DNA of 64,000 nucleotides from Neopararhizobium haloflavum (GTDB lineage: Bacteria > Pseudomonadota > Alphaproteobacteria > Rhizobiales > Rhizobiaceae), in assembly GCF_002750855.1 (NCBI RefSeq), contig NZ_NWUC01000004.1:248001-312000 (forward strand), written 5' to 3'. The translations under genes were made by a program, and so were the position numbers. Numbering within the stretch: position 1 is the stretch's first letter; every line of letters begins with the position of its first letter. The notes under the pieces are model-generated. The model was not told the origin of the DNA and did not search any database. It was given only the letters and a program-made list of their open reading frames with translations. Positions 1 through 64,000 of the stretch are shown here, one piece after another.

Positions 1-2
1 CC

Positions 3-410
3 GGCATCATCGGGCAGCGCTATTCCAAGCCAGCCTTCCTCGCCCTGATTTACATCGGGCGCTCGATCGCGGTCACCGCATTCCTGCTCCTGCCGCAAAG
101 CGGTTTTTCCGTGGTCGTCTTCTCGATCGTGATGGGGCTTTTGTGGCTGTCCACCGTCCCGCCGACCAACGGACTGGTCGCGATCATGTTCGGTACGCGC
201 TATCTCGGCATGCTGGGTGGGATCGTTTTCTTTTCACACCAGATCGGCTCGTTTCTCGGCGTCTGGCTCGGCGGCTTTCTCTACGACCGGCTGGGCACCT
301 ATGACCCCGTCTGGTGGCTCGGCGTGGCGCTCGGCCTTTTCGCCGCCCTCGTTCACTGGCCGATCGAGGAGCGCGCCGTCGTTCGCGACGTCGTGCAACC
401 GGCGGAATAG
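3..410 (+). CDS. MFS transporter, C-terminal fragment
   Basis: The reading frame is open from the window edge, so only the last 135 residues are present. They contain four strongly hydrophobic stretches with Gly-rich packing, the typical last third of a major facilitator transporter; a loop Y-D-R-L-G after a Gly-rich helix resembles the conserved MFS inter-helix motif. The tail after the last helix is short and charged. A small inverted repeat followed by five T lies just after the stop at 408-410 and could end transcription. The substrate cannot be told. The gene converges on the HprK-PqqD gene with a 3-nt gap. Confidence 0.8.
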   Translation, partial: GIIGQRYSKPAFLALIYIGRSIAVTAFLLLPQSGFSVVVFSIVMGLLWLSTVPPTNGLVAIMFGTRYLGMLGGIVFFSHQIGSFLGVWLGGFLYDRLGTYDPVWWLGVALGLFAALVHWPIEERAVVRDVVQPAE

Positions 411-413
411 GCT

Positions 414-1613
414 TCAGCCTTTTTGCTGCGCCAGGCCTTCTGCCAGGAAGGTCTGCAGCAGCGCGCCGACATCCGCCTCCACGACCTCCTCGGGAACGTC
501 GGCAAAGGCGCCTGCGACGATTGTGCGAATGGTCGCCTCATCCATATCATTCTCAAGCAGGTTCCACAGGCCGAGGCCCAAGGTGTTGAGATGATGGATC
601 TTGTCATTTCGCTGGTCGACGAGAAAGGCGCTGTCGCCGACCACGCGGACCGCGACCTCGTCGACACGCCGATATACTGGCATATCCGTTGCAGGCGTCG
701 GCCAATCGAAACCGGACGCCGATGCCGATTGCCGGCGCGGATCACTCCGGGCCAAAATCTCGGTCGCTGGCCAGGTGGAGAAGCCTTCCTCCAGCCGTGC
801 TTGCGCATCCGATATGTCTGAATAGACCAGCCGATAGACGGCAAGATGTGCCAGCAGGTCCAGATAGGCATCGAGCATGCACTGCGCCGGAACCTCGCTC
901 GTGTCCTGCACAAGCAACCGCGTCAACCCATCTTCAAGAGCCACAGGTTCGAGACGGGCCGCGCATGGCTGGTCGGACCGTTCCAGCAGAACGATGGCAC
1001 CGATCGACGCTTTCTCTCCATGCTGGACGCTCCGTCCCTTCGTTGCCGAGAGAAACGCATAGTAGCCATCAGTGACCTCGGTATGGGATTCGACATACCG
1101 CTTCAGCCGCTCAGGCGCGCCATCCGGCAACGGCAATCGGATACGCGGCAGACAGCCTGACGCCACGCCATCTCCAGTTTTCAGATCGATCGGCAGAAGA
1201 TCATCGCTGAACACCCGCCGACCATCAGCGGCACACGCGCTGACCAGTGTCGATTTGCCGGCGCGATTCGTCGCGGGAAAGACGACCAGGCGGCCGCCGA
1301 ACTCTACCGCTGCCGCATGCAGATTGCCGATTGATTGCACGTTGCGGACAAAAGCGGCCATCAATTCCACGATGATCGTGCAGATCGCGCTCGTCGTGCT
1401 CGGCTCACTTCGGGTCTCGCCGGACGGTTGGCGCCGAACGATCACATGGTCCGGGGTCCCTGAAACGGTGAGGAACGGTTGATCGAAGGGCATGTCGGCG
1501 GGATCAACCTGCGGCCAGCCTACCAGGACGGTGCGCAAGTCATCGGCAATGCGGCTGACATCGGGATCGATGCCGATGGGAGCCGGCAATCCGCGAAAGC
1601 AACAAAGTTGCAT
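414..1613 (-). CDS. HprK-like kinase fused to a C-terminal PqqD domain
   Basis: 399 residues from this start. Residues about 100-290 form an HPr-kinase-like fold: LHAAAVEF, a P-loop N-R-A-G-K-S-T at about 115-122, and a downstream FSDD acidic motif at 135-138. Residues about 310-399 look like PqqD, with a typical DSAFLVD strand, HHLNTLG and a helical tail. PqqD domains bind leader regions of ribosomal peptides, and HprK-like enzymes in lasso-peptide loci phosphorylate their peptide. The natural substrate is inferred to be the Gly-rich protein encoded 90 nt upstream. An in-frame ATG at 1649 would sit 2 nt after a strong hairpin; the ATG at 1613 has AAGGA about 10 nt before it, so I chose that. 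The precise reaction is unknown. Confidence 0.75.
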   Translation of the reverse strand: MQLCCFRGLPAPIGIDPDVSRIADDLRTVLVGWPQVDPADMPFDQPFLTVSGTPDHVIVRRQPSGETRSEPSTTSAICTIIVELMAAFVRNVQSIGNLHAAAVEFGGRLVVFPATNRAGKSTLVSACAADGRRVFSDDLLPIDLKTGDGVASGCLPRIRLPLPDGAPERLKRYVESHTEVTDGYYAFLSATKGRSVQHGEKASIGAIVLLERSDQPCAARLEPVALEDGLTRLLVQDTSEVPAQCMLDAYLDLLAHLAVYRLVYSDISDAQARLEEGFSTWPATEILARSDPRRQSASASGFDWPTPATDMPVYRRVDEVAVRVVGDSAFLVDQRNDKIHHLNTLGLGLWNLLENDMDEATIRTIVAGAFADVPEEVVEADVGALLQTFLAEGLAQQKG

Positions 1614-1651
1614 CGTTCCGTTGTCCTTCCGATCTCGTCCCCAAGTCATGC

Positions 1652-1678
1652 GGGGAGCGCCGCACAGCCGCGCTCCCC
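1652..1678 (-). promoter_or_regulatory. Hairpin between the Gly-rich gene and the kinase gene
   Basis: An 8-bp perfect GC-rich stem (GGGGAGCG with CGCTCCCC) and 11-nt loop lie in the 90-nt spacer. There is no T-run, so simple termination is unlikely. It could stabilise the 3' end of the upstream message or lower kinase expression relative to its presumed substrate. Confidence 0.45.
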
Positions 1679-1703
1679 TTGCCGTTACATGCTCCGTCTT
1701 TGA

Positions 1704-2207
1704 TCAGCGGCGCAATACGTCGCCCATGGCGTTGCCCATGCTGCGGCCGAAGCTGCCGAGCGTCTGTGGGCCGCGTCCACCGGAGCCGCCGCCCCAGCCG
1801 CCTCGCCCGCCCGAACCGCGGTTGCCGCCGCCGAAACCGCCACGTCCGCCCGAGCCGCCATTCGAGCCGCCGCCGCCGAAACCGCCGCGTCCACCAGAAC
1901 CGCCGTTCGAGCCGCCGCCACCGAAGCCGCCGCCATTGGAGCCACCGCCGCCAAAACCGCCGCCATTCGAACCGCCGCCGCCGAAGCCGCCAGAGCCGCC
2001 GCCGCCGTTGGAGCCACCACCGCCGCCCGATCCACCGCCGCCGGACCCGGAGGCGCGTGCCTGGCGGATGGTGAGCAGAGTGGGTGCGGTGTAGGCCGCC
2101 GCCGCGGTCAGGCCGAGAATGCCGAGCATTTTGCGCCGGCTGACAGTCTTCTCCACGGCACCCGACGCATGGTCGGCACTGTTGTGTCTGTTCTTCTTAT
2201 CCGACAT
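1704..2207 (-). CDS. Tat-exported Gly/Ser/Asn-rich repeat protein, candidate modified peptide
   Basis: 167 residues. The N-terminus is hydrophilic, then a twin-arginine motif SRRKMLG (23-29), a hydrophobic stretch and a conserved-looking APTLLTIRQARA segment with a possible cleavage site after residue 52. Residues 53-145 are almost only Gly, Ser and Asn with some Arg, Phe and Trp in repeats such as GGFGGGGSNGG and GGSGGRGG. The C-terminal 22 residues (from GPQTLGS) are non-repetitive. The start is set by GAAGGAG 8 nt upstream; the frame stays open further 5' but without a better start. Next to a PqqD-fused kinase it fits a ribosomally made, post-translationally modified product. It might instead be a structural cell-wall protein. 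No homologue is recognised by name. Confidence 0.75.
   Translation of the reverse strand: MSDKKNRHNSADHASGAVEKTVSRRKMLGILGLTAAAAYTAPTLLTIRQARASGSGGGGSGGGGGSNGGGGSGGFGGGGSNGGGFGGGGSNGGGFGGGGSNGGSGGRGGFGGGGSNGGSGGRGGFGGGNRGSGGRGGWGGGSGGRGPQTLGSFGRSMGNAMGDVLRR
1765..2049 (-). repeat. Glycine-codon tandem repeat array inside the Gly-rich gene
   Basis: On the plus strand the array reads as runs of CCGCCGCC with CCGAAGCCGCC-type units. It encodes near-identical blocks of 9-14 residues (GGFGGGGSNGG, SGGRGG). The near-identity of neighbouring units suggests recent unit duplication, so length may vary between strains. Confidence 0.7.
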
Positions 2208-2418
2208 ACTGTTCTCCTTCGTTCTCAACGTATTTTGCCTGTCGTGGCACCGGCCCCGCCCTTGGAAAGTCGGGCTGGTGTCGCCGCGGCATGGACTGAC
2301 GAACGCGAGCGCACGCGACTTATTCCCGCGTAGCGGCAATAAAGCAGGAGGCTCTCTCCCAAGCTTTTGAAAATGCTATGGTAAAATTTTGAGGTCGCTG
2401 CCGCGCGGCCGACGAAGA

Positions 2419-2931
2419 TCAGCGGGTGAGATTGTCGATCGGAAAGATCGCGCATGTCTCCGTCCCGTGCGCCAGCAGCTTGCCATTGGCGTCGCGCAGG
2501 AACGCCTCGGACGTCGCGATCGTCCGGCCGCGATGAACGAGATTGCCCTCACAGGTAACCTCGCCCATGTCGGCGAAGAGCGGACGGGTGAGATTCACCT
2601 TGAACTCCACGGTCGTGTACCCCTCGCCCGGTGCCAGCGTCGTCATGATGCAGCAGGCGAGCGCGGAATCCATGATCGTCGCCGTCCACCCTCCGTGCAC
2701 CGCACCGAGCGGATTGAGATGCTCCGCATTGGGGTTGCCTGAAAAGACAACTCTTCCCTCATCGACCTCGCTCAGGGCAAAATCCAGGGTTTCGGCAATC
2801 GGCGGGTTGGGAAGCTCACCGGCAAGGATGGCACGCAGGACGTTCAGTCCTCCCTCCCTTGCCACGACCGACAATGGAATGGTGCCGTAATGCAGCGTAC
2901 GGCGTCTTGCAGTGGTTGCACCCGATGTCAT
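2419..2931 (-). CDS. PaaI-family hotdog thioesterase
   Basis: 170 residues. The core [10 protein letters not shown] at about 72-81 followed by a long hydrophobic helix is the hotdog-fold acyl-CoA thioesterase signature; the strand [11 protein letters not shown] fits the family. It presumably hydrolyses acyl- or aryl-CoA esters in the cytoplasm, but the substrate is unknown. It is translationally coupled to recO through an ATGA overlap (2928-2931), so it is the distal gene of the acpS-lepB-rnc-era-recO run. The C-terminus is complete. Confidence 0.85.
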
Positions 2932-3716
2932 GGAGCGGCCTTTTCGGTCGGGGACACGGGATGTGTCCCGGTCGTTTCATCAGCGAACTTTTGCCGAGCC
3001 TTGAGCGCGGCCGCGACGAAGCCGTCACGCGCGGTGGGGCGGGTCAGACCCCGCGGACCATAGATATCGCGGTCGAAGAAATATGCGGTCATGCGGAAAG
3101 CGGCTGCGAGCTCTTGCGCATCGGCAGCCTCGGCCCTGCCGCGAAGCAGAAACGGTGGCAGCGCGAAGAGGCGATCGGACCAGGGTGCGCCGACATGGTC
3201 CACCACGGCCCGTCCCGTCTTTGGCGAAACATAGGCCAGCCGATCGCGCGCGCCCGTGACGGCACACGCCGCCAGATCAAGGCCGAAGCCCAGTTCATCG
3301 AGCATGGCCAGCTCGAATCGCACGAAAAGCTCGCCGGCCTCGTGCGGTGCATGGAGGCTCTCCAGAATGATGTCCATGGCCTCGAACAGTCGCTGATGGG
3401 GATCGCGCTCGGGCAGGAGACGCAAGAGAGCCGCCATGGCCTGCACGCCGTAGACGGATGTCGCGTTCTCCATCAGACGGGCAGCGCGCAAAGCCAGCGG
3501 CTCGACCTGGTACATGCCGAGATGTTCGTCGAGACGGGCGCGCCACGTCACTTCGACGACATTGCCCGGCTGAAGCACCGGCTGCATACGGCGCGAGCGC
3601 CCGCCGCGCACGAGGCCAAGATGGCGGCCATGGCCGTGAGTCATCACCTCGGCGATGACGCTGGTCTCTCCATGGCGTCTGACGCCGAGCACGATGCCGC
3701 GATCGATCCATTCCAT
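2928..3716 (-). CDS. recO: DNA repair protein RecO
   Basis: 262 residues, normal length for RecO. The N-terminus [20 protein letters not shown] starts the OB-fold that binds single-stranded DNA; the rest is helical. RecO works with RecR to load RecA on SSB-coated gaps. It sits right after era, its usual place in Hyphomicrobiales, with an 18-nt gap, and overlaps the thioesterase start by 4 nt. The four-cysteine zinc site found in some RecO proteins is not seen here. Confidence 0.93.
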
Positions 3717-3734
3717 CGCGCCACGCTCGCGCCG

Positions 3735-4679
3735 TCAGCCGGGAAATTCAAGTCCCATTTCGCGGTAGCGCTCAGGATCGTCGCCCCAGTTGCCGCGCAC
3801 CTTGACGAAGAGGAACAGATGAACCTTCTGCTCCAGAATATCGCCGATCTCCTTGCGCGCCGCCTGGCCGATTGCCTTGACCGTCTCGCCGCCCTTGCCG
3901 AGAACGATCTTCTTCTGGCTGTCGCGCTCGACATAGATCACCTGCTCGATGCGCACGCTGCCGTCTTTCTTCTCCTCCCAGCGCTCCGTCTCGACATGGG
4001 AGGAATAGGGAAGTTCCTGGTGGAGACGCAGATAGAGCTTCTCGCGCGTGATCTCGGCGGCGAGCTGGCGCATTGGAAGATCCGAAATCTGATCTTCCGG
4101 GTAGTACCAGGGGCCATTGGGAAGTGCAGCGGCGAGATGGGCCATCAGGTCGTCACATCCCGAGCCGTTGAGCGCCGAGATCATGAATGTCCTGTCGAAG
4201 GTGACGGTCTCGTTGGCCCTGGCCGTCAACTCCAGAAGCTTTTCACGCTTCACCTGATCGATCTTGTTCAGCACCAGGACCTTGGGCTGGTGCACGTTTG
4301 GCAGGCCGGCGAGGATCGATTCCGCGTCACCCACCAGGCCGCGTTCGGCATCGAGGATGAAGAGCACGACGTCGGCGTCCCTGGCGCCGCCCCAGGCACT
4401 CGTGACCATTGCGCGATCGAGCCGGCGCTTGGGCTTGAAGATGCCGGGCGTGTCGATGAAGACGATCTGGGTCCGTCCTTCAATCGCAATGCCGCGAACG
4501 ATCGCCCTGGTCGTCTGTACCTTGTGGCTGACGATCGACACCTTGGCTCCAACCAGGCGGTTGACCAGCGTCGACTTGCCGGCATTCGGCGCGCCGAGAA
4601 GCGCGACGAAACCGGAACGTGTATCGGTCGATGCGGCCTCTTCCGTGGAAGGGCCGGGCTGCATGTCGCTGTCGCTCAT
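3735..4679 (-). CDS. era: GTPase Era
   Basis: 314 residues. G1 motif GAPNAGKS (29-36), the DTPG G3 motif and NKID G4 motif are present, followed by the KH domain with the conserved GKGG loop. Era binds the 3' end of 16S rRNA and takes part in 30S maturation. A longer frame begins at 4721 but would overlap rnc; the ATG at 4679 lies 8 nt after the rnc stop and leaves a short, acidic N-terminal extension of about 20 residues before the G domain, common in alphaproteobacteria. Confidence 0.95.
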   Translation of the reverse strand: MSDSDMQPGPSTEEAASTDTRSGFVALLGAPNAGKSTLVNRLVGAKVSIVSHKVQTTRAIVRGIAIEGRTQIVFIDTPGIFKPKRRLDRAMVTSAWGGARDADVVLFILDAERGLVGDAESILAGLPNVHQPKVLVLNKIDQVKREKLLELTARANETVTFDRTFMISALNGSGCDDLMAHLAAALPNGPWYYPEDQISDLPMRQLAAEITREKLYLRLHQELPYSSHVETERWEEKKDGSVRIEQVIYVERDSQKKIVLGKGGETVKAIGQAARKEIGDILEQKVHLFLFVKVRGNWGDDPERYREMGLEFPG

Positions 4680-4686
4680 CTTCGTC

Positions 4687-5403
4687 CTATTCGGCGGTTT
4701 CGGAGGGCCACACGCCCTCACGCTTCAGCATCTTCGTCGCCGCTTCCTGCTCTGCCGTGCGCTTGGAGCGGCTGATCCCGGTCTCGGGTTCAAGATCTTC
4801 GATCTCGACCCGCACCGTGAACTGCGGATCGTGGTCCGGGCCGCTGCGGTCGAGGACCCGGTAACTTGGCGTCACGCCGGAGCGGGCATGCGCCCACTCC
4901 TGAAGCTCGGTCTTGGCGTCACGCCGCGCCGCATGCTGGTCGCGGGCGCGCGTCGACCAGTTGCGCGTAATGAAGCCGCGTGCAGCCTCAAGTCCGCCGT
5001 CGAGATAGATCGCGGCGATCAGGGCTTCCATCACGTCTGCGCGCACGCTCGCCATACGCTTTCCGGTCACGGACTTGATATCGCTGCCGGTGCGGATGAA
5101 CTCATGCATGCCGAGATCGTCGGCGACAGCGGCGCATGTCTGCGCGCTGACCAGTTGGTTGAGCCGCACCGAAAGCTCGCCTTCGCTGGCCGACTTGAAG
5201 TCGTTAAACAGCATCTGCGCGATGCAGAGGCCAAGCACGCGATCGCCGAGAAATTCCAGCCGCTCGTAGTTGCCGCCGCGGGCGTTGTGCGAGCTGGAAT
5301 GAGTCAGCGCCCGCACGACGCGATCGCGGTTGGCGAAGACATGGCCGATCCTCTCCGACAGCCGGTCGATATCCTTGTCCGAGAGCGGTCGGGCGCGGGT
5401 CAT
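4687..5403 (-). CDS. rnc: Ribonuclease III
   Basis: 238 residues. The catalytic signature E-R-L-E-F-L-G-D is at about 42-49, the second acidic cluster (DVMEALIAAIYLDGG) follows, and the last 75 residues form the double-stranded-RNA-binding domain ending with AATKMLKREG. It processes rRNA precursors and structured RNAs. The start overlaps the lepB stop as ATGA, implying coupled translation with lepB and era. Confidence 0.95.
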   Translation of the reverse strand: MTRARPLSDKDIDRLSERIGHVFANRDRVVRALTHSSSHNARGGNYERLEFLGDRVLGLCIAQMLFNDFKSASEGELSVRLNQLVSAQTCAAVADDLGMHEFIRTGSDIKSVTGKRMASVRADVMEALIAAIYLDGGLEAARGFITRNWSTRARDQHAARRDAKTELQEWAHARSGVTPSYRVLDRSGPDHDPQFTVRVEIEDLEPETGISRSKRTAEQEAATKMLKREGVWPSETAE

Positions 5404-6155
5404 TGCTGTGCAGACTGGAATAGGCGGTCAAATCGCAGGTTTGTCGGCCATTTCCAAAGTTCCAGCGGCGATGTGCCTGCATCCATCGAGAAGAAGATGA
5501 TGTTGGCGCGGCCGACGAAATTCTCGAGCGGAACGAACCCGACTTCAAAACGGCTGTCGGCCGAATTGTCGCGGTTGTCCCCCATCATGAAATAGTGCCC
5601 CTCCGGCACCTGGAATTCCTGCGTGTTGTCGCCCGGCGAATTGGACGAGAGATCGAGCGTGTTGTAGCTGACGCCGTTCGGCAGGGTCTCGCGGTAGAGC
5701 GGCACGGGCTGGCCGCGATCATATTGACCTTCGGGCTGATAGGTACCGACTTCTTCCCGCTCCACGGCATCTCCGTTGATATAGAGAATGCCATCGCGCA
5801 TCTGCACGGTATCACCCGGCAGGCCGATCACACGCTTGATATAGTCAAGGTCCGGGTTCGGCGGATAGCGGAAGACAGCCACGTCCCCGCGCTCGGGCTC
5901 TGCCGCCCAGATCCGGCCTTCGAACAGATCGGGAGAGAGCGGTATGGAATATTTCGAGTAGCCGTAGGAGAACTTGGACACGAACAGGTAGTCGCCGACG
6001 AGCAGCGTCGGCATCATCGAGCCGGACGGAATGCTGAAAGGCTGGAAGAGGACAGTGCGGATGACCAGTGCCAAGAGCAGTGCCTGGACAATGACCTTGA
6101 TGTTCTCGCCAAGGGCGCCGGATTTCTGCTTCTTGCTGGTATCAGACACGCTCAT
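5400..6155 (-). CDS. lepB: Signal peptidase I
   Basis: 251 residues. One N-terminal membrane helix (VKVIVQALLLALVIRT-like) is followed by box B with the catalytic Ser in SIPSGSMMPTL, the general-base Lys in DYIKRVIGLPGD and the GDNRDNSADSR box. It removes signal peptides at the periplasmic face. I chose the ATG at 6155, which has AGAGGA upstream and gives the usual short cytosolic tail. A GTG at 6239 overlapping the acpS stop (GTGA) is an alternative that would add 28 residues. Confidence 0.94.
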   Translation of the reverse strand: MSVSDTSKKQKSGALGENIKVIVQALLLALVIRTVLFQPFSIPSGSMMPTLLVGDYLFVSKFSYGYSKYSIPLSPDLFEGRIWAAEPERGDVAVFRYPPNPDLDYIKRVIGLPGDTVQMRDGILYINGDAVEREEVGTYQPEGQYDRGQPVPLYRETLPNGVSYNTLDLSSNSPGDNTQEFQVPEGHYFMMGDNRDNSADSRFEVGFVPLENFVGRANIIFFSMDAGTSPLELWKWPTNLRFDRLFQSAQQ

Positions 6156-6235
6156 CGGTTCCTCTAGAATGGACTGTCGCCGCGGCACCTCTTTAGACCG
6201 TTCGCCCAATGGCGGCAACAAAGCCATGACCGCCA

Positions 6236-6655
6236 TCACGCGACGGTGTTCTGGCCCTTTCGCGGCAGCGCTTCAATGATGACGAACGCCTGGGCGAGCG
6301 GAAAATCGTCGGTGATCGTCAGGTGGACGACACAGTCATGGTCGACCGGCGCGATCTTTTCCAAGCGGCGTGCCGCACCACCCGTCAGACGCATGGTCGG
6401 CTTGCCGCCCGGCAGATTGACCACGCCCATGTCACGCCAGTGCACGCCCGCAGCCAGACCGGTTCCCAATGCCTTCGAACACGCCTCCTTGGCCGCGAAG
6501 CGCTTGGCGTAGGATGCGGCACGTTCCTTGCGGCGATCGGACTTTGCCTGTTCCACCTCGGTGAAGCATCGGCTGACGAAGCGTTCGCCAAAGCGTGCGA
6601 GGGTCTTTTCGATCCTGCGGATATCGATGAGGTCGCTGCCGATGCCGATGATCAT
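6236..6655 (-). CDS. acpS: Holo-[acyl-carrier-protein] synthase
   Basis: 139 residues. The N-terminus [15 protein letters not shown] and the central [15 protein letters not shown] are the two magnesium and CoA-binding motifs of AcpS. The enzyme moves 4'-phosphopantetheine from CoA to a serine of acyl carrier protein. An upstream in-frame start at 6733 would run back into the DUF2062 gene, so the ATG at 6655, just after that gene's stop, is preferred. pdxJ, often placed beside acpS in other proteobacteria, is absent here. Confidence 0.94.
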
Positions 6656-6665
6656 GAATGTCTTT

Positions 6666-7268
6666 TCAATGCTTCTCGCCGCCGACGGTCGCAGCGCCGG
6701 CCGGAAGGGCGCCGTTGCGCCGTCGCGCTCCATCGGCCAGAAGGCGACGACGACGGTCCTGAAAACGCTGAACTGCCCAATAGGTCAGGACGTAGAAGAA
6801 CAGGGCCGAAATCAGGCCGGGCGCCAGGCAGCCGACAAGCATCGGCTGGATGACGGGCGTCCAGAGTTGATTGAAATCGATATCGCGGATCAGTTGAACG
6901 AGGTCGATATGAACCGGCGGCAAATCCTTGCCCCGATCGAGGATCCAATGGCCGAGCTTGAAGGTGCCGGCCCAGATGAATGGGAACGTCAAGGGATTGC
7001 CGACAGCCGTACCGATCCCGGCGGCGATCATGTTGCCGGCGACCACATAGGCGATAGCGAAGGACAGAACGAAGTGAAAGCCGATAAGCGGGGTCCAGGA
7101 CGCAAACACACCGGCAGCGACCCCGGCGGCGATCGCATGGGGCGTGGCGCGCAGCCGCAGAACACGTTTGGCAAAATACTGAATCGAACGCGAGAATGAG
7201 CGCTGCGGCCAAATGAACAGCCGGAAGCGTTCCCAAAGTCCCAATTTCTTGCGTCTGCGAAACAGCAT
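6666..7268 (-). CDS. DUF2062 membrane protein
   Basis: 200 residues. After a basic N-terminus, residues about 45-145 contain the DUF2062 pattern: [19 protein letters not shown], then a [10 protein letters not shown] motif, with three to four membrane helices in all. The molecular function of the family is not established. It lies between rel and acpS, where the same family is commonly found in Hyphomicrobiales, and probably belongs to the acpS transcript (10-nt gap). Confidence 0.85.
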
Positions 7269-7417
7269 GAAGCTGACGTGACCCTGATCTTCGCGTTATG
7301 CGACGGCCGCGATATCTGGCCGTCTCTCATTGCATTACCTAAAGATGGAAACCGTTACCCAACCGTGCAAATCCGATCTTTTTTGGGACGCGCGATCGCA
7401 ATTTCGACGCCTGCCCC

Positions 7418-9679
7418 TCATTCGTAGAGGCGCGTTGCCGTGGAAACACAGGCACACTCCTTCAACTGCATGAGCAACTGATTGAGCTGCTTGAGATCCC
7501 AGACCTCGATTTCCATCATCAACTCGGTGATGTCCGAGGCGATGCGCAAAGTCGACAGAGCGCGGATATTGGCATCGCGCTGAGCGATAACGTCGGTCAT
7601 CTCCGCAAGCGACCCCGGCTCGTTGAGCGCATTGACCAGAATGCGGACCGGAAAACGGGTCTTCGTCGCCTCGTCGATGTCCCATCGGATGTCGATCCAG
7701 CGTTCGGGCTGGTCGTCGAAGCGTGTCAGGATCGGCGATTGAATCGGATAGATCGTGATGCCCGCGCCCGGCTCCATGATACCGACGATCCGGTCACCCG
7801 GAACGGCGCCGGCCGGCGCGAAGGAGACGATTGCGTTCTGGTCCACGCCACGGATGGGAAGCGCGTCGTCGGGCTCACCCACCCCGCCCTTGCCGGCGCC
7901 GTTGGTCTTGCGGGCGATTCGGGATTTGACCTTGTCCTTCTTGCCGAGCCCCGGCATGCGGAAAATGACACCGGCAGCGCTGCGCAGATTGAACCAGCCC
8001 TCGTCGGCAGCCGCCTTCGACATCGGCGCGCGCTCATCGGCGTGCTCGGGGTGAATGGCTTTCAGAACGTCCTGTGAGGAAAGCTCGCCGCGGCCGACGC
8101 TGGCGATCGCATCCTCCACGTCCTTCTGACCGACCCGATGCAGCACCGGCCTGAAGAGTTCGCGCGAGAACGTCTTGCCGGCCCGCGTGAAGGCCCGCTC
8201 CAGGATGCGGAAACCGAGCCCGGCATACTGTTTTCGAACCGCGGCGCGCGTGGCACGGCGGATCGCGGCACGCGCCTTGCCAGTGACGACGACCTCTTCC
8301 CAGGCCGGCGGGGGAACCTGCACGCCGGACCGTATGATCTCGACCTCATCGCCGTTGTTGAGGCGCGTCACCAGCGGCATGATCCGGCCGTTGATCTTGC
8401 AGCCGACGCAGGTATCGCCGACGTCGGTATGGACGGCATAGGCAAAATCGATCGGCGTTGCCCCGCGCGGCAGGGCGATAAGGCGCCCCTTGGGCGTGAA
8501 GCAGAAGACCTGATCCTGAAAGAGCTCCAGCTTGGTGTGCTCCAGGAACTCTTCCGGATTGTCGCCTTCCGACAGCTGCTCGATCGTGTGACGCAACCAG
8601 GAATAGGCGCGGCTGTCTCGCGAGAGCAGGTCCTCTCCACCCTTCAGATCATCCTTGTAGAGCGCGTGCGCGGCCACGCCGTATTCGGCGATCTCGTGCA
8701 TGCGGGCGGTGCGGATCTGCAGTTCGATGCGTTGGCGCGAAGGACCGACGATCGTGGTATGGATCGACCGATAATCGTTCTGTTTCGGTGTCGATATGTA
8801 ATCCTTGAACCGGCCCGGCACGACGGACCAACGCGTGTGGACGATGCCGAGAGCCTGATAGCAGGCGGCGATGTCCTCCACGATGATGCGAAATCCATAG
8901 ATGTCGGAAAGCTGTTCGAAGGACAGCGACTTGGACTGCATCTTGCGGAAGACCGAATAGGGCTTCTTTTGACGTCCCTTCACCTTCGCTTCCAGTTTGT
9001 GGTTTGCGAAGAGTGCGGAAAAATCCTGTTCGATCGTGCGGATCAGGTCACGGTTCTTGGCCGAAAGATCTGCAAGCCGCTTGGTGACCGTGTCGTGCGC
9101 CTCGGGGTTGATGTAGCGAAAGGCGAGTTCCTCAAGCTCGTCGCGCATGTCCTGCATGCCCATGCGCCCGGCCAGCGGGGCATAGATGTCCATCGTCTCC
9201 TCGGCGATGCGCGCGCGTTTTTCCGGCGGGACATGGCCAAGCGTTCGCATGTTGTGCAGACGATCGGCCAGCTTGACGAGCAAGACGCGGACATCGTCCG
9301 AGATAGCAAGCAACAGCTTGCGCAGATTCTCGGCCTGTTTCGCTCGCTTGGACACAAGATCGAGCTTCTTGATCTTGGTGAGGCCCTCGACCAGGGCGCC
9401 GATGTCCTGACCGAAAAGGTCATCGATCTCGTCGCGCGTCGCGCTGGTGTCCTCGATGGTATCGTGCAGCAGCGCGACCGCGATCGTCGCCTCGTCGAGC
9501 CGCATGTCCGTCAGGATCGCGGCGACTTCGAGCGGATGGGAAATATAGGGATCGCCACTCGCCCGCTTCTGCTTGCCGTGCTTCTGCATGGCGTAGACGT
9601 AAGCCTTGTTGAGCAAGGCCTCGTTCACGTCGGGCTTGTACCGTTGCACGCGCTCCACGAGCTCGTACTGGCGCATCAT
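7418..9679 (-). CDS. rsh: Bifunctional (p)ppGpp synthetase/hydrolase
   Basis: 753 residues. An N-terminal HD hydrolase domain with HDTIED at about 72-77 is followed by the RelA/SpoT synthetase domain with the RFKDYI form of the substrate loop, typical of bifunctional enzymes. Then come a TGS domain, a helical/zinc-finger region and a C-terminal ACT domain (FPVRILVNALNEPGSLAEM). It sets the stringent response and is normally the only long Rel protein in these bacteria. It follows rpoZ as in many proteobacteria. ATG codons at 9679 and 9676 are both possible starts. Confidence 0.95.
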   Translation of the reverse strand: MMRQYELVERVQRYKPDVNEALLNKAYVYAMQKHGKQKRASGDPYISHPLEVAAILTDMRLDEATIAVALLHDTIEDTSATRDEIDDLFGQDIGALVEGLTKIKKLDLVSKRAKQAENLRKLLLAISDDVRVLLVKLADRLHNMRTLGHVPPEKRARIAEETMDIYAPLAGRMGMQDMRDELEELAFRYINPEAHDTVTKRLADLSAKNRDLIRTIEQDFSALFANHKLEAKVKGRQKKPYSVFRKMQSKSLSFEQLSDIYGFRIIVEDIAACYQALGIVHTRWSVVPGRFKDYISTPKQNDYRSIHTTIVGPSRQRIELQIRTARMHEIAEYGVAAHALYKDDLKGGEDLLSRDSRAYSWLRHTIEQLSEGDNPEEFLEHTKLELFQDQVFCFTPKGRLIALPRGATPIDFAYAVHTDVGDTCVGCKINGRIMPLVTRLNNGDEVEIIRSGVQVPPPAWEEVVVTGKARAAIRRATRAAVRKQYAGLGFRILERAFTRAGKTFSRELFRPVLHRVGQKDVEDAIASVGRGELSSQDVLKAIHPEHADERAPMSKAAADEGWFNLRSAAGVIFRMPGLGKKDKVKSRIARKTNGAGKGGVGEPDDALPIRGVDQNAIVSFAPAGAVPGDRIVGIMEPGAGITIYPIQSPILTRFDDQPERWIDIRWDIDEATKTRFPVRILVNALNEPGSLAEMTDVIAQRDANIRALSTLRIASDITELMMEIEVWDLKQLNQLLMQLKECACVSTATRLYE

Positions 9680-9707
9680 CTCAGAAACGCTCTCCGCTCA
9701 AACGAAA

Positions 9708-9736
9708 CGTGCGCCGGATAGAACGACCGGCGCACG
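9708..9736 (-). terminator. Possible terminator between rpoZ and rel
   Basis: A 10-bp perfect stem (CGTGCGCCGG with CCGGCGCACG) has a 9-nt loop. On the minus strand it is followed by TTTCGTTTG, an imperfect T-tract. It would partly uncouple rel from rpoZ. Confidence 0.4.
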
Positions 9737-9783
9737 AGAAATCAAATCGACAACGTGGGCAGGCGGCAGCGACAGCCGCCGGA

Positions 9784-10197
9784 TCAATAGTCGTCGTTCT
9801 TTTCCGGCGGCACAAGGCCTTCGATGCCGGCGAGAAGCTCTTCTTCCGACATCTGGTCGAAGGTGATCTTGTCCTCTTCGTCCTCGGTCGGTGCGACCTC
9901 GATCGTCTCTTCAGAGCTCGCCTCGGCCGGCGCCGGCTGCGCGCTTGCATCGGGCTCTGGCTCATCAACCTCGACATGCTTCTGCAGCGAGTGGATTAGA
10001 TCTTCCTTGAGGTCGCCGGGGGACAAGGTCTCGTCGGCAATCTCGCGCAGCGCGACGACGGGGTTCTTGTCGTTGTCGCGATCGATGGTGATCGCGGCGC
10101 CCTGCGAAATCAGGCGTGCGCGGTGGCTTGCAAGAAGAACGAGCTCGAAACGGTTGTCGACTTTGTCGATGCAATCTTCGACGGTGACGCGGGCCAT
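9784..10197 (-). CDS. rpoZ: RNA polymerase omega subunit
   Basis: 137 residues. The N-terminal [24 protein letters not shown] is diagnostic for omega, as is the ALREIA element. The acidic, Glu/Ala-rich tail after residue 70 is longer than in Escherichia coli but usual in Hyphomicrobiales. Omega helps assemble RNA polymerase and forms part of the ppGpp site, which matches its place just before rel. The start has AAAGGA 9 nt upstream. Confidence 0.95.
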
Positions 10198-10393
10198 GGC
10201 CTGTCCTTTACAGTCAGGGAAATTTGCGGGATTGGCCTTTCCATACTCCCTGCCCTGTACTAATTCAAGAACGTTGCTGGAAGATCGCCGTTTGACCTCG
10301 CATTTCGCGTCCATTTGCCGCCCTCGCCGGCCATGTCATCGGTGCCGGTCCGGACGTCGTGAATATTCATAGTTGATTGCCGAAAGCATCGCC

Positions 10394-10969
10394 ATGTTCG
10401 ACCCCCGCGAGAAGATCGCTCTTTTCATCGACGGCGCCAATCTCTACGCCGCCTCCCGCAGCCTCGGTTTTGATATCGACTACAAGAAGCTCTTGGCTGC
10501 CTTTCAAAAGCGCGGCTACCTCTTGAGGGCCTATTATTATACGGCGCTGGTGGAGGACCAGGAATACTCCTCGATCCGGCCGCTGATCGACTGGCTGGAC
10601 TATAACGGGTTCAAGGTCGTCACCAAGCCGGCCAAGGAGTTCACCGATGCGTCCGGGCGGCGCAAGATCAAGGGCAACATGGATATCGAACTCGCCATCG
10701 ATGCCATGGAGCAGTCCGACACAGTGGATCATTTCGTCATTTTCTCCGGTGACGGTGACTTCACCTCGCTGGTCGACGCGCTGCAGCGACGCGGGCGCAA
10801 GGTCTCCATCGTCTCGACGCTGGCAAGCCAACCTCCGATGATCGCCGACGATCTGCGCCGGCATGCCGACCACTTCATCGACCTGATCTCGCTCAAGTCG
10901 GAAATCGGACGCGCACCCAGCGAACGGCCTGCGCGGCAGCCCGCTCCGGATGAAGACGACGAAGACTGA
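10394..10969 (+). CDS. NYN-domain (LabA/DUF88) protein
   Basis: 191 residues. The PIN-like NYN fold is shown by ALFIDGANLY near the N-terminus, GNMDIELAIDAM in the middle and FSGDGDF, which carry the conserved acidic metal ligands of a presumed ribonuclease. A short Arg/Pro/Asp tail ends it. A TTG at 10373 would add seven residues. It is divergent from rpoZ with about 200 nt between, so a promoter must lie there, but I cannot assign boxes. The stop overlaps the beginning of the possible longer UDG frame. Confidence 0.88.
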   Translation: MFDPREKIALFIDGANLYAASRSLGFDIDYKKLLAAFQKRGYLLRAYYYTALVEDQEYSSIRPLIDWLDYNGFKVVTKPAKEFTDASGRRKIKGNMDIELAIDAMEQSDTVDHFVIFSGDGDFTSLVDALQRRGRKVSIVSTLASQPPMIADDLRRHADHFIDLISLKSEIGRAPSERPARQPAPDEDDED

Positions 10970-10979
10970 CACCATCACC

Positions 10980-11669
10980 ATGCATCCGACCAAAGCCGGC
11001 CCTCTCGAGCCGTCGCACGATTGCCCGCTTTGCCCGCGGCTACGCGCCTTCATCCTGCAACAGAGATCGACGCATCCCGACTGGTTCAACGGGCCGGTCG
11101 CGACCTTCCTGCCGCCGGAGGGCCTTGACGGCGTCGAACTGCTCATCGTTGGCCTTGCGCCTGGGCTGCGGGGCGCCAACCGCACAGGTCGTCCCTTCAC
11201 CGGCGACTATGCCGGCGACCTGCTCTATGCGACGCTGCGCGACTTCGGCTTTTCAACCGGAACATTCGCGGCCCGGCCGGATGACGGTGTGCGTCTGATC
11301 GGAACGGCGATCACCAACGCCGTGCGATGCGTGCCGCCGGAAAACAAACCGGTCGGCGCGGAAATCAACACCTGCCGTCAGTTTCTGGCCGCCCAGCTGG
11401 ATGCAATGCCCCACCTCAGGGCGATCATCACGCTTGGCAAGATTTCGCACGATTCGACCGTTCGCACGCTCGGAGCAAAGGTCGCGCACCATCCTTTCGG
11501 GCACAATCTGAAGACGGACATCGATGGTCTTGCGATCTTCAGCAGCTATCACTGCTCGCGTTACAACACCAACACGGGGCGCTTGACCGAAGCGATGTTC
11601 CGCGATGTGTTCAGCGCTGCACGAGCGCACATTCGGCGGCCGAGAACAGCCAATACTGCGGGCGAGTAA
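10980..11669 (+). CDS. Family 5 uracil-DNA glycosylase
   Basis: 229 residues. CPLCPRL near the N-terminus starts the iron-sulfur cysteine set; motif A reads GLAPG-x-x-G-x-NRTGRPFTGD and motif B reads SYHCSRYNT, the pattern of family 5 (UDGb) rather than family 4. It removes uracil and other deaminated bases from DNA. An ATG at 10950 inside the preceding gene would add ten residues. The Cys in SYHCS sits where many relatives have Pro. It is closely linked to the NYN gene. Confidence 0.88.
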   Translation: MHPTKAGPLEPSHDCPLCPRLRAFILQQRSTHPDWFNGPVATFLPPEGLDGVELLIVGLAPGLRGANRTGRPFTGDYAGDLLYATLRDFGFSTGTFAARPDDGVRLIGTAITNAVRCVPPENKPVGAEINTCRQFLAAQLDAMPHLRAIITLGKISHDSTVRTLGAKVAHHPFGHNLKTDIDGLAIFSSYHCSRYNTNTGRLTEAMFRDVFSAARAHIRRPRTANTAGE

Positions 11670-11832
11670 CGCCTTCGCACCATTTTGGTACAGATCGCTA
11701 AAAATTCACAACCTGCCTCAGTCAACGATTGGTTGTATTTATTTTTGTGACCACTTCTGCGTGAAACTTTTCTGGTCCACAATCGTCTTCATTACGCGCG
11801 AATAAATTGTGCGATAACAATGGAGGCACACC

Positions 11833-12573
11833 ATGATTGCAGACACGATCCAAGCGAGGCCGCGGACGGCTGTGTTCGCCGCCCTTCTTGCAGCACCTTT
11901 CCTCTTTTCTTCGACCACGCTCGCTCAGGATGTCGGCGTTTCCGTCGGCGGCATCGACGCAGGCGTCTCGGTCGGCAGTGACAATGGCGGCCTCGGGGCC
12001 GGCGTCGGCGCATCGGTCGGCGGCAGCGATGGCGTCAACGCCGGTGTCGGCGCAAGCATCGGCGGCGGAGGCAGCGTCGCCGATGTCGGTGCCGGTGCTT
12101 CGATCGGCGGCAGCAGCGGTGTGGATGCTGGCGTCGGCGCGACCGTCGGCGGCGACAGCGTGGCTGATGTCGACGCTGGCGTATCCATCGGCGGCAGCGG
12201 CGGCGTAGACGCCGATGTCGGCGCGACCGTTGGTGGTGACAGTGTTGCCGATGTCGATGTTGGCGTCGGGATCGGCGGCGGCGGCGGTGGCGGCATCATC
12301 GGAGGCGGCGGTGGCGGCATGGACGGCGACGGCGACGGTCCCGGCAATGGCGGCAACCCCGGCGACATGGGAGGCGGCGACATGGGCGGCGGAAACATGG
12401 GTGGCGGCGACATGGGTGGCGGCGACGGCGGCCCGAATGGCATGGGCCGCCCCGGCAACATGGGCGAGATGTCAGCCGAAGCCATCATGGCTCGGGAGTG
12501 CCGGGGCATGATTTCGCCTCGGGCGCCCGGCGCGGCGCGCATCGTTGCCGACTGTCAGGCCATGGATCGCTGA
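11833..12573 (+). CDS. Secreted Gly/Val/Ala/Asp repeat protein of unknown function
   Basis: 246 residues with a good GGAGG site. A Sec signal peptide of about 32 residues ends in TTLAQD. Residues about 33-155 are imperfect repeats of roughly 20 residues built on GVDAGVGATVGGDSVAD. They alternate Val/Ala with Gly and place Asp or Asn at turns, suggesting a beta-solenoid. Residues 155-215 are poly-Gly with Met/Asp (GDMGGG units). The final 35 residues carry two cysteines (ARECRGM, VADCQAM) that could form a disulfide. It may be a surface or matrix protein. Nothing in it shows enzymatic activity. Confidence 0.7.
   Translation: MIADTIQARPRTAVFAALLAAPFLFSSTTLAQDVGVSVGGIDAGVSVGSDNGGLGAGVGASVGGSDGVNAGVGASIGGGGSVADVGAGASIGGSSGVDAGVGATVGGDSVADVDAGVSIGGSGGVDADVGATVGGDSVADVDVGVGIGGGGGGGIIGGGGGGMDGDGDGPGNGGNPGDMGGGDMGGGNMGGGDMGGGDGGPNGMGRPGNMGEMSAEAIMARECRGMISPRAPGAARIVADCQAMDR
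11929..12290 (+). repeat. Tandem coding repeats in the secreted repeat protein
   Basis: Units of about 57-66 nt contain the recurrent core GGCGTCGGCGC-(A/G)-C-(C/A). The encoded consensus is close to V-D-A-G-V-G-A-T-V-G-G. Repeats near 12123-12190 and 12190-12260 are the most alike, pointing to recent duplication. Confidence 0.65.
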
Positions 12574-12592
12574 ATCCGAATTGCCAAACCCA

Positions 12593-12620
12593 GCAACGCC
12601 GCGCGTCGCCGCGGCGTTGC
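12593..12620 (+). terminator. Hairpin after the secreted repeat protein gene
   Basis: An 11-bp perfect stem (GCAACGCCGCG with CGCGGCGTTGC) and 6-nt loop begin 20 nt after the stop codon. No T-run follows, so it could be a weak terminator or 3' stabiliser. Confidence 0.45.
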
Positions 12621-12702
12621 ATCCCACCGATGCCCGCCGGCAAGCGGGACGAACATGAAAACCTTTGACATTTCTCCTAGGCAACGACGACATCAAGCGA
12701 TA

Positions 12703-12717
12703 CGAATATGATATTCG
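12703..12717. promoter_or_regulatory. 15-bp palindrome CGAATAT-G-ATATTCG
   Basis: A perfect 7+1+7 inverted repeat just before the GNAT gene looks like a dimeric repressor operator. A TTATAA box lies at 12725-12730, so a bound protein could cover the promoter. The regulator is unknown. Confidence 0.45.
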
Positions 12718-12740
12718 CAATTGCTTATAAAAACGACCCA

Positions 12741-13634
12741 ATGACCTGCGACCTCATTGAAATCGGACCGCGGGACACGAAGGGCCACGAGGCTTTCTTT
12801 CGCTTCACGGAAGAGGCGTTCACCGATGTGTCGTTTCGGCTTTGGGCCGATCGTGGCGGTTGGGACGACCGTTTCACTGTCTTCGCCATGCTCTTGGACG
12901 GAGAAATCGTCAGCACCATCGCGCGCACGGCCATGCGCCTTATCGTCGACGGGATGACGGTTGACGCCTACCAGTTGGGCGCTGTCGCGACGCGGCGAGA
13001 CATGCGCGGCCGCGGGCATCTCAGGCACTTGATGACGCACATCCTGGCGCTTCCGCCCCTCGACGATCGTCCGGTTTTCGTGTTCGGCAACGCGTCCGTC
13101 ACCGATCTGTATCAGCGTTTCGGCTTCGAGCGGATCGAACAACGTGCCTTCAGTCTCGATCGGGCCACGAACGCTCATGCGGCGCACGCGCTGCCTGTGC
13201 TTGACATGGCAAGCCCACAGGATCGGCTCACCCTGAAAGCCATGGCCGCAACGTCCGCGCCGCTGAGCCAGGATTTCTGCGCGATCGACTATTTTCCGAT
13301 AATGCTTTGGCACCTGACCTATTTCGGCCAGCAAGCTCGCCGTATTGCGGAGAGGAACGCTGCGGTCATCGTCAGCCAAACCGGAGCGAACCTGAAAATC
13401 CACGACGTGATCGCTCCGGAACCCTTCGCGCTTGATCCCTATTTCGACGGACTCGCGCTTTCCGATTGCAATGCGGTTTCGTTCGGCTTCGATCCGACGT
13501 CATGGCTTGAGAGTGAGAGCATCGATCGTCTGCGCATGGCGCCGGACGACGGCAATGCCAATCCGTTCTTTGCCCGCGGCAGGCCTTCGCCCCATGGCCG
13601 GGTGACCCACTATCCAGAACTGGCCAAGACGTAG
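12741..13634 (+). CDS. GNAT-family N-acetyltransferase
   Basis: 297 residues from this start. The acetyl-CoA binding motif is in VATRRDMRGRGHLRHLM, and FGNASVTDLYQRFGFERI is the typical last strand-helix of the GNAT fold. The protein continues about 150 residues beyond the core, so there is a second domain of unknown role. An ATG at 12708 lies inside a palindrome and has no ribosome-binding site; the ATG at 12741 lies 10 nt after a TTATAA box, so a leaderless message is possible. The acceptor substrate is not evident. Confidence 0.75.
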   Translation: MTCDLIEIGPRDTKGHEAFFRFTEEAFTDVSFRLWADRGGWDDRFTVFAMLLDGEIVSTIARTAMRLIVDGMTVDAYQLGAVATRRDMRGRGHLRHLMTHILALPPLDDRPVFVFGNASVTDLYQRFGFERIEQRAFSLDRATNAHAAHALPVLDMASPQDRLTLKAMAATSAPLSQDFCAIDYFPIMLWHLTYFGQQARRIAERNAAVIVSQTGANLKIHDVIAPEPFALDPYFDGLALSDCNAVSFGFDPTSWLESESIDRLRMAPDDGNANPFFARGRPSPHGRVTHYPELAKT

Positions 13635-13689
13635 TCTGAGGGCCAATTCTCTCCGAGGCTCAACAGGCCAGGATGCAACGCCTCAACGA

Positions 13690-14169
13690 CTAACCATGCT
13701 GACGCAGCAGGCGCGATTTCTGGCGCTGCCAATCGCGCTGTTTCTGGGTCTCGCGCTTGTCGTGCAGCTTCTTGCCTTTGGCCAGGGCCAGTTCGAGCTT
13801 CGCACGACCGCGATCGTTGAAGTAGATCTTGAGCGGAACGAGCGTCATTCCCTCGCGATTGACGGCGGCGAACAGGCGACTGACTTCACGCTTGTGGAGT
13901 AGAAGCTTCCGCCGTCTGCGGGTCTCGTGATTGAAACGGTTGGCCTGCAGATATTCCGGCAGATACGAATTGATCAGCCATATCTCCCCGCCCTCTTCCG
14001 TGGCATAGGATTCGGCGATATTGGCCTTGCCTTCGCGCAATGACTTCACCTCCGTGCCGGTCAGTTCAAGACCGGCCTCAAAGGTGTCGATGATCTCGTA
14101 GTTGAAGCGCGCCTTGCGGTTTTCCGCGACGATGTTGCGCGCCGGCTTGGCATTCGCCTTGGCCATCAT
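13690..14169 (-). CDS. smpB: SsrA-binding protein
   Basis: 159 residues. [10 protein letters not shown] near the start and [15 protein letters not shown] are the OB-fold signatures of SmpB. The C-terminus is the basic tail ([15 protein letters not shown]) that mimics the anticodon arm of tmRNA during trans-translation. It lies downstream of dapA on the same strand, the order common in rhizobia. tmRNA itself was not found in the window. Confidence 0.95.
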
Positions 14170-14276
14170 AATCCTTGCCTGGAGCGGCCCGGCCCATCCG
14201 CTTACCGCTCAATTCTATGTAGTCGGACCGAGCGCGCTATTCAAAGGCACGCGCAAGGGCCTGGATGTCGATCGGA

Positions 14277-15161
14277 TCAATTCAGCAAACCTGCATGACG
14301 AAGGGCGGCATCGAGCCGCTCCTCGGTCGTCCGCTCGACTGGCACGAGCGGTAGCCGCTGGGTATTCTTCATGCGGCCCAGCCTGGACAGGGCATATTTC
14401 GCGCCGCCGGGATTGGGCTCGATGAACAGGGCCTTGTGCAGCGGCATGAGCCGGTCCTGCAGGCCAAGTGCCTTGTGGAAATCGCCCTTCAGTGTCGCAG
14501 CCTGGAATTCGGCACACAGCCGCGGCGCGACATTGGCCGTAACCGAGATGCATCCGACGCCGCCATGGGCATTGAACGCTAATGCCGTCGCGTCCTCGCC
14601 CGAAAGCTGGATGAATTCGGACCCGCAGGCCGCGCGCTGTTCGGAGACGCGCTCGATCTTCGCCGTGGCGTCCTTGACCCCGACGATGTTGGGGTGGTCG
14701 TGATGCAGCCTCGCCATGGTTTCCGGCGTCATGTCGATGATCGACCGACCGGGGATGTTGTAGATGAAAATCGGAAGCGATACGGCACGCGCTATGGCGG
14801 CGTAGTGCTCGTAGAGCCCGCGCTGACCCGGCTTGTTGTAGTAGGGCGTGACGACGAGGATCGCATCGGCGCCCGCGTCTTCGGCGTGGCGGGCGAAATC
14901 AACTGCCTCGTGGGTCGAGTTGGAGCCGGCGCCTGCGATGACGGGGACCTTGCCCTTCGCCTCTTCGAGGCAGATCTCGATGACGCGCTTGTGTTCCTGA
15001 TGGGAAAGCGTCGGCGACTCGCCGGTCGTGCCGACGGGAACGAGCCCACTCGACCCTTCCGCGATCTGCCATGCGATATGGGCGCGATAGGCGTCTTCGT
15101 CGACAGCCCCTGCATCATCGAAGGGCGTGACGAGCGCCGGTATGGACCCCTTGAACATCAT
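14277..15161 (-). CDS. dapA: 4-hydroxy-tetrahydrodipicolinate synthase
   Basis: 294 residues, the normal length. The aldolase barrel shows [16 protein letters not shown] near the N-terminus, Y-N-I-P-G-R in the middle and the Schiff-base lysine in [10 protein letters not shown]. It condenses pyruvate with aspartate semialdehyde in the lysine and diaminopimelate pathway, so it feeds peptidoglycan synthesis. It is divergent from the lytic transglycosylase gene. ATG codons at 15161 and 15158 are both possible. Confidence 0.95.
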
Positions 15162-15494
15162 GGCTCCTGAAGCGTGCGGCCAATGTCTCTTGCTTTGGCC
15201 ATATTGTCATTGTCATCTCGCCCCCACAGGGCGTGAGGCGGCGCACAATAGTCGCGCGACAGAGTTGTCGCAAGCGCGAACGGGTTGGTTTTTCCTGGCT
15301 GTGCGGGCACAACCCTATCGCGAAGGATTGCATTTGTCAGGTGCGAATAACCTTTGATTAACGGTTACTTCACTGCTTCGCCGGCATTCTCGTCCTCATC
15401 TGTGCGTTCGAGGCACAACCGGCGCGCTGCGGCGTACCGGACGAGCGGGCGCAGCGAAACACCACTGCCAGTATTTCGGGGCTGAGCGATATCG
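15162..15494. other. Divergent intergenic region between dapA and the lytic transglycosylase gene
   Basis: 333 nt without a convincing gene. It must hold promoters for both sides. The only motif I can support is a near-consensus CtrA site listed separately. No RNA gene was recognised. Confidence 0.5.
15347..15361. promoter_or_regulatory. Near-consensus CtrA site (ATAA-N7-TTAA)
   Basis: It matches seven of eight fixed positions of TTAA-N7-TTAA. It lies 134 nt before the murein lytic transglycosylase start, a sensible target for a cell-cycle regulator. The match alone is weak evidence. Confidence 0.35.
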
Positions 15495-17597
15495 ATGTCG
15501 ACATACCGTACCACCCTTGCCGCGTTGGGGATTCTCCTTGCCGGGACCAGCATGTCTGCAGCGCAGCCCGTGCCGCCGTCCGGCGTGCCGGTTCCCGCAT
15601 TCAGGCCGCAATCGATGCCGAGCCTTGCTGCCGGATATCAGGCCCCCGCCGAGCCGAGCGCGGCCGACATCACCGGCTCGATCGTGCGACCGGGCAACCC
15701 GGTCGAGACATCGGGCCAGGCCAGCGCGTCTCTCAAGCGCGGGCTCGATGCCATCAACCGTAACGTCGGTGAGGCCCGGTCCGTGCGCGACAGCATGGCG
15801 CGCGGCAGCCTGGATCGGCAGATCATGACGTGGGCCATCGCCATGTCCGGCGAAGAGGGCGTCCCCTCCTTTGAAATCGCCGCTGCGGCGGTCGAACTTC
15901 AGGGCTGGCCCGGCCTCGACGCGCTGCGCGGGCATTCCGAACGGGCACTCTATCACGAGAATCCGCCAGCCGACCGGGTTCTCGGTGCCTTCGCCAACAG
16001 TCAGCCGACCACCGCGGAAGGCGCGCTCATCTACGCGCGCGCCCTGGCGTCCAGCGGTCAGCGCGACCGGGCCCGATCGCTCGTGCGCCACTGGTGGCAC
16101 TCGGAGGCGATGAACGTCAATCAGGAGAATCTCTTCCTCCGGGAGTTCGACAATCTGCTTTCGACGGCGGACCACAAGCAGCGCATGGACTTGCTGCTCT
16201 ATCGCGAGCGGGTGAGCCAGGCGGAGCGGTTCTCGTCCAAGGGAGAGGCCTATTCGCTCTTCAAAGCGCGCGCGGCGGTGATCCGCGATGCCGGCAATGC
16301 CGGCCAGCTGCTCGATGCCGTCGACCGCTCATGGCATGGCGACCCGAGCTACCTTTTCACCCGCATCGAACACTTGCGCCATCAGGACAAATATGCGGAA
16401 GCAGCCGCGCTGCTCGACCGCGCACCCGCAGACGTCAGCGCACTGATCGACCCGGATGCCTGGTGGAACGAGCGACGCATAGTTGCGCGTGGATTGATGG
16501 ACGAGGGCAATGCCCGCGCCGCCTACAAGGTGGTCAGCGCCCATCGCGCCGTCAGCGACGTCGACCGTGTCGACGCCGAGTTTCATGCCGGTTGGTATGC
16601 GCTGCGTGACCTCAACGATGCCAGCACGGCACACCGTCACTTCGAGAACATCATCAAGATCTCATCACGGCCGCTTTCGCTGTCGCGCGGCTACTACTGG
16701 CTCGGCCGGGCAGCCGAGGCCGGTGGCCCCGGCAGTGCGCGCGACTACTATTCCAAGGCTGCGCAGCACCAGACCACATATTACGGACAACTCGCAAAGG
16801 CCAAGCTAGGCAGCACGACGATCAACGTCTCCTATCCCTCTCCGAGCGATCGTGAGCGCAACCAGTTCGCTGCCCGCCAGGCCGCCACGGCGATCAAGCG
16901 CCTGGAAGATGCCGGGCACGAACGTCGTGCGACCGTGCTCTACCGGGCCTTGGCCGACGAGATCGACAATCCCGGCGAGCTTGCCTTGCTTGCCTACATG
17001 GCGGAGCAGAGCGGCGATCACACGATGGCGTTGCGGGTCGGCAAGGCCGCATTCTACCGCGGCGTCGATGTCGCGGCACTCGCCTTCCCGATCGGCGTCA
17101 TCCCGGCGAGCGCGAACATTTCGAGCGCCGGCAAGGCCCTCGCCTATGCGATTGCGCGCCAGGAGAGCGAGTTCAACAAGGCCGCCGTTTCGCCTGCAGA
17201 CGCGCGCGGACTGCTGCAACTGCTTCCCGGAACCGCCAGGGGCGTTGCCGGGCGTCACGGGCTGCCCTACGCCGCGTCCCGGTTGACCGAAGATGCCGGC
17301 TACAACGCCACGCTCGGCTCGCACTACCTCGGGGAGCAGATCGCCGATTTCGGCGGCTCCTACATCATGACTTTCATCGGATACAATGCCGGGCCGAGCC
17401 GTGTTCCCCAGTGGATAGCACGCTATGGCGATCCGCGCGGCAAATCCATCGAAGAAGTCGTCGACTGGGTCGAAAGGATCCCCTTCCCCGAAACGCGCAA
17501 CTACGTGCAACGGGTGATGGAGAACTATCAGGTCTACAAGGCCCGCCTCGGCGCCGAGACCGATATCGTTCACGACCTTCGTTTCGGGCGCAACTGA
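15495..17597 (+). CDS. Soluble lytic murein transglycosylase
   Basis: 700 residues. A Sec signal peptide of about 23 residues is followed by a long alpha-solenoid of TPR-like helices (about 60-520), then the SLT domain. Its catalytic Glu is in ARQESEFNKAAVSPADARGLLQL, with IGYNAGPSRVPQW further on. This is the Slt70 architecture: a periplasmic enzyme that cleaves the glycan chain and leaves 1,6-anhydro-muramic ends. It follows a divergent dapA and precedes an alpha/beta hydrolase by 10 nt, probably in one transcript. Confidence 0.92.
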   Translation: MSTYRTTLAALGILLAGTSMSAAQPVPPSGVPVPAFRPQSMPSLAAGYQAPAEPSAADITGSIVRPGNPVETSGQASASLKRGLDAINRNVGEARSVRDSMARGSLDRQIMTWAIAMSGEEGVPSFEIAAAAVELQGWPGLDALRGHSERALYHENPPADRVLGAFANSQPTTAEGALIYARALASSGQRDRARSLVRHWWHSEAMNVNQENLFLREFDNLLSTADHKQRMDLLLYRERVSQAERFSSKGEAYSLFKARAAVIRDAGNAGQLLDAVDRSWHGDPSYLFTRIEHLRHQDKYAEAAALLDRAPADVSALIDPDAWWNERRIVARGLMDEGNARAAYKVVSAHRAVSDVDRVDAEFHAGWYALRDLNDASTAHRHFENIIKISSRPLSLSRGYYWLGRAAEAGGPGSARDYYSKAAQHQTTYYGQLAKAKLGSTTINVSYPSPSDRERNQFAARQAATAIKRLEDAGHERRATVLYRALADEIDNPGELALLAYMAEQSGDHTMALRVGKAAFYRGVDVAALAFPIGVIPASANISSAGKALAYAIARQESEFNKAAVSPADARGLLQLLPGTARGVAGRHGLPYAASRLTEDAGYNATLGSHYLGEQIADFGGSYIMTFIGYNAGPSRVPQWIARYGDPRGKSIEEVVDWVERIPFPETRNYVQRVMENYQVYKARLGAETDIVHDLRFGRN

Positions 17598-17607
17598 CGG
17601 GGGCTTT

Positions 17608-18546
17608 GTGAAGGGCGAGAGATTGCGGGCCGCAGAGGAAACGTCGTCCTCCGACTATATCGAGACGCGGTTCAGTGCGGCGGACGGGCTCATCCTTCAT
17701 GCCCGCATCTATCCGCCGGCCGCCGGTCTGCCGGAGGCCCCGACACCGCTCGTCTGCCTTCCAGGCCTCACCCGCAACGCCCGCGACTTCCATGGTTTGG
17801 CGATGGCCCTCAGCGGGCGGGCAACTCCCCTCTCCGCTGCCGCCGCGCGCAAAGTCGTCTGCTTCGACTACCGCGGGCGTGGCGGATCGGCACGCGACGA
17901 CAATCCTGCGAACTACAATCTGGCCGTTGAAAGCGACGATGTCCTCAGCGGTCTTGCGGCTCTCGGCATCCACCGCGCCGTCTTCCTCGGCACCTCGCGC
18001 GGCGCCCTGATCATCCATATGCTCGCCGCGCTGCGAGCGACGAGCATCGCCGGCGTGATCCTCAACGACGCCGGCCCGGTCATCGAGGGCGCCGGGCTCG
18101 CGCAGATCAAGAGCTATCTGACCCGCACTCCGCAACCCAAAGGCTGGGACGAGGCCGCGGAGCTGCTGCAAACGGTGCACGGCCGAGCCTTCACGAGCCT
18201 CTCAAAGGACGATTGGCGCGAGATGGCGCGGGCGATCTATGTAGAGAAGAAGGGAAAGCTTGTCGCTGACTACGATCCTGCGCTCACCAGGCAATTGGAG
18301 GGGATCGACTTCAGCACGCCGCTGCCGACGCTCTGGCCGCAGTTCGAGGCCTTGACGCATGTTCCGGCGCTTGCAATCCGCGGAGAAAACTCGCAGCTCC
18401 TGTCAGCCGAAACGGTGGAAGAGATGGAACGACGCCATCCCAACCTCACGGCGATCACCGTTGCCGGCCATGGCCACGCTCCGATCCTGCATCTTGCCGC
18501 TCTTCCAAAGGCAATCGACGCTTTTCTCGGCGCCAACCGGCTATAG
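17608..18546 (+). CDS. Alpha/beta hydrolase
   Basis: 312 residues with a GTG start preceded by GGGGGC. The nucleophile elbow is GTSRG (G-x-S-x-G), the oxyanion-side strand is LVCLPGLTRNARDF, and the terminal histidine is in VAGHGHAPIL. The family covers esterases and haloalkane or epoxide hydrolases; the substrate is not told by sequence. It lies 10 nt after the lytic transglycosylase gene and overlaps by 6 nt the end of a small convergent frame. Confidence 0.85.
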   Translation: MKGERLRAAEETSSSDYIETRFSAADGLILHARIYPPAAGLPEAPTPLVCLPGLTRNARDFHGLAMALSGRATPLSAAAARKVVCFDYRGRGGSARDDNPANYNLAVESDDVLSGLAALGIHRAVFLGTSRGALIIHMLAALRATSIAGVILNDAGPVIEGAGLAQIKSYLTRTPQPKGWDEAAELLQTVHGRAFTSLSKDDWREMARAIYVEKKGKLVADYDPALTRQLEGIDFSTPLPTLWPQFEALTHVPALAIRGENSQLLSAETVEEMERRHPNLTAITVAGHGHAPILHLAALPKAIDAFLGANRL

Positions 18547-18639
18547 CACGCCGAACCACAAACACAGAACGAGCACCAAAGCCAGGGCGACGAGCACCGG
18601 CCAGATCATGCTGCGCCGCTTCGAACTATTCATGCCCAT
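18541..18639 (-). CDS. Small single-pass membrane peptide (about 30-32 aa)
   Basis: A short frame reads MGMNSSKRRSMIWPVLVALA followed by eleven mainly hydrophobic residues (LVLVLCLWFGVL), ending in TAG. It has a basic N-terminus and one helix, the design of small inner-membrane peptides. ATG at 18639 or 18633. It lies just beyond the porin terminator and has no strong ribosome-binding site, so expression is uncertain. Convergent with the hydrolase gene. Confidence 0.45.
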   Translation of the reverse strand: MGMNSSKRRSMIWPVLVALALVLVLCLWFGVL

Positions 18640-18653
18640 ACCCCAAATGCAAA

Positions 18654-18679
18654 GAAGCCCGGCATTGCTGCCGGGCTTC
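18654..18679 (-). terminator. Rho-independent terminator of the porin gene
   Basis: An 11-bp perfect stem (GAAGCCCGGCA with TGCCGGGCTTC) and 4-nt loop start 22 nt after the porin stop. On the minus strand TTTGCATTT follows. Confidence 0.8.
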
Positions 18680-18700
18680 CGCAATCAAACCGAGGTTCGA

Positions 18701-19786
18701 TTAGAACGAACGCTGGAAGCGGAGAACACCGCCCCACTCGCCATCGTTGTCGAGCAGGTCGTTGTCGTCGAGGTTATCAACGTAGATAACTTCGGTGGTG
18801 ACAGCGAAGCCGTCGACGACGTTGAATACCAGGTTACCGATGGCACCGAAGTTTTCGTAATCGTCGTACTGGATCTGCGAATTGAAGGTTACGCGATCGG
18901 TGATCGGAGCGGAGACGCCACCCCAAACAGCCCAGTCGCCACCCCAAGCCGCGAAGCGGTTGGAACCAGTCGTGGTGAACTCGTCGCCATTGGACGACCA
19001 GCCGCCCATGACGAAGGCCGAGAAGCCGCCGAACGAACCGTCGAGGCGAGCCTTGACAGCACCTTCAGACATGCTTTCGTCGTAAGCACCGACGACGGAG
19101 AGGCCGAATGCGCCAGCTTCGTACTTGGCACCAGCAACGACGTCCGGCATGTAGCCTTCATCGTCTTCGTAAACGGCGGTGTAGTCGTCGAACTGGTGGC
19201 GCGGGCCGTCGTCTTCGAGCGACAGGATAGCCGAGAAGCCGTTGCCGGCGTCATAGGTGTAGCTGATCAGCTGCGTGTCGAACGGGCCATAACCGAAAGC
19301 CGTGTCGTCGCGGATGACCGAGCCAGCATAACCGGTCCAGGTCGTGAAGACCGACTCGTCCTTACCAACGCGCAGGCCACCGAGCTCGATCCATGCGAAG
19401 TTGAGCGACGGAGTCTGGTTGCCGGTGTTGTTGTTGTAGTTGAAGCGCGTTTCCGTGTAGGTGCGCAGCGTGCCGAGCTCAGTGTCGGTCGCGGTGCTGG
19501 TGCGCAGCGACAGACGGCTGTTCTTGGCATATGCGTCGCCGTCGCCGTCGCCGTCGGTGTCGAGACCGAGGAGGTCACCGCCGAGGATGTCGTGACGGAC
19601 ATAGCCGTGAATGCGCAGGCAGGTTTCGGTGCCCGGGATGTAGAAGAAGCCGGTGCCGAAAGCGTCGCAAACGCGGACGTATTCCAGGGGCTCAGGCTCG
19701 GCAGCGATGATCGCGTCAGCAGCCTGGGCGCCAGATACTGCGACGAGAGCCGCAGCGGAGCCGAGAAGAAGGCTCTTAATGTTCAT
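18701..19786 (-). CDS. Outer-membrane porin (Porin_2 family)
   Basis: 361 residues. The signal peptide MNIKSLLLGSAAALVAVSGA ends at QA-ADA. The mature start carries EYVRVCDAFGTGFFYIPGTETCLRIHG, with the two cysteines and G-Y-V-R-H-D seen in Hyphomicrobiales porins. The rest is amphipathic strands rich in Asp, Tyr and Gly, ending in the strand LRFQRSF with a terminal Phe for BAM recognition. It forms a general diffusion channel. GGAGG lies 9 nt before the ATG. The frame stays open upstream, but that extension does not look like protein. A strong terminator and long leader suggest high expression. Confidence 0.92.
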   Translation of the reverse strand: MNIKSLLLGSAAALVAVSGAQAADAIIAAEPEPLEYVRVCDAFGTGFFYIPGTETCLRIHGYVRHDILGGDLLGLDTDGDGDGDAYAKNSRLSLRTSTATDTELGTLRTYTETRFNYNNNTGNQTPSLNFAWIELGGLRVGKDESVFTTWTGYAGSVIRDDTAFGYGPFDTQLISYTYDAGNGFSAILSLEDDGPRHQFDDYTAVYEDDEGYMPDVVAGAKYEAGAFGLSVVGAYDESMSEGAVKARLDGSFGGFSAFVMGGWSSNGDEFTTTGSNRFAAWGGDWAVWGGVSAPITDRVTFNSQIQYDDYENFGAIGNLVFNVVDGFAVTTEVIYVDNLDDNDLLDNDGEWGGVLRFQRSF

Positions 19787-19903
19787 TGTCTGACCTCCAG
19801 TCAAAGTTTCAAACGGGTCTGGGTATTTTGCTGAAGGACAGCATTCCCTGCCCCATCCCCAACATGAGAAGTTGGACGGTGACCGCCCGTTCTTCCGAGT
19901 TTG

Positions 19904-19931
19904 AAAATACGCGGAGCCTCCGGCGAAGCAA
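19904..19931 (-). promoter_or_regulatory. Possible porin promoter
   Basis: On the minus strand TTGCTT and TATTTT are spaced by 16 nt. This would give a leader of about 110 nt before the porin ATG. Other choices exist in this AT-richer stretch. Confidence 0.3.
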
Positions 19932-20022
19932 TCGGCATTTGCGCTTTTGGCCATATACCCCGCCGGGTTCAAAACGGCTTGTTGCACAAAAGCCACGTTT
20001 TCGCCGCACGGCTGAGCGTTCA

Positions 20023-20037
20023 TTAACAGGGGGTTAA
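20023..20037. promoter_or_regulatory. Consensus CtrA site TTAA-N7-TTAA
   Basis: A perfect TTAA, seven bases, TTAA match lies about 237 nt upstream of the porin ATG and beyond its likely promoter. CtrA is the conserved alphaproteobacterial cell-cycle regulator that binds this form. Confidence 0.45.
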
Positions 20038-20140
20038 GGAAAAACGCGAAATTGGCGCTGTGAATCGTGGCGAAACGGTGCTGCCAGCACCCGTCGCCGG
20101 GGCCGAGCCGTCGAATCGACGTCGCTCCGGCGTGGGTGTG

Positions 20141-21967
20141 CTATTCGACCGTCACCGACTTGGCGAGGTTGCGCGGCTGGTCGACATCGGTGCCCATGAA
20201 GACAGCCGTGTGGTAGGCGAGGAGCTGGATCGGGGCGGTATAGACGATGGGCGCTGCGATTTCCGGCACCTTCGGAACGACGATTGTCGCCAAAGTCTCC
20301 ATACCGGCCGCAACCGCTCCCTCCGCATCCGTGATCAGAATGATCCGGCCACCGCGCGCGGCGACTTCCTGCATGTTGGACACGGTCTTCTCGAAAACCG
20401 AATCGTAAGGCGCGATCACGATGACCGGCATCGTTTCGTCGATCAGCGCGATCGGGCCATGCTTCAGCTCGCCGGCCGCGTATCCCTCGGCGTGAATATA
20501 GGAGATTTCCTTGAGCTTCAGCGCCCCTTCCATCGCGAGCGGGAAGCTGGTGCCGCGCCCGAGATAGAGAACGTGCTTGTACCGCGACAATTCGTGCGAC
20601 AGCCGCTCGATCTGCGGCTGGAGATCGTGAAGCGCCTGGGTGACATGGCGCGGCACTTCCGCAAGTGCCTGGCACAGCCTCGCCTCTTCATCGGCATCGA
20701 TCGTGCCGCGCGCCCGGCCGGCACCAACGGCAAGCGCGGCCAGCACCGAAAGCTGGCAGGTAAACGCCTTGGTCGAGGCGACGCCGACCTCCAGGCCGGC
20801 GAGTGTCGGATAGATCACGTCCGATTCGCGCGCGATGGTCGATTCGGAGACGTTGACCACGGCGCCGATCGGCAAGCCATTTTCCTTGCAATAGCGCAGC
20901 GAGGCGAGCGTATCGGCCGTTTCGCCCGATTGCGAAATGAAGATGGCCGCGTCCTTCTTCGACAGCGGCATCTCGCGATAACGGAACTCCGACGCGATAT
21001 CGATCTCGACCGGAAGGCGGGCATAGCGCTCGAACCAGTATTTGCCGATCGAGCCGGCGTAAAATGCGGTTCCGCAGGCCGACAAAGCCAGCCGGTTCAC
21101 CTCAGCGAAGTCGATCGCCGCGTCCAGGGGACGAATGCGCGCCTCGGCGAAATCGACAAAATGACTCAACGTGCGTCCGATGACTTCGGGTTGCTCGTAG
21201 ATTTCCTTTTCCATGAAATGACGGTGATTGCCGCGATCAACCACCGTCGCCGTCGTCGAAGACCGCATCTCGTCGCGCTGCACGATCGCGCCGTCACGAT
21301 CGTGGATGACGACGCCACTGCCGGTGACGATCGCCCAGTCGCCGTCCTCAAGATAGGTGATGCGGTCGGTGAAAGGCGCAAGCGCAACCGCATCGGACCC
21401 GAGATACATCGCACCATCGCCATGGCCTATCGCCAGGGGCGGACCGTGGCGCGCGGCCATCAGCATGTCGCTCCTGCCCTCGATCATCACCGCAAGCGCA
21501 TAGGCGCCCGACAACTGCTTGAGCGCGGCCTGCATGGCCGCTTCGGGCGCAAGCCCCTCCTCAAGCAGCGAAGCGATGAGGTGCGCCACCACTTCCGTGT
21601 CGGTCTGCGTGTTGAAGGTCGCGCCCCTTTTCTGCAGCCCGGCGCGCAAGGGACCGAAGTTCTCGATGATGCCGTTGTGGACGACAGCAACGCCGCCGGT
21701 GAAATGCGGATGGGCGTTGTTCTCGGTCGGCGCGCCATGCGTCGCCCAGCGGGTGTGGCCAATCCCGATCGAGCCGGCCAGCGGCTCGGCCGCCAGTTTG
21801 CGCTCGAGGTTGACGAGCTTGCCTTCGGCCCGGCGGCGATCCATGCGGCCATGGTCGATCGTCGCGACGCCGGCGGAATCATAGCCGCGATATTCGAGCC
21901 GCTTCAGCGCGTCGACCATTTGCGGTGCCACGTTGTCCTGGCCGATGATTCCGATAATGCCGCACAT
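20141..21967 (-). CDS. glmS: Glutamine--fructose-6-phosphate aminotransferase (isomerising)
   Basis: 608 residues. It starts MCGIIGIIG, with Cys2 as the glutaminase nucleophile, and has GHTRWATHG in that domain. Two SIS domains follow (SACGTAFYAG, ISQSGETADTL), and the C-terminus ends with QPRNLAKSVTVE. It makes glucosamine-6-phosphate for peptidoglycan and lipopolysaccharide. It is 70 nt downstream of glmU on the same strand, so both steps to UDP-GlcNAc are probably co-transcribed. Confidence 0.96.
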   Translation of the reverse strand: MCGIIGIIGQDNVAPQMVDALKRLEYRGYDSAGVATIDHGRMDRRRAEGKLVNLERKLAAEPLAGSIGIGHTRWATHGAPTENNAHPHFTGGVAVVHNGIIENFGPLRAGLQKRGATFNTQTDTEVVAHLIASLLEEGLAPEAAMQAALKQLSGAYALAVMIEGRSDMLMAARHGPPLAIGHGDGAMYLGSDAVALAPFTDRITYLEDGDWAIVTGSGVVIHDRDGAIVQRDEMRSSTTATVVDRGNHRHFMEKEIYEQPEVIGRTLSHFVDFAEARIRPLDAAIDFAEVNRLALSACGTAFYAGSIGKYWFERYARLPVEIDIASEFRYREMPLSKKDAAIFISQSGETADTLASLRYCKENGLPIGAVVNVSESTIARESDVIYPTLAGLEVGVASTKAFTCQLSVLAALAVGAGRARGTIDADEEARLCQALAEVPRHVTQALHDLQPQIERLSHELSRYKHVLYLGRGTSFPLAMEGALKLKEISYIHAEGYAAGELKHGPIALIDETMPVIVIAPYDSVFEKTVSNMQEVAARGGRIILITDAEGAVAAGMETLATIVVPKVPEIAAPIVYTAPIQLLAYHTAVFMGTDVDQPRNLAKSVTVE

Positions 21968-22037
21968 GCGCCGTGCTCCCTGGTGACAGCGATTGGTCGA
22001 TATCCGCTCCGGTTGAGCGGCCTTCCGGGTCGGGACC

Positions 22038-23402
22038 CTAGGACTTGCCCTGTTTCCGTTCCTTTAATGCCGCGTTGCGCGCACGGATATCGCGCGCCCG
22101 GCCGGGCTTGGCCGTTTGACGCGCCCGCGCCAGTGCCAGCGCGTCGGCCTCGACATTTTCAGTGATGACGCTGCCCGAGGCGATATAGGCGCCCTCACCG
22201 ATCGAGACAGGAGCGACGAGCGACGTGTTCGAGCCGACGAAGACGCCGGCGCCGATCTCGGTCAGGTGCTTGTTCGTGCCATCGTAATTGCAGGTTATCG
22301 TGCCTGCGCCGATGTTCGCCTTCGCGCCGATCTGCGCGTCGCCTATGTAAGAGAGGTGGTTGATCTTGGCGCCCTCGCCGACGACCGATTTCTTGACCTC
22401 GCAGAAATTGCCGACCTTCGAGCCGGCACCGAGCTTTGACCCCGGACGCAGTCTTGCGAAAGGCCCGATCTGCGCGCCCGGTCCGATTTCCGATTGCTCG
22501 ATATGGCAAAAGGGATGAATCACCGCTCCGCCGCGCACCGTCACACCGGATGCGAAAACGACATTCGGCTCGATCACCGCGTCGGGCTCGATCACCGTGT
22601 CATGCGCGAGAAAGACCGTTTCCGGCGCGATCATCGTCACGCCCGACAGCATCAGCGTCTGGCGGCGGCGCGCCTGCCAGACGGCTTCGGCAACCGCCAG
22701 TTCGGCGCGGGTGTTGACACCCATCAGTTGCTCGGCCGGCGCCTCGATCGCGACGGCGCTCCCGCCACGCGCCCGGACGATCTCGACAATGTCCGTCAGA
22801 TAGTATTCGCCCTTGGCGTTGTCGTTGCCGATCGCGTCGATCAGCGTCAGCGCATCCCCTCCCCGAATGGCCATCAGGCCGCCATTGCAGAACGTGACCG
22901 CGCGCTCCTTCTCGCTGGCGTCCTTCTCCTCCCGGATAGCCACCAGTGCGCCGTCCCGTTCGAGCAAGCGGCCGTATCCCGTCGGCTTGTCGGTGTTGAA
23001 TCCGATCACCGTCACGTCGGCGCCATCGGCCAGCGCGGCGCGGGCGGCCTTTAAGGTGTCAGGCAAAAGAAGCGGCGTGTCGCCGAACAGCACGAGCACA
23101 TCGTCATAGCCACGCGCGATCGCCTCGCGCGCTGCCAGTACCGCATGCCCCGTGCCGAGACGCTCAGTCTGGAGATGGGTCGAGATTCTCGCCGCGCCGC
23201 TGCTCGCCGCGGCGGAAACGGCATCGCCGTCCCGGCCGATCACCAGCGCGACGTCTTCCACACCGGCCGCCTCGACTGCCGCGACGACATGGCCGATCAT
23301 CGGCAGACCGGCAACGGCATGGAGCACCTTGGAGCGCTCCGACTTCATCCGGGTTCCTTCACCCGCAGCCAGCACGACCGCAAGACATGTCCGTTCCGTC
23401 AT
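22038..23402 (-). CDS. glmU: Bifunctional GlcNAc-1-phosphate uridyltransferase / GlcN-1-phosphate acetyltransferase
   Basis: 454 residues. The N-terminal nucleotidyltransferase has [18 protein letters not shown]; after about residue 250 the left-handed beta-helix shows hexapeptide repeats ([27 protein letters not shown]) and the acetyltransferase site with NYDGTNKH. It makes UDP-GlcNAc. A TTG at 23408 is in frame, but the ATG at 23402 is more likely. It sits between the DegT aminotransferase and glmS. Confidence 0.95.
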
Positions 23403-23454
23403 CGACAACGCCTATCGTCTCCTCAATTCATGGTGGGGCCGGCCGGGACGGCCT

Positions 23455-24615
23455 TCAGTGCGCCGCCGCCCTTCTGGCGGTCTGCGGCACGACATCGCGC
23501 ACAGCCTCGATGATGCGATCCTGCGTCGCCTCGTCGAGGTAGGGATGCATGGGCAGGCTGAAGACTTCCCGCGCCAGTCGCTCGCTGACCGGGAGACCGT
23601 TTCCGGCAACCGGATAGTGGCTGTAGGCCGTCTGCATGTGCATGGGCTTGGGATAGTAGATGGCTGTGGGCACGCCGCGGTCCTTGAGGCCTTCCACGAT
23701 CGCAGCCCGATCTAGCCCGGGCACGCGGACCGTGTATTGCGCCCACACCGAGCGCGCGCCTGACATGACGTGCGGCGTGACCACCTCTTCGCCCAGGAGG
23801 TCCGAATAGCGCGCGGCGATGCGATCACGGGCCTCGATCTCGTCGGGAAAGATCGCGAGTTTCTCGATGAGAATAGCGGCCTGCAGCGAATCGAGCCGGC
23901 CATTCATGCCGATCCGCACATTGTCGTAGCGCTCCGATCCATAACCATGATTGAGAAGCGAGCGGATCACATGCGCCGTCTCGTCATCAGCCACGAACAC
24001 CGCCCCCGCGTCGCCATAGGCACCGAGCGGCTTTGCGGGGAAGAAGCTCGTGGTCGCCATGTCGCCGATGGAACCTGTCACGCGGCCGTTGTAGGTCGCA
24101 CCGAACCCCTGTGCCGTGTCGCACAGAAGCCAGAGCCCTTCTTCGCGCGCGACTGGCTCGATGGCATCGTAATCTGCGGGCTGTCCGAAAAGGTCGACCG
24201 GAATGATGCCGACGGGCCGGTGGCCCGCTGCCTTCGCGTCAGATATCGCCTGGGTCAAGCTGGCGACATCCATGTTGAACGTGTCTTCATGGATATCGAC
24301 GAAATAGGGCACCGCACCGAGCCAGGCGACGACCTCGCCGGTCGAAGCGAAGGTAAAGCTCGGGCAGAACACCGCGTCGCCCGGCTTCACGCCCTTCGCC
24401 ATCAGGCAGAGCGCCAGCGCGTCCGTGCCGTTGGAGCAGCCTATGGCATGCGCGGCACCGCAGAATTCGGCCAGTTTATCCTCGAATTCCGTGACCTCCG
24501 GGCCCATGATGTACTTGCCATGATCGAGAACCCGCTTCATCGCCGCCTCGACACGGTCGCGGATGCGTACCTGCTGCGCGGCAAGATCGATGAAGGGAAT
24601 GGCGTCTTGGGTCAT
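23455..24615 (-). CDS. DegT/DnrJ/EryC1/StrS-family sugar aminotransferase
   Basis: 386 residues. The PLP lysine is Lys195 in SFFPAKPLGAYGDAGA, preceded by CDTAQGFGA and an SNGTDALALCL cofactor loop. The closest known type by these motifs is WbpE, which aminates a UDP-hexuluronate at C3. The substrate is not proven. It lies 46 nt upstream of glmU, so it likely draws on UDP-GlcNAc for an amino sugar of surface glycans. An in-frame GTG at 24630 would add five residues. Confidence 0.9.
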   Translation of the reverse strand: MTQDAIPFIDLAAQQVRIRDRVEAAMKRVLDHGKYIMGPEVTEFEDKLAEFCGAAHAIGCSNGTDALALCLMAKGVKPGDAVFCPSFTFASTGEVVAWLGAVPYFVDIHEDTFNMDVASLTQAISDAKAAGHRPVGIIPVDLFGQPADYDAIEPVAREEGLWLLCDTAQGFGATYNGRVTGSIGDMATTSFFPAKPLGAYGDAGAVFVADDETAHVIRSLLNHGYGSERYDNVRIGMNGRLDSLQAAILIEKLAIFPDEIEARDRIAARYSDLLGEEVVTPHVMSGARSVWAQYTVRVPGLDRAAIVEGLKDRGVPTAIYYPKPMHMQTAYSHYPVAGNGLPVSERLAREVFSLPMHPYLDEATQDRIIEAVRDVVPQTARRAAAH

Positions 24616-24897
24616 GGTCGGCTCTTTCACAGTGAATTCGGCATCCCGTTTCGCATTAGCGGATAAATCCGCGATCTGTCCAACGCATCGCCATCATCGG
24701 GACATGAAGAAGGGTCCGGCGAAGAACGGCGCGCCGGCTCCTCCCGATTGCCACAGTTCGCGCAGCCCAACAAGCGCAGCCTGCGCGGCCGGGTCCGCCA
24801 AGCGACACATTTGAAAGCATTCACGTAACGGCACGTGAAGGGATGACCGCGACCGATCTCTTCCGCTAAGCTCAAATGGGCAATACGGGCATGCGAG

Positions 24898-25605
24898 ATG
24901 CGTATACTACTTGTCGAAGACAACCGGGATCTCGGCGAAGCGGTCGAAGGCCGTCTCAAGCGGGAAGGTCATTCCGTCGACTGGGTTCGCGATGGCGAGG
25001 CGGCCCTGTCCTTCGCCGTGGGTGACAATTTCGACGCCGTCATCCTCGATCTCATGCTTCCCGGTCGCGACGGCATCTCGGTCATCTCGGAGCTGCGCCG
25101 TTCGGGACGGGACGTGCCGATTCTCGTCGTCACGGCCCGCTCGGAAATCGACGACAAGGTCAGCCTGCTGGACATGGGCGCCGACGATTATCTCGTCAAA
25201 CCGTTCGATCTTCGAGAGTTGCAGGCGCGCCTGCGTGCGCTGATGCGCCGGCCCGCCGGGCAGACCACCAGCATGCTCGTCGTCGGCGATCTGACGATGG
25301 ATCTCGCAGGCCACACCGTTCAACTGGCCGGGCGGGCGGTCGAGCTCGGTCGCCGAGAGTTTCGGCTCCTGGAGATATTGTTGTCGCGCGCCGGGCAGGT
25401 CGTCTCGAAGGATCGCCTGATGGCCCAGCTCTTCAGCATCGACGAGGAGGTCGCGGTCAACGCTCTGGAACTTTACGTCTCGCGTCTGCGGCGCAAGATC
25501 GAGGGCGCCAGCGTCGAGATCATAACGGTGCGCGGCATCGGCTATCTCGCACGGCATGTCGAACCGGATTTGTGCAACGACGGACAGGTCGGCCATGCAG
25601 GCTGA
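24898..25605 (+). CDS. tctD: OmpR-type response regulator, TctD-like
   Basis: 235 residues. Receiver domain with MRILLVEDNRD, phosphoacceptor Asp51 in ILDLMLPGRDG and the conserved lysine in YLVKPFD; a winged-helix domain follows with LYVSRLRRKIEG and ITVRGIGYLA. It should control the adjacent tricarboxylate uptake genes after phosphorylation by the next protein. It overlaps that gene by 11 nt. It is divergent from the aminotransferase gene with about 280 nt between. Confidence 0.9.
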   Translation: MRILLVEDNRDLGEAVEGRLKREGHSVDWVRDGEAALSFAVGDNFDAVILDLMLPGRDGISVISELRRSGRDVPILVVTARSEIDDKVSLLDMGADDYLVKPFDLRELQARLRALMRRPAGQTTSMLVVGDLTMDLAGHTVQLAGRAVELGRREFRLLEILLSRAGQVVSKDRLMAQLFSIDEEVAVNALELYVSRLRRKIEGASVEIITVRGIGYLARHVEPDLCNDGQVGHAG

Positions 25606-28084
25606 CGGATTTTCGCTGCGCCGGCGCATCACTGTCCTGGCGGTGGTGCTGCTCCTGTCGGCCGCCCTCATCCTGGTCGTTTTCATCCGCGACTACGCCG
25701 AACGGGCGTCCGACCGCGCCTTCGACAGGCTTCTGGCCGCCTCGGCCCTGACGATCGCGGGCGCCGTTCAGATCGAGGACGGGGCCGTGACGCTGGAGCT
25801 TCCCTATGCCTCCTTCGCCATGTTTTCCGGCAATGACCGCATCTTCTATGCGGTTCGCGCACCGGATGGTCAATTGGTCACCGGCTATGGAGACCTGGCG
25901 TCGACCATGCCGCTCGCGACATCACTGGAGGCCGAGTTCGACGATGTCGATTATGGCGGAGAGACCGTCCGGGTCGCCAGCATCGGCCGGCTGGTGTCGA
26001 CGGCGCAGTCGACCGGCTGGGTGACGATCCGCGTCGCCGAAACGCAAGGCGCCCGCAATGCCCTGTCGCGCGAGATCATCTCGAACGCGATCGTTCCACT
26101 CATCGCGCTGACGGTCCTTGCCGGATGGCTTGTCTGGTATTTGATTCGACGCAGTTTCGCGCCGCTCTTGGCGCTCGAACAGGAATTGCGCGCACGGGCA
26201 CAGGATGACCTCTCGGCCGTCGACATTCCCGTCCCCGCCGAGGTGCGCCATCTCGTCAACGCGCTCAACGATTTCATGGCGCGCCTTCAAGGATCGATGG
26301 AACGGCTGAGCGAGCTCGTGACGGAGGCCGCACACCAGGTTCGCACCCCCCTCGCCTCGCTGCGGGCGCAGGCCGAGGTCGCCATGGACGAAAACGACCC
26401 CGTGGCCTTGCGCGAGCGTATCGGCCGCATCCACCAGGGCGCCGTTCAATCGAGCCAGCTTGTCAGTCAGTTGCTGATGGATGCCACGATCTCACATCGA
26501 CTGGAGCTGCGCGACGCCCAGACGACGACGCTCGGAAGCCTCGTCGACGAGGTCGTTCAGCGCCTCGATCCCGACGCGCTCTTGCGGCTCTCGGTGTCGA
26601 TGGATGACGAGATCGCACGCCAGTCCTTGCCCTACGATCGCATCTCCCTGCGTGAGATGCTGCGCAACCTTGTCGACAATGCCCTTGCCTATTCTCACGA
26701 TGCCGTGGACATCGTCGTTGCGCGGCGCGAGGGAACGGAAACCGTGAGTGATCTCTATCTCGCCGTGCTCGACCGCGGCCCCGGCATCGCGCCTGACGAA
26801 CGCGACAAGGTGCTGGAGCGGTTCGGTCGTGGCAGGAGCGGCGAGGGCAAGCCCGGCTCCGGTCTCGGCCTTTCGATCGTCAAGCGGGTCGTCGACGCGC
26901 ATCGGGGCCGGCTTTCGCTAAGTGCGCGAGAAGGCGGCGGACTTGCTGCCGAAGTGCATCTGCCGTTTGGCGCGTCGCCTCAAAGCGCGCCGGACCCGCA
27001 GCGACGCGGCTCACGGCTGGGCGCCGCCGCGGTCCTCTTGGCGCTCGGCGCCTGTTTCATCGACCCCGCCTATGCCGATCCCGTCCACTATCCAGCGGCG
27101 AGCGGCGGAAACGGTGCGCAGACGCTGACCATCGTCGGCACCACGGACACGCAGATCTTCTCGATCTTCGTCGCAGCCTTCCAGGACGCAAATCCCGGCA
27201 TTGCCGTCAGCTACGAGGAAACCGAGACGCTGCCGATGTATGAGGATTATCTGACTGGCCGACTGCAGCCCGCCCCCGATCTTCTGATCAGCTCGGCCTC
27301 TGACCTCCAGGTCAAGCTGGCCAATGACGGGCATGCCGTGGCCCATCGCTCCGACGAGGTCGCCGCCCTGCCCCGCTGGGCACAATGGCGCGACGAGGTC
27401 TTCGGCTTCACCTTCGAGCCCGCCGTCATCATCTACAATCCGGATCTCGTTTCCGGCGACGAAGCACCGCGCACGCATCTCGAACTGGCTGAGGTCCTGG
27501 AAGCCGATCCGGAGCGCTTCCGCGGCAGGGTCGCCACATACGACATTGCCGCAAGCGGGGTCGGTTACCTTCTCGCCGTTCAGGATCAGTTGATCTCGTC
27601 CCAATTCTGGCGCCTGGCCAACGCGTTCGGGCGGACCGATGCCGTTCTCAGCGGCTCCAGCCCGGACATATTGAGCCGGGTGGCAAGTGGCGAACTCGCC
27701 ATTGCATACAATGTCCTCGGCTCGTACGCCTTCGCCCGACAGGCGGCAGGCGCCAATATCGGCATCGTCGTTCCGGACGACTACGTGCTCGTCCTGACAC
27801 GCAGCATGCTGATCCCGCGCGATGCGCCCAGCCCCGGCCTTGCCGGAACCTTCGTCGACTTCGCGCTCTCGCGGCAGGGTCAGGCGGTGGCAGCCGGTCC
27901 AACCGCGCTCGGGGCGGTCATGCCGGACGTGCGGGGCATGTTCACGACGCGGAACATCACCGAACTCGGAAGCGGCGCTGTGCAGCCCATCGCACTCGGA
28001 CCGGCGCTCATGGTCGCGCTGGACCAGCAGCGCAAGAGCCGATTCCTGGAAACCTGGCGCGGCATCGTCTCTCCGCGCCGATGA
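25595..28084 (+). CDS. TctE-like histidine kinase fused to a periplasmic solute-binding domain
   Basis: 829 residues. Helix 1 (about 12-32), periplasmic sensor, helix 2 (about 165-185), HAMP-like linker, H-box with His247 in AAHQVRTPL, N-box LRNLVDNALAYS, G1 DRGPGIA and G2 GSGLGLSIVKRV: a complete kinase ending near residue 460. In the same frame come RRGSRLG, a hydrophobic stretch (475-489) and an AYA-D signal-peptidase-like site at 494/495. About 335 residues of an iron- or sulfate-type binding protein follow (TLTIVGTTDTQIF, DLLISSASDLQVKLAND). No ATG starts the second part; a GTG at residue 454 is the only likely internal start. It may act as one ligand-sensing protein or be cut into two. 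Confidence 0.85.
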   Translation: MQADGFSLRRRITVLAVVLLLSAALILVVFIRDYAERASDRAFDRLLAASALTIAGAVQIEDGAVTLELPYASFAMFSGNDRIFYAVRAPDGQLVTGYGDLASTMPLATSLEAEFDDVDYGGETVRVASIGRLVSTAQSTGWVTIRVAETQGARNALSREIISNAIVPLIALTVLAGWLVWYLIRRSFAPLLALEQELRARAQDDLSAVDIPVPAEVRHLVNALNDFMARLQGSMERLSELVTEAAHQVRTPLASLRAQAEVAMDENDPVALRERIGRIHQGAVQSSQLVSQLLMDATISHRLELRDAQTTTLGSLVDEVVQRLDPDALLRLSVSMDDEIARQSLPYDRISLREMLRNLVDNALAYSHDAVDIVVARREGTETVSDLYLAVLDRGPGIAPDERDKVLERFGRGRSGEGKPGSGLGLSIVKRVVDAHRGRLSLSAREGGGLAAEVHLPFGASPQSAPDPQRRGSRLGAAAVLLALGACFIDPAYADPVHYPAASGGNGAQTLTIVGTTDTQIFSIFVAAFQDANPGIAVSYEETETLPMYEDYLTGRLQPAPDLLISSASDLQVKLANDGHAVAHRSDEVAALPRWAQWRDEVFGFTFEPAVIIYNPDLVSGDEAPRTHLELAEVLEADPERFRGRVATYDIAASGVGYLLAVQDQLISSQFWRLANAFGRTDAVLSGSSPDILSRVASGELAIAYNVLGSYAFARQAAGANIGIVVPDDYVLVLTRSMLIPRDAPSPGLAGTFVDFALSRQGQAVAAGPTALGAVMPDVRGMFTTRNITELGSGAVQPIALGPALMVALDQQRKSRFLETWRGIVSPRR

Positions 28085-28156
28085 CAGGTTAGCGACAGGT
28101 GACAGTGTTAACGTCTGTCCAACCAGGTTTGGGAGCCCTGGGCGAGGGAGGAGTGC

Positions 28157-28232
28157 GCATGCGGCCACCGCATGCCGATCCATCATCAGCCAAGATCAAC
28201 TCCCGACCCGGTCCGGCGCCCAAACGGCGCCG
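28157..28232 (+). promoter_or_regulatory. Two hairpins before tctC
   Basis: One stem of 8 bp (28157-28164 with 28168-28175) and one of 7 bp (28214-28220 with 28226-28232) lie in the 173-nt spacer between the kinase gene and tctC. They could protect the abundant tctC message or attenuate read-through. Confidence 0.4.
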
Positions 28233-28257
28233 CAACGTCAACATTCGGGAGGTCATC

Positions 28258-29211
28258 TTGAAAAAAGCCATTTTCGCGGGCGCAATCGCAGCGCTTCTTT
28301 CCAGCACAGCAGCATTTGCCCAGATGGACGAATTGCGCATCATGGCGCCGGCAGCACCTGGCGGCGGCTGGGACCAGACGGCGCGAACCATCCAGTCGGT
28401 CATCCAGGCCGAGGGCCTTGCCTCGAATATCCAGGTTGAAAACGTGGCCGGCGCCGGCGGCACGATCGGCCTGCAGCAGTTCGTCAACCAGTCGACGGGC
28501 GATCCGAGCGCAACGATCGTCGGCGGCTACGTGATGGTCGGTGCGATCATCGCCAACAATGCGCCCGTCACGCTGGCCGATGTCACGCCGATCGCGCGCC
28601 TGACCGGCGAATATGTCGTCGTCGTCGCACCGACCGACAGCGAGATCGAGAATGCCGAGGATCTTGCCGAGGCCATGCGCGCCGATCCGGGCTCGGTTAC
28701 CTGGGGCGGCGGCTCGGCCGGTGGTGTCGACCACATCGCAGCGGGGATCTTCGCCCAGACCGCCGATGTCGACCCGCGCGGCCTCAACTACATCCCGTTC
28801 TCGGGCGGCGGTGAAGCGCTCGCCGCAATTCTCGGCGGACAGGTTACGGTGGGCATCTCGGGCTACAGCGAATTCGCCGCCCAGATCGAGGCCGGCGAAC
28901 TGAAGGTCATCGGCATCACGGCGCCGGAACCGCAGGACTATGTCGACGCTCCGACCTTCGTGGACCAGGGTTTCGACGTCGATGTGCAGAACTGGCGCAT
29001 GATCGCGGCGGCACCCGACATCACCGAGGAAGAGCGGGCGCAACTGACGGAGACCATCCGCACCATGTCGGAATCGGAGGCCTGGGCCAACGAGCTGGAG
29101 ACCCGCGGCTGGGTCAACACCTACCTCGACGGAGAGGAATTCCAGACTTACCTCCAGGAAGAGATCGAGGCGACCACCGCGATCCTCTCCGAACTCGGCA
29201 TCAGCCAGTAA
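28258..29211 (+). CDS. tctC: Tripartite tricarboxylate transporter binding protein
   Basis: 317 residues. The start is TTG with GGGAGG 6 nt upstream; it begins the signal peptide KKAIFAGAIAALLSSTAAFA. No ATG gives a signal peptide. The mature protein has the TctC-family look (MAPAAPGGGWDQTARTIQ, SGGGEALAAILGGQVTVGISG). It captures a carboxylate in the periplasm for TctAB. Further upstream in-frame ATGs lie in hairpin-rich non-coding sequence. Confidence 0.92.
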   Translation: MKKAIFAGAIAALLSSTAAFAQMDELRIMAPAAPGGGWDQTARTIQSVIQAEGLASNIQVENVAGAGGTIGLQQFVNQSTGDPSATIVGGYVMVGAIIANNAPVTLADVTPIARLTGEYVVVVAPTDSEIENAEDLAEAMRADPGSVTWGGGSAGGVDHIAAGIFAQTADVDPRGLNYIPFSGGGEALAAILGGQVTVGISGYSEFAAQIEAGELKVIGITAPEPQDYVDAPTFVDQGFDVDVQNWRMIAAAPDITEEERAQLTETIRTMSESEAWANELETRGWVNTYLDGEEFQTYLQEEIEATTAILSELGISQ

Positions 29212-29212
29212 A

Positions 29213-29740
29213 ATGGCTACGCACGAAGACAAGGGGGCCGGCGCAAGCCGGCCCGATGGCTCTTCCCGCGCCACCGATATCGGCGGGCTGGGCATCGCGC
29301 TCGGCCTGTTCGTGTTCGCCGCGCTCATCGCATGGGATGCATCCTCCTACCCGGAGCGGCGCAGCTATGCCCAGATCGGACCGGAAATCTTTCCCTATAT
29401 CGTGGGGGCCGGCATCGCGATCTTCGGCGTGCTCACCATCGTCATGGCCAGAAGGGGCGATTTTCCGGAACGCGAAGCGCTGAACTTCGCCCCGGTCCTC
29501 TGGCTGCTTGCTGCCCTCGGCGGCATGACGGCTCTGCTTTATGCCGGATCAGGCTTCATCATCGCATCGTCCGTGCTATTCGGCCTCGCCGCGCGCGGCT
29601 TCGGGCGCAAACCCGTCTGGTTGACCTTCCTGGTAGGCCTTCTGCTCAACTGCATGCTCTACGTGCTTTTCCGGCAAGGCCTCGGGCTGTCGCTGCCCGG
29701 CGGGCTGATCGAGCCTTACATCAACGTATTGTTTCGCTGA
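29213..29740 (+). CDS. tctB: Tripartite tricarboxylate transporter small membrane subunit
   Basis: 175 residues. Four predicted membrane helices with a hydrophilic N-terminus of 25 residues; the first periplasmic part contains QIGPEIFPYIVG, typical of TctB. It forms the small membrane half of the transporter. It begins one nucleotide after the tctC stop, so translation is coupled. Confidence 0.9.
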   Translation: MATHEDKGAGASRPDGSSRATDIGGLGIALGLFVFAALIAWDASSYPERRSYAQIGPEIFPYIVGAGIAIFGVLTIVMARRGDFPEREALNFAPVLWLLAALGGMTALLYAGSGFIIASSVLFGLAARGFGRKPVWLTFLVGLLLNCMLYVLFRQGLGLSLPGGLIEPYINVLFR

Positions 29741-29793
29741 CACCCGGCGGACGCATTCTGCATCGACGCCGACCAGGGGATCGTTAGACGCCT

Positions 29794-31323
29794 ATGGATA
29801 CCTTCTCGCTCCTTCTCGACGGCCTGCTCGTCGCCGCGCAGCCGGGCAATCTCGGCTTTGCGCTTCTCGGCGTGCTGCTCGGCACCGCGGTCGGCGTTTT
29901 GCCGGGGCTCGGACCAGCCCTCACCGTCGCCCTCTTGCTGCCGGTTTCGCTCTCCTTCGGCGCGACAGGCTCGATGATCATGTTCGCCGGCATCTATTAC
30001 GGCGGCATGTATGGCGGCGCGATCTCGTCGATCCTGCTCAACACGCCGGGCGAAACAGCCTCGATCATGACGGCGCTCGAGGGCAACAAGATGGCCAAGG
30101 ATGGCCGGGGCGGCAAGGCGCTGGGAGCGGCGGCCATTGGATCATTCTTCGGCGGGACATGCGCCACGATCGGCCTCGCCATCATCGCACCGCTCATGGT
30201 CAAGGTTGCGCTGGCCTTCGGCCCGGCCGAGTATTTCGCCCTGATGGTGCTGTCCTTCCTCACCGTCTCGGCTGCGTTCGGCGGCTCGTTGATGCGGGGG
30301 CTGACGGCCTTGTTCATCGGCCTTTCGATCGGCCTCGTCGGCATCGATCGCCTCACTGGCCAGGCGCGCCTTTCCTTCGGCGTGCCGGAACTGCGCGACA
30401 ACATCTCCATCGCCACGGTGGCAGTCGGGCTCTTCGCCATCGGGGAGACGCTCTACATCGCTTCCCAGTCGAGCACGATGAATGAAAAGATGCAGGCGGT
30501 GAAGGGGTCGGTCTGGCTGACGCTCGGCGAGCTGAAGCGTTGCCTCAAGCCGTTTCTGCGCGGCACCGGGCTCGGCTTCATGTTCGGTCCGCTGCCGACG
30601 GGGGGCGCCGAAATCCCGACATTTCTCTCCTATTCGGCCGAGCGGCGCACCGCCAAGGGCATCGCCCGCGAAGAATTCGACAGCGGCAAGGGCGCCATCG
30701 AGGGCGTTGCCGGGCCGGAGGCTGCCAACAATGCATCTGCCGCCGGCACGCTGATCCCGCTGCTGACGCTCGGCCTGCCGACCTCGGCGACGGCGGCCGT
30801 CATGCTGGCCGGGTTCCAGCAATACGGCTTGCAGCCGGGGCCGCTGCTCTTCACCAGCAATTCGGAACTGGTCTGGGGGCTGATCGCAAGCCTTTTCATC
30901 GCCAATCTGATGCTCGTCGTCATCAATCTGCCCTTCGTCGGCGTCTGGGTGCGGCTTCTCACCATTCCCAAGCCGTGGCTCTATGCGGGCATCATGACGT
31001 TTGCCGCGCTCGGCATCATCGGCGCGCAGGGCACACCGTTTTCGCTGATCCTGCTCCTCGTCTTCGGTCTTGTCGGTTTCGTCATGCGCCGGTTTGACTA
31101 CCCGCTCGCCCCCGTCCTTGTCGGTGCCATTCTCGGCCCCCTTGCCGAGGAGCAATTGCGTCGTGGTCTCATGATCAACCAGGGCGATTTCAGCTTCCTG
31201 GTCACCTCATGGATCGCGCTGACGATCTACGCGATCGCCGTCGCCGCAGTTGCCGGCCCGCTTCTCTGGTCGCGTTTCAGCAAACGCGGGATCGAAGCCT
31301 CAAAGGCACTGCACGAACACTGA
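29794..31323 (+). CDS. tctA: Tripartite tricarboxylate transporter large membrane subunit
   Basis: 509 residues, about twelve helices. The two signature segments are present: [17 protein letters not shown] near the N-terminus with [20 protein letters not shown], and [13 protein letters not shown] / [16 protein letters not shown] in the second half. It is the main permease of a secondary, sodium- or proton-driven carboxylate importer. It closes the tctD-tctE-tctC-tctB-tctA set. Confidence 0.95.
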
Positions 31324-31345
31324 CCTTCCAATCAGGCCGACAGGC

Positions 31346-31377
31346 GATCACCCGTGTGCAATTGCGCGCGGGTGATC
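31346..31377 (+). terminator. Hairpin after tctA
   Basis: A 9-bp perfect stem (GATCACCCG with CGGGTGATC) with a 14-nt loop starts 22 nt after the tctA stop. There is no T-run, so its role as terminator is uncertain. Confidence 0.4.
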
Positions 31378-31475
31378 CGGCATGCCGATAACATCTGTGG
31401 GTTGTCACGGGTGAAGGGGCGAAGCCGGTGCCTCATCGATGCTATGGAGGCCTGTCTGAGAAACGAGGAGTGGTG

Positions 31476-32969
31476 ATGCGGGTCGACATCGACATGGGAA
31501 CCACGTCGGCGGAAAAGCCGGCGCTGCTCGATCTTGAGGAATTGTTGGCGACCCGGTTGCTGGTCCAGGGCAACTCCGGTTCGGGCAAGTCCCATCTGCT
31601 GCGCAGGCTTCTGGAACAAAGCGCACCCTGGGTTCAGCAGTGCGTCATCGACCCGGAAGGCGATTTCGTCACGCTCGCCGACAAATACGGCCATGTCGTC
31701 GTCGACGGCGCGCGCTCGGAAACGGAACTCGCCCGCATCGCCCAGCGGATCCGCCAGCACCGCGTCTCCGCCGTCCTCACACTGGAGGGGCTGGAGGCGG
31801 ACCAGCAGATGCGCTGCGCGGCCGCCTTCCTCAACGGCATGTTCGATGCCGAGCGGGATCATTGGTATCCCGTTCTGGTCGTTGTCGACGAGGCACAACT
31901 GTTCGCCCCATCGGCGGGCGGCGAGGTCGCGGAGGATGCGCGGCGTGCGTCGCTGGGGGCGATGACCAACCTGATGTGCCGCGGGCGGAAACGAGGCCTT
32001 GCCGGCGTCATTGCAACGCAGCGGCTGGCGAAACTGGCCAAGAATGTCGCGGCCGAAGCGTCCAATTTCCTTATGGGCCGCACCTTTCTCGATATCGATA
32101 TGGCACGTGCCGCCGATCTTCTTGGCATGGACAGGCGCCAGGCGGAAATGTTCCGAGACCTTGCGCGCGGCCGGTTCGTCGCTCTCGGTCCCGCCCTGTC
32201 GCGCCGCCCCCTGCCAATTGCCATCGGCGCGGTGGAAACCGAAGCGCGATCAACGAGCCCGAAACTGACGCCGCTGCCGGAAAGCCCGGCGCCGGAGGAG
32301 GCACGCGACCTGATCTTCACGCCGAGCCCGGACGAGGCCCGCATGCCGGTACGCCGTGCGGCCCCACCCCCACGTCCGACGCACGACATTCTTGCCGATC
32401 TGGCCCAGTCCGAGCCCGAACCCGAAACGCCTGCCGAGCTCTTTCCCGAAATCGCCGATGGTGAGCGCGACGGCCTCATCGAGCAGATCATGGCGGCGAT
32501 TCTCGACGATCCGGACGCGGCCTTCCGAACGGACGCGGAACTCTACCAGGATTTTCTGGTGCGCTGCCGCATCCAGCGCCTGCAGGGGCCGCCGCTTGCC
32601 ATGACCGAATTTCGCCGCCGATTCGCGCTGGCAAGGGTCGGCGTCGATACGGCAGCAGCGGGCGGCGAGGACTGGCAGCGCGTCATGACGCTGGCACAGA
32701 CCGTTGCCGATGATATCCAGGGCGTCTTCATTCTCGTTGCAAAAGCGGCTCTGGAGGGACAGCCCTGCCCTTCGGATGCCACGTTGGCGCGGGTCTACGG
32801 CACGCATTCGACACGTCGTGCCCGCCGTCTGCTCAGCTATTTCGAAGAGCGGGACCTGGTGGTTCTTCGAACCGATTTCTCCGGCCAGCGTGTCGTGGCC
32901 TTTCCCGATCTCGGCTGTGAGACCATGCCCGGTGATCCGGATGCTGCCGATGTGCGCTCGGCGGCCTGA
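31476..32969 (+). CDS. HerA-like (DUF87) ATPase
   Basis: 497 residues. Walker A is QGNSGSGKSH near residue 35; the Walker B strand is VLVVVDEAQLF; R-G-R-K-R-G and VIATQRLAKL follow, as in HerA/FtsK-type motor ATPases. After about residue 255 comes a Pro/Glu-rich linker and a helical C-terminal region ending in a winged-helix-like stretch. HerA proteins translocate on DNA, usually with the NurA nuclease; no nurA is nearby. The start at 31476 has GAGGAG upstream. The DNA or protein partner is unknown. Confidence 0.8.
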   Translation: MRVDIDMGTTSAEKPALLDLEELLATRLLVQGNSGSGKSHLLRRLLEQSAPWVQQCVIDPEGDFVTLADKYGHVVVDGARSETELARIAQRIRQHRVSAVLTLEGLEADQQMRCAAAFLNGMFDAERDHWYPVLVVVDEAQLFAPSAGGEVAEDARRASLGAMTNLMCRGRKRGLAGVIATQRLAKLAKNVAAEASNFLMGRTFLDIDMARAADLLGMDRRQAEMFRDLARGRFVALGPALSRRPLPIAIGAVETEARSTSPKLTPLPESPAPEEARDLIFTPSPDEARMPVRRAAPPPRPTHDILADLAQSEPEPETPAELFPEIADGERDGLIEQIMAAILDDPDAAFRTDAELYQDFLVRCRIQRLQGPPLAMTEFRRRFALARVGVDTAAAGGEDWQRVMTLAQTVADDIQGVFILVAKAALEGQPCPSDATLARVYGTHSTRRARRLLSYFEERDLVVLRTDFSGQRVVAFPDLGCETMPGDPDAADVRSAA

Positions 32970-33019
32970 CCGGCAAACGCAGCCTGGCCATACCTGACTT
33001 TGGACGGCGCGAAAAAAGA

Positions 33020-33039
33020 GGCGGGCCTTTCGGCCCGCC
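33020..33039 (-). terminator. Rho-independent terminator of the PRC-barrel gene
   Basis: An 8-bp perfect GC stem (GGCGGGCC with GGCCCGCC) has a 4-nt loop. On the minus strand TCTTTTTTC follows directly. It may also stop the HerA-like transcript from the other side. Confidence 0.8.
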
Positions 33040-33083
33040 CAAGTTGGTTTCCTCTCATGCGTGTTGCCTCAGAAAACGCGGCG

Positions 33084-33446
33084 TCAGATGTAAGGGGGTA
33101 CGCCGTAATAGTCGTTGATGCGGCGGGTATCCTCGCGGTTTGTCCAGTCGAACTCCCGTTCGCGTGCGTAGCGCGGCGCGCCTTCGAGTTCTTCGCGCGA
33201 CAGGTCGACGACATAGCTGCCTTCGCGCTCGTCATATGTCAGCTTTTCCCACGGCAAAGGATGATACTCCTCGCCGATGCCGAGGAAGCCGCCGAACGAC
33301 ATGATGGCGTATTTGACCTGTCCATCACGCTTTCCGATGACCAGGTCGTCGACGCTTCCAAGGTGTTCGCCTGCGGCATTTCGCACTTCCGTGCCCTCAA
33401 CGCGGGTGGCACGAATATTTTCGGAAGAAACACTAGGGGCTGTCAT
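33084..33446 (-). CDS. PRC-barrel domain protein
   Basis: 120 residues. The beta-barrel pattern is clear: VRNAAGEHLGSVDDLVIGKRDGQVKYAIMSFGGFLGIGEE followed by H-P-L-P-W. Stand-alone PRC-barrel proteins are common in Hyphomicrobiales and often stress-linked; the role is unknown. The ATG at 33446 has GGGAG 7 nt upstream, whereas the ATG at 33452 touches it and is less likely. Confidence 0.85.
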   Translation of the reverse strand: MTAPSVSSENIRATRVEGTEVRNAAGEHLGSVDDLVIGKRDGQVKYAIMSFGGFLGIGEEYHPLPWEKLTYDEREGSYVVDLSREELEGAPRYAREREFDWTNREDTRRINDYYGVPPYI

Positions 33447-33535
33447 TGTCATTCTCCCATTGTTGACGAGAGAAGAACGTTTGCCGGAATCCAATGTTCC
33501 TCGCCGCGCCCATCACGCCGGATGAAAGCCCGGAA

Positions 33536-35885
33536 TCATGCGTTGAGACGCCAGTTGAAGCGTCGAATCCGGTCGTCGACACAAGCGGCCGAAATTGCTG
33601 GGCAAGCCGCCATCGGCCCCGGCTCGATTGTCACAGACGCTTCGCCGCCGGACCACTCCGCCCGCACCCCGATACGGTGCGACGCGGCACCGTTCGCAAC
33701 AATGCTCTCGCCGTCGTCCCAGAAAAATTCGCCGCGCGCATGGCCGCTCTCGCCCGATGCGTAGAGCGTGAAGGCGAGGTCCTTCGCATCATGCGGTGCG
33801 GTCTCCTCCCACTGGCCGGCGAGCGGAAGCACGGCGCCGCCGCGAACGAAGATCGGCAGCCTCTCCAAAGGCGCATCGACCGTAACGGTCTTTCCGCCGA
33901 CAAAATGCTCTCCGGACCAGAAGTCGAACCAACCATCCTCGGTGAAAGGCAGATACACACTGACGGATCGATCGCCGGCGTTGACCACCGGCGCGACCAG
34001 GACATTGGCACCGAGCATGAAGCAATCGGCATCATCGAAGCAGGCCGGCTCGGAAAAATGGTAGAATGCCGGTGCGATCACGGGCTCGCCGGTTCGATTT
34101 GCCCTGAAGCTAAGATCATAAATATGGGGCAGGAAACGATATCGCAGCGTCAGCGCCGCCTTCACGCAATCAAGCACCTGCGGGTACATGAACGGTACGG
34201 TGGCAGGGTCATGCAACTGCGGCTTCCAGGAATTCATGACGCAGCGCGGATGAAGCGCCATCATCTGCACCCAGCGAACGAGCAGTTCCGGCTCGGGCCT
34301 TGGACCGTCGAAGCCGCCAATGTCGTGGCCGATGAGAGGCATGCCGCTCAGGCTCATCGACAGCCCCTGCCGCAGGTTCCATTTCAACGTATGCCAACTC
34401 GTACGGTTGTCGCCCGTCCATGTTTCGCCATAACGCGCTATGCCGATGGGCCCGGCGCGGGTGATGGTGAAGGGGCGCTTGCCCGGGCTTGCCGCAGCCG
34501 TCGCCTCGAAGGTCGCTCGCGTCATCTGCAACGCGTGCAGCGGGCGCACATCGACCCCCTTAAGAGGCCTGCCGAAACCAACGACGGTGGCAGTCTCGTC
34601 GGAAAGTTCGGCTTCGTTGTTGTCGTTCCAGGCAGATGAGAAACCGGCGCCAAGCACCTGATCGGTGATTTCCTTTCTTCCACCAGTCGATCGTCGCCGG
34701 ATTGGTCATGTCGAGGCTCGCGCCCTGCCCGCCCCAGAACATCTCGATCGCCGGGCTGCCGTCCTCGCGGCGAATGAACCAACCTTCGCGTTGCGCCTGG
34801 GCAAAATCGGGATGTTCGGTCAAAAGCACCGGCTTGACGTTGGCGCAGGTCTTGTAGCCGAGTTCGGCCAGCCGCGCGAAAAAGGCAGCGCGATCAGGAA
34901 ACTTGCTCTCATTCCATGTGAAGACGTAGCGGCGTCCGTCTTCCTTTGTCGTATATCCCGATCCCGAATGGATCGCCGAGATGGGAATGCCGTCGGCGCG
35001 GCAGCGCTCGGCAAATCCGGTCATGACCGCCTGGGCCTTGGGATCGTCGGCGTGATGCATGGTGGTGAAGGCGAACCCGAAGGACCAGCGTGGCGGCAGA
35101 TGCGGCAGGCCCGTCATCCGCATCAGGCGCGGAACGACGTCGCGCATGCGCGGGCCGGCGATGACATGATAAATCAGCGTGTCATCTGCCGTTACGACAT
35201 GTCTGTAATGGGGGAAATAGTTGGAGTGTTCGGCGCCGAGATCGAACGTCGTCTCACAAAGCGTGTCGTACAAAAGCCCGCAAGCCTCACCCCCGCCTCC
35301 ATCGGCGGCGGGCGTCTCGGCGATCACGAAGGGGACATGCTTGTATAGCGGGTCCGTGCTTTCCGCGTCATAGCCCAGGCTGTCGACCTGAAGGCATCGA
35401 AGCCGCCGCCCGGTACGATCGAGCGGACCTGTCTTGTCGCCAAGGCCGAAGTGCCGGTCCTTTGGCAGCCGCGCCTGCCAGTGCTGGAAAAGATGGCTTC
35501 GCGGCAGCCATTGATAGGCACCGGCCGGACGGTCTTCAGCGATCGTCACCCATCCGTCGTCCGTCGCCCTTTCGACCACCAGCCGCAATGGGGCCTTTTC
35601 GACTGTCACCCGCAAGGCATTGCCGATAAGCCTGTTGCCCTCGACCCGTCCGCCCGGCGCCGCGAAACCTTCTACCGAAAGGCGCTCACGCCCTTCCCAC
35701 GGCAAGTCGCCCGCAGGGTCGATCATCCAGCCGCGATCAACCGCCATTCCCTTGTCCGGCACGATAGAGACGCGCAGCAGCCAGTCTTCCAGGATATCGA
35801 GCCTTAGCCGGAAACCACCTTCGAGATTGGCGGCGGCCCCCGTCGGCGTTTCCAGCAGGTCGTCCTTGCGCGCGAGGAAGGCCAC
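33536..35885 (-). pseudogene. GH31 alpha-glucosidase-family gene split by a one-base frameshift
   Basis: Two adjoining frames together make a GH31 enzyme. The first (from GTG at 35885) runs through LPPRWSFGFAFTT, HSGSGYTTKEDGRRYVFTW and TNPATIDWWKK; the second starts with VLGAGFSSAWNDNNE, which has the nucleophile Asp, then GDNRTSWHTLKW with the acid/base Asp, to the end. Dropping one G of the GG at 34672-34673 restores a single frame of 782 residues. Neither half alone can be active because both catalytic Asp residues are in the second half. This is either a recent mutation or a sequencing error. It follows the ABC importer ATPase gene by one nucleotide, so it would digest the imported alpha-glycoside. 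Confidence 0.85.
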
Positions 35886-35886
35886 C

Positions 35887-36999
35887 TCAAGCGGCCTCGC
35901 CGATCACCTGCCGCTCGAACGCGGCTCCGTCGGCTTTTCGGAAAACGTGAATGAAGGCGCGCCGCAGCACGGCGTTGGTGCAAGAGCCACGGCGCAACGC
36001 CGTCTGGCCAGCCACATGCGCCGTCAACGACGCTCCGGCATCGCTTCGGCAATGAAGATAGGAATGCCCGCCCAGCTGCTCGATGCCTTCGACCGTGACG
36101 GCAAGACAGTCTTCTTCCTCATGGTCGCTGAGCAGCACATGTTCCGGCCGGATGCCGAGCACGACAGCTTCGCCGGGCGACAGGCCGTCGACGGCCACTG
36201 CGCCATGAAATGCGCGGCCCTGCGCATCCTTGACCTTAAGCGCGCCGACCTCGACGCCGGCGACCGTCGCGTCAAAGAGATTCATGCGCGGCGAACCGAT
36301 GAATCCGGCGACGAACAGATTGGCGGGCCGATTGTAGAGATCGAGCGGCCGGCCGACCTGCTCGACGCGCCCCTCGCGCAGAACGACGATCTTGTCGGCC
36401 ATGGTCATCGCCTCGACCTGATCGTGCGTGACGTAGACCATCGTATTGCCGAGCCGCTTGTGCAGATCGGCAATCTCGCCGCGCATGGTCACGCGCAGTT
36501 CGGCGTCGAGATTGGAGAGCGGTTCGTCGAAAAGAAAAACGCGCGGTTCGCGCACGACGCACCGGCCGATCGCGACGCGCTGGCGTTGGCCACCGGAGAG
36601 TTGCCGGGGCTTGCGGTCCAGATATTCCTCCAGCTGCAGCATCCGGGCCGCCTCCGCGACCTTTTCGACGATCTGCCCCTTTGGCAGGCGAATATTCTCC
36701 AGACCGAAGGCAAGGTTCTGGCGCACGGTCATGTGCGGATAAAGCGCGTAGCTCTGGAACACCATTGCCAGGCCGCGCTCGGATGCCCGCTGCTCGTTGA
36801 CGCGCACCCCGTCGATGCGAAGCTCTCCGCCGGTAATCTCCTCGAGACCCGCGATCATCCGCAACAGCGTCGACTTCCCACAGCCCGACGGGCCGACAAA
36901 GACGCAGAACTCGCCCTCCTCGACGACGAGGTCGACACCGTGCACGGCACGCACGTCGCCGTAGTCCTTGATCAATCCGTCCAGGTCGAGCTGTGCCAT
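35887..36999 (-). CDS. Carbohydrate ABC transporter ATP-binding protein (UgpC/MsmX type)
   Basis: 370 residues. Walker A GPSGCGKST, signature LSGGQRQRVAIGR, Walker B FLFDEPLSNLDA and the His switch VTHDQ are intact. The last 130 residues form the OB-like MOI domain typical of MalK/UgpC ATPases (GIRPEHVLLS). It powers the importer formed by the two upstream permeases. It starts 7 nt after the permease stop and is followed at once by the GH31 gene. Confidence 0.93.
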   Translation of the reverse strand: MAQLDLDGLIKDYGDVRAVHGVDLVVEEGEFCVFVGPSGCGKSTLLRMIAGLEEITGGELRIDGVRVNEQRASERGLAMVFQSYALYPHMTVRQNLAFGLENIRLPKGQIVEKVAEAARMLQLEEYLDRKPRQLSGGQRQRVAIGRCVVREPRVFLFDEPLSNLDAELRVTMRGEIADLHKRLGNTMVYVTHDQVEAMTMADKIVVLREGRVEQVGRPLDLYNRPANLFVAGFIGSPRMNLFDATVAGVEVGALKVKDAQGRAFHGAVAVDGLSPGEAVVLGIRPEHVLLSDHEEEDCLAVTVEGIEQLGGHSYLHCRSDAGASLTAHVAGQTALRRGSCTNAVLRRAFIHVFRKADGAAFERQVIGEAA

Positions 37000-37006
37000 G
37001 CGGTTC

Positions 37007-38050
37007 CTATTTCACACCGGTCTGGGCGATGCCCGTGGTGATGTACTTTTGCAGAAAAGCGAAGACGATCGTGATCGGCAGCAGCGTCAGCACCGTCATG
37101 GCCAGAAGGTTGCTCCAACTGGTTTGCAACTCGCCCTGGAAAGAGTTGAGCGCCAGTTGCAGCGTGAACTCGTCCGATCGGTTGAGGACGATCAGCGGCC
37201 ACAGAAAATCGTTCCAGCGCCACATCATGGAGAAAATAACCAGGACGGCGAGCGCCGGCGCCGACAGTGGCATCACGATCTTCCAATAGACCCGCCATTC
37301 GGAGGCATGGTCCATGCGGGCTGCGTCGAGCAGGTCGTCGGGGATCGACAGCATGTATTGCCGGAGCAGGAAAACCCCGGTCGGCGTCGCGATCGCGGGC
37401 CAGATCACCGCCCAGGGCGAATTGACCAATCCCAGTTCGGACACCACGATGAATATCGGCACGAGATTGATCGTCGGCGGGATCATCAATGTCGCGATGA
37501 TGAGCAGAAAGACGGTGGTGCGTCCTCGGAAGCGATATTTCGACAGCGCGAAAGCGGCCATCGAGTTGACCAGAACGGTGAGAATCGTCGCAACCACGGT
37601 GATGAACACCGAGTTCCAGAAGTAGAGCATGAAGTTGAAGCGACTGAACAGGGACGTGTAATTCTCTGTCGCGAGCTTGAACTCGCGTGCCGGTGTGCGA
37701 TCGTCTATCGATATGCTGATGGTCTCGCCGGGCGCCGCGGGATCGACCATCTGCGCTTCCAGCCCGATACGGCGGATTTCGGCAAGCTGCCGGCCGGCAT
37801 GCTCTCCACCGGTGATATCGAAAAGCGGCAGCGGCGCGTCATGGCCCTCAACCGTTGCGGTGACCGCCGAAAGGGGTAGCAGGCGCGGTGGATATTCGGC
37901 GAGCGCAGTTTCCGTCTTGAACGAGGACAGGACGAGCCACAGGACCGGACCGAGCATCAAGAGAAGCCCGACCACCAGATAGCCCCAGCTCAACCAGTCC
38001 ATCCAATCCATGCGGTATCGCCCGCGCCGCCGTGTCAGAAACCGCTTCAT
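37007..38050 (-). CDS. Carbohydrate ABC transporter permease (MalG type)
   Basis: 347 residues, six helices. The EAA loop that contacts the ATPase is DAARMDHASEWRVYWKIVMPLSAPAL. Between helix 1 and helix 2 there is a periplasmic segment of about 100 residues (roughly 50-140), longer than in typical MalG proteins. The start overlaps the other permease stop as ATGA. It is the second membrane half of the importer. Confidence 0.92.
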   Translation of the reverse strand: MKRFLTRRRGRYRMDWMDWLSWGYLVVGLLLMLGPVLWLVLSSFKTETALAEYPPRLLPLSAVTATVEGHDAPLPLFDITGGEHAGRQLAEIRRIGLEAQMVDPAAPGETISISIDDRTPAREFKLATENYTSLFSRFNFMLYFWNSVFITVVATILTVLVNSMAAFALSKYRFRGRTTVFLLIIATLMIPPTINLVPIFIVVSELGLVNSPWAVIWPAIATPTGVFLLRQYMLSIPDDLLDAARMDHASEWRVYWKIVMPLSAPALAVLVIFSMMWRWNDFLWPLIVLNRSDEFTLQLALNSFQGELQTSWSNLLAMTVLTLLPITIVFAFLQKYITTGIAQTGVK

Positions 38051-39048
38051 CGACTGTCCCCTTCGGCGCGGCTGCGCGTCAGCCAGAGCTGCCCAAGGGT
38101 CAGCACGAAGAGCACGACGGCCATGAGGATCGAAGCGGCGGCGGCAAGTCCGAAGAGACGTGGCTGCGAGGCAAAGCCGGTTTCATAGATATACTGCAGC
38201 ACGAGCATCGTCGCCGAGCCCGGCCCGCCGCCGGTCAGGACATAGATCTCGTCGAAGGCCTGAACGGCGCGGATGAGCGACAGCACCAGGACGACCACCA
38301 TTGTCGGCATTAGGAGCGGCATGGTGATGCGCGAGAAGACGCGCCATTTCGACGTGCCATCCATCTCGGCCGCTTCGTACACATGAGCAGGGATTGCCTG
38401 CAGGCCGGCCAGGAGGATCAGGACGTAAAAGCCCATATGCGCCCATATCGAGACGAAGACGACCCAGAAGAAGGCCCAGTCGGCGCGCACGAGCCAGTTT
38501 ACTGGCTCAGCGCCGATTTCCTCCAGACCTGCGTTGAGAACGCCGTAGCGTTGGAGAACCCACTTCCAGATCAGCGCGACCACGACCGGAGACAGGAGGA
38601 CCGGATAGAAGAATACGCCACGGAAGAAGCCGCGAAGCGGGATATCCCGGTTGAGTATCAGCGCCGTCACGAGCGCAAGGGCCACCATGAAACCCACTTG
38701 CAGCAGCACGAACCATCCTGTGTTGTGAACCGCCCGCCAGAAGATGTCGCGCCGGCAGCTGTTTGGGTCGAGGTAGCTTGCACAGTCGAGCAGCGAGGCA
38801 AAATTGGCCGTTCCGACGAACGGGCGGTCGGCCAGAAGGATCGCGTCGCTGCCCGTGAGCGCATAGACGAAATTGAGGCCGATGGGCAGAAACGTGAACA
38901 GGGCGAAGGCCACAAGGTTCGGCAGCAGGAAGAGCCAGGCGACGCGGCGCATGCCCACGGCGCGCTGCGCCGCGAGCATCGGCCGCTCGAACAGGTTGAA
39001 CGTGAATGCGTAGAGCGATGCCGCCGCACGCCTGACGATGCCGCTCAT
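38047..39048 (-). CDS. Carbohydrate ABC transporter permease (MalF type)
   Basis: 333 residues, six to seven helices. The EAA loop reads YEAAEMDGTSKWRVFSRITMPLL. Helix 1 follows a 40-residue basic N-terminus. The ATG at 39048 has GGAGG upstream; an in-frame start at 39138 would overlap the binding-protein gene. It pairs with the MalG-type permease and follows the binding-protein gene by 31 nt. Confidence 0.92.
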   Translation of the reverse strand: MSGIVRRAAASLYAFTFNLFERPMLAAQRAVGMRRVAWLFLLPNLVAFALFTFLPIGLNFVYALTGSDAILLADRPFVGTANFASLLDCASYLDPNSCRRDIFWRAVHNTGWFVLLQVGFMVALALVTALILNRDIPLRGFFRGVFFYPVLLSPVVVALIWKWVLQRYGVLNAGLEEIGAEPVNWLVRADWAFFWVVFVSIWAHMGFYVLILLAGLQAIPAHVYEAAEMDGTSKWRVFSRITMPLLMPTMVVVLVLSLIRAVQAFDEIYVLTGGGPGSATMLVLQYIYETGFASQPRLFGLAAAASILMAVVLFVLTLGQLWLTRSRAEGDSR

Positions 39049-39079
39049 GAAGCCTCCAGACGCCCGGCGTTGCCGCTGC

Positions 39080-40351
39080 CTACTCGGCCGCTTCCACAGC
39101 TTCAGCCACGTCCTGGTCGATCCGCTCGAGCGCCGCATCGAGCGCGACCTCGCCGACGATCGCCTGCGTCAGGCGCTCGACCGTGGAATTCATGATGGCG
39201 CGGTTGTTGGCGTAGCCCTGGAAGGCATAGGCGACCGGGCTGAAGTCGATGACCGCAGACGAAAAGACCTCCAGCGCGGCGCGCTCCTGGTCGGACGCGT
39301 TGGCATAATCGATGCCCTCTTCCTGCAATGTGCGGCTGGCGGGGATATTCTTGGTCGCAGCCATCACGGCTGCCTGCACATCGTCCCTGGCGATGAACTC
39401 GAGCAGCTTGCCGACTTCCTCGGGATGCTCGGTGTGATTGAAGCCAACGATGCCTGCGCCGCCCGGAATGCCGGTGCAGCCGACCTCACCACAGGGCGAA
39501 GGCACGGCGACCCAATCGAACGCGTCGCCGATGTCGCGCCCGAACCGGGCGATCTGCCAGGAACCGGATAGGTAGAAGACAAGCGAGCCGTTGATGAATT
39601 CCTGCGCCGCGTCCTGATAGGTCGCGCCGCCGGCACCGGCCCAAACATCCATCGCCATGGTTCCGTCCTCGTGCCAGGCGACGAATTGTTCGGCAAAGGC
39701 CCGGAACCCGTCATCGACAGTGATGGGCGCGCCATCCTCCTGGAATATCTCGGCGCCATAGCTGATCGCCGGCCCCATGAACCGGTGGCCGGAACGGTCC
39801 ATCGCCATGGCGTAGGGCGACTGGGTCGCCTCGGCGACCTGGCGGCTTGCCTCCGCCCATTCTTCCCATGTTGCACCTTCTCCCGGCATCTCGACGCCTG
39901 CCTGGTCGAAAAGGGTCTTGTTGACGAACGGCCCGGTCGCGGTCAGTTGGTCGACCACCACGTAGATGCCATCTTCCGCGTTGCCGCCGACACGCGCCCA
40001 ATCGAGCGACGCGCCGAAGCGATCCTCGATCGATTCCGGATCCTCGACATAGTCTCGAACGTTCAGCATGTATTCGGCAAGGCCGCCGAAATCCGTGACC
40101 CGTGCCAGATCGGGACCGTCTCCGCTGGCCAGATTGACCGGCAGGCTTTCCAGGATCGACTGATACGGCACCACCTCTACGGCGACGGTGATGTCGGGAT
40201 TTTCCTCTTCGAACTGCTTCAACTGCTCGGCCCAGACGTCGCATTCGACGCCGTCCTGGTAGCAGCTGAAACGCAATTCGGCACCACTTGCCGCCGAAGC
40301 GGCGACCATCGCGCCAAGGGCCACGCCGAGGGTGAGCCGAGTGTTGGTCAT
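39080..40351 (-). CDS. Extracellular sugar-binding protein of an ABC importer
   Basis: 423 residues. A signal peptide of 24 residues ends at ASG-A. The mature part has the solute-binding-protein family 1 look: QLKQFEEENPDITVAVEVVPYQ, LASGDGPDLARV and a C-terminal KLLEFIARDDVQAAV. The start has GGGAGG. It is the first gene of the sugar unit. The ligand is probably an alpha-glucoside, judging from the GH31 gene at the other end. No LacI-type regulator lies beside it. Confidence 0.92.
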   Translation of the reverse strand: MTNTRLTLGVALGAMVAASAASGAELRFSCYQDGVECDVWAEQLKQFEEENPDITVAVEVVPYQSILESLPVNLASGDGPDLARVTDFGGLAEYMLNVRDYVEDPESIEDRFGASLDWARVGGNAEDGIYVVVDQLTATGPFVNKTLFDQAGVEMPGEGATWEEWAEASRQVAEATQSPYAMAMDRSGHRFMGPAISYGAEIFQEDGAPITVDDGFRAFAEQFVAWHEDGTMAMDVWAGAGGATYQDAAQEFINGSLVFYLSGSWQIARFGRDIGDAFDWVAVPSPCGEVGCTGIPGGAGIVGFNHTEHPEEVGKLLEFIARDDVQAAVMAATKNIPASRTLQEEGIDYANASDQERAALEVFSSAVIDFSPVAYAFQGYANNRAIMNSTVERLTQAIVGEVALDAALERIDQDVAEAVEAAE

Positions 40352-40543
40352 GAATGATCCTCCCGTTCCGTCATGTGATGGGCATGCTAGAGACTTTCCG
40401 TTTCATACGGAAGACAAGCGGCCCGCGTCCATAACCTGCGATCGAAATGCACCGATCCCGACAATCTTATCAATCCGTTTAAGCGCGAATTCAGCGCCAT
40501 CCATTATCTGATCAAGATCGCCTAATATGTAGCGGGTGCATTC

Positions 40544-42313
40544 ATGAGGAATGTTTTACGCGGGGCGTGGCCGGCTATGATGCGCCGGCTCGACCCGATG
40601 CGGCTGCGCGAGGACCGACGCGGCAATTTTGCGGTGCTCGGCGCAATCGTGATGGTTCCGGTCGTCGGTGCCGTCGGGCTTGCGGCTGACTATAGTGAAA
40701 TCCTTCGGACCAGGTCGCACATCGCCGAGGCGCTGGACGCCGCAGCGTTCGTCGCAGCTGATGGCTATGCGAAGAAGCGCTCGGGCGCTGCGATCACGCA
40801 GGATTCGGCGGCTGTCTTTCGCGCCAACCTCGACGAAAACGGGGTCAGCGAAACCGTCGTGTACACCTATGACGGGTTCTTCACCGGAGAAGACGCCAAC
40901 TTCATCCGTGTGCGCGCGCAAACGCAGGTCCAGCCGCGCTTCATGCCGGTTCTTTGGGCCATGCTCGACAAGAACGGTCTCAGCCAGGGCGGCAGCGGAG
41001 AAGATGGCGAGGAGGGCAACGACCGTAGCGGCAGTGGCGGCGGCATCGACCTCGGACTCAAGAGTGAGGTCGCCGTCGCAACCTCGACCGTGGAACTGGC
41101 GTTGGTACTGGACAATTCCGGATCGATGGATGGCAACAAGCTGAAGGCCCTCAAATCGGCGGCGAGCAAGCTGGTGGAAGACCTTCACGGCGCCGTCGCG
41201 CCGAATTCGGAGCCAAATGCCGTCCAGTTTGCCATCGTGCCGTTCGCCGGGGCCGTCAATGTCGGGCCAGGCAACAAGAGTGCCAGCTGGATGGATACTG
41301 CCGGCAAGTCATCCATCCATCACGAGAACTTCGATTGGACGACGCTCTCCGGCGCCAGCAAGCAGAACGGCGTATGGAAGAAGAACGGCAAGGTGCTCAA
41401 CCGCTTCTGGCTGTTCGACGAGGTCAGCGTCGATTGGGGCGGCTGCGTCGAGGCCCGTCCTTATCCCCTCAACGTCGACGACACCGCCCCCTCGGCGGGC
41501 AACCCCGACAGCTATTTCGTGCCGATGTTCGCGCCGGATACGCCGACGCGGTACAAGCGCGACGGCAAATGGGAGAGCTGGTATACAAACAGCTATATAG
41601 AGGACGATTTCCTTGGCAGATCGTCTGCCTCCAACCAAGATTCGTCCTACCACGGCGCCGCTCAACATGCCCGTCAGAGCTGGATGAGAAAGTATGAACA
41701 GACTGGTCGGGTCTCCAACCAACCGATCAGTGTCGGTCCCAACTATGCATGCACTTCCATACCGATCATGCCGCTGACTGCGTCCCGGCGTGACGCGCTC
41801 GAGCATCTGGACGACATGCGTGCGGAAGGTGCAACCAGCATCGCCGAAGGTGCGGCCTGGGGGCTCAGGACGCTGTCGCCCGGCGAGCCGTTCACCGGCG
41901 GGCGCGCCTATGGAAGCGAGCGCAACATCAAAGCCATGGTCGTCATGAGCGACGGCGAGAACACCTATTACACCGACAACAACCGCAACGAGTCCACCTA
42001 CGGACCCTACGGCTTTTCCGCCAATGGCCGGATCTTCGACGGCACCGACTATCATCGAAGCAGCGATTTCAGCCGCGCGATGGACTCCCATCTCCTCAAG
42101 GTCTGCGAGGCGGCAAAGGCGAAGAGCATCATGGTGTTCACCATCGCCTTCGATGTCGACAACCGCTCGCCCGTCAAGGCGCTGCTGGAGCGCTGTGCAT
42201 CGCTCGACCGGGACGGAAAGCCGAACTACTACAACGCAACGAGCAACAAGGAACTGGAAACCGCATTCGGCATGATCGGTTCGAAGGTTTCCGGCGTCCG
42301 GCTCTACCGCTGA
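40544..42313 (+). CDS. TadG-like protein with a von Willebrand A domain
   Basis: 589 residues. After a short basic stretch, one helix with the TadE/TadG pattern (NFAVLGAIVMVPVVGAVGLAADY) anchors the protein. The vWA domain has the MIDAS motif DNSGSMDG near residue 188 and a later VVMSDGEN strand. An insertion of about 150 residues rich in Trp, Tyr and Ser separates the MIDAS from the rest. TadG proteins take part in Flp pilus or envelope assembly. No other tad gene is in the window. It is divergent from the sugar importer. Confidence 0.85.
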   Translation: MRNVLRGAWPAMMRRLDPMRLREDRRGNFAVLGAIVMVPVVGAVGLAADYSEILRTRSHIAEALDAAAFVAADGYAKKRSGAAITQDSAAVFRANLDENGVSETVVYTYDGFFTGEDANFIRVRAQTQVQPRFMPVLWAMLDKNGLSQGGSGEDGEEGNDRSGSGGGIDLGLKSEVAVATSTVELALVLDNSGSMDGNKLKALKSAASKLVEDLHGAVAPNSEPNAVQFAIVPFAGAVNVGPGNKSASWMDTAGKSSIHHENFDWTTLSGASKQNGVWKKNGKVLNRFWLFDEVSVDWGGCVEARPYPLNVDDTAPSAGNPDSYFVPMFAPDTPTRYKRDGKWESWYTNSYIEDDFLGRSSASNQDSSYHGAAQHARQSWMRKYEQTGRVSNQPISVGPNYACTSIPIMPLTASRRDALEHLDDMRAEGATSIAEGAAWGLRTLSPGEPFTGGRAYGSERNIKAMVVMSDGENTYYTDNNRNESTYGPYGFSANGRIFDGTDYHRSSDFSRAMDSHLLKVCEAAKAKSIMVFTIAFDVDNRSPVKALLERCASLDRDGKPNYYNATSNKELETAFGMIGSKVSGVRLYR

Positions 42314-42330
42314 CGCGGGCCATCTGACTG

Positions 42331-42360
42331 CAAACGGCCCGCCCTTCGGCGGGCCGTTTG
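42331..42360. terminator. Strong hairpin after the TadG-like gene
   Basis: A 13-bp perfect stem (CAAACGGCCCGCC with GGCGGGCCGTTTG) has a CTTC loop and ends in GTTTGTGTT. Placed 18 nt after the stop. Confidence 0.7.
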
Positions 42361-42477
42361 TGTTGGGCAGAGCCGATCGCGAAGGCTCCGAATGGCGAAC
42401 TCGACTATTGCGCTGCGGGCCGGGAACCCCTAAAGACGTCAAAAGTTGACTATAAAAAGATACTTTAGGGACCGGCC

Positions 42478-42930
42478 ATGGAATTCTCGATACCCCGCCT
42501 CGCCCGTTGCGGCGCGGCTACCTTGTTGACGCTTTCGATCTTGTCGGCGAGCGCGCTCGCACAGGACGCGGGCGAAACCGACGGGGCGCTTTCGCTCGAG
42601 CTCAACACGTTGCAGGAGACGGACACCGGCTGTCTCTTCACCTTCGTTGCTGAGAACGGCCTGGAAGCCAGCCTGGAAAAGGCGGCCTATGAGGTGGTTC
42701 TGTTCAATGGCGAAGGGCTGGTCGAGCGCATGACTGTCCTGGATTTCCAGGATCTGCCCGCGGAGCGCACGCGGGTGCGTCAGTTCAATCTCTCCGACAC
42801 AAGCTGCGGCGATGTCTCTCGCGTCCTGATCAACGACGTGTCGACCTGTTCGGGCGACGGCGTCGAGCCCGCGACGTGCATGGACAGGCTTTCCGTCTCC
42901 AGCCAGTCCGACGTCGAATTCGCAAACTGA
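42478..42930 (+). CDS. Secreted cysteine-containing protein upstream of exbB
   Basis: 150 residues. Signal peptide of about 28 residues (LTLSILSASALAQDA), then a single compact domain with four cysteines (TGCLF, DTSCGDV, VSTCSG, ATCMDR) able to form two disulfides, and beta-strands. It begins the ExbB-ExbD-ExbD-TonB unit 10 nt before exbB, so it may be a periplasmic partner of that complex. I do not recognise a named family. Confidence 0.7.
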   Translation: MEFSIPRLARCGAATLLTLSILSASALAQDAGETDGALSLELNTLQETDTGCLFTFVAENGLEASLEKAAYEVVLFNGEGLVERMTVLDFQDLPAERTRVRQFNLSDTSCGDVSRVLINDVSTCSGDGVEPATCMDRLSVSSQSDVEFAN

Positions 42931-42940
42931 GGATTCCAGC

Positions 42941-43648
42941 GTGATCGACAATCTCATCGAAATCGTCCAGTCCTTCATCGATCTCGGCGGCTGGGTCGTG
43001 GCGGTGCTTCTCGGGCTCTCGGTCTTCGCGCTCGCCGTCATCCTTCTCAAATTCATGCAGTTCGCACGCGAACGGGTCGGATCGCACGGCCGGCCGCGTG
43101 AGGCGCTTCGCTTGTGGTCGCAGCGCGACTACAAGGGTGCCGAGCAACTGGTTTCCAACGACAGGTCGCTCGTATCGGAGACGCTGAGCACCGCGATCCG
43201 GCTTTCCGGCCGACGCGCCACGTCGAAGGCAGCGATCGAGGAGGAAGTGGCGCGCATCGCCGTTGGCCGCCTCCACCATCTTCAACGCGGTTTCCGCGCG
43301 CTCGACGCCGTCGCGCAAATCGCGCCGCTGCTCGGGCTTTTCGGAACGGTGCTCGGCATGATCGAGGCATTTCAGGCGCTTCAGGGCGCGGGCAACGCCG
43401 TCGATCCGTCGATCCTGGCCGGCGGTATCTGGGTGGCTCTGTTGACCACGGCCGTCGGACTTGCCGTCGCCATGCCCGTATCGCTCGTCCTGACCTGGTT
43501 CGAATCGCGGGTGGAGAACGAGCGTGTCGCCGTCGAGACATTGACCGGTGCGTTTCTCTCGTCGCGATCCCTCGGCACTGTCGAGGATCATCCTGAGACG
43601 CACCACGATTTCGCCGCGACGATCGATGAGAGGAGCGCCGCTTACTGA
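42941..43648 (+). CDS. exbB: ExbB/TolQ-type proton channel protein
   Basis: 235 residues with GTG start and GAGGA before it. Three helices; the MotA/TolQ/ExbB signature is in LDAVAQIAPLLGLFGTVLGMIEAF and the third helix GGIWVALLTTAVGLAVAMPV. It forms the pentameric proton channel that powers TonB. Its stop overlaps the next start as TGATG. Confidence 0.9.
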   Translation: MIDNLIEIVQSFIDLGGWVVAVLLGLSVFALAVILLKFMQFARERVGSHGRPREALRLWSQRDYKGAEQLVSNDRSLVSETLSTAIRLSGRRATSKAAIEEEVARIAVGRLHHLQRGFRALDAVAQIAPLLGLFGTVLGMIEAFQALQGAGNAVDPSILAGGIWVALLTTAVGLAVAMPVSLVLTWFESRVENERVAVETLTGAFLSSRSLGTVEDHPETHHDFAATIDERSAAY

Positions 43649-44028
43649 TGCGTATCAATGCGGCCGTTCGACGCCGGCAGCGCCTGTCGCTGACTTCGCT
43701 GATCGACGTGATCTTCCTGCTGCTGCTGTTCTTCATGCTGTCGTCGACCTTCACCCGGTTTGCGGAGGTGGAGCTTGCCGGCGGCCAGGGCGGCACCGGA
43801 ACGTCCGGACAGCCCGACATCCTGATCCGGCTCGACGGCGAGGCGTGGACGGTCAACGGTGAAACCGTCGAACCCGAAGGCGCCATCGCGCAATTACAGG
43901 GTCTGGAGGCGGCGGGCGCTGAAAGCGCGGTGCTGCTCGTTCGCGGCGAGGCCACGTCGCAGCAGCTCGTCACGGCTGTCGAACAGATCCGCCGCGATAC
44001 GACACTGACATTGAACGTGGCGCGGTGA
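43648..44028 (+). CDS. exbD: ExbD-type protein, first copy
   Basis: 126 residues. A single helix with the essential Asp in LTSLIDVIFLLLLFFMLSST, then a periplasmic domain ending in a strand-helix. It couples proton flow through ExbB to TonB. The start overlaps the exbB stop by one base. Confidence 0.9.
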   Translation: MRINAAVRRRQRLSLTSLIDVIFLLLLFFMLSSTFTRFAEVELAGGQGGTGTSGQPDILIRLDGEAWTVNGETVEPEGAIAQLQGLEAAGAESAVLLVRGEATSQQLVTAVEQIRRDTTLTLNVAR

Positions 44029-44038
44029 GGATGGCGAC

Positions 44039-44437
44039 GTGACGCTGAAGCTTCCACAACAAAAGCCGAGACGGGCGATGGAAAACACCATCGCGCTCAT
44101 CAATATCGTCTTTCTGATGCTCATCTTCTTCCTCGTCGCTGGTACGCTGGCGCCGCCGCTCGACAGTTCCGTCACGATGATCGAGACGGAGAATGCGGAG
44201 CAGGCCGAGCCGCCCGACGCCCTGGCCGTGACCGCTGAGGGCGCGTTTCGTTATCGCGGTGCGGAAACCAGCCTCGAGCGCTTCCTGTCGGAGAATGAAG
44301 ATCTGACGGGCCAGACGACCATGCGCCTTGTCGTCGATCGCGCCCTGCCCGCCGACATGCTGGTCGCGATCACGGGACGGCTGCGCGAGGCCGGGTTTGA
44401 AAGCGTGAGCGTGGTGACCGAGAGGGCCGCCCAATGA
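44039..44437 (+). CDS. ExbD-type protein, second copy
   Basis: 132 residues with GTG start. One helix, ENTIALINIVFLMLIFFLVAGTL. At the place where ExbD has its proton-carrying Asp (L-I-D-V in the first copy) this protein has Asn (L-I-N-I). It may therefore be a structural partner in a mixed ExbD dimer instead of a proton carrier. Its stop overlaps the tonB start as ATGA. Confidence 0.85.
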   Translation: MTLKLPQQKPRRAMENTIALINIVFLMLIFFLVAGTLAPPLDSSVTMIETENAEQAEPPDALAVTAEGAFRYRGAETSLERFLSENEDLTGQTTMRLVVDRALPADMLVAITGRLREAGFESVSVVTERAAQ

Positions 44438-45663
44438 CCAAACGGATCGATCCGTTGAGCGCCGAAGCGCTCGCCGTTCCCATCCCGCTCGATTTCGCCC
44501 CAACGCTGACGCAGAAGACCCTCACCGAAACGTTGGCAGCGGCGCACGACAAAGCGCCCATCACCGCCCGCCAATCGGACGAGGCGACCGGGATCATCGC
44601 GCGCGGCGCGGCCGGCATGCGCCGCCACCCTGCCTTATGGGTCGTTGCGGCCGTCGGTTCTTTGGCGATCCATCTGGCGGTGAGCTACTATTTCATAGAA
44701 CCGCCGGAGCCGGTCCTGATCTCGGGCGGGGAGGCAACCCCCGTCTCGGTTCTCGGCAATGCGTTCGAAGACATGCAGTCGGCAGGCGAAGCGGTAGACG
44801 AGCCAACCGTCACGCGACCGGTCGAGCCAGTCAACCCGACCACGCCAGACACTCCGAGTCCCACGGAAGCAACAACCGCGGAGACACCTGACGCGGTGGC
44901 GCCAAACGAGACGCCGACGAATGAGCCTCTCGCCGAACCGTCTGTCGCGGCGCCAGCCGATACCGAAGCTCTCGAACCAGCGTCGCCCAATGGCGTTGTC
45001 ATCGCCGAGCCGCCAGTGACGGCACCGACGCCGCCGCCGGAGGAGCAGGCGGCCGAGAGCCCGCCGGTGACGGCCGAGCCTCCTGAGCCTGCGGTCGAGG
45101 AGCCGGTTCAGAGCGCCGAAGCCGTCGAACCCTTGCCAGACCCGATCGTCGACGCCCCCATCCCGACACCGCGGCCGGAATATACGCCTCCCCCGCCTCC
45201 GCAAAGAGCCGAGCCACAGCCGGCGCCGCAGCCCCAACGCCAGCAGGCACAGGGTGAGCGGGGCAATCAGGCTGTCAATCAAAGTGCTGGCACGGCATCC
45301 GGGCAGACCCAGCAAGGAGCGGCAGCGCAACAGGCACAAGCGGCCGCGCGTGCACAGGCGCAGGCAGAACAGAACGCCGCCATTTCCAACTATCAGGGAC
45401 AGGTCAGGTCGCGACTGCTGCGGGCGCTTCGCTATCCATCGGCCGCGCGCCGCGACCGGCTGTCAGGTCAGGTCCAGGTAACCTTCACGGTTTCCGCCAA
45501 CGGGTCGGTCAGTGGCATCGCCGTAACGGGCAGTTCTGGTTCGCCGGTCCTCGATCAGGCTGCCGTTCAGACTGTCCAGCGCGCAGCACCCTTCCCCGCG
45601 ATACCGGCCGCAGCAGGCCGCAACTCGTGGCGGTTCAACGCCCCCCTCGCGTTCAATCCCTGA
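44434..45663 (+). CDS. tonB: TonB-family energy transducer
   Basis: 409 residues. A cytosolic extension of about 65 residues precedes the single helix (ALWVVAAVGSLAIHLAVSYYF), longer than in classic TonB. A Pro/Glu/Thr-rich spacer of about 200 residues spans the periplasm, then a Gln/Ala-rich coil, and the TonB C-terminal domain (RLLRALRYPSAARRDRLSG, VTFTVSANGSV). It transmits energy to outer-membrane receptors, none of which is encoded in the window. Confidence 0.9.
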   Translation: MTKRIDPLSAEALAVPIPLDFAPTLTQKTLTETLAAAHDKAPITARQSDEATGIIARGAAGMRRHPALWVVAAVGSLAIHLAVSYYFIEPPEPVLISGGEATPVSVLGNAFEDMQSAGEAVDEPTVTRPVEPVNPTTPDTPSPTEATTAETPDAVAPNETPTNEPLAEPSVAAPADTEALEPASPNGVVIAEPPVTAPTPPPEEQAAESPPVTAEPPEPAVEEPVQSAEAVEPLPDPIVDAPIPTPRPEYTPPPPPQRAEPQPAPQPQRQQAQGERGNQAVNQSAGTASGQTQQGAAAQQAQAAARAQAQAEQNAAISNYQGQVRSRLLRALRYPSAARRDRLSGQVQVTFTVSANGSVSGIAVTGSSGSPVLDQAAVQTVQRAAPFPAIPAAAGRNSWRFNAPLAFNP

Positions 45664-45787
45664 TCGGAAGGCAGCCGCACGCATATCTTTCCGCAAGGAG
45701 CGCAAGTCTGGTATAAGACGTAAACGAGCGGCCAGCCGCCCGACAGCCGGGTTGCTGACTGCACTCATATGGCGATAAACGAGAACC

Positions 45788-46135
45788 ATGAGTCTGCCGC
45801 AAGTCACTCCACCAGACCGCATCGAGGATTTCAACGCGCTCGCCGATCAGGCGCGTCGGGCCAGCGACCTTCTCAAGGCGCTGTCCCACGAGAGCCGTCT
45901 GCTCATCCTGTGCCTGCTTGTCGAGGGGGAAAAATCGGTTTCCGAGCTGGAAGAGATCATGACGATGCCGCAGGCAGCGGTATCGCAGCAGCTCGCACGC
46001 CTGCGCTTTGACCGCCTCGTCGCGACCCGGCGGGAGGGCCGCATCATCTATTACTCCATCGCAAGTCCGGAAGCTGCACGTGTCATCGAGACGTTGCATG
46101 CGATCTATTGCGAGCCGGCGCGCGGCAGCAAATGA
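45788..46135 (+). CDS. ArsR-family transcription regulator
   Basis: 115 residues. A winged helix with KALSHESRLLILCLLVEGEKSV, recognition helix AAVSQQLARLRFDRLV and wing TRREGRIIYYSI. It has no clear metal-binding Cys motif (the typical ELCVCDL is replaced by SVSELEEI). Two cysteines (CLL and YCEPA) remain as possible sensors. It stands alone between tonB and the DUF475 gene, and its target is unknown. Confidence 0.88.
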   Translation: MSLPQVTPPDRIEDFNALADQARRASDLLKALSHESRLLILCLLVEGEKSVSELEEIMTMPQAAVSQQLARLRFDRLVATRREGRIIYYSIASPEAARVIETLHAIYCEPARGSK

Positions 46136-46278
46136 CGGCGTTCGACGATGCGGGAGACATTGCCCGCGCGGAACGGTCTTGCCGCCGCGACGAAACGGGC
46201 TAACTGTGGACTGCCTCGATCCGGCGACGCCCAATCACCATCCTTTTTGAGACACTTGGACTGAAAGACACTTTCACC

Positions 46279-47355
46279 ATGGACAAACCGACCTACCGCT
46301 ATTTTACCTGGGCGTTCATCACGACAGTCGTCGGTCTGGCGCTCGGCGCCTGGGTCGGCTGGGAATATACCGGCACGATTTCCGGCACAGCTTCCATCTT
46401 CTTCATCTGCGCGGTGCTGGCCGTGCTGGAAATCTCGTTGTCCTTCGACAACGCGATCGTCAATGCCAACAAGCTGAAGGAAATGACGCCGGTCTGGCAG
46501 CGTCGCTTTCTGACCTGGGGCATTCTCATCGCCGTCTTCGGCATGCGCATCATCTTCCCCCTGGTGATCGTGGCGGTCGCGGCCTGGATCGGACCCATAG
46601 CCGCAGTCCAGCTGGCGATTTCAGAACCGGCCGAATATTCCCGCATCATGAGCGAGGCGCATCTGTCGATCGCAGCGTTCGGCGGCACCTTCCTGATGAT
46701 GGTCGGGCTCACCTATTTCTTCGATGAACACAAGGATATCCACTGGGTTCACGCGATCGAGTCGCGGGTTTCCGAATATGCCAGCATCAAGGGCATCGAA
46801 ATCGCGTTCGTTCTGCTGCTGATGCTCATCTTCTCGTCCTTTCTCACTGCCGAGGAGACGACAACCTTCGTGTTCTCCGCGATCTACGGGCTCCTGACGT
46901 TTCTGCTCGTCGACGTGTTGGGCAACGTACTCGACAAGAAGCAGCAGGCCCTTTCCGGGGCCGCCAAGGGCGGTTTCGGCGCCTTCGTCTATCTGGAAGT
47001 TCTCGATGCGAGCTTCTCTTTCGACGGCGTGATCGGCGCTTTCGCGCTGACGCAGAACCTATTCGTCATCGCCATCGGCCTCGGCATCGGCGCGATGTAC
47101 GTGCGCTCAATGACCATCATGCTCGTGGAAAAAGGGACGCTCGCACAGTACCGCTACCTGGAGCATGGGGCGTTCTATGCGATCCTGATCCTGTCGGTGA
47201 TCATGTATGCGCAGTCGCTCGTGCATGTGCCGGAAGTGATCACCGGGCTTGGCGGCGCCTCGCTCATCGGCCTCGCCCTGTGGTCGTCGATCCGCTACAA
47301 CCGCCGCCACGGCGTTGAAGCGAGCGACGCCGAACCGGCGCATCAACCCGGCTGA
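46279..47355 (+). CDS. DUF475 (TerC-related) membrane protein
   Basis: 358 residues, about nine helices. The first half has SLSFDNAIVNANKLKEM and the second LDASFSFDGVIGAF, an inverted pair of Asp-containing motifs like those in TerC-type proteins, which are linked to metal handling. The function of DUF475 itself is not established. It converges on the polysaccharide gene and follows the ArsR gene by about 140 nt. Confidence 0.88.
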   Translation: MDKPTYRYFTWAFITTVVGLALGAWVGWEYTGTISGTASIFFICAVLAVLEISLSFDNAIVNANKLKEMTPVWQRRFLTWGILIAVFGMRIIFPLVIVAVAAWIGPIAAVQLAISEPAEYSRIMSEAHLSIAAFGGTFLMMVGLTYFFDEHKDIHWVHAIESRVSEYASIKGIEIAFVLLLMLIFSSFLTAEETTTFVFSAIYGLLTFLLVDVLGNVLDKKQQALSGAAKGGFGAFVYLEVLDASFSFDGVIGAFALTQNLFVIAIGLGIGAMYVRSMTIMLVEKGTLAQYRYLEHGAFYAILILSVIMYAQSLVHVPEVITGLGGASLIGLALWSSIRYNRRHGVEASDAEPAHQPG

Positions 47356-47424
47356 ACGCCGTCACGGAAATGCTCGAATGAGCGTCAACGAGATGGCACT
47401 CCGGTGGTCTGGCGGCGATGAAGA

Positions 47425-49353
47425 TTATTGGGCCGCCTTGCTTGCCGCGTCGGTGCAGGGGCCGGTTCTGACATAGCCGCTGACATGTTCGGACAGGATT
47501 GCCGCGCATGCCGCCTCGTCGTTGCACTCGGCCGCGGCAGCCAGACGGTCGAGAACGCTCTTGAGCGTTTCCCAGGCAAGGAATTTTTCGTGTGCCTTGA
47601 GAATGCTCGGATTGGCGGTCGGTAGCGGGTTCTCGCCGATCAGCAGCTCTTCGTAGAGCTTTTCGCCGGGCCGCAATCCGATGGTGGAGATCTCGATGTC
47701 CCCACCCGGATTGTCGTCCGTGCGTTCCGTGCGGCCCGACAGACGGATCATCCGGCGAGCGAGATTGATGATCTTGACCGGTTCGCCCATATCGAGCACG
47801 AAGACCTCGCCGCCGGTGGCCATCTGTCCGGCCTGCAGGACAAGGCTGACGGCTTCCGGAATAGTCATGAAGTAACGCGTGACATCCGGATCGGTCACCG
47901 TGATCGGCCCGCCCTCACGGATCTGGCGGCGAAAGAGCGGAACGACGGAACCGCTGCTGTCGAGCACGTTGCCGAAGCGGACCATGGAGAAGACCGTGCC
48001 GCCCGTCCCCGTCGTCTCGTCGGCCAGGGCTTGGACCGTCATCTCCGCCATGCGCTTTGTCGCGCCCATGACATTGGTAGGACGAACCGCCTTGTCGGTT
48101 GAAATCAGCACGAAGCGGCCGACGCCATTTGCGCGCGCCACGTCAGCGGTGTTCATCGTGCCGATTATGTTGTTGGTCACACCTTCCAGCGGATCGTTCT
48201 CGATCAACGGGACATGCTTGTAGGCGGCGGCGTGATAAAGGGCGTCGGGCCGATGCAGCCGGACGATATCGTCCATGCGGCTTCGGTCGCGCACGCTGGC
48301 AAGGTGCGCCGTGACGGCGGATGCCAACTCATTGCGAGTGATGAGCTCGCTGATTTCGGCATGGATGCGATAGAGGCCGAACTCGTTATGGTCGACCATC
48401 ACCAGATGATCGATGCCGGTGGCCAGCAACTGCCGGCAAAGCTCGCTGCCGATGCTGCCGCCAGCGCCGGTCACCAGTACGGTGCGCAGACCCATCGTCC
48501 GCGCATCGATCGGCTCTGCGAGCGGTTGCCGCTCCAGCAGTTCGTCGATCCGCAGGTCTTCCATATCCGAAAAGGTCGCCTGCCCGATCGCCAGTTTGGA
48601 GAATTCGGGAATTGAGCGAACGCGGATATTGAAAGGCTCCAGGCTCGCGACAATGGCGCGCCGCCGCGCAAGTGGTGCGCCGGGCAGCGCCAGCAGGATG
48701 TCGGTGACACCATGGCGTTCGATCAGACGCGGGATGTCGGACGGCGCGTGGACCTTCAGGCCGTTCAGCCGCTTGCCCTGCTTGGCGGCATCGTCATCGA
48801 GAAAACCGACGATGAGGCTCTGGCCGGACATGGTCAGCGAGCTCGCGGCCTGCGCACCGGCGTTGCCGGCGCCGTATATCATCGTGGGCCGACGAGCGGT
48901 TTCGACCAGATTGAGATGCTTGAGCAGCAATTGAGACGCCACGATACGGCTGAAGGATACAAAGCCCCAGAAGAGCAGCGGCTGCATGATGCCGAGCGAA
49001 CGCGGGACGCCCGGTAACCTCAACGCAACGAGCAGCGAAAACAGAATCAGACCGTAAAGACACACGGCCTGCGCGACTGCACGCAGGCTCGCGATGCCGG
49101 AATATCGAAATATCGCCCGGTAGAGGCCGAACCGAATGAAGATCGGCACGAACAGCACCGCCGTGATCCCATAAACGGCAAGCTGCTCGCCATTATAGGG
49201 ATAGTGGTACCGCTCCAGGCGTAGCGAATAGGCCAGCCATGTCGCGATCAGCGCCAGCGCCATGTCGACGGCGAGGACGACGAACTGCTTCTGCAGTTGC
49301 GACATCGCGAGCAGACGATCAATGAGACGCATCGGTCTCTTCATGGCGCGCAT
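47425..49353 (-). CDS. CapD/WbpM-type nucleoside-diphosphate-sugar dehydratase/epimerase
   Basis: 642 residues. Four N-terminal helices (25-140), a first nucleotide-binding region (YGAGNAGAQAA at 160-170), then the catalytic SDR domain with VTGAGGSIGSE (294-304) and YHAAAYKHVPLIE. This is the layout of WbpM/FlaA1-like UDP-GlcNAc 4,6-dehydratases. It should make the first deoxy-amino sugar of the surface glycan. The start overlaps the WecA-like gene by 35 nt; ATGs at 49344 and 49332 are also possible. Confidence 0.92.
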   Translation of the reverse strand: MRAMKRPMRLIDRLLAMSQLQKQFVVLAVDMALALIATWLAYSLRLERYHYPYNGEQLAVYGITAVLFVPIFIRFGLYRAIFRYSGIASLRAVAQAVCLYGLILFSLLVALRLPGVPRSLGIMQPLLFWGFVSFSRIVASQLLLKHLNLVETARRPTMIYGAGNAGAQAASSLTMSGQSLIVGFLDDDAAKQGKRLNGLKVHAPSDIPRLIERHGVTDILLALPGAPLARRRAIVASLEPFNIRVRSIPEFSKLAIGQATFSDMEDLRIDELLERQPLAEPIDARTMGLRTVLVTGAGGSIGSELCRQLLATGIDHLVMVDHNEFGLYRIHAEISELITRNELASAVTAHLASVRDRSRMDDIVRLHRPDALYHAAAYKHVPLIENDPLEGVTNNIIGTMNTADVARANGVGRFVLISTDKAVRPTNVMGATKRMAEMTVQALADETTGTGGTVFSMVRFGNVLDSSGSVVPLFRRQIREGGPITVTDPDVTRYFMTIPEAVSLVLQAGQMATGGEVFVLDMGEPVKIINLARRMIRLSGRTERTDDNPGGDIEISTIGLRPGEKLYEELLIGENPLPTANPSILKAHEKFLAWETLKSVLDRLAAAAECNDEAACAAILSEHVSGYVRTGPCTDAASKAAQ

Positions 49354-50392
49354 TGTCCGAGTGATCCTGCTGTTTCTGGCTGTCCGGCCTGCCCGCGCCG
49401 AACCAGACGGCCAGCGCGATCAGGGGCGCATATGCCGCAAGTAAAGCGAAAGGTCCAGCGAGGAAGCCATCAACAACGGCCCAGGCCAGCGGTAATAACC
49501 AGACAATATTTATCACGGCGACAGAGAGCGTGACAGGTAGATGACCGGCGAAACGACGCGCGGCGATCTGATATGTGTGCGTGCGATGGGCAATATGGGG
49601 CGCGTGCCCCTGTGCCAAACGGGCCAACAGCGTATAGGTCGCGTCGACGATGAAAGCCCCGCACAGGATCAGCATCGCCCAGAACATGGCCGGGTTCAGC
49701 GCCGACCAGCCGAGCGCAAGGACGGCGACGGCGAGGCCGACAAAACCGCTGCCGACATCGCCCATGAAAATGCGCGCCCTCGGCAGATTCCAGATGAGAA
49801 AGCCGGTTGCGGCGGCTGCCAGCGCCACGCCGGGCAAGGCGGCCCCCGCATTGGTTCGCATCATCAGAAGCAGCGCCGCGCAAAGGCTCACAGTAACCAC
49901 TTCCACGCCTGCAATTCCGTCGATCCCATCCATGAAGTTGAACAAATTGAGCATCCAGACAACGGCGATCCATGCCAGGACATCTCCCGGCAGACCGAGA
50001 TCGACCGGCTGGCCGCCGAAAGAGACCGGCGGCATGCCGCCGATCGCATAGAGCGCGATGCCGGCGCCTACGAAATGGAGAACAAGACGGGGCGCCGCAT
50101 CGAGTGAGCGCATATCGTCGACCAGTCCCGTTGCGGCAATGATCCCACCACCGGCGATCAGCGCAAACGCCAGCGGCCAGCCGATCGTGCCCTCGCCCGC
50201 CAGCAGGCTCAGGGCCGCGAGGAAGGTGACGACGATCGCCGCGCCGCCCCCGCGCGGCACGGGCCGGCTATGGGAGGAGCGCGCGTTGGGTCGGTCGATC
50301 AGGCCGGAACGCTGGCTGACGCGACGCACCAATCCCGTCAGGATGGCGGAAGCGACAAGCACCGAGGCAAAAAGCCAGAGGTGCTGCATCAT
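49319..50392 (-). CDS. Undecaprenyl-phosphate sugar-1-phosphate transferase (WecA/WbpL type)
   Basis: 357 residues, about ten helices. VDDMRSLDAAPRL and NLFNFMDGIDGIAG carry the Asp motifs of the GT family-4 transferases, and MGDVGSGFVG the next one. It moves a sugar-1-phosphate onto the lipid carrier and so starts the O-chain. It is coupled by ATGA to the epimerase gene before it and overlaps the CapD-type gene after it. Confidence 0.92.
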   Translation of the reverse strand: MMQHLWLFASVLVASAILTGLVRRVSQRSGLIDRPNARSSHSRPVPRGGGAAIVVTFLAALSLLAGEGTIGWPLAFALIAGGGIIAATGLVDDMRSLDAAPRLVLHFVGAGIALYAIGGMPPVSFGGQPVDLGLPGDVLAWIAVVWMLNLFNFMDGIDGIAGVEVVTVSLCAALLLMMRTNAGAALPGVALAAAATGFLIWNLPRARIFMGDVGSGFVGLAVAVLALGWSALNPAMFWAMLILCGAFIVDATYTLLARLAQGHAPHIAHRTHTYQIAARRFAGHLPVTLSVAVINIVWLLPLAWAVVDGFLAGPFALLAAYAPLIALAVWFGAGRPDSQKQQDHSDNARHEETDASH

Positions 50393-51366
50393 CGCTTCCT
50401 TTCGAAAAAGTCGTTCGCCATGGCCGCGATCCCCGCGTCCGTGGAATGGGGGGGCCGCCAGTCGAGTTCGCTGCACGTTTGTGAGATGTCGACCCGCAGC
50501 GAGTCAAGGAGTCGCGCCGCGGCGGCACGTCTGCCCGTCATCATTGCTGCCGCGCGCAGCAGCGGCGCCGGTACCGGGACGAGACGCGCCGGCCGGTCCA
50601 TCGCGGCGGCGACGCGGCGCAGAAGCTCGGGCGTCGATACATCGTGACCGTCGCCGGCCATCAGCACCTTGTCGGGAACCTGCCGGCAGGTGATCGCAGC
50701 AAGGGCAAGATCGGCCAGATTGTCACGCGAGACCAGGCTGCGACGATTGTCGATTGCGCCGAGCGGCAGCGGTATTCCGCGTGCGATCCAGCCCATCATG
50801 GCATCGAGGTTGCCGCGCACCCCAGCGCCATAGACCAGAGGCGGGCGAACCACGACCGCCTGCATTCCGGTTCGCGCCGCGATCTCCCTCAGCCCCTGCT
50901 CGGCCTCCCATTTGGACACCGCATAGGGATCGAGCGGTCGGGGAGCGTCATCCGGGCCGAATGCCGCATCCTTCTCTGTTCGTTCGCCATTGACCTTTAT
51001 CGTGCTGATGAAAAGGAAGCGCGAGACCCCCGCGCGAGCGGCCTGCAGGGCGATGGCCAGCGTGCCATCACGGTTGACCTGGCGATGGGCCTCTTCGGCC
51101 TCTGCCGCCGTTTCACCGAGGCGATGGACGCGTGCCGCGCAGTGCACGACGAGATCGATACCGTGAAGAGCCGTCGTCCAGTCCGCCGTTGGTCCGAGAT
51201 GCGGCGCCAGTCGCTGGTCCGTGTCCACCGGGAAGGTCGGAACCGGCTTTCGCACCGCAGCCACCGCCTGGAGATGCTCCACCTCGGCGATCCGGGCGAT
51301 CACGGCACGGCCGACGAATCCGCTCGCCCCGGTGACGAGAACACGGTGCGCGGACGAGCCACTCAT
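50389..51366 (-). CDS. NAD-dependent sugar epimerase/dehydratase
   Basis: 325 residues. The extended SDR fold begins VLVTGASGFVGRAV and has the YxxxK pair (DPYAVSKWEAE). It is like the WbpV/WbpK class that works on UDP- or dTDP-deoxy-sugar intermediates, next to a WbpM-like and a WbpL-like gene. The exact product cannot be given. Start and stop overlap both neighbours by 4 nt. Confidence 0.9.
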   Translation of the reverse strand: MSGSSAHRVLVTGASGFVGRAVIARIAEVEHLQAVAAVRKPVPTFPVDTDQRLAPHLGPTADWTTALHGIDLVVHCAARVHRLGETAAEAEEAHRQVNRDGTLAIALQAARAGVSRFLFISTIKVNGERTEKDAAFGPDDAPRPLDPYAVSKWEAEQGLREIAARTGMQAVVVRPPLVYGAGVRGNLDAMMGWIARGIPLPLGAIDNRRSLVSRDNLADLALAAITCRQVPDKVLMAGDGHDVSTPELLRRVAAAMDRPARLVPVPAPLLRAAAMMTGRRAAAARLLDSLRVDISQTCSELDWRPPHSTDAGIAAMANDFFERKR

Positions 51367-52499
51367 GGTGTGGCAACCCCGCGCTCACCGTCCCTCCCGG
51401 CAAGAAGGCCGCGGTAGAGCTCTGCATAAGCCGTCGCCATGCGCTTGGCGGTGAAGACCGCTTCATAGCGAGCCCGTGCCGCTTTGCCAAAGGCTTCGAC
51501 CGCGTCGCCGTCGGTTGCCAGACGCTGCATCGCGGCGGCGAAGGCCTCGGGATCGTTCGGCGGGACGACGAGACCAGTTTCGCCATCGCGATTGATATAG
51601 CTGGTGCCGGTGCCGATCTCGCAGGAGATCATCGGCTTTGCGAACATCGCCGCCTCGACGAGCGACAGGCCGAAGGCCTCCGAGCGCAGGTGCGAGGGAA
51701 ACGCGAATGCCCGGCATAGTGCCAGAAGCGCAACCTTGTCCGCATCATCGAGCGCGCCGAGAAAATGCACGTTTTCAAGGCCAGCGGCCTGGCGCTTGAG
51801 GTCATCTTCCATCGGTCCCGACCCGACGATCACGACCGGCAGACCTGAAAGGCGCGCAGCCTCGATGAGGACGTGGAGGCCCTTGTAGTAGCGCAGCACG
51901 CCCGTGAACAGAAAGAACCCCGCCGGCAGCGCCGCTCTCCAATGAGCAAGCCGCTCGTCGGACGGTGCCGGATAGTCAGCTTCGGCCAGGCCGTTCTCGA
52001 TGATCGTCACCTTGTCCTTGAAGGGGCGGAGGTCCGCGCTGGTCCGCAGATAGTTCGGTGATGCGCAAACGATCGAATCGACGTTTCCGAGAAACCGCCG
52101 CATCAGCGGGCGGTAAAGGGCCATCAGACGCTTCTGCTTCACGATATCGGACTGGTATGTGACCACGGTCGGCTTGCCGTGGCGGGCGAGGAAATGGGCC
52201 ACATCCATGTAGGGCCACGGAAAATGATAGTGGACGATGTCTGCTAAGCGGGCGCGTTCGGCGAAGAGCTTCCACGCGGTCAGTGACAAACCCGTCGACG
52301 CGATATCGGCTGTCAGCGGGGCCTTGAGAGCGAGGTGTCCGTCAAACTCGACGGTTCTTTCCCGCGGGTTTCTGCTCAGCGAAAGGACCTCCGAAGACAC
52401 GCCGTGCGCCGCGGTTCCCTTGACGATCGCGTGGATCGCACGCTCCATGCCGCCGAAGCTGTCGGGCCAATAGGTCTTGAAGAAGTGGAGAACATGCAT
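51363..52499 (-). CDS. Glycosyltransferase family 4 (first copy)
   Basis: 378 residues. GT-B fold: N-terminal FFKTYWPDSFGGMERAIHAI, the middle IVGSGPMEDDLKR and the nucleotide-sugar site SEAFGLSLVEAAMFAKPMIS with the E-x7-E pattern. It adds a sugar to the lipid-linked glycan at the inner face of the membrane. It is the first gene of the minus-strand set and is divergent from the acyltransferase gene. Confidence 0.9.
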   Translation of the reverse strand: MHVLHFFKTYWPDSFGGMERAIHAIVKGTAAHGVSSEVLSLSRNPRERTVEFDGHLALKAPLTADIASTGLSLTAWKLFAERARLADIVHYHFPWPYMDVAHFLARHGKPTVVTYQSDIVKQKRLMALYRPLMRRFLGNVDSIVCASPNYLRTSADLRPFKDKVTIIENGLAEADYPAPSDERLAHWRAALPAGFFLFTGVLRYYKGLHVLIEAARLSGLPVVIVGSGPMEDDLKRQAAGLENVHFLGALDDADKVALLALCRAFAFPSHLRSEAFGLSLVEAAMFAKPMISCEIGTGTSYINRDGETGLVVPPNDPEAFAAAMQRLATDGDAVEAFGKAARARYEAVFTAKRMATAYAELYRGLLAGRDGERGVATP

Positions 52500-52639
52500 G
52501 TCGGTCAGCGCGCCCTGGCGAATTGCGAGGCGCCACGCATAGGTAAAATGGCTGGCCTATGCCAGTGCGTGGCGTTTAAAGAGGGATGATGCGCGGCAGA
52601 CAACCGGGCGGCCAGCAGGAAGGGCGATAGCAGCGGCAC

Positions 52640-53746
52640 ATGCAATCCAAGAACGTCTCCTATATCCCGCGCCTCGACCATCTGAGGCTTCTGGCGGCGC
52701 TGCTGGTGGTCTGTTTCCACTTCTTCCACTTCTATCTCGGCGGCTGGCAGCCCCTGCCGCAATGGTTCTTCCTGGCTCCGGTCACCGAGGGGCATACCGG
52801 CGTCGCGCTGTTCTTCGTGCTATCCGGCTTCATCTTCATGACGATCGCCCTCGGCGGTGAAACCATCGCCTATCGCCGCTTCATGGCCAATCGCGTCCTC
52901 AGGATCGCGCCGCTGTTCCTGACCATCTTCGTCCTAGCCATCTCGATCAATCGCGACGGTTTCGAGGCGGCGGACATCTTCTACGTCCTGTTCACCAATA
53001 TCGGCAGCCCGCCCACCTCGGCCCATTTCGCAACCGGCGCCGCGTGGAGCATCTCGATCGAATTCACCTTCTATCTGATCTTCCCCTTCCTCGCCCTCTT
53101 CGTGCGCTCGGAGGGTGCGGCCTACATCCTGCGGCTGCTGGCGATCCTCGCCGTCGTGAAGCTTGGGGCCTATCTCGCGACGCCGAACAGCACACATATG
53201 CTCTATTCGACCCTCGTCGGACGTCTCGATCAGTTCCTTATCGGCATGCTGGCCGCCCTCCTCTACCGCCGCCACGGTCAGTGGATCGCCGATCGCGGTA
53301 TGGTCGGCCTCATCCTCGCCACGGCCGCTGCCTGGACCGCGCTGATGGTGCAGGCCCGCTTCGCCAGCTTTTTTTCCGATCAGCCGAAACAGCTCTTCTG
53401 GATCTGGTGGAGCATGGCCGAGGCGAGTGTCTGGGCCGGATTTACCGTCTTCTATCTGGCCATTGGCCTCAAGCTGCCGACCCGGATCGACCAGTGGCTG
53501 GCGACGGCCGGGCAATGGAGCTTCTCCATCTATATGTGGCATGGCCTCATCATCTTTGGCTTTCACAGGCTGCTGGTCGGCGACCTGCCGGCAGGCTTCG
53601 TTGCGTCCCTCGTTCAGTTCCCGCTGGTTCTGGCCGCCATACTCGCCTTTTCCTGGCTTTCCTACGTCACCATCGAAAAGCCATTTCTCGACCTCAGGCG
53701 CCGCTATGTCGCAAAGACCGCGAACGCTGCGCCTCAAGCCGCGTGA
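52640..53746 (+). CDS. Membrane acyltransferase (OafA/YrhL family)
   Basis: 368 residues, about ten helices. RLDHLRLLAALLVVCFHFFHF has the catalytic His of acyltransferase_3 proteins; GAAWSISIEFTFYL and later YMWHGLIIF follow. It probably acetylates the surface polysaccharide. It has no C-terminal SGNH domain. It starts the plus-strand half of the glycan locus with 140 nt upstream. Confidence 0.92.
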   Translation: MQSKNVSYIPRLDHLRLLAALLVVCFHFFHFYLGGWQPLPQWFFLAPVTEGHTGVALFFVLSGFIFMTIALGGETIAYRRFMANRVLRIAPLFLTIFVLAISINRDGFEAADIFYVLFTNIGSPPTSAHFATGAAWSISIEFTFYLIFPFLALFVRSEGAAYILRLLAILAVVKLGAYLATPNSTHMLYSTLVGRLDQFLIGMLAALLYRRHGQWIADRGMVGLILATAAAWTALMVQARFASFFSDQPKQLFWIWWSMAEASVWAGFTVFYLAIGLKLPTRIDQWLATAGQWSFSIYMWHGLIIFGFHRLLVGDLPAGFVASLVQFPLVLAAILAFSWLSYVTIEKPFLDLRRRYVAKTANAAPQAA

Positions 53747-53864
53747 AACCCGCTCCACTTCGCTTTTGACAGGACCATTTGCATCGTGCCACTTCAGTGC
53801 CATTTTCGTCGACGAGGAGATGCGCTCCTTGCGGGCGGGGTGAACCATCCCGCACCTTTCCTCA

Positions 53865-54691
53865 ATGATCGTCCGTCCACGTCTCAGGCCGAGTGACACC
53901 ATGCAAGCCATGCTGAAAGGCGTCTGGCGCTACCGCGCCTTCGTTGTCTCCTCCGTCGCGGCGGAGTTGAACAACCGCGTCAATCGCAGCCGCCTGGGCA
54001 TTCTTTGGCTGGTGATATCGCCGCTCGTGCAGGTTGCGATCTTCGCCCTCATCCTTTCGGCCATCATGCGCGGCCGCATTCCGGGCATCGACAACCAGTT
54101 CGCCTACGCGATCTACCTGATGGCCGGCTTCCTGCCTTGGTATCTCTTCACCGAGATCGTCACGCGCTGTTCGACGATGTTCATCGAGAACGCCAATGCG
54201 ATGAAGAAGATCGTATTCCCCAAGGTGACGCTGCCTGTCGTCATCGCCGCGATCGCAATCATCAACAATCTGATCTTCTTTCTTGCCGTAACCCTCGTCT
54301 ATCTGGCGCTCGGCCATGGGCTGTCGCTGGCGACGCTCTGGCTGCCACTGCTCATCCTGGTCAACACCGGCCTTGCGACAGGTCTCGGCGTCATCCTCGG
54401 CACGCTCAACGTCTTCATCCGCGACGTCGGGCAGATGGTGCCGATCTTCATCCAGTTCGGGTTCTGGTTCACGCCGATCGTCTATACGGCCAACATCATT
54501 CCAGAGGCCTATCGCGGCGCGCTTTATCTCAATCCGATCTACTGGATCGTGGCGGTGCACCGGGACGTCCTGGTGTTCAAGCAGGCGCCCGATCCCCTGA
54601 CACTTTTCTGTCTTGTCGTGCTGACGCTGATCGTCGGCGCGCTCGGCATGTTCATGTTCAAACGCGCAAGCCCAGAAATGGTGGACGTCCT

Positions 54692-54695
<4 letters not shown>
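53865..54695 (+). CDS. wzm: Polysaccharide ABC exporter permease (Wzm type)
   Basis: 276 residues, six helices. LNNRVNRSRLGILWLVISPLVQV near the start and FWFTPIVYTANIIPEAYRG are typical of the ABC-2 family that exports O-polysaccharide. An ATG at 53901 is an alternative start. The stop overlaps the TTG start of wzt as TTGA. Confidence 0.92.
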
Positions 54696-55933
<1,238 letters not shown>

Positions 55934-55959
55934 TCACTTACGGCAATGGAAAGACGGCA

Positions 55960-57111
55960 ATGGGAACGAGGGTGATCCTGTCAGTCGAAGCGGTGCGGTA
56001 TCCGCTGACGGGAACCGGGCGCTACGCCTATGAATTGTCGCGGCACTTGCCGCATGTCGGCGGGATCGACGACCTGCGCTACTTCGGCATGGGTGGCTTT
56101 CTCGACAGCGCGCCGGAGCCTTCGGATGAGGGAAGCGCGGCAGTCGGCTGGATCAAGCGCACGCTGCAAAAGAGCAACACGGTGGTCGCGCTACGCCAGT
56201 CGGCGCTCGACTGGCGACGCCGGCGGGCTCTTCTGGCGCATGACGAACACGTCTTTCACGGACCCAACTACTATCTGCCGCCACGCCAGGGCCCAAATGT
56301 CGTGACGATCCACGACCTGTCGATCTTCACAATGCCGGAATGCCACCCGCCGGCACGGGTGCGCTACATGCGCAAGCAGATCCGTCTTTCGCTGAAGCGC
56401 GCGACCCATCTGATCACCGACTGCGACTATACGAAAAACGAGACCGCCGCTTATTTCGACTGGCCACAGGATCGGGTGACGGCAATCCCGCTTGCAAGTT
56501 CGGACGATTTCCGCCCGAGGGACGAAACACAGACGCGCGACGTTCTTGCCGAACTGGGGCTCGAGCACGAGGGCTACTGCCTTTATGCCGGCACGATCGA
56601 GCCGCGCAAGAACGTCATGCGGTTGCTGGACGCTTATGAGGGACTGCCCGCGGCGATCCGCACGCGCTTTCCTCTGGTTCTCGTCGGGCATCGCGGCTGG
56701 CAGAGCGAGGCGGCCCACGAGAAGATAGAAAGGGCGGTTCGCGAAGGATGGGCCGTTTATCCCGGCTACGTGCCGAATGCGCATTTGCCGCTGCTTTTCG
56801 CCGGCGCACGGCTTTTCGTGCTTCCCTCGCTCTACGAAGGCTTCGGCCTGCCCATTCTGGAAGCGATGGCCTCGGGGACCCCGGTCATCGTGTCACGCAA
56901 TTCCTCACTGCCCGAGGTCGCCGGGGATGCGGCGCTTTACGTGGAGGCTGAGGATACGGCTGAACTGCGAGAGGCGATCGCGCGCGGCCTCGACGACACG
57001 CAATGGCGCAGCGATTCGATCCGCAAGGGGCTGGATCGCGCGGCGCTGTTCAGTTGGCGCCGCTGCGCAACGGAAACGGCCGCCGTCTATGCTCGTGCAG
57101 CCCGCGCCTAA
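55960..57111 (+). CDS. Glycosyltransferase family 4 (second copy)
   Basis: 383 residues. It begins MGTRVILSVEAVRYPLTGTG and has LYAGTIEPRKNVMRLLDAY and LPSLYEGFGLPILEAMASG, the GT4 donor-binding pattern. It adds a sugar to the exported glycan. The ATG at 55960 follows GGAAAG; a TTG at 55930 overlapping the wzt stop as TTGA is the other choice. It ends the polysaccharide unit. Confidence 0.9.
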   Translation: MGTRVILSVEAVRYPLTGTGRYAYELSRHLPHVGGIDDLRYFGMGGFLDSAPEPSDEGSAAVGWIKRTLQKSNTVVALRQSALDWRRRRALLAHDEHVFHGPNYYLPPRQGPNVVTIHDLSIFTMPECHPPARVRYMRKQIRLSLKRATHLITDCDYTKNETAAYFDWPQDRVTAIPLASSDDFRPRDETQTRDVLAELGLEHEGYCLYAGTIEPRKNVMRLLDAYEGLPAAIRTRFPLVLVGHRGWQSEAAHEKIERAVREGWAVYPGYVPNAHLPLLFAGARLFVLPSLYEGFGLPILEAMASGTPVIVSRNSSLPEVAGDAALYVEAEDTAELREAIARGLDDTQWRSDSIRKGLDRAALFSWRRCATETAAVYARAARA

Positions 57112-57331
57112 CCCTTCGGACTATGTCAATTGTTTAACTTTCATCCATTTTAACAAAAGACAATGTCAAAACGGTGCCTTATTCTTGTAGAGATTAGGCA
57201 ACACAGCACTTTCAAACGCTCTTGATGCTTTCCGTCCGATGCGGAAGCCGTTATAAGATGAAGGGGGATGAGGGATCATGATCGCATTTCGGGGTGCCCG
57301 ATCAGCAGCTCTTCCAGCCACCCTCTCGTCA

Positions 57332-57350
57332 CACGACGGGAGACGTCGTG
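57332..57350 (+). promoter_or_regulatory. Hairpin in the leader of the type I secretion locus
   Basis: A 7-bp perfect stem (CACGACG with CGTCGTG) with a 5-nt loop lies 35 nt before the first ATG of the locus. It could affect translation start. The AT-rich stretch at 57118-57180 further up probably holds the promoter. Confidence 0.35.
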
Positions 57351-57385
57351 CCTGAAACCATACGGATTGGAAAGCGGCTGATCAC

Positions 57386-59068
57386 ATGAGTGCTTCGATC
57401 TTCTCCTTTGCTCGCGCCCGTCAGAAGACGGCCAATCGCCGGACAAGTGCCGATTGGGGCACACAGGAACTGGCGGAACTCTACAGGGTCCGTGACCGCC
57501 TGGTCGAAGCGGGCCTTCATATTTCCCTGCATCGCGGCATTACCGACGAGGGCGAGCCCTGGGCGGTGTTCGAGCGCGACGATACGTATGAACCCATGGT
57601 GCACATCGCGCGCATCAACGAGGAAGTGGTCGTCGTCAACAACGCCACCGGGCAGAGCTATCACGGCGTCGATTTCCGAGCGGTCACCGAGCAGATGCTG
57701 CAGGATGCGCCGCTCGCCCTTCCCCGCCAGCGCAGCGACAGCAAGGTTGTCATCCATCCGCGCGCCGTCTTCACTGCATTCGTGGCTGCCGCGATCGTCG
57801 TGACGGAACTGGCACGCAACGTCGAATCGGCCAAGGCCGCCGAAAACGCTGCAGGCCATACCGACGACGACGCCGCCACGCATCTGCTCAGCCGTCTTTT
57901 CGGCCGCGAGAACGGCTCTCAGTCGCAGGGCCTGGCCGGCGGTTTCACCGCGTTTGGCGCCCTCGGGGCAGCGGCCCTGGCGATCGACCTGATGGCAAGC
58001 GAACTCGGCGGCAGCGACGCGGCGGGAAGCAACCTGGCGCTTGACGTCGCCACCGTGCCGGAAGCCGGCGACGTGCCCGACGTCGAACGCTCGGCAGCGG
58101 CCGAGCGCGGTCAATCCGGCTCCGACCCGTCCCTGGCGCAAGCGCAGGGCACCGGCGTCGTGCTGAGCAACGGCGAGACCTTCGGCAATCTGGCGGCGAT
58201 GGAGGATATGCAGGCGCGGAACGAGAGCGTCCTTGCCCGCAAGATCGAGCAGCCGGAAGCTGTCGACGACCCGACCGGCCACCACATCCTCGAGAAACAG
58301 ACCCTCGATCTCGCACTCGATTTCAACGGCGCGCAGAGCGAGGCTCCGGAACAGCTGGAAGCGGCTCCGGCAAAACAGTCCGCCGGCAGTTCTTCGCGAT
58401 CCGAGACGGCCGAAGCCGGTGCGACCCACAGTTCGGGATCGGGCACCGCGACTGCTTCGGCTTCGAGCACAAGTTCCTCCTCCACCGCCAAGGAGCCGGA
58501 CGACACCAAGACGGCTTCTTCTTCCTCGCCAAGTTCCGGTCAGGCAAAGCAGCCCACTGCGACCGAGACGGCGGATGCCGACAATGACGGCTCCGAAAGC
58601 GTCGACGGCGATGCCGATGATGACGACGGACTGGTGGTCGCCAGTCTCGATTTGTCTGATCTGCTTGGCTCGCGGCGCGATCAGATCGAGATCGGAGATT
58701 CGGAGCCTGTCGTATCAGTCGAAAAGCCCGAGACGTCGGATGTCGGAGACACGCCGGATGGTATCGGAGACAAGGACGGCGAAGAAGGCTCGGCGATCGC
58801 ATTCGTGTCGCACTTCACCACCGAAAACGGTGATGGCAGCAAGCTGAAGGACGACCAGACCGATTACGTCATCCATGATGGCGGCGATGCCTCCTATTGG
58901 GGTTTCCGCTTCGATCAGGACAAGTTGATGGTGTCGGACGCACCGGGCTCGATGAAGGTCATGACGGCCGAGTGGATCGACGAGATCTCCATCGTCGACA
59001 AAGACGTGCATCTGGTTGGTGTTGATGGGCACTCGATATGGCTGTACGAGGCGGTCATCGCTGCCTAG
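57386..59068 (+). CDS. Large unrecognised protein of a type I secretion locus
   Basis: 560 residues. The first 110 residues look globular (LYRVRDRLVEAGLHISLHRG, HIARINEEVVVVNNATG). Two hydrophobic stretches follow (127-141 and 183-205). Residues about 330-440 are low-complexity Ser/Ala/Glu/Asp with an acidic block (DADNDGSESVDGDADDDD), and the last 100 residues are a compact domain ending LYEAVIAA. There is no signal peptide and no RTX repeat. The uncleaved hydrophobic C-terminus would fit a type I secretion substrate, but the two inner hydrophobic parts could mean a membrane partner. It lies 111 nt before the exporter ATPase. Confidence 0.65.
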   Translation: MSASIFSFARARQKTANRRTSADWGTQELAELYRVRDRLVEAGLHISLHRGITDEGEPWAVFERDDTYEPMVHIARINEEVVVVNNATGQSYHGVDFRAVTEQMLQDAPLALPRQRSDSKVVIHPRAVFTAFVAAAIVVTELARNVESAKAAENAAGHTDDDAATHLLSRLFGRENGSQSQGLAGGFTAFGALGAAALAIDLMASELGGSDAAGSNLALDVATVPEAGDVPDVERSAAAERGQSGSDPSLAQAQGTGVVLSNGETFGNLAAMEDMQARNESVLARKIEQPEAVDDPTGHHILEKQTLDLALDFNGAQSEAPEQLEAAPAKQSAGSSSRSETAEAGATHSSGSGTATASASSTSSSSTAKEPDDTKTASSSSPSSGQAKQPTATETADADNDGSESVDGDADDDDGLVVASLDLSDLLGSRRDQIEIGDSEPVVSVEKPETSDVGDTPDGIGDKDGEEGSAIAFVSHFTTENGDGSKLKDDQTDYVIHDGGDASYWGFRFDQDKLMVSDAPGSMKVMTAEWIDEISIVDKDVHLVGVDGHSIWLYEAVIAA

Positions 59069-59179
59069 CGGCGTTCAGATGACGACAACCGCGCAGACGG
59101 GCGACTGCGGCGGTTCGACAATCAAGATCAAGCACATCGCCGGGTTCGAAGACCAGAGTTAATGCCAAAAGGGCAGGAC

Positions 59180-60928
59180 ATGAAACGCAAAGATGCGGCC
59201 GACAACAGCCTGAAGATGCTGACGAATGCCATGCGCCAATGCCGCGGCAACATGATCGCGGTCATCGTTTTCAGCTTCTTCGTCAATCTGCTGGTCTTCG
59301 TCGGACCGCTCTATATGTTGCAGATCTACGATCGCGTGCTGGCGAGCCGCAGCGAGGTCACCCTGATCGTTCTGACCGGCCTTGCGATTGGCCTTCTCAT
59401 GGTCTTCGCGATGCTGGAAATCGTGCGTTCGCGCATTCTGGTGCGCACCGGTGTCATGTTCGATGAACTGCTCGCCGATAACGTCCTTTACACCGCCTTT
59501 CGCGGCCACGTCCGCCAGCCCGGACACGCCTACAGCCAGGCGCCGCGCGACGTCGATTCGATCCGCGAGTTCATGACGGGCGCCGGTCTGATCGCCTTTT
59601 GCGACGCGCCATGGGTTCCCGTCTTCATCACCGTCTGCTTCCTGATGCACTTCTGGCTCGGGATGGTGGCGCTGGTCGGGGCGATCATAATCTTCATCCT
59701 CGCGGTATCGAACGAGTTGATGACGCGCAGCATCCTCAGCCAGGCCTCCGGCGCTTCGGTCGCTGCCAACCAGTACGTTGTGTCGAGCCTCAGAAATGCC
59801 GAGACGGTGCATGTGCTCGGCATGTCGAAGGCGCTGATCGGCCGCTGGAACGCGCTGCACCTCGATGCGCTCGGCCTGCAGGCCAAGGCCAGCGACCGCG
59901 CCGGCGTGATCATGGGCAGCTTCAAGGCCGTTCGCATGTCGCTGCAGGTGGCCATCCTCGGCGTCGGCGCCTACCTCGTCATCCAGGGCGAAGTCAGCGC
60001 CGGCATCATGATCGCCGCCTCCATCATCATGGGCCGGGCCCTCGCTCCGGTCGAAGCGGCCGTCGGCCAGTGGAAGCAGTTCGTCAATGCACGCTCGGCC
60101 TATGGGCGCATCAAGCAACTGCTCGAGACCGTGCCGAGCGACAATGAAGAGCGCATGCCCCTGCCCAAGCCCAAGGGCGAACTGACGCTGGAGCGCCTGT
60201 TCGTTGCGCCTCCCGGCTCCAACGCACCGACGATCAAGAACATCAACCTCAAGATCGAGGCCGGCGAGGTCGTCGCTGTCGTGGGTGCCTCGGGCGCCGG
60301 CAAGACCACGCTTGCGCGTGCCATCGTCGGCGTCTGGCTCCCCGTTTCCGGTTCGGTGCGCATTGACGGCGCCGAACTCAGCCAGTGGCACCCGGAAGAT
60401 CTCGGCAACCATCTCGGATACCTGCCGCAGGAAGTCGAACTGTTCAACGGAACCGTTGCGGAGAACATCGCCCGGTTCGGCGATGTCGATCCCGACGCCG
60501 TGATCCACGCCTCAGCGACGGCCGGCGCGCATGACATGATCCTGAAGCTGCCGGATGGGTATGAGACGAAGCTCGGCGACGGCGGGCGGTCACTCTCCGG
60601 CGGCCAGCGCCAACGCATCGCGCTGGCACGGGCGCTTTATGGCGACCCGCGGCTGATCGTGCTCGACGAGCCGAATTCAAGCCTCGACCAGGAAGGCGAG
60701 AAGGCGCTGGCCGACGCCATCCTGTGGGCCAAGCGCGAGAATCGCACGGTCATCATCATCAGCCACCGCACGTCGCTGCTTTCGGTGGTCGACAAGGTCG
60801 CGGTGCTCGCCGATGGCGCGGTGGCCAAGTTCGATCGTCCGGAAGTCGTACTCGGCTCCCGTACCGGCCAGGCCGCCAATGTGAGCCAGCTTCGCACGCC
60901 TCAGGCCAAGGTGATTTCCGCCTCCTGA
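59180..60928 (+). CDS. Type I secretion ABC transporter (PrtD/PrsD type)
   Basis: 582 residues. Six helices in the first 300 residues without an N-terminal peptidase domain; then Walker A GASGAGKTT, signature LSGGQRQRIALARAL, Walker B LIVLDEPNSSLD. It exports proteins in one step with an adaptor and an outer-membrane TolC-like channel. The ATG at 59180 follows AGGAC; ATG at 59162 would add six residues. TolC is not in the window. Confidence 0.94.
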   Translation: MKRKDAADNSLKMLTNAMRQCRGNMIAVIVFSFFVNLLVFVGPLYMLQIYDRVLASRSEVTLIVLTGLAIGLLMVFAMLEIVRSRILVRTGVMFDELLADNVLYTAFRGHVRQPGHAYSQAPRDVDSIREFMTGAGLIAFCDAPWVPVFITVCFLMHFWLGMVALVGAIIIFILAVSNELMTRSILSQASGASVAANQYVVSSLRNAETVHVLGMSKALIGRWNALHLDALGLQAKASDRAGVIMGSFKAVRMSLQVAILGVGAYLVIQGEVSAGIMIAASIIMGRALAPVEAAVGQWKQFVNARSAYGRIKQLLETVPSDNEERMPLPKPKGELTLERLFVAPPGSNAPTIKNINLKIEAGEVVAVVGASGAGKTTLARAIVGVWLPVSGSVRIDGAELSQWHPEDLGNHLGYLPQEVELFNGTVAENIARFGDVDPDAVIHASATAGAHDMILKLPDGYETKLGDGGRSLSGGQRQRIALARALYGDPRLIVLDEPNSSLDQEGEKALADAILWAKRENRTVIIISHRTSLLSVVDKVAVLADGAVAKFDRPEVVLGSRTGQAANVSQLRTPQAKVISAS

Positions 60929-61011
60929 GCGCCGCATCGATGATTTAGGTTGCCACCCTGCTGTCGCGTCGCGGCGGCAGACGCAACACTGGGAAATAAC
61001 GGAGAGGCCAG

Positions 61012-62367
61012 ATGGCCGCACAGGAATCACCAAAGCCACCGGCACGCTTCGACCAGAAGAGCGGACCGACAAAGGCTGCCCGGCCGCCGCGCAGCGCCAA
61101 GGGCACCGTCCTTGCCGGCGCAGTCATCGTCGGGGTCACCTTTTTCGGCTTTGGAGCATGGGCATCCTACGCGCCGCTCGCCAGCGCCGTCACGGCCTCG
61201 GCGTCGGTGGTCTCGGAAGGCCGCACACAGGTCGTTCAGCACCTCGAAGGCGGGATCGTGGCCGAGGTCAATGTCCGCGAAGGCCAGATGGTCGAACGCG
61301 GCGAAGTTCTCTTCAGGCTCGACCCCGTTCAGGCAGCTTCCCGCGCGGATCGTTTCCGCAATCAGCTGCATGCACGCCAGGTTCAGGCCGCTCGCCTCAG
61401 GGCCGAACGCGACGATCGGGCGGAGATCGATTTTCCCGAGCACATCCTTGAAAGGGAAAGCAGCGACATTCAGGCGATGATCGAGGGTGAACAACGCCTC
61501 TTTCTGGAACGGCGTCAGTCCTTCGAAGGGCAGATCGAACTGCTTGAGGCAAAAATCATCCAGTTCAATCTCGAGGTGAACGGGCTCAATGTTCAGGAAG
61601 GCTCCAAGCGCGAGCAGATCCGGCTGATCACCGAGGAACTCGACAGCCTCCGTCCGCTTCTGGAAAAGGGCCTCGTGGCGCGTTCCCGCCTGCTTGCTCT
61701 GGAGCGTGAAGCGGCCCGTCTCGAAGGCGAAGTCGGCGATATCGAATCACGGCGCGCGCGGGCGAACGAGTCCGCCACCGAGGCGCGGCTGGAGATGGAA
61801 CAGCTCAAGCAGCAGTTCCGTGAGGAGGTCGTCGCAGAATTGCGCGAGGTCGAAACACAGATCGCCGACCTTGAAGAACAGCTGACGGCGGCCGAGGACG
61901 TGATGAGCCGTCTCAACATTCACGCGCCGACGACCGGAGTCGCGCAGAATGTGGCGGTGACGACGCTCGGCGCGGTCATCTCCCCCGGCGAGCCGCTCCT
62001 TGAAATCTCGCCGGAACAGGCCGAATTGGTGGTGGCCGCAAGGGTCACGCCGCTCGACGTTCACGACGTCAAGCTCGGCCAGCGCGCCGAGGTTCGTTTC
62101 GTCGCGCTCGATGTGCGCAAGTTGCCGTCGATCTTCGGCGAGATTCGCTCGGTATCGGGCGACCGTATCGTCGACCAGTCCAACAATACGGAATATTTCC
62201 TGGTTCAGGTCTCCGTTCCACCGGAAGAAATGAAGAAGCTCGGCGACCAGACCGTTCACCCGGGCATGCCGGCCGACATCATCGTACCAACCGGCTCGCG
62301 AACCTTCATGGATTACCTGTTGCGCCCGCTTTCAGACGCGATCACCCGCGGCCTGAACGAGGAATGA
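61012..62367 (+). CDS. HlyD-type periplasmic adaptor of type I secretion
   Basis: 451 residues. Cytosolic N-terminus of 33 residues, one helix (VLAGAVIVGVTFFGFGAWASY), a lipoyl half (QHLEGGIVAEVNVREGQ), a long coiled coil of about 180 residues rich in Glu, Gln and Arg, and a beta-barrel end. It links the ABC protein to the outer-membrane channel. GGAGAGG precedes the ATG. A terminator follows 7 nt after the stop. Confidence 0.94.
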   Translation: MAAQESPKPPARFDQKSGPTKAARPPRSAKGTVLAGAVIVGVTFFGFGAWASYAPLASAVTASASVVSEGRTQVVQHLEGGIVAEVNVREGQMVERGEVLFRLDPVQAASRADRFRNQLHARQVQAARLRAERDDRAEIDFPEHILERESSDIQAMIEGEQRLFLERRQSFEGQIELLEAKIIQFNLEVNGLNVQEGSKREQIRLITEELDSLRPLLEKGLVARSRLLALEREAARLEGEVGDIESRRARANESATEARLEMEQLKQQFREEVVAELREVETQIADLEEQLTAAEDVMSRLNIHAPTTGVAQNVAVTTLGAVISPGEPLLEISPEQAELVVAARVTPLDVHDVKLGQRAEVRFVALDVRKLPSIFGEIRSVSGDRIVDQSNNTEYFLVQVSVPPEEMKKLGDQTVHPGMPADIIVPTGSRTFMDYLLRPLSDAITRGLNEE

Positions 62368-62374
62368 GAAATGG

Positions 62375-62398
62375 AAGGACCGGCCAGCGCCGGTCCTT
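62375..62398 (+). terminator. Rho-independent terminator of the type I secretion unit
   Basis: A 10-bp perfect stem (AAGGACCGGC with GCCGGTCCTT) with a CAGC loop is followed by TTTTC. It starts 8 nt after the adaptor stop. Confidence 0.8.
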
Positions 62399-62421
62399 TT
62401 CACTTTCAGGGAAGAAAATCG

Positions 62422-63207
62422 TCAGAAAAGAAGTTCGTCGTCTTCGGCGACCTGCCATGCCGGCTTGGCGCTTTGCTGCGCCCTTGCGGCGGCGAGCTGG
62501 TCGCGCAGGCGGATGATCCGGTCGAAGTTTCCGATATTCTGCATCGACAGCAGATGGGCGTAGATCACCGGCATCGCAGCCGACTGCCGCAGTTTCAGAA
62601 AATCGGCATCCGATAGTCCGTTGAGTGCTTTCTCGCTGACCCGCTTCAAGCCGCCGACGCGGCGCTCCTCGCCGTCAACCGAAACACTGATCGGCCAGTC
62701 TTCGACGATGCCCGTCTCCTTGATGGCCGCGGTCGCCCGCTCCGTCAGTGCACGGTTCTTTTCGCACTGCTTGAGGAATTCCAGTGTTTCGCTGACGCGC
62801 TTGCTGGGCCGGCCTTCCTCCTCGAACAGCGTCTCGCCTTCTTCGAACTCGGCGCCCTCGCCGATCAGCCCGCTCTCTTCATCAAAGGCGAGCACGCTCT
62901 CGTTGCGCTCCTTTACCGGGACCAGACGAAACGGGTAGCCGCGGAGGATGGATGGAACGTAGCCGCCAAGCCACTGGCCGTCGATCGAGACGAAAAGATT
63001 GATGCCCGGTGTCAGCGACGTCACGGCGACCAGAACCAGCCTCTCGTCGCGCTCGATGAAGGCGACAGGCAAGCCCATGGCCGTCTTGGCCAGATCGGCG
63101 GCAACCAACGGCACGAAGGTCTCGTTCGCGGCAAAGGTGTAGGACTGAAACCGCTTCCAGCGCGCATTGCGATGATTGCTGTGGCTGAGCGCGACGTATT
63201 TGGGCAT
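62422..63207 (-). CDS. SapC-family protein
   Basis: 261 residues. The opening MPKYVALSHSNHRNARWKRF, then ETFVPLVAADLAKTAMGLPVAFIERD and GINLFVSIDGQWLGGYVPSILRGYPFRL, is the SapC pattern. SapC proteins are named from S-layer gene clusters and often lie near type I secretion genes in alphaproteobacteria, but their function is unclear. There is no signal peptide. It converges on the HlyD-type gene and probably shares a transcript with the gene upstream (63283-63915), 75 nt away. Confidence 0.85.
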   Translation of the reverse strand: MPKYVALSHSNHRNARWKRFQSYTFAANETFVPLVAADLAKTAMGLPVAFIERDERLVLVAVTSLTPGINLFVSIDGQWLGGYVPSILRGYPFRLVPVKERNESVLAFDEESGLIGEGAEFEEGETLFEEEGRPSKRVSETLEFLKQCEKNRALTERATAAIKETGIVEDWPISVSVDGEERRVGGLKRVSEKALNGLSDADFLKLRQSAAMPVIYAHLLSMQNIGNFDRIIRLRDQLAAARAQQSAKPAWQVAEDDELLF

Positions 63208-63282
63208 TGGGCTCCCCTGCGTTCGTTTTGGGCTTGATCCTCGTTATCCGGCGGGCAGACAACCGTCAAACAAGTGGTCTCG

Positions 63283-63915
63283 TCAGTTCAGCGTGATGGC
63301 GCCGGTGTCTGCCGTCAGTGACAGGCGTGCGAGCCAGCCCGTCTCTGGCTGCAGGTTCCATCCCGCGCGATCGGCTTGGCGCGCCATCAGTTCGACGATG
63401 CGGTGCAATTCATCCCTGCCCACCGAAAGCCGCGCGAGCGGATGTCCTGCCGACTTCACGGCCAGATGAAATTGGCCCGCCCTCAGCGCGACATCAACGG
63501 AATCGACCAGCGGCAGGCGATCCGCAGGCATCGGCCTGTGCTCCGGCTCGCGCTGACTCGCTGACTTGGCGGAAGGCGTGGCAGTCTGCTTGCCCTCCGA
63601 CAGCGCGCCTTGATGTTCGAAAACGATCATGTCGTCGCGCATCTCGGCTGGCGCGGTCGCAGCGGCGCTGCTCGTCTTCTCAAGCAGAGAGGCGAATGCG
63701 TCGATCATCCGGCCGCAGAGCCTTCGTGTCAGCGCGCATTCGCATGTTTCCGTTTTCAGCGGCGCGTCGGCCGAAAGCCCGGGAAGATGCTTGGTGATGA
63801 CGAAGCGCATGCGGTCCGCCATCTGCTCGTAGCGAATCGAAAGCTGCCATTTGGCTTCCTGAGCATCAAGCGTTGCGGGAACGGCGGGCGGCGGGGTGCT
63901 TGTCTGATCGTTCAT
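63283..63915 (-). CDS. Unrecognised protein next to the sapC-like gene
   Basis: 210 residues. A Pro/Thr-rich N-terminus, a helical part with a compact Cys cluster (TCECALTRRLCGR), a variable Ala/Ser/Gln middle and a C-terminal helix-strand domain (LHRIVELMARQADRAGW). The Cys cluster might bind a metal. There is no signal peptide. The frame extends to 63987, but the ATG at 63915 begins a more normal protein. I do not recognise a family. Confidence 0.6.
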   Translation of the reverse strand: MNDQTSTPPPAVPATLDAQEAKWQLSIRYEQMADRMRFVITKHLPGLSADAPLKTETCECALTRRLCGRMIDAFASLLEKTSSAAATAPAEMRDDMIVFEHQGALSEGKQTATPSAKSASQREPEHRPMPADRLPLVDSVDVALRAGQFHLAVKSAGHPLARLSVGRDELHRIVELMARQADRAGWNLQPETGWLARLSLTADTGAITLN

Positions 63916-64000
63916 GCACCGAGCGTTAGCACGGTGCGGCAGCGAGAATAAGGTGGAATGCGGGAGCAAGACCGGCCGTATGAGCACGGCTGAATGGCTC

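What the first reader, a model, noticed from the sequence alone, without database searches (positions are those of the whole stretch)
414..2207. Gly-rich Tat protein paired with an HprK-PqqD fusion: possible new peptide-modification system
The sequence shows a Tat-type signal, a Gly/Ser/Asn repeat domain and a kinase with a PqqD domain in one two-gene unit. PqqD domains guide modifying enzymes to ribosomal peptides, and HprK-like kinases phosphorylate lasso peptides. It is inferred that the kinase modifies Ser in the repeats or tail before folded export through Tat. This would be a large, secreted, phosphorylated Gly-rich product. I know of no named system with this exact pair.
Basis: partly seen in the sequence, partly recalled or inferred. 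Interest (0 to 1): 0.72.

Follow-up and report, generated by a model that had tools for sequence, protein, structure and literature searches.

The report
Export-signal-guided kinase for serine-rich proteins
A small two-gene system, scattered through many bacteria, appears to use one short stretch of an export signal both to send a serine-rich protein out of the cell and to hold it for a dedicated kinase that probably phosphorylates it first; the phosphate itself has not been shown.

Summary
A Tat-like, Gly/Ser-rich ORF (1704-2207, minus) precedes an HprK-PqqD fusion (414-1649, minus), and the pair is a recurrent system. Of 38 loci with a fused kinase (close relatives counted separately), 37 have a leader ORF beside it; the 38th ends at a contig edge. 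Glycine is not the constant: tails are GGSGG, SYSRP, PSEP, SEMSEM or SRDSR types. Serine is (median 21%).

The leaders carry YxxPx(L/V/I/M/F/A), the motif that PqqD-like elements bind in lasso and LPP peptides, at a fixed distance from RR: 36 of 36 adjacent RR-ORFs found without requiring it, 0 of 13 distinct ordinary Tat signals parsed here. Leader and kinase co-occur (33 of 35 leader genomes; preset phylum replicate 8 of 8). The kinase active site, and the Asp expected to hold the motif's Tyr, are conserved. An Oxalobacter without detectable TatC lacks RR but keeps the motif; Kiloniellales-type loci also use the segment internally.

Best reading: a fused recognition-element kinase phosphorylates Ser tails before Tat export, an LPP-like pathway whose leader is the export signal. 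Phosphorylation is inferred. A read-through AlphaFold model did not show a bound leader. New variant of a known kind.

The parts
1704..2207 (-). substrate (precursor) ORF, 167 aa: leader plus Gly/Ser-rich tail
   Evidence: conserved beside the kinase in 3 of 3 congeners; purifying selection on the leader
2046..2144 (-). 33-residue leader core VSRRKMLGILGLTAAAAYTAPTLLTIRQARASG
   Evidence: row 1 of alignment A2
2133..2138 (-). twin arginine (residues 24-25)
   Evidence: sequence
2076..2093 (-). YTAPTL = YxxPxL recognition motif inside the signal region (residues 39-44)
   Evidence: sequence; YxxP in 36 of 36 homologous RR-ORFs; in none of 13 distinct ordinary Tat signals parsed
2052..2060 (-). 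Ala-Arg-Ala (residues 50-52), predicted signal-peptidase cleavage after residue 52
   Evidence: sequence; A-x-A columns common (A in 45 and 43 of 58 rows); cleavage itself inferred
1707..2051 (-). tail (core), 115 residues, 68 Gly and 15 Ser; presumed phospho-acceptor region
   Evidence: Ser recurrence in 56 tails
1652..1678 (-). hairpin (9-bp stem) between substrate and kinase genes, possible attenuator or mRNA stabiliser
   Evidence: stems of 8 bp or more in 18 of 32 fused loci examined
414..1649 (-). HprK-PqqD fusion kinase, 411 aa (probable start at 1613, 399 aa)
   Evidence: AlphaFold2 model pLDDT 90.8
789..1325 (-). HprK-like kinase core (residues 109-287); H111, GKS131-133, DD149-150
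   Evidence: PDB profile hits to HprK; residue census
432..626 (-). PqqD / RiPP recognition element domain (residues 342-406); N355, D393
   Evidence: PDB profile hits TbiB1, PbaB1, LppB, TfuB1; pocket map

Best explanation
The pair is a minimal, leader-guided protein-phosphorylation system whose leader is the export signal. Shown by sequence: the substrate carries an RR-type signal in which a YxxPxL motif starts 15 residues after the first Arg, and a downstream fusion enzyme carries an HprK-type kinase core and a PqqD-type recognition element. Inferred: the PqqD domain grips YxxPxL as lasso and LPP recognition elements do, which presents the low-complexity tail to the kinase and hides the signal from the Tat translocase. 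Inferred: the kinase phosphorylates Ser residues of the tail; the leader is then released, the protein is exported by Tat and signal peptidase cuts at Ala-x-Ala. The leader is portable: it also heads subtilisin-like (S8) peptidases with Ser-containing linkers, some encoded away from the kinase. An intergenic hairpin may keep substrate in excess over enzyme. The product would be a secreted or periplasmic Ser-phosphorylated low-complexity protein; its biological role (metal binding or matrix, say) is a guess.
For: Adjacency: 37 of 38 loci with a fused kinase. Co-occurrence: class survey of 385 genomes, leader E <= 1e-5 and kinase E <= 1e-18, 33 with both, 2 leader only, 2 kinase only, 348 neither (thresholds set after looking); without the 15 genomes whose leaders are rows of the profile 18/2/2/348; phylum survey with those thresholds fixed but kinase profile A5 instead of A1, 398 genomes, 8 both, 0 leader only, 3 kinase only (G000, G068, G199 shared with the class survey). 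Motif: YxxP in 36 of 36 adjacent RR-ORFs found by a pattern that does not ask for it, in none of 13 distinct ordinary Tat signals parsed from the same genome. Uncoupling from Tat: Oxalobacter locus L023 keeps AYASPALMQL without RR, and no TatC was found in its genome or in 12 of 13 genomes of its genus; one ORF each in L021, L022 and L025 carries the segment far from the N-terminus (read in full for L021 and L022), hydropathy 0.31-0.44 against a median of 1.61 over 57 leaders. Enzyme: H111, G131, K132, S133, D150 in 30 of 30 and D149 in 29 of 30, matching HprK structures without gaps from His to the Asp pair. Recognition pocket: LppB D70 maps to D393 (D in 29 of 30), N33 to 355 (N 19, D 11), most other pocket sites hydrophobic, though 352, 357 and 385 vary (PMC13381572 section 8). 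Tail: Ser median 21%, Thr 2% (n=56).
Confidence: 0.66

Rival explanations
1. The fusion recognises the same leader but does something other than Ser phosphorylation of the tail, such as another ATP-dependent modification or phosphorylation within the leader; the Ser-rich tail is a consequence of being an extracellular linker or adhesive.
For: PEP-carboxykinase-like fold; non-canonical Walker A; three of 56 tails with little Ser.
Against: HprK catalytic residues are kept with the spacing seen in HprK structures, and the tested HprK-like RiPP kinases LppK and BsfK phosphorylate Ser (PMC13381572, PMC10368454; passages and section 25).
Confidence: 0.17
2. The fusion is a signal-peptide chaperone and proof-reader, like the maturation chaperones of Tat redox enzymes (recalled): the PqqD domain shields the signal, and the ATPase part drives release without modifying the substrate.
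For: The binding motif lies in the signal's hydrophobic region; the motif is absent from the 13 distinct ordinary Tat signals parsed.
Against: Oxalobacter keeps enzyme and motif although no TatC was found; L021 and L022 use the segment away from the N-terminus; the catalytic Asp pair is conserved.
Confidence: 0.1
3. It is the proteobacterial branch of linear polyphosphorylated peptides (LPP): a small product is released by further proteolysis of the tail (for example by the S8 peptidase) and acts as a signal or inhibitor.
For: Same enzyme types and motif class as LPP (PMC13381572); a split-enzyme member (G126) lies in what looks like an exopolysaccharide locus, as LPP clusters do (section 6); S8 peptidase beside kinase and substrate in L012, L047, L149, L150.
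Against: No dedicated leader peptidase, NTP transferase or exporter showed up as a widely shared neighbour of fused kinases; tails are long, repetitive and variable, unlike a defined core.
Confidence: 0.12
4. Ordinary Tat protein next to an unrelated kinase.
For: Gly-rich exported proteins are common (general knowledge).
Against: Adjacency in 37 of 38 loci with a fused kinase and co-occurrence in two surveys.
Confidence: 0.01

Closest known systems
Linear polyphosphorylated peptides (LPP), Bacillota (PMC13381572)
   Same: HprK-like kinase, PqqD-type recognition element, YxxPx(V/L) leader motif, one to three precursors with conserved N-terminus and variable C-terminus, signal-peptidase-type processing (inferred here), polysaccharide neighbourhood for some members.
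   Different: Here kinase and recognition element are often fused, the leader is an RR-type export signal, no dedicated peptidase, NTP transferase or exporter was found as a shared neighbour, tails are Ser-containing repeats, and the members found are mostly Proteobacteria. The paper calls LPP restricted to Bacillota (section 12).
Phosphorylated lasso peptides (paeninodin type; BsfA/BsfK, PMC10368454)
   Same: HprK-like Ser kinase aided by a PqqD-type B1 protein; YxxPxL leader in BsfA.
   Different: No lasso cyclase or B2 protease was found as a shared neighbour; the substrate is a long low-complexity exported protein.
NCBIfam HprK-related kinase A / PqqD_rel_X ('HPr-rel-A system', TIGR04352/TIGR04353)
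   Same: Same pair of domains; TIGR04352 is the best NCBIfam kinase match of the window protein.
   Different: 41 bits against a cut-off of 200 for the window kinase; the ten proteins of relatives scanned are below cut-off too.
Bufferins and other MNIO RiPPs (PMC12452194)
   Same: Export signal doubles as the leader of a modified precursor.
   Different: Sec signals; MNIO enzymes mostly modify Cys; the words Tat, twin-arginine and kinase do not occur in the text (abstract and passages).

Membership tests
HprK/lasso-type Ser kinases | catalytic His, GKS of Walker A, Asp pair in HprK spacing | tested here: met
   30 of 30 for H, G, K, S and second Asp; 29 of 30 first Asp; gap-free match from His to Asp pair in 3tqf, 1ko7, 1jb1, 2qmh at E 2.8e-4 to 4.1e-3
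HprK/lasso-type Ser kinases | full GxxGxGKS Walker A | tested here: not met
   P(N/A/S/E/G)xxRAGKS instead
HprK/lasso-type Ser kinases | phosphotransfer to Ser | not testable with these tools
   needs biochemistry
PqqD-type RiPP recognition elements | PqqD/winged-helix domain related to leader-binding B1 proteins | tested here: met
   Pfam PqqD above cut-off; profile hits 5v1u, 9x90, 9x8z at E 2e-4 to 5e-3 and 6jx3 at 0.03
PqqD-type RiPP recognition elements | residues contacting Tyr and Pro of YxxP | tested here: met
   D393 in 29 of 30; position 355 N in 19, D in 11; mapped by sequence alignment only
PqqD-type RiPP recognition elements | leader bound as extended strand | tested here: inconclusive
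   read-through model shows a helix at pLDDT about 77-86; coordinates not available, contacts not measured
LPP RiPPs | YxxPx(V/L) leader motif | tested here: met
   the fuller LPP consensus is not shared
LPP RiPPs | discrete recognition element | tested here: not met
   fused to the kinase in 38 loci; split in others
LPP RiPPs | SipW-like leader peptidase, NTP transferase, MsbA-like exporter in the cluster | tested here: inconclusive
   clustering of neighbour ORFs (crude ORF calls, E 1e-8) over 16 groups of fused loci finds no gene but the kinase in more than three groups; no peptidase- or transporter-specific model was run
HPr-rel-A system (TIGR04352/TIGR04353) | score above the curated cut-offs | tested here: not met
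   41.2 of 200 bits; relatives below too
Lasso peptides | macrolactam synthetase and B2 protease | tested here: inconclusive
   no such shared neighbour gene; no specific model was run
Tat substrates | RR motif, hydrophobic stretch, A-x-A; host has TatC | tested here: met
Tat substrates | match to the NCBIfam Tat signal model | tested here: inconclusive
   window substrate absent from the 27 matches; its two relatives in the genome score 16.6 (17.4 with neighbours) and 14.2 against 16.7

The most novel reading that the evidence does not exclude
A widespread proteobacterial pathway in which a RiPP recognition motif is written into an RR-type export signal, so that one 30-residue segment acts in turn as enzyme handle and export ticket. 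A fused kinase would use it to multiply phosphorylate Ser-rich tails of otherwise unrelated secreted proteins, including subtilisins encoded elsewhere, before export: a bacterial counterpart of secretory-pathway phosphorylation.
Probability: 0.55. Interest if true: 0.85.

Novelty: new variant of a known kind. Interest (0 to 1): 0.72.

Why it matters
RiPP leaders and export signals are usually treated as separate things; signal-peptide leaders are called highly unusual (PMC12452194, passages), and those described there are Sec-type. This would be a RiPP-type system whose leader is an RR/Tat-type signal. It would extend HprK-type peptide kinases from small natural products to secreted low-complexity proteins and proteases, and it would give a function-bearing name to genes annotated 'hypothetical protein' and 'PqqD family protein'. 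It is directly testable with two genes.

Tried and rejected
Chance pairing: rejected. Gly-richness as the defining trait: rejected, since many tails are not Gly-rich. Membership of the NCBIfam HPr-rel-A system: below cut-off. A conserved third gene: none shared by more than 3 of 16 groups; ECF sigma and S8 peptidase genes recur only in a subset. First genome-contig scan with the single protein found nothing; the alignment scan gave 34 loci, of which L048-L050 are distant HprKs without the leader. In the VIA-align list HprK itself does not appear among the 50 rows shown; this says nothing against the relation. Foldseek was not run because the machine was busy. Promoter scan: nothing above shuffles. 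Docking by read-through fold: leader helical, not supportive. Within the Oxalobacter genus only 1 of 13 genomes holds the kinase, so that natural experiment is a single case in an assembly of unstated completeness.

Rows dropped before counts: duplicate loci L001-L006, L016, L017, L038, L051, L052 from the locus tallies; one spurious ORF (L035:1115) and ORFs with over 300 residues after the motif from the tail statistics; L032 (masked letters) from the fold alignment. In one search, seven ORFs were set aside as 'weak' by the stricter pattern; four of them are genuine leaders (L029, L047, L053, L057) and are missing from the 58-row column table. Of the 27 ordinary Tat matches 11 could not be parsed; of the 16 parsed two belong to the system and two rows (L098, L121) are the same signal, leaving 13 distinct. 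My first class tally (used again) counted G144 at E 1.5e-18 as passing 1e-18 and did not know that L019 lies in G268; one search corrects both. Literature: searches listed no paper on this exact pair; they cover the open-licence library only and several lists were capped below the number found. Papers: PMC13381572 read in sections 6, 8, 11, 12 plus passages; PMC10368454 in section 25 plus passages; PMC12452194 in abstract and passages; others seen only in listings.

Full report
What is there. On the minus strand at the start of the window lie two genes. The first (1704-2207) encodes 167 residues: a polar N-terminus, SRRKML, a hydrophobic stretch ending in AYTAPTLLTI, then ARA/SG and a 115-residue tail with 68 Gly and 15 Ser. 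The second (414-1649, probable start 1613) is a fusion of an HprK-like kinase with a C-terminal PqqD domain. A 9-bp-stem hairpin (1652-1678) separates them; stems of at least 8 bp stand between the two genes in 18 of 32 fused loci examined, often with different sequences, though close relatives share theirs. The next ORF downstream is the end of a transporter-like frame on the other strand (by eye).

It is a recurrent unit. The kinase has a match in 7 of 41 genomes, this one included; two of the seven are a broken copy (G026) and a weak partial match (G034). All three congeners have the pair, with the leader under strong purifying selection. This genome has a second copy (contig C10, locus L012): an S8 peptidase with the same leader, a short Ser/Gly-rich leader protein, and a kinase 32% identical. 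An alignment scan gave 34 loci with record titles, mostly Alphaproteobacteria, with Halomonas, Guyparkeria, Oxalobacter, Paenalcaligenes and a Desulfobulbus. Of 38 loci with a fused kinase (duplicates removed, close relatives counted separately), 37 have a leader ORF next to it, 36 upstream and L013 downstream; in L044 the upstream DNA is missing. Tails differ widely: GGSGG, SYSRPSYSRP, PSEPSEP, SEMSEMS, SRDSRKSRDS and others. Over 56 tails Ser has a median of 21% (minimum 4%), Gly 19%, Thr 2%.

The leader is specific. Its constant parts are RR, LG, and Y-x-x-P-x-(mostly L, also V/I/M/F/A), with R at -15 from Tyr in 55 of 58 rows (rows there were chosen by a pattern that asks for YxxP, and one is spurious). 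A pattern that asks only for RR and flanking residues finds 36 ORFs in 33 of the 38 fused loci; all 36 have YxxP at the expected place. In the other loci L013, L029 and L045 have it with RR, L023 has it without RR, and L044 is cut off. Of 27 Tat-model matches in this genome 16 could be parsed; two belong to the system and have YxxP, the remaining 13 distinct signals do not. A 33-column leader profile hits this genome three times at E <= 0.1: the window substrate, the S8 peptidase and the short protein of C10. Among 41 relatives strong hits (E < 1e-5) occur in six genomes; five have the kinase, and in the sixth (G014) the leader lies at base 237-329 of its contig and no kinase was found. In each of the three congeners the profile also finds an ORF like the L012 peptidase far from the kinase, so the leader seems to work in trans.

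Co-occurrence. In 385 class genomes the leader profile is strong (E <= 1e-5) in 35 and the kinase profile (E <= 1e-18) in 35; 33 have both (Fisher 6e-43; thresholds chosen after looking). Leaving out 15 genomes whose own leaders built the profile gives 18 both, 2 leader only, 2 kinase only, 348 neither. With the thresholds fixed, though with kinase profile A5 in place of A1, a phylum draw of 398 genomes gave 8 leader and 11 kinase genomes, 8 with both (Fisher 1e-14); the three kinase-only cases are weak, E about 1e-19; three of the eight had been in the class draw. These counts treat related genomes as independent. In seven genomes with split kinase and PqqD genes (G068, G126, G250, G257, G338, G340, G418) the leader ORF lies about 25-42 kb from the kinase on the same contig (coordinates); of the two stretches read, G126 looks like a polysaccharide locus by eye, and G068 less clearly so.

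Why the motif looks like a handle and not merely part of a Tat signal. (i) PqqD-like elements of lasso and LPP pathways bind YxxP with an Asp that holds the Tyr and an Asn near the Pro (PMC13381572 section 8). Our PqqD domains match those structures (TbiB1, PbaB1, LppB, TfuB1); the Asp is kept in 29 of 30, the Asn position is N in 19 and D in 11, and most other pocket sites are hydrophobic, though 352, 357 and 385 vary. (ii) The Oxalobacter leader has no RR but keeps AYASPALMQL; no TatC is found in that genome or in 12 of 13 genomes of its genus, while the Paenalcaligenes and Desulfobulbus genomes, whose leaders have RR, hold TatC. (iii) In L021 and L022 one ORF has its own N-terminal hydrophobic stretch and carries RRKALARLGLEDGTPYESPVLLTLSQAQAASG or a near copy well inside the protein; with L025 these three segments have hydropathy 0.31-0.44 against a median of 1.61. 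One caution: in BsfA, changing Y, P and L to alanine left phosphorylation intact (PMC10368454 section 25).

A test that did not help. Substrate and kinase genes are in one frame with a single stop between them, so the window's own DNA read under table 4 gives one chain. Its model places residues 24-54 in a helix (blocks at pLDDT 77-86), not the extended form of a bound leader. Signal peptides are often drawn as helices and contacts could not be measured, so this is inconclusive but not supportive.

Mechanism, by status. Shown: the conserved pair, the motif, conserved catalytic and pocket residues, co-occurrence, leader portability. Follows from known families: PqqD domains bind YxxP leaders; HprK-like RiPP kinases phosphorylate Ser, sometimes several times (PMC13381572). 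Inferred: the tail Ser residues are the acceptors; binding precedes and gates export; signal peptidase removes the leader; the hairpin sets the substrate-to-enzyme ratio. Role of the product: unknown.

Relation to the known. It works like an LPP or phosphorylated lasso pathway at the recognition and kinase steps. It differs from LPP in the fused element, no peptidase, transferase or exporter was seen as a shared neighbour (no specific models run), and it misses the HPr-rel-A cut-offs. RefSeq plasmid records call the kinase 'PqqD family protein' and, in Shinella, the substrate 'hypothetical protein'. The listings of ten searches of the open-licence library (some capped) show no paper on the pair. 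I class it as a new variant of a known kind.

Noticed in passing
L149:1882-6245 (Shinella plasmid), L150:1295-4942 (Paracoccus marcusii plasmid), L047:2868-7152 (Devosia): Extended architecture: divergent ECF-type sigma factor (with a weakly matching zf-HC2 anti-sigma in L149 and L047, below Pfam's cut-off), S8 peptidase with the leader, short leader ORF, HprK-PqqD kinase.
   Followed up: partly
L145-L146 (G126), L142-L144 (G068) and genomes G250, G257, G338, G340, G418: Split HprK and PqqD genes with the leader ORF about 25-42 kb away; the G126 stretch looks like a polysaccharide locus by eye.
   Followed up: partly
L150:3239-3700: The Paracoccus marcusii substrate frame breaks within its leader in this record and no gene is listed there; sequencing error or decay. 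Not mended.
   Followed up: no
L014:8495-9382: Broken HprK-PqqD remnant (one in-frame stop) with no leader ORF found beside it: the pair may be lost together.
   Followed up: no
L013:2685-3452: A leader substrate, downstream of its kinase, whose tail ends in a PepSY-like domain (23.2 bits, just under Pfam's cut-off of 24), followed by ORFs that look like a response regulator and a sensor kinase (by eye).
   Followed up: no
window 11833-12573: Signal-peptide-like ORF with 84-bp tandem repeats encoding D(A/V)GVGASIGG-type units and a Gly/Met/Asp-rich end; no Pfam or NCBIfam match.
   Followed up: no
L012:9021-14790: The second copy of the system in this genome sits beside ORFs that look like topoisomerase IB, Ku and ligase D (recognised by eye, no model run).
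   Followed up: no
L069, L071, L073 and G056: Split HprK/PqqD proteins scanned from three class genomes fall below every NCBIfam cut-off; G056 has more than one HprK match. A family without a curated name.
   Followed up: partly
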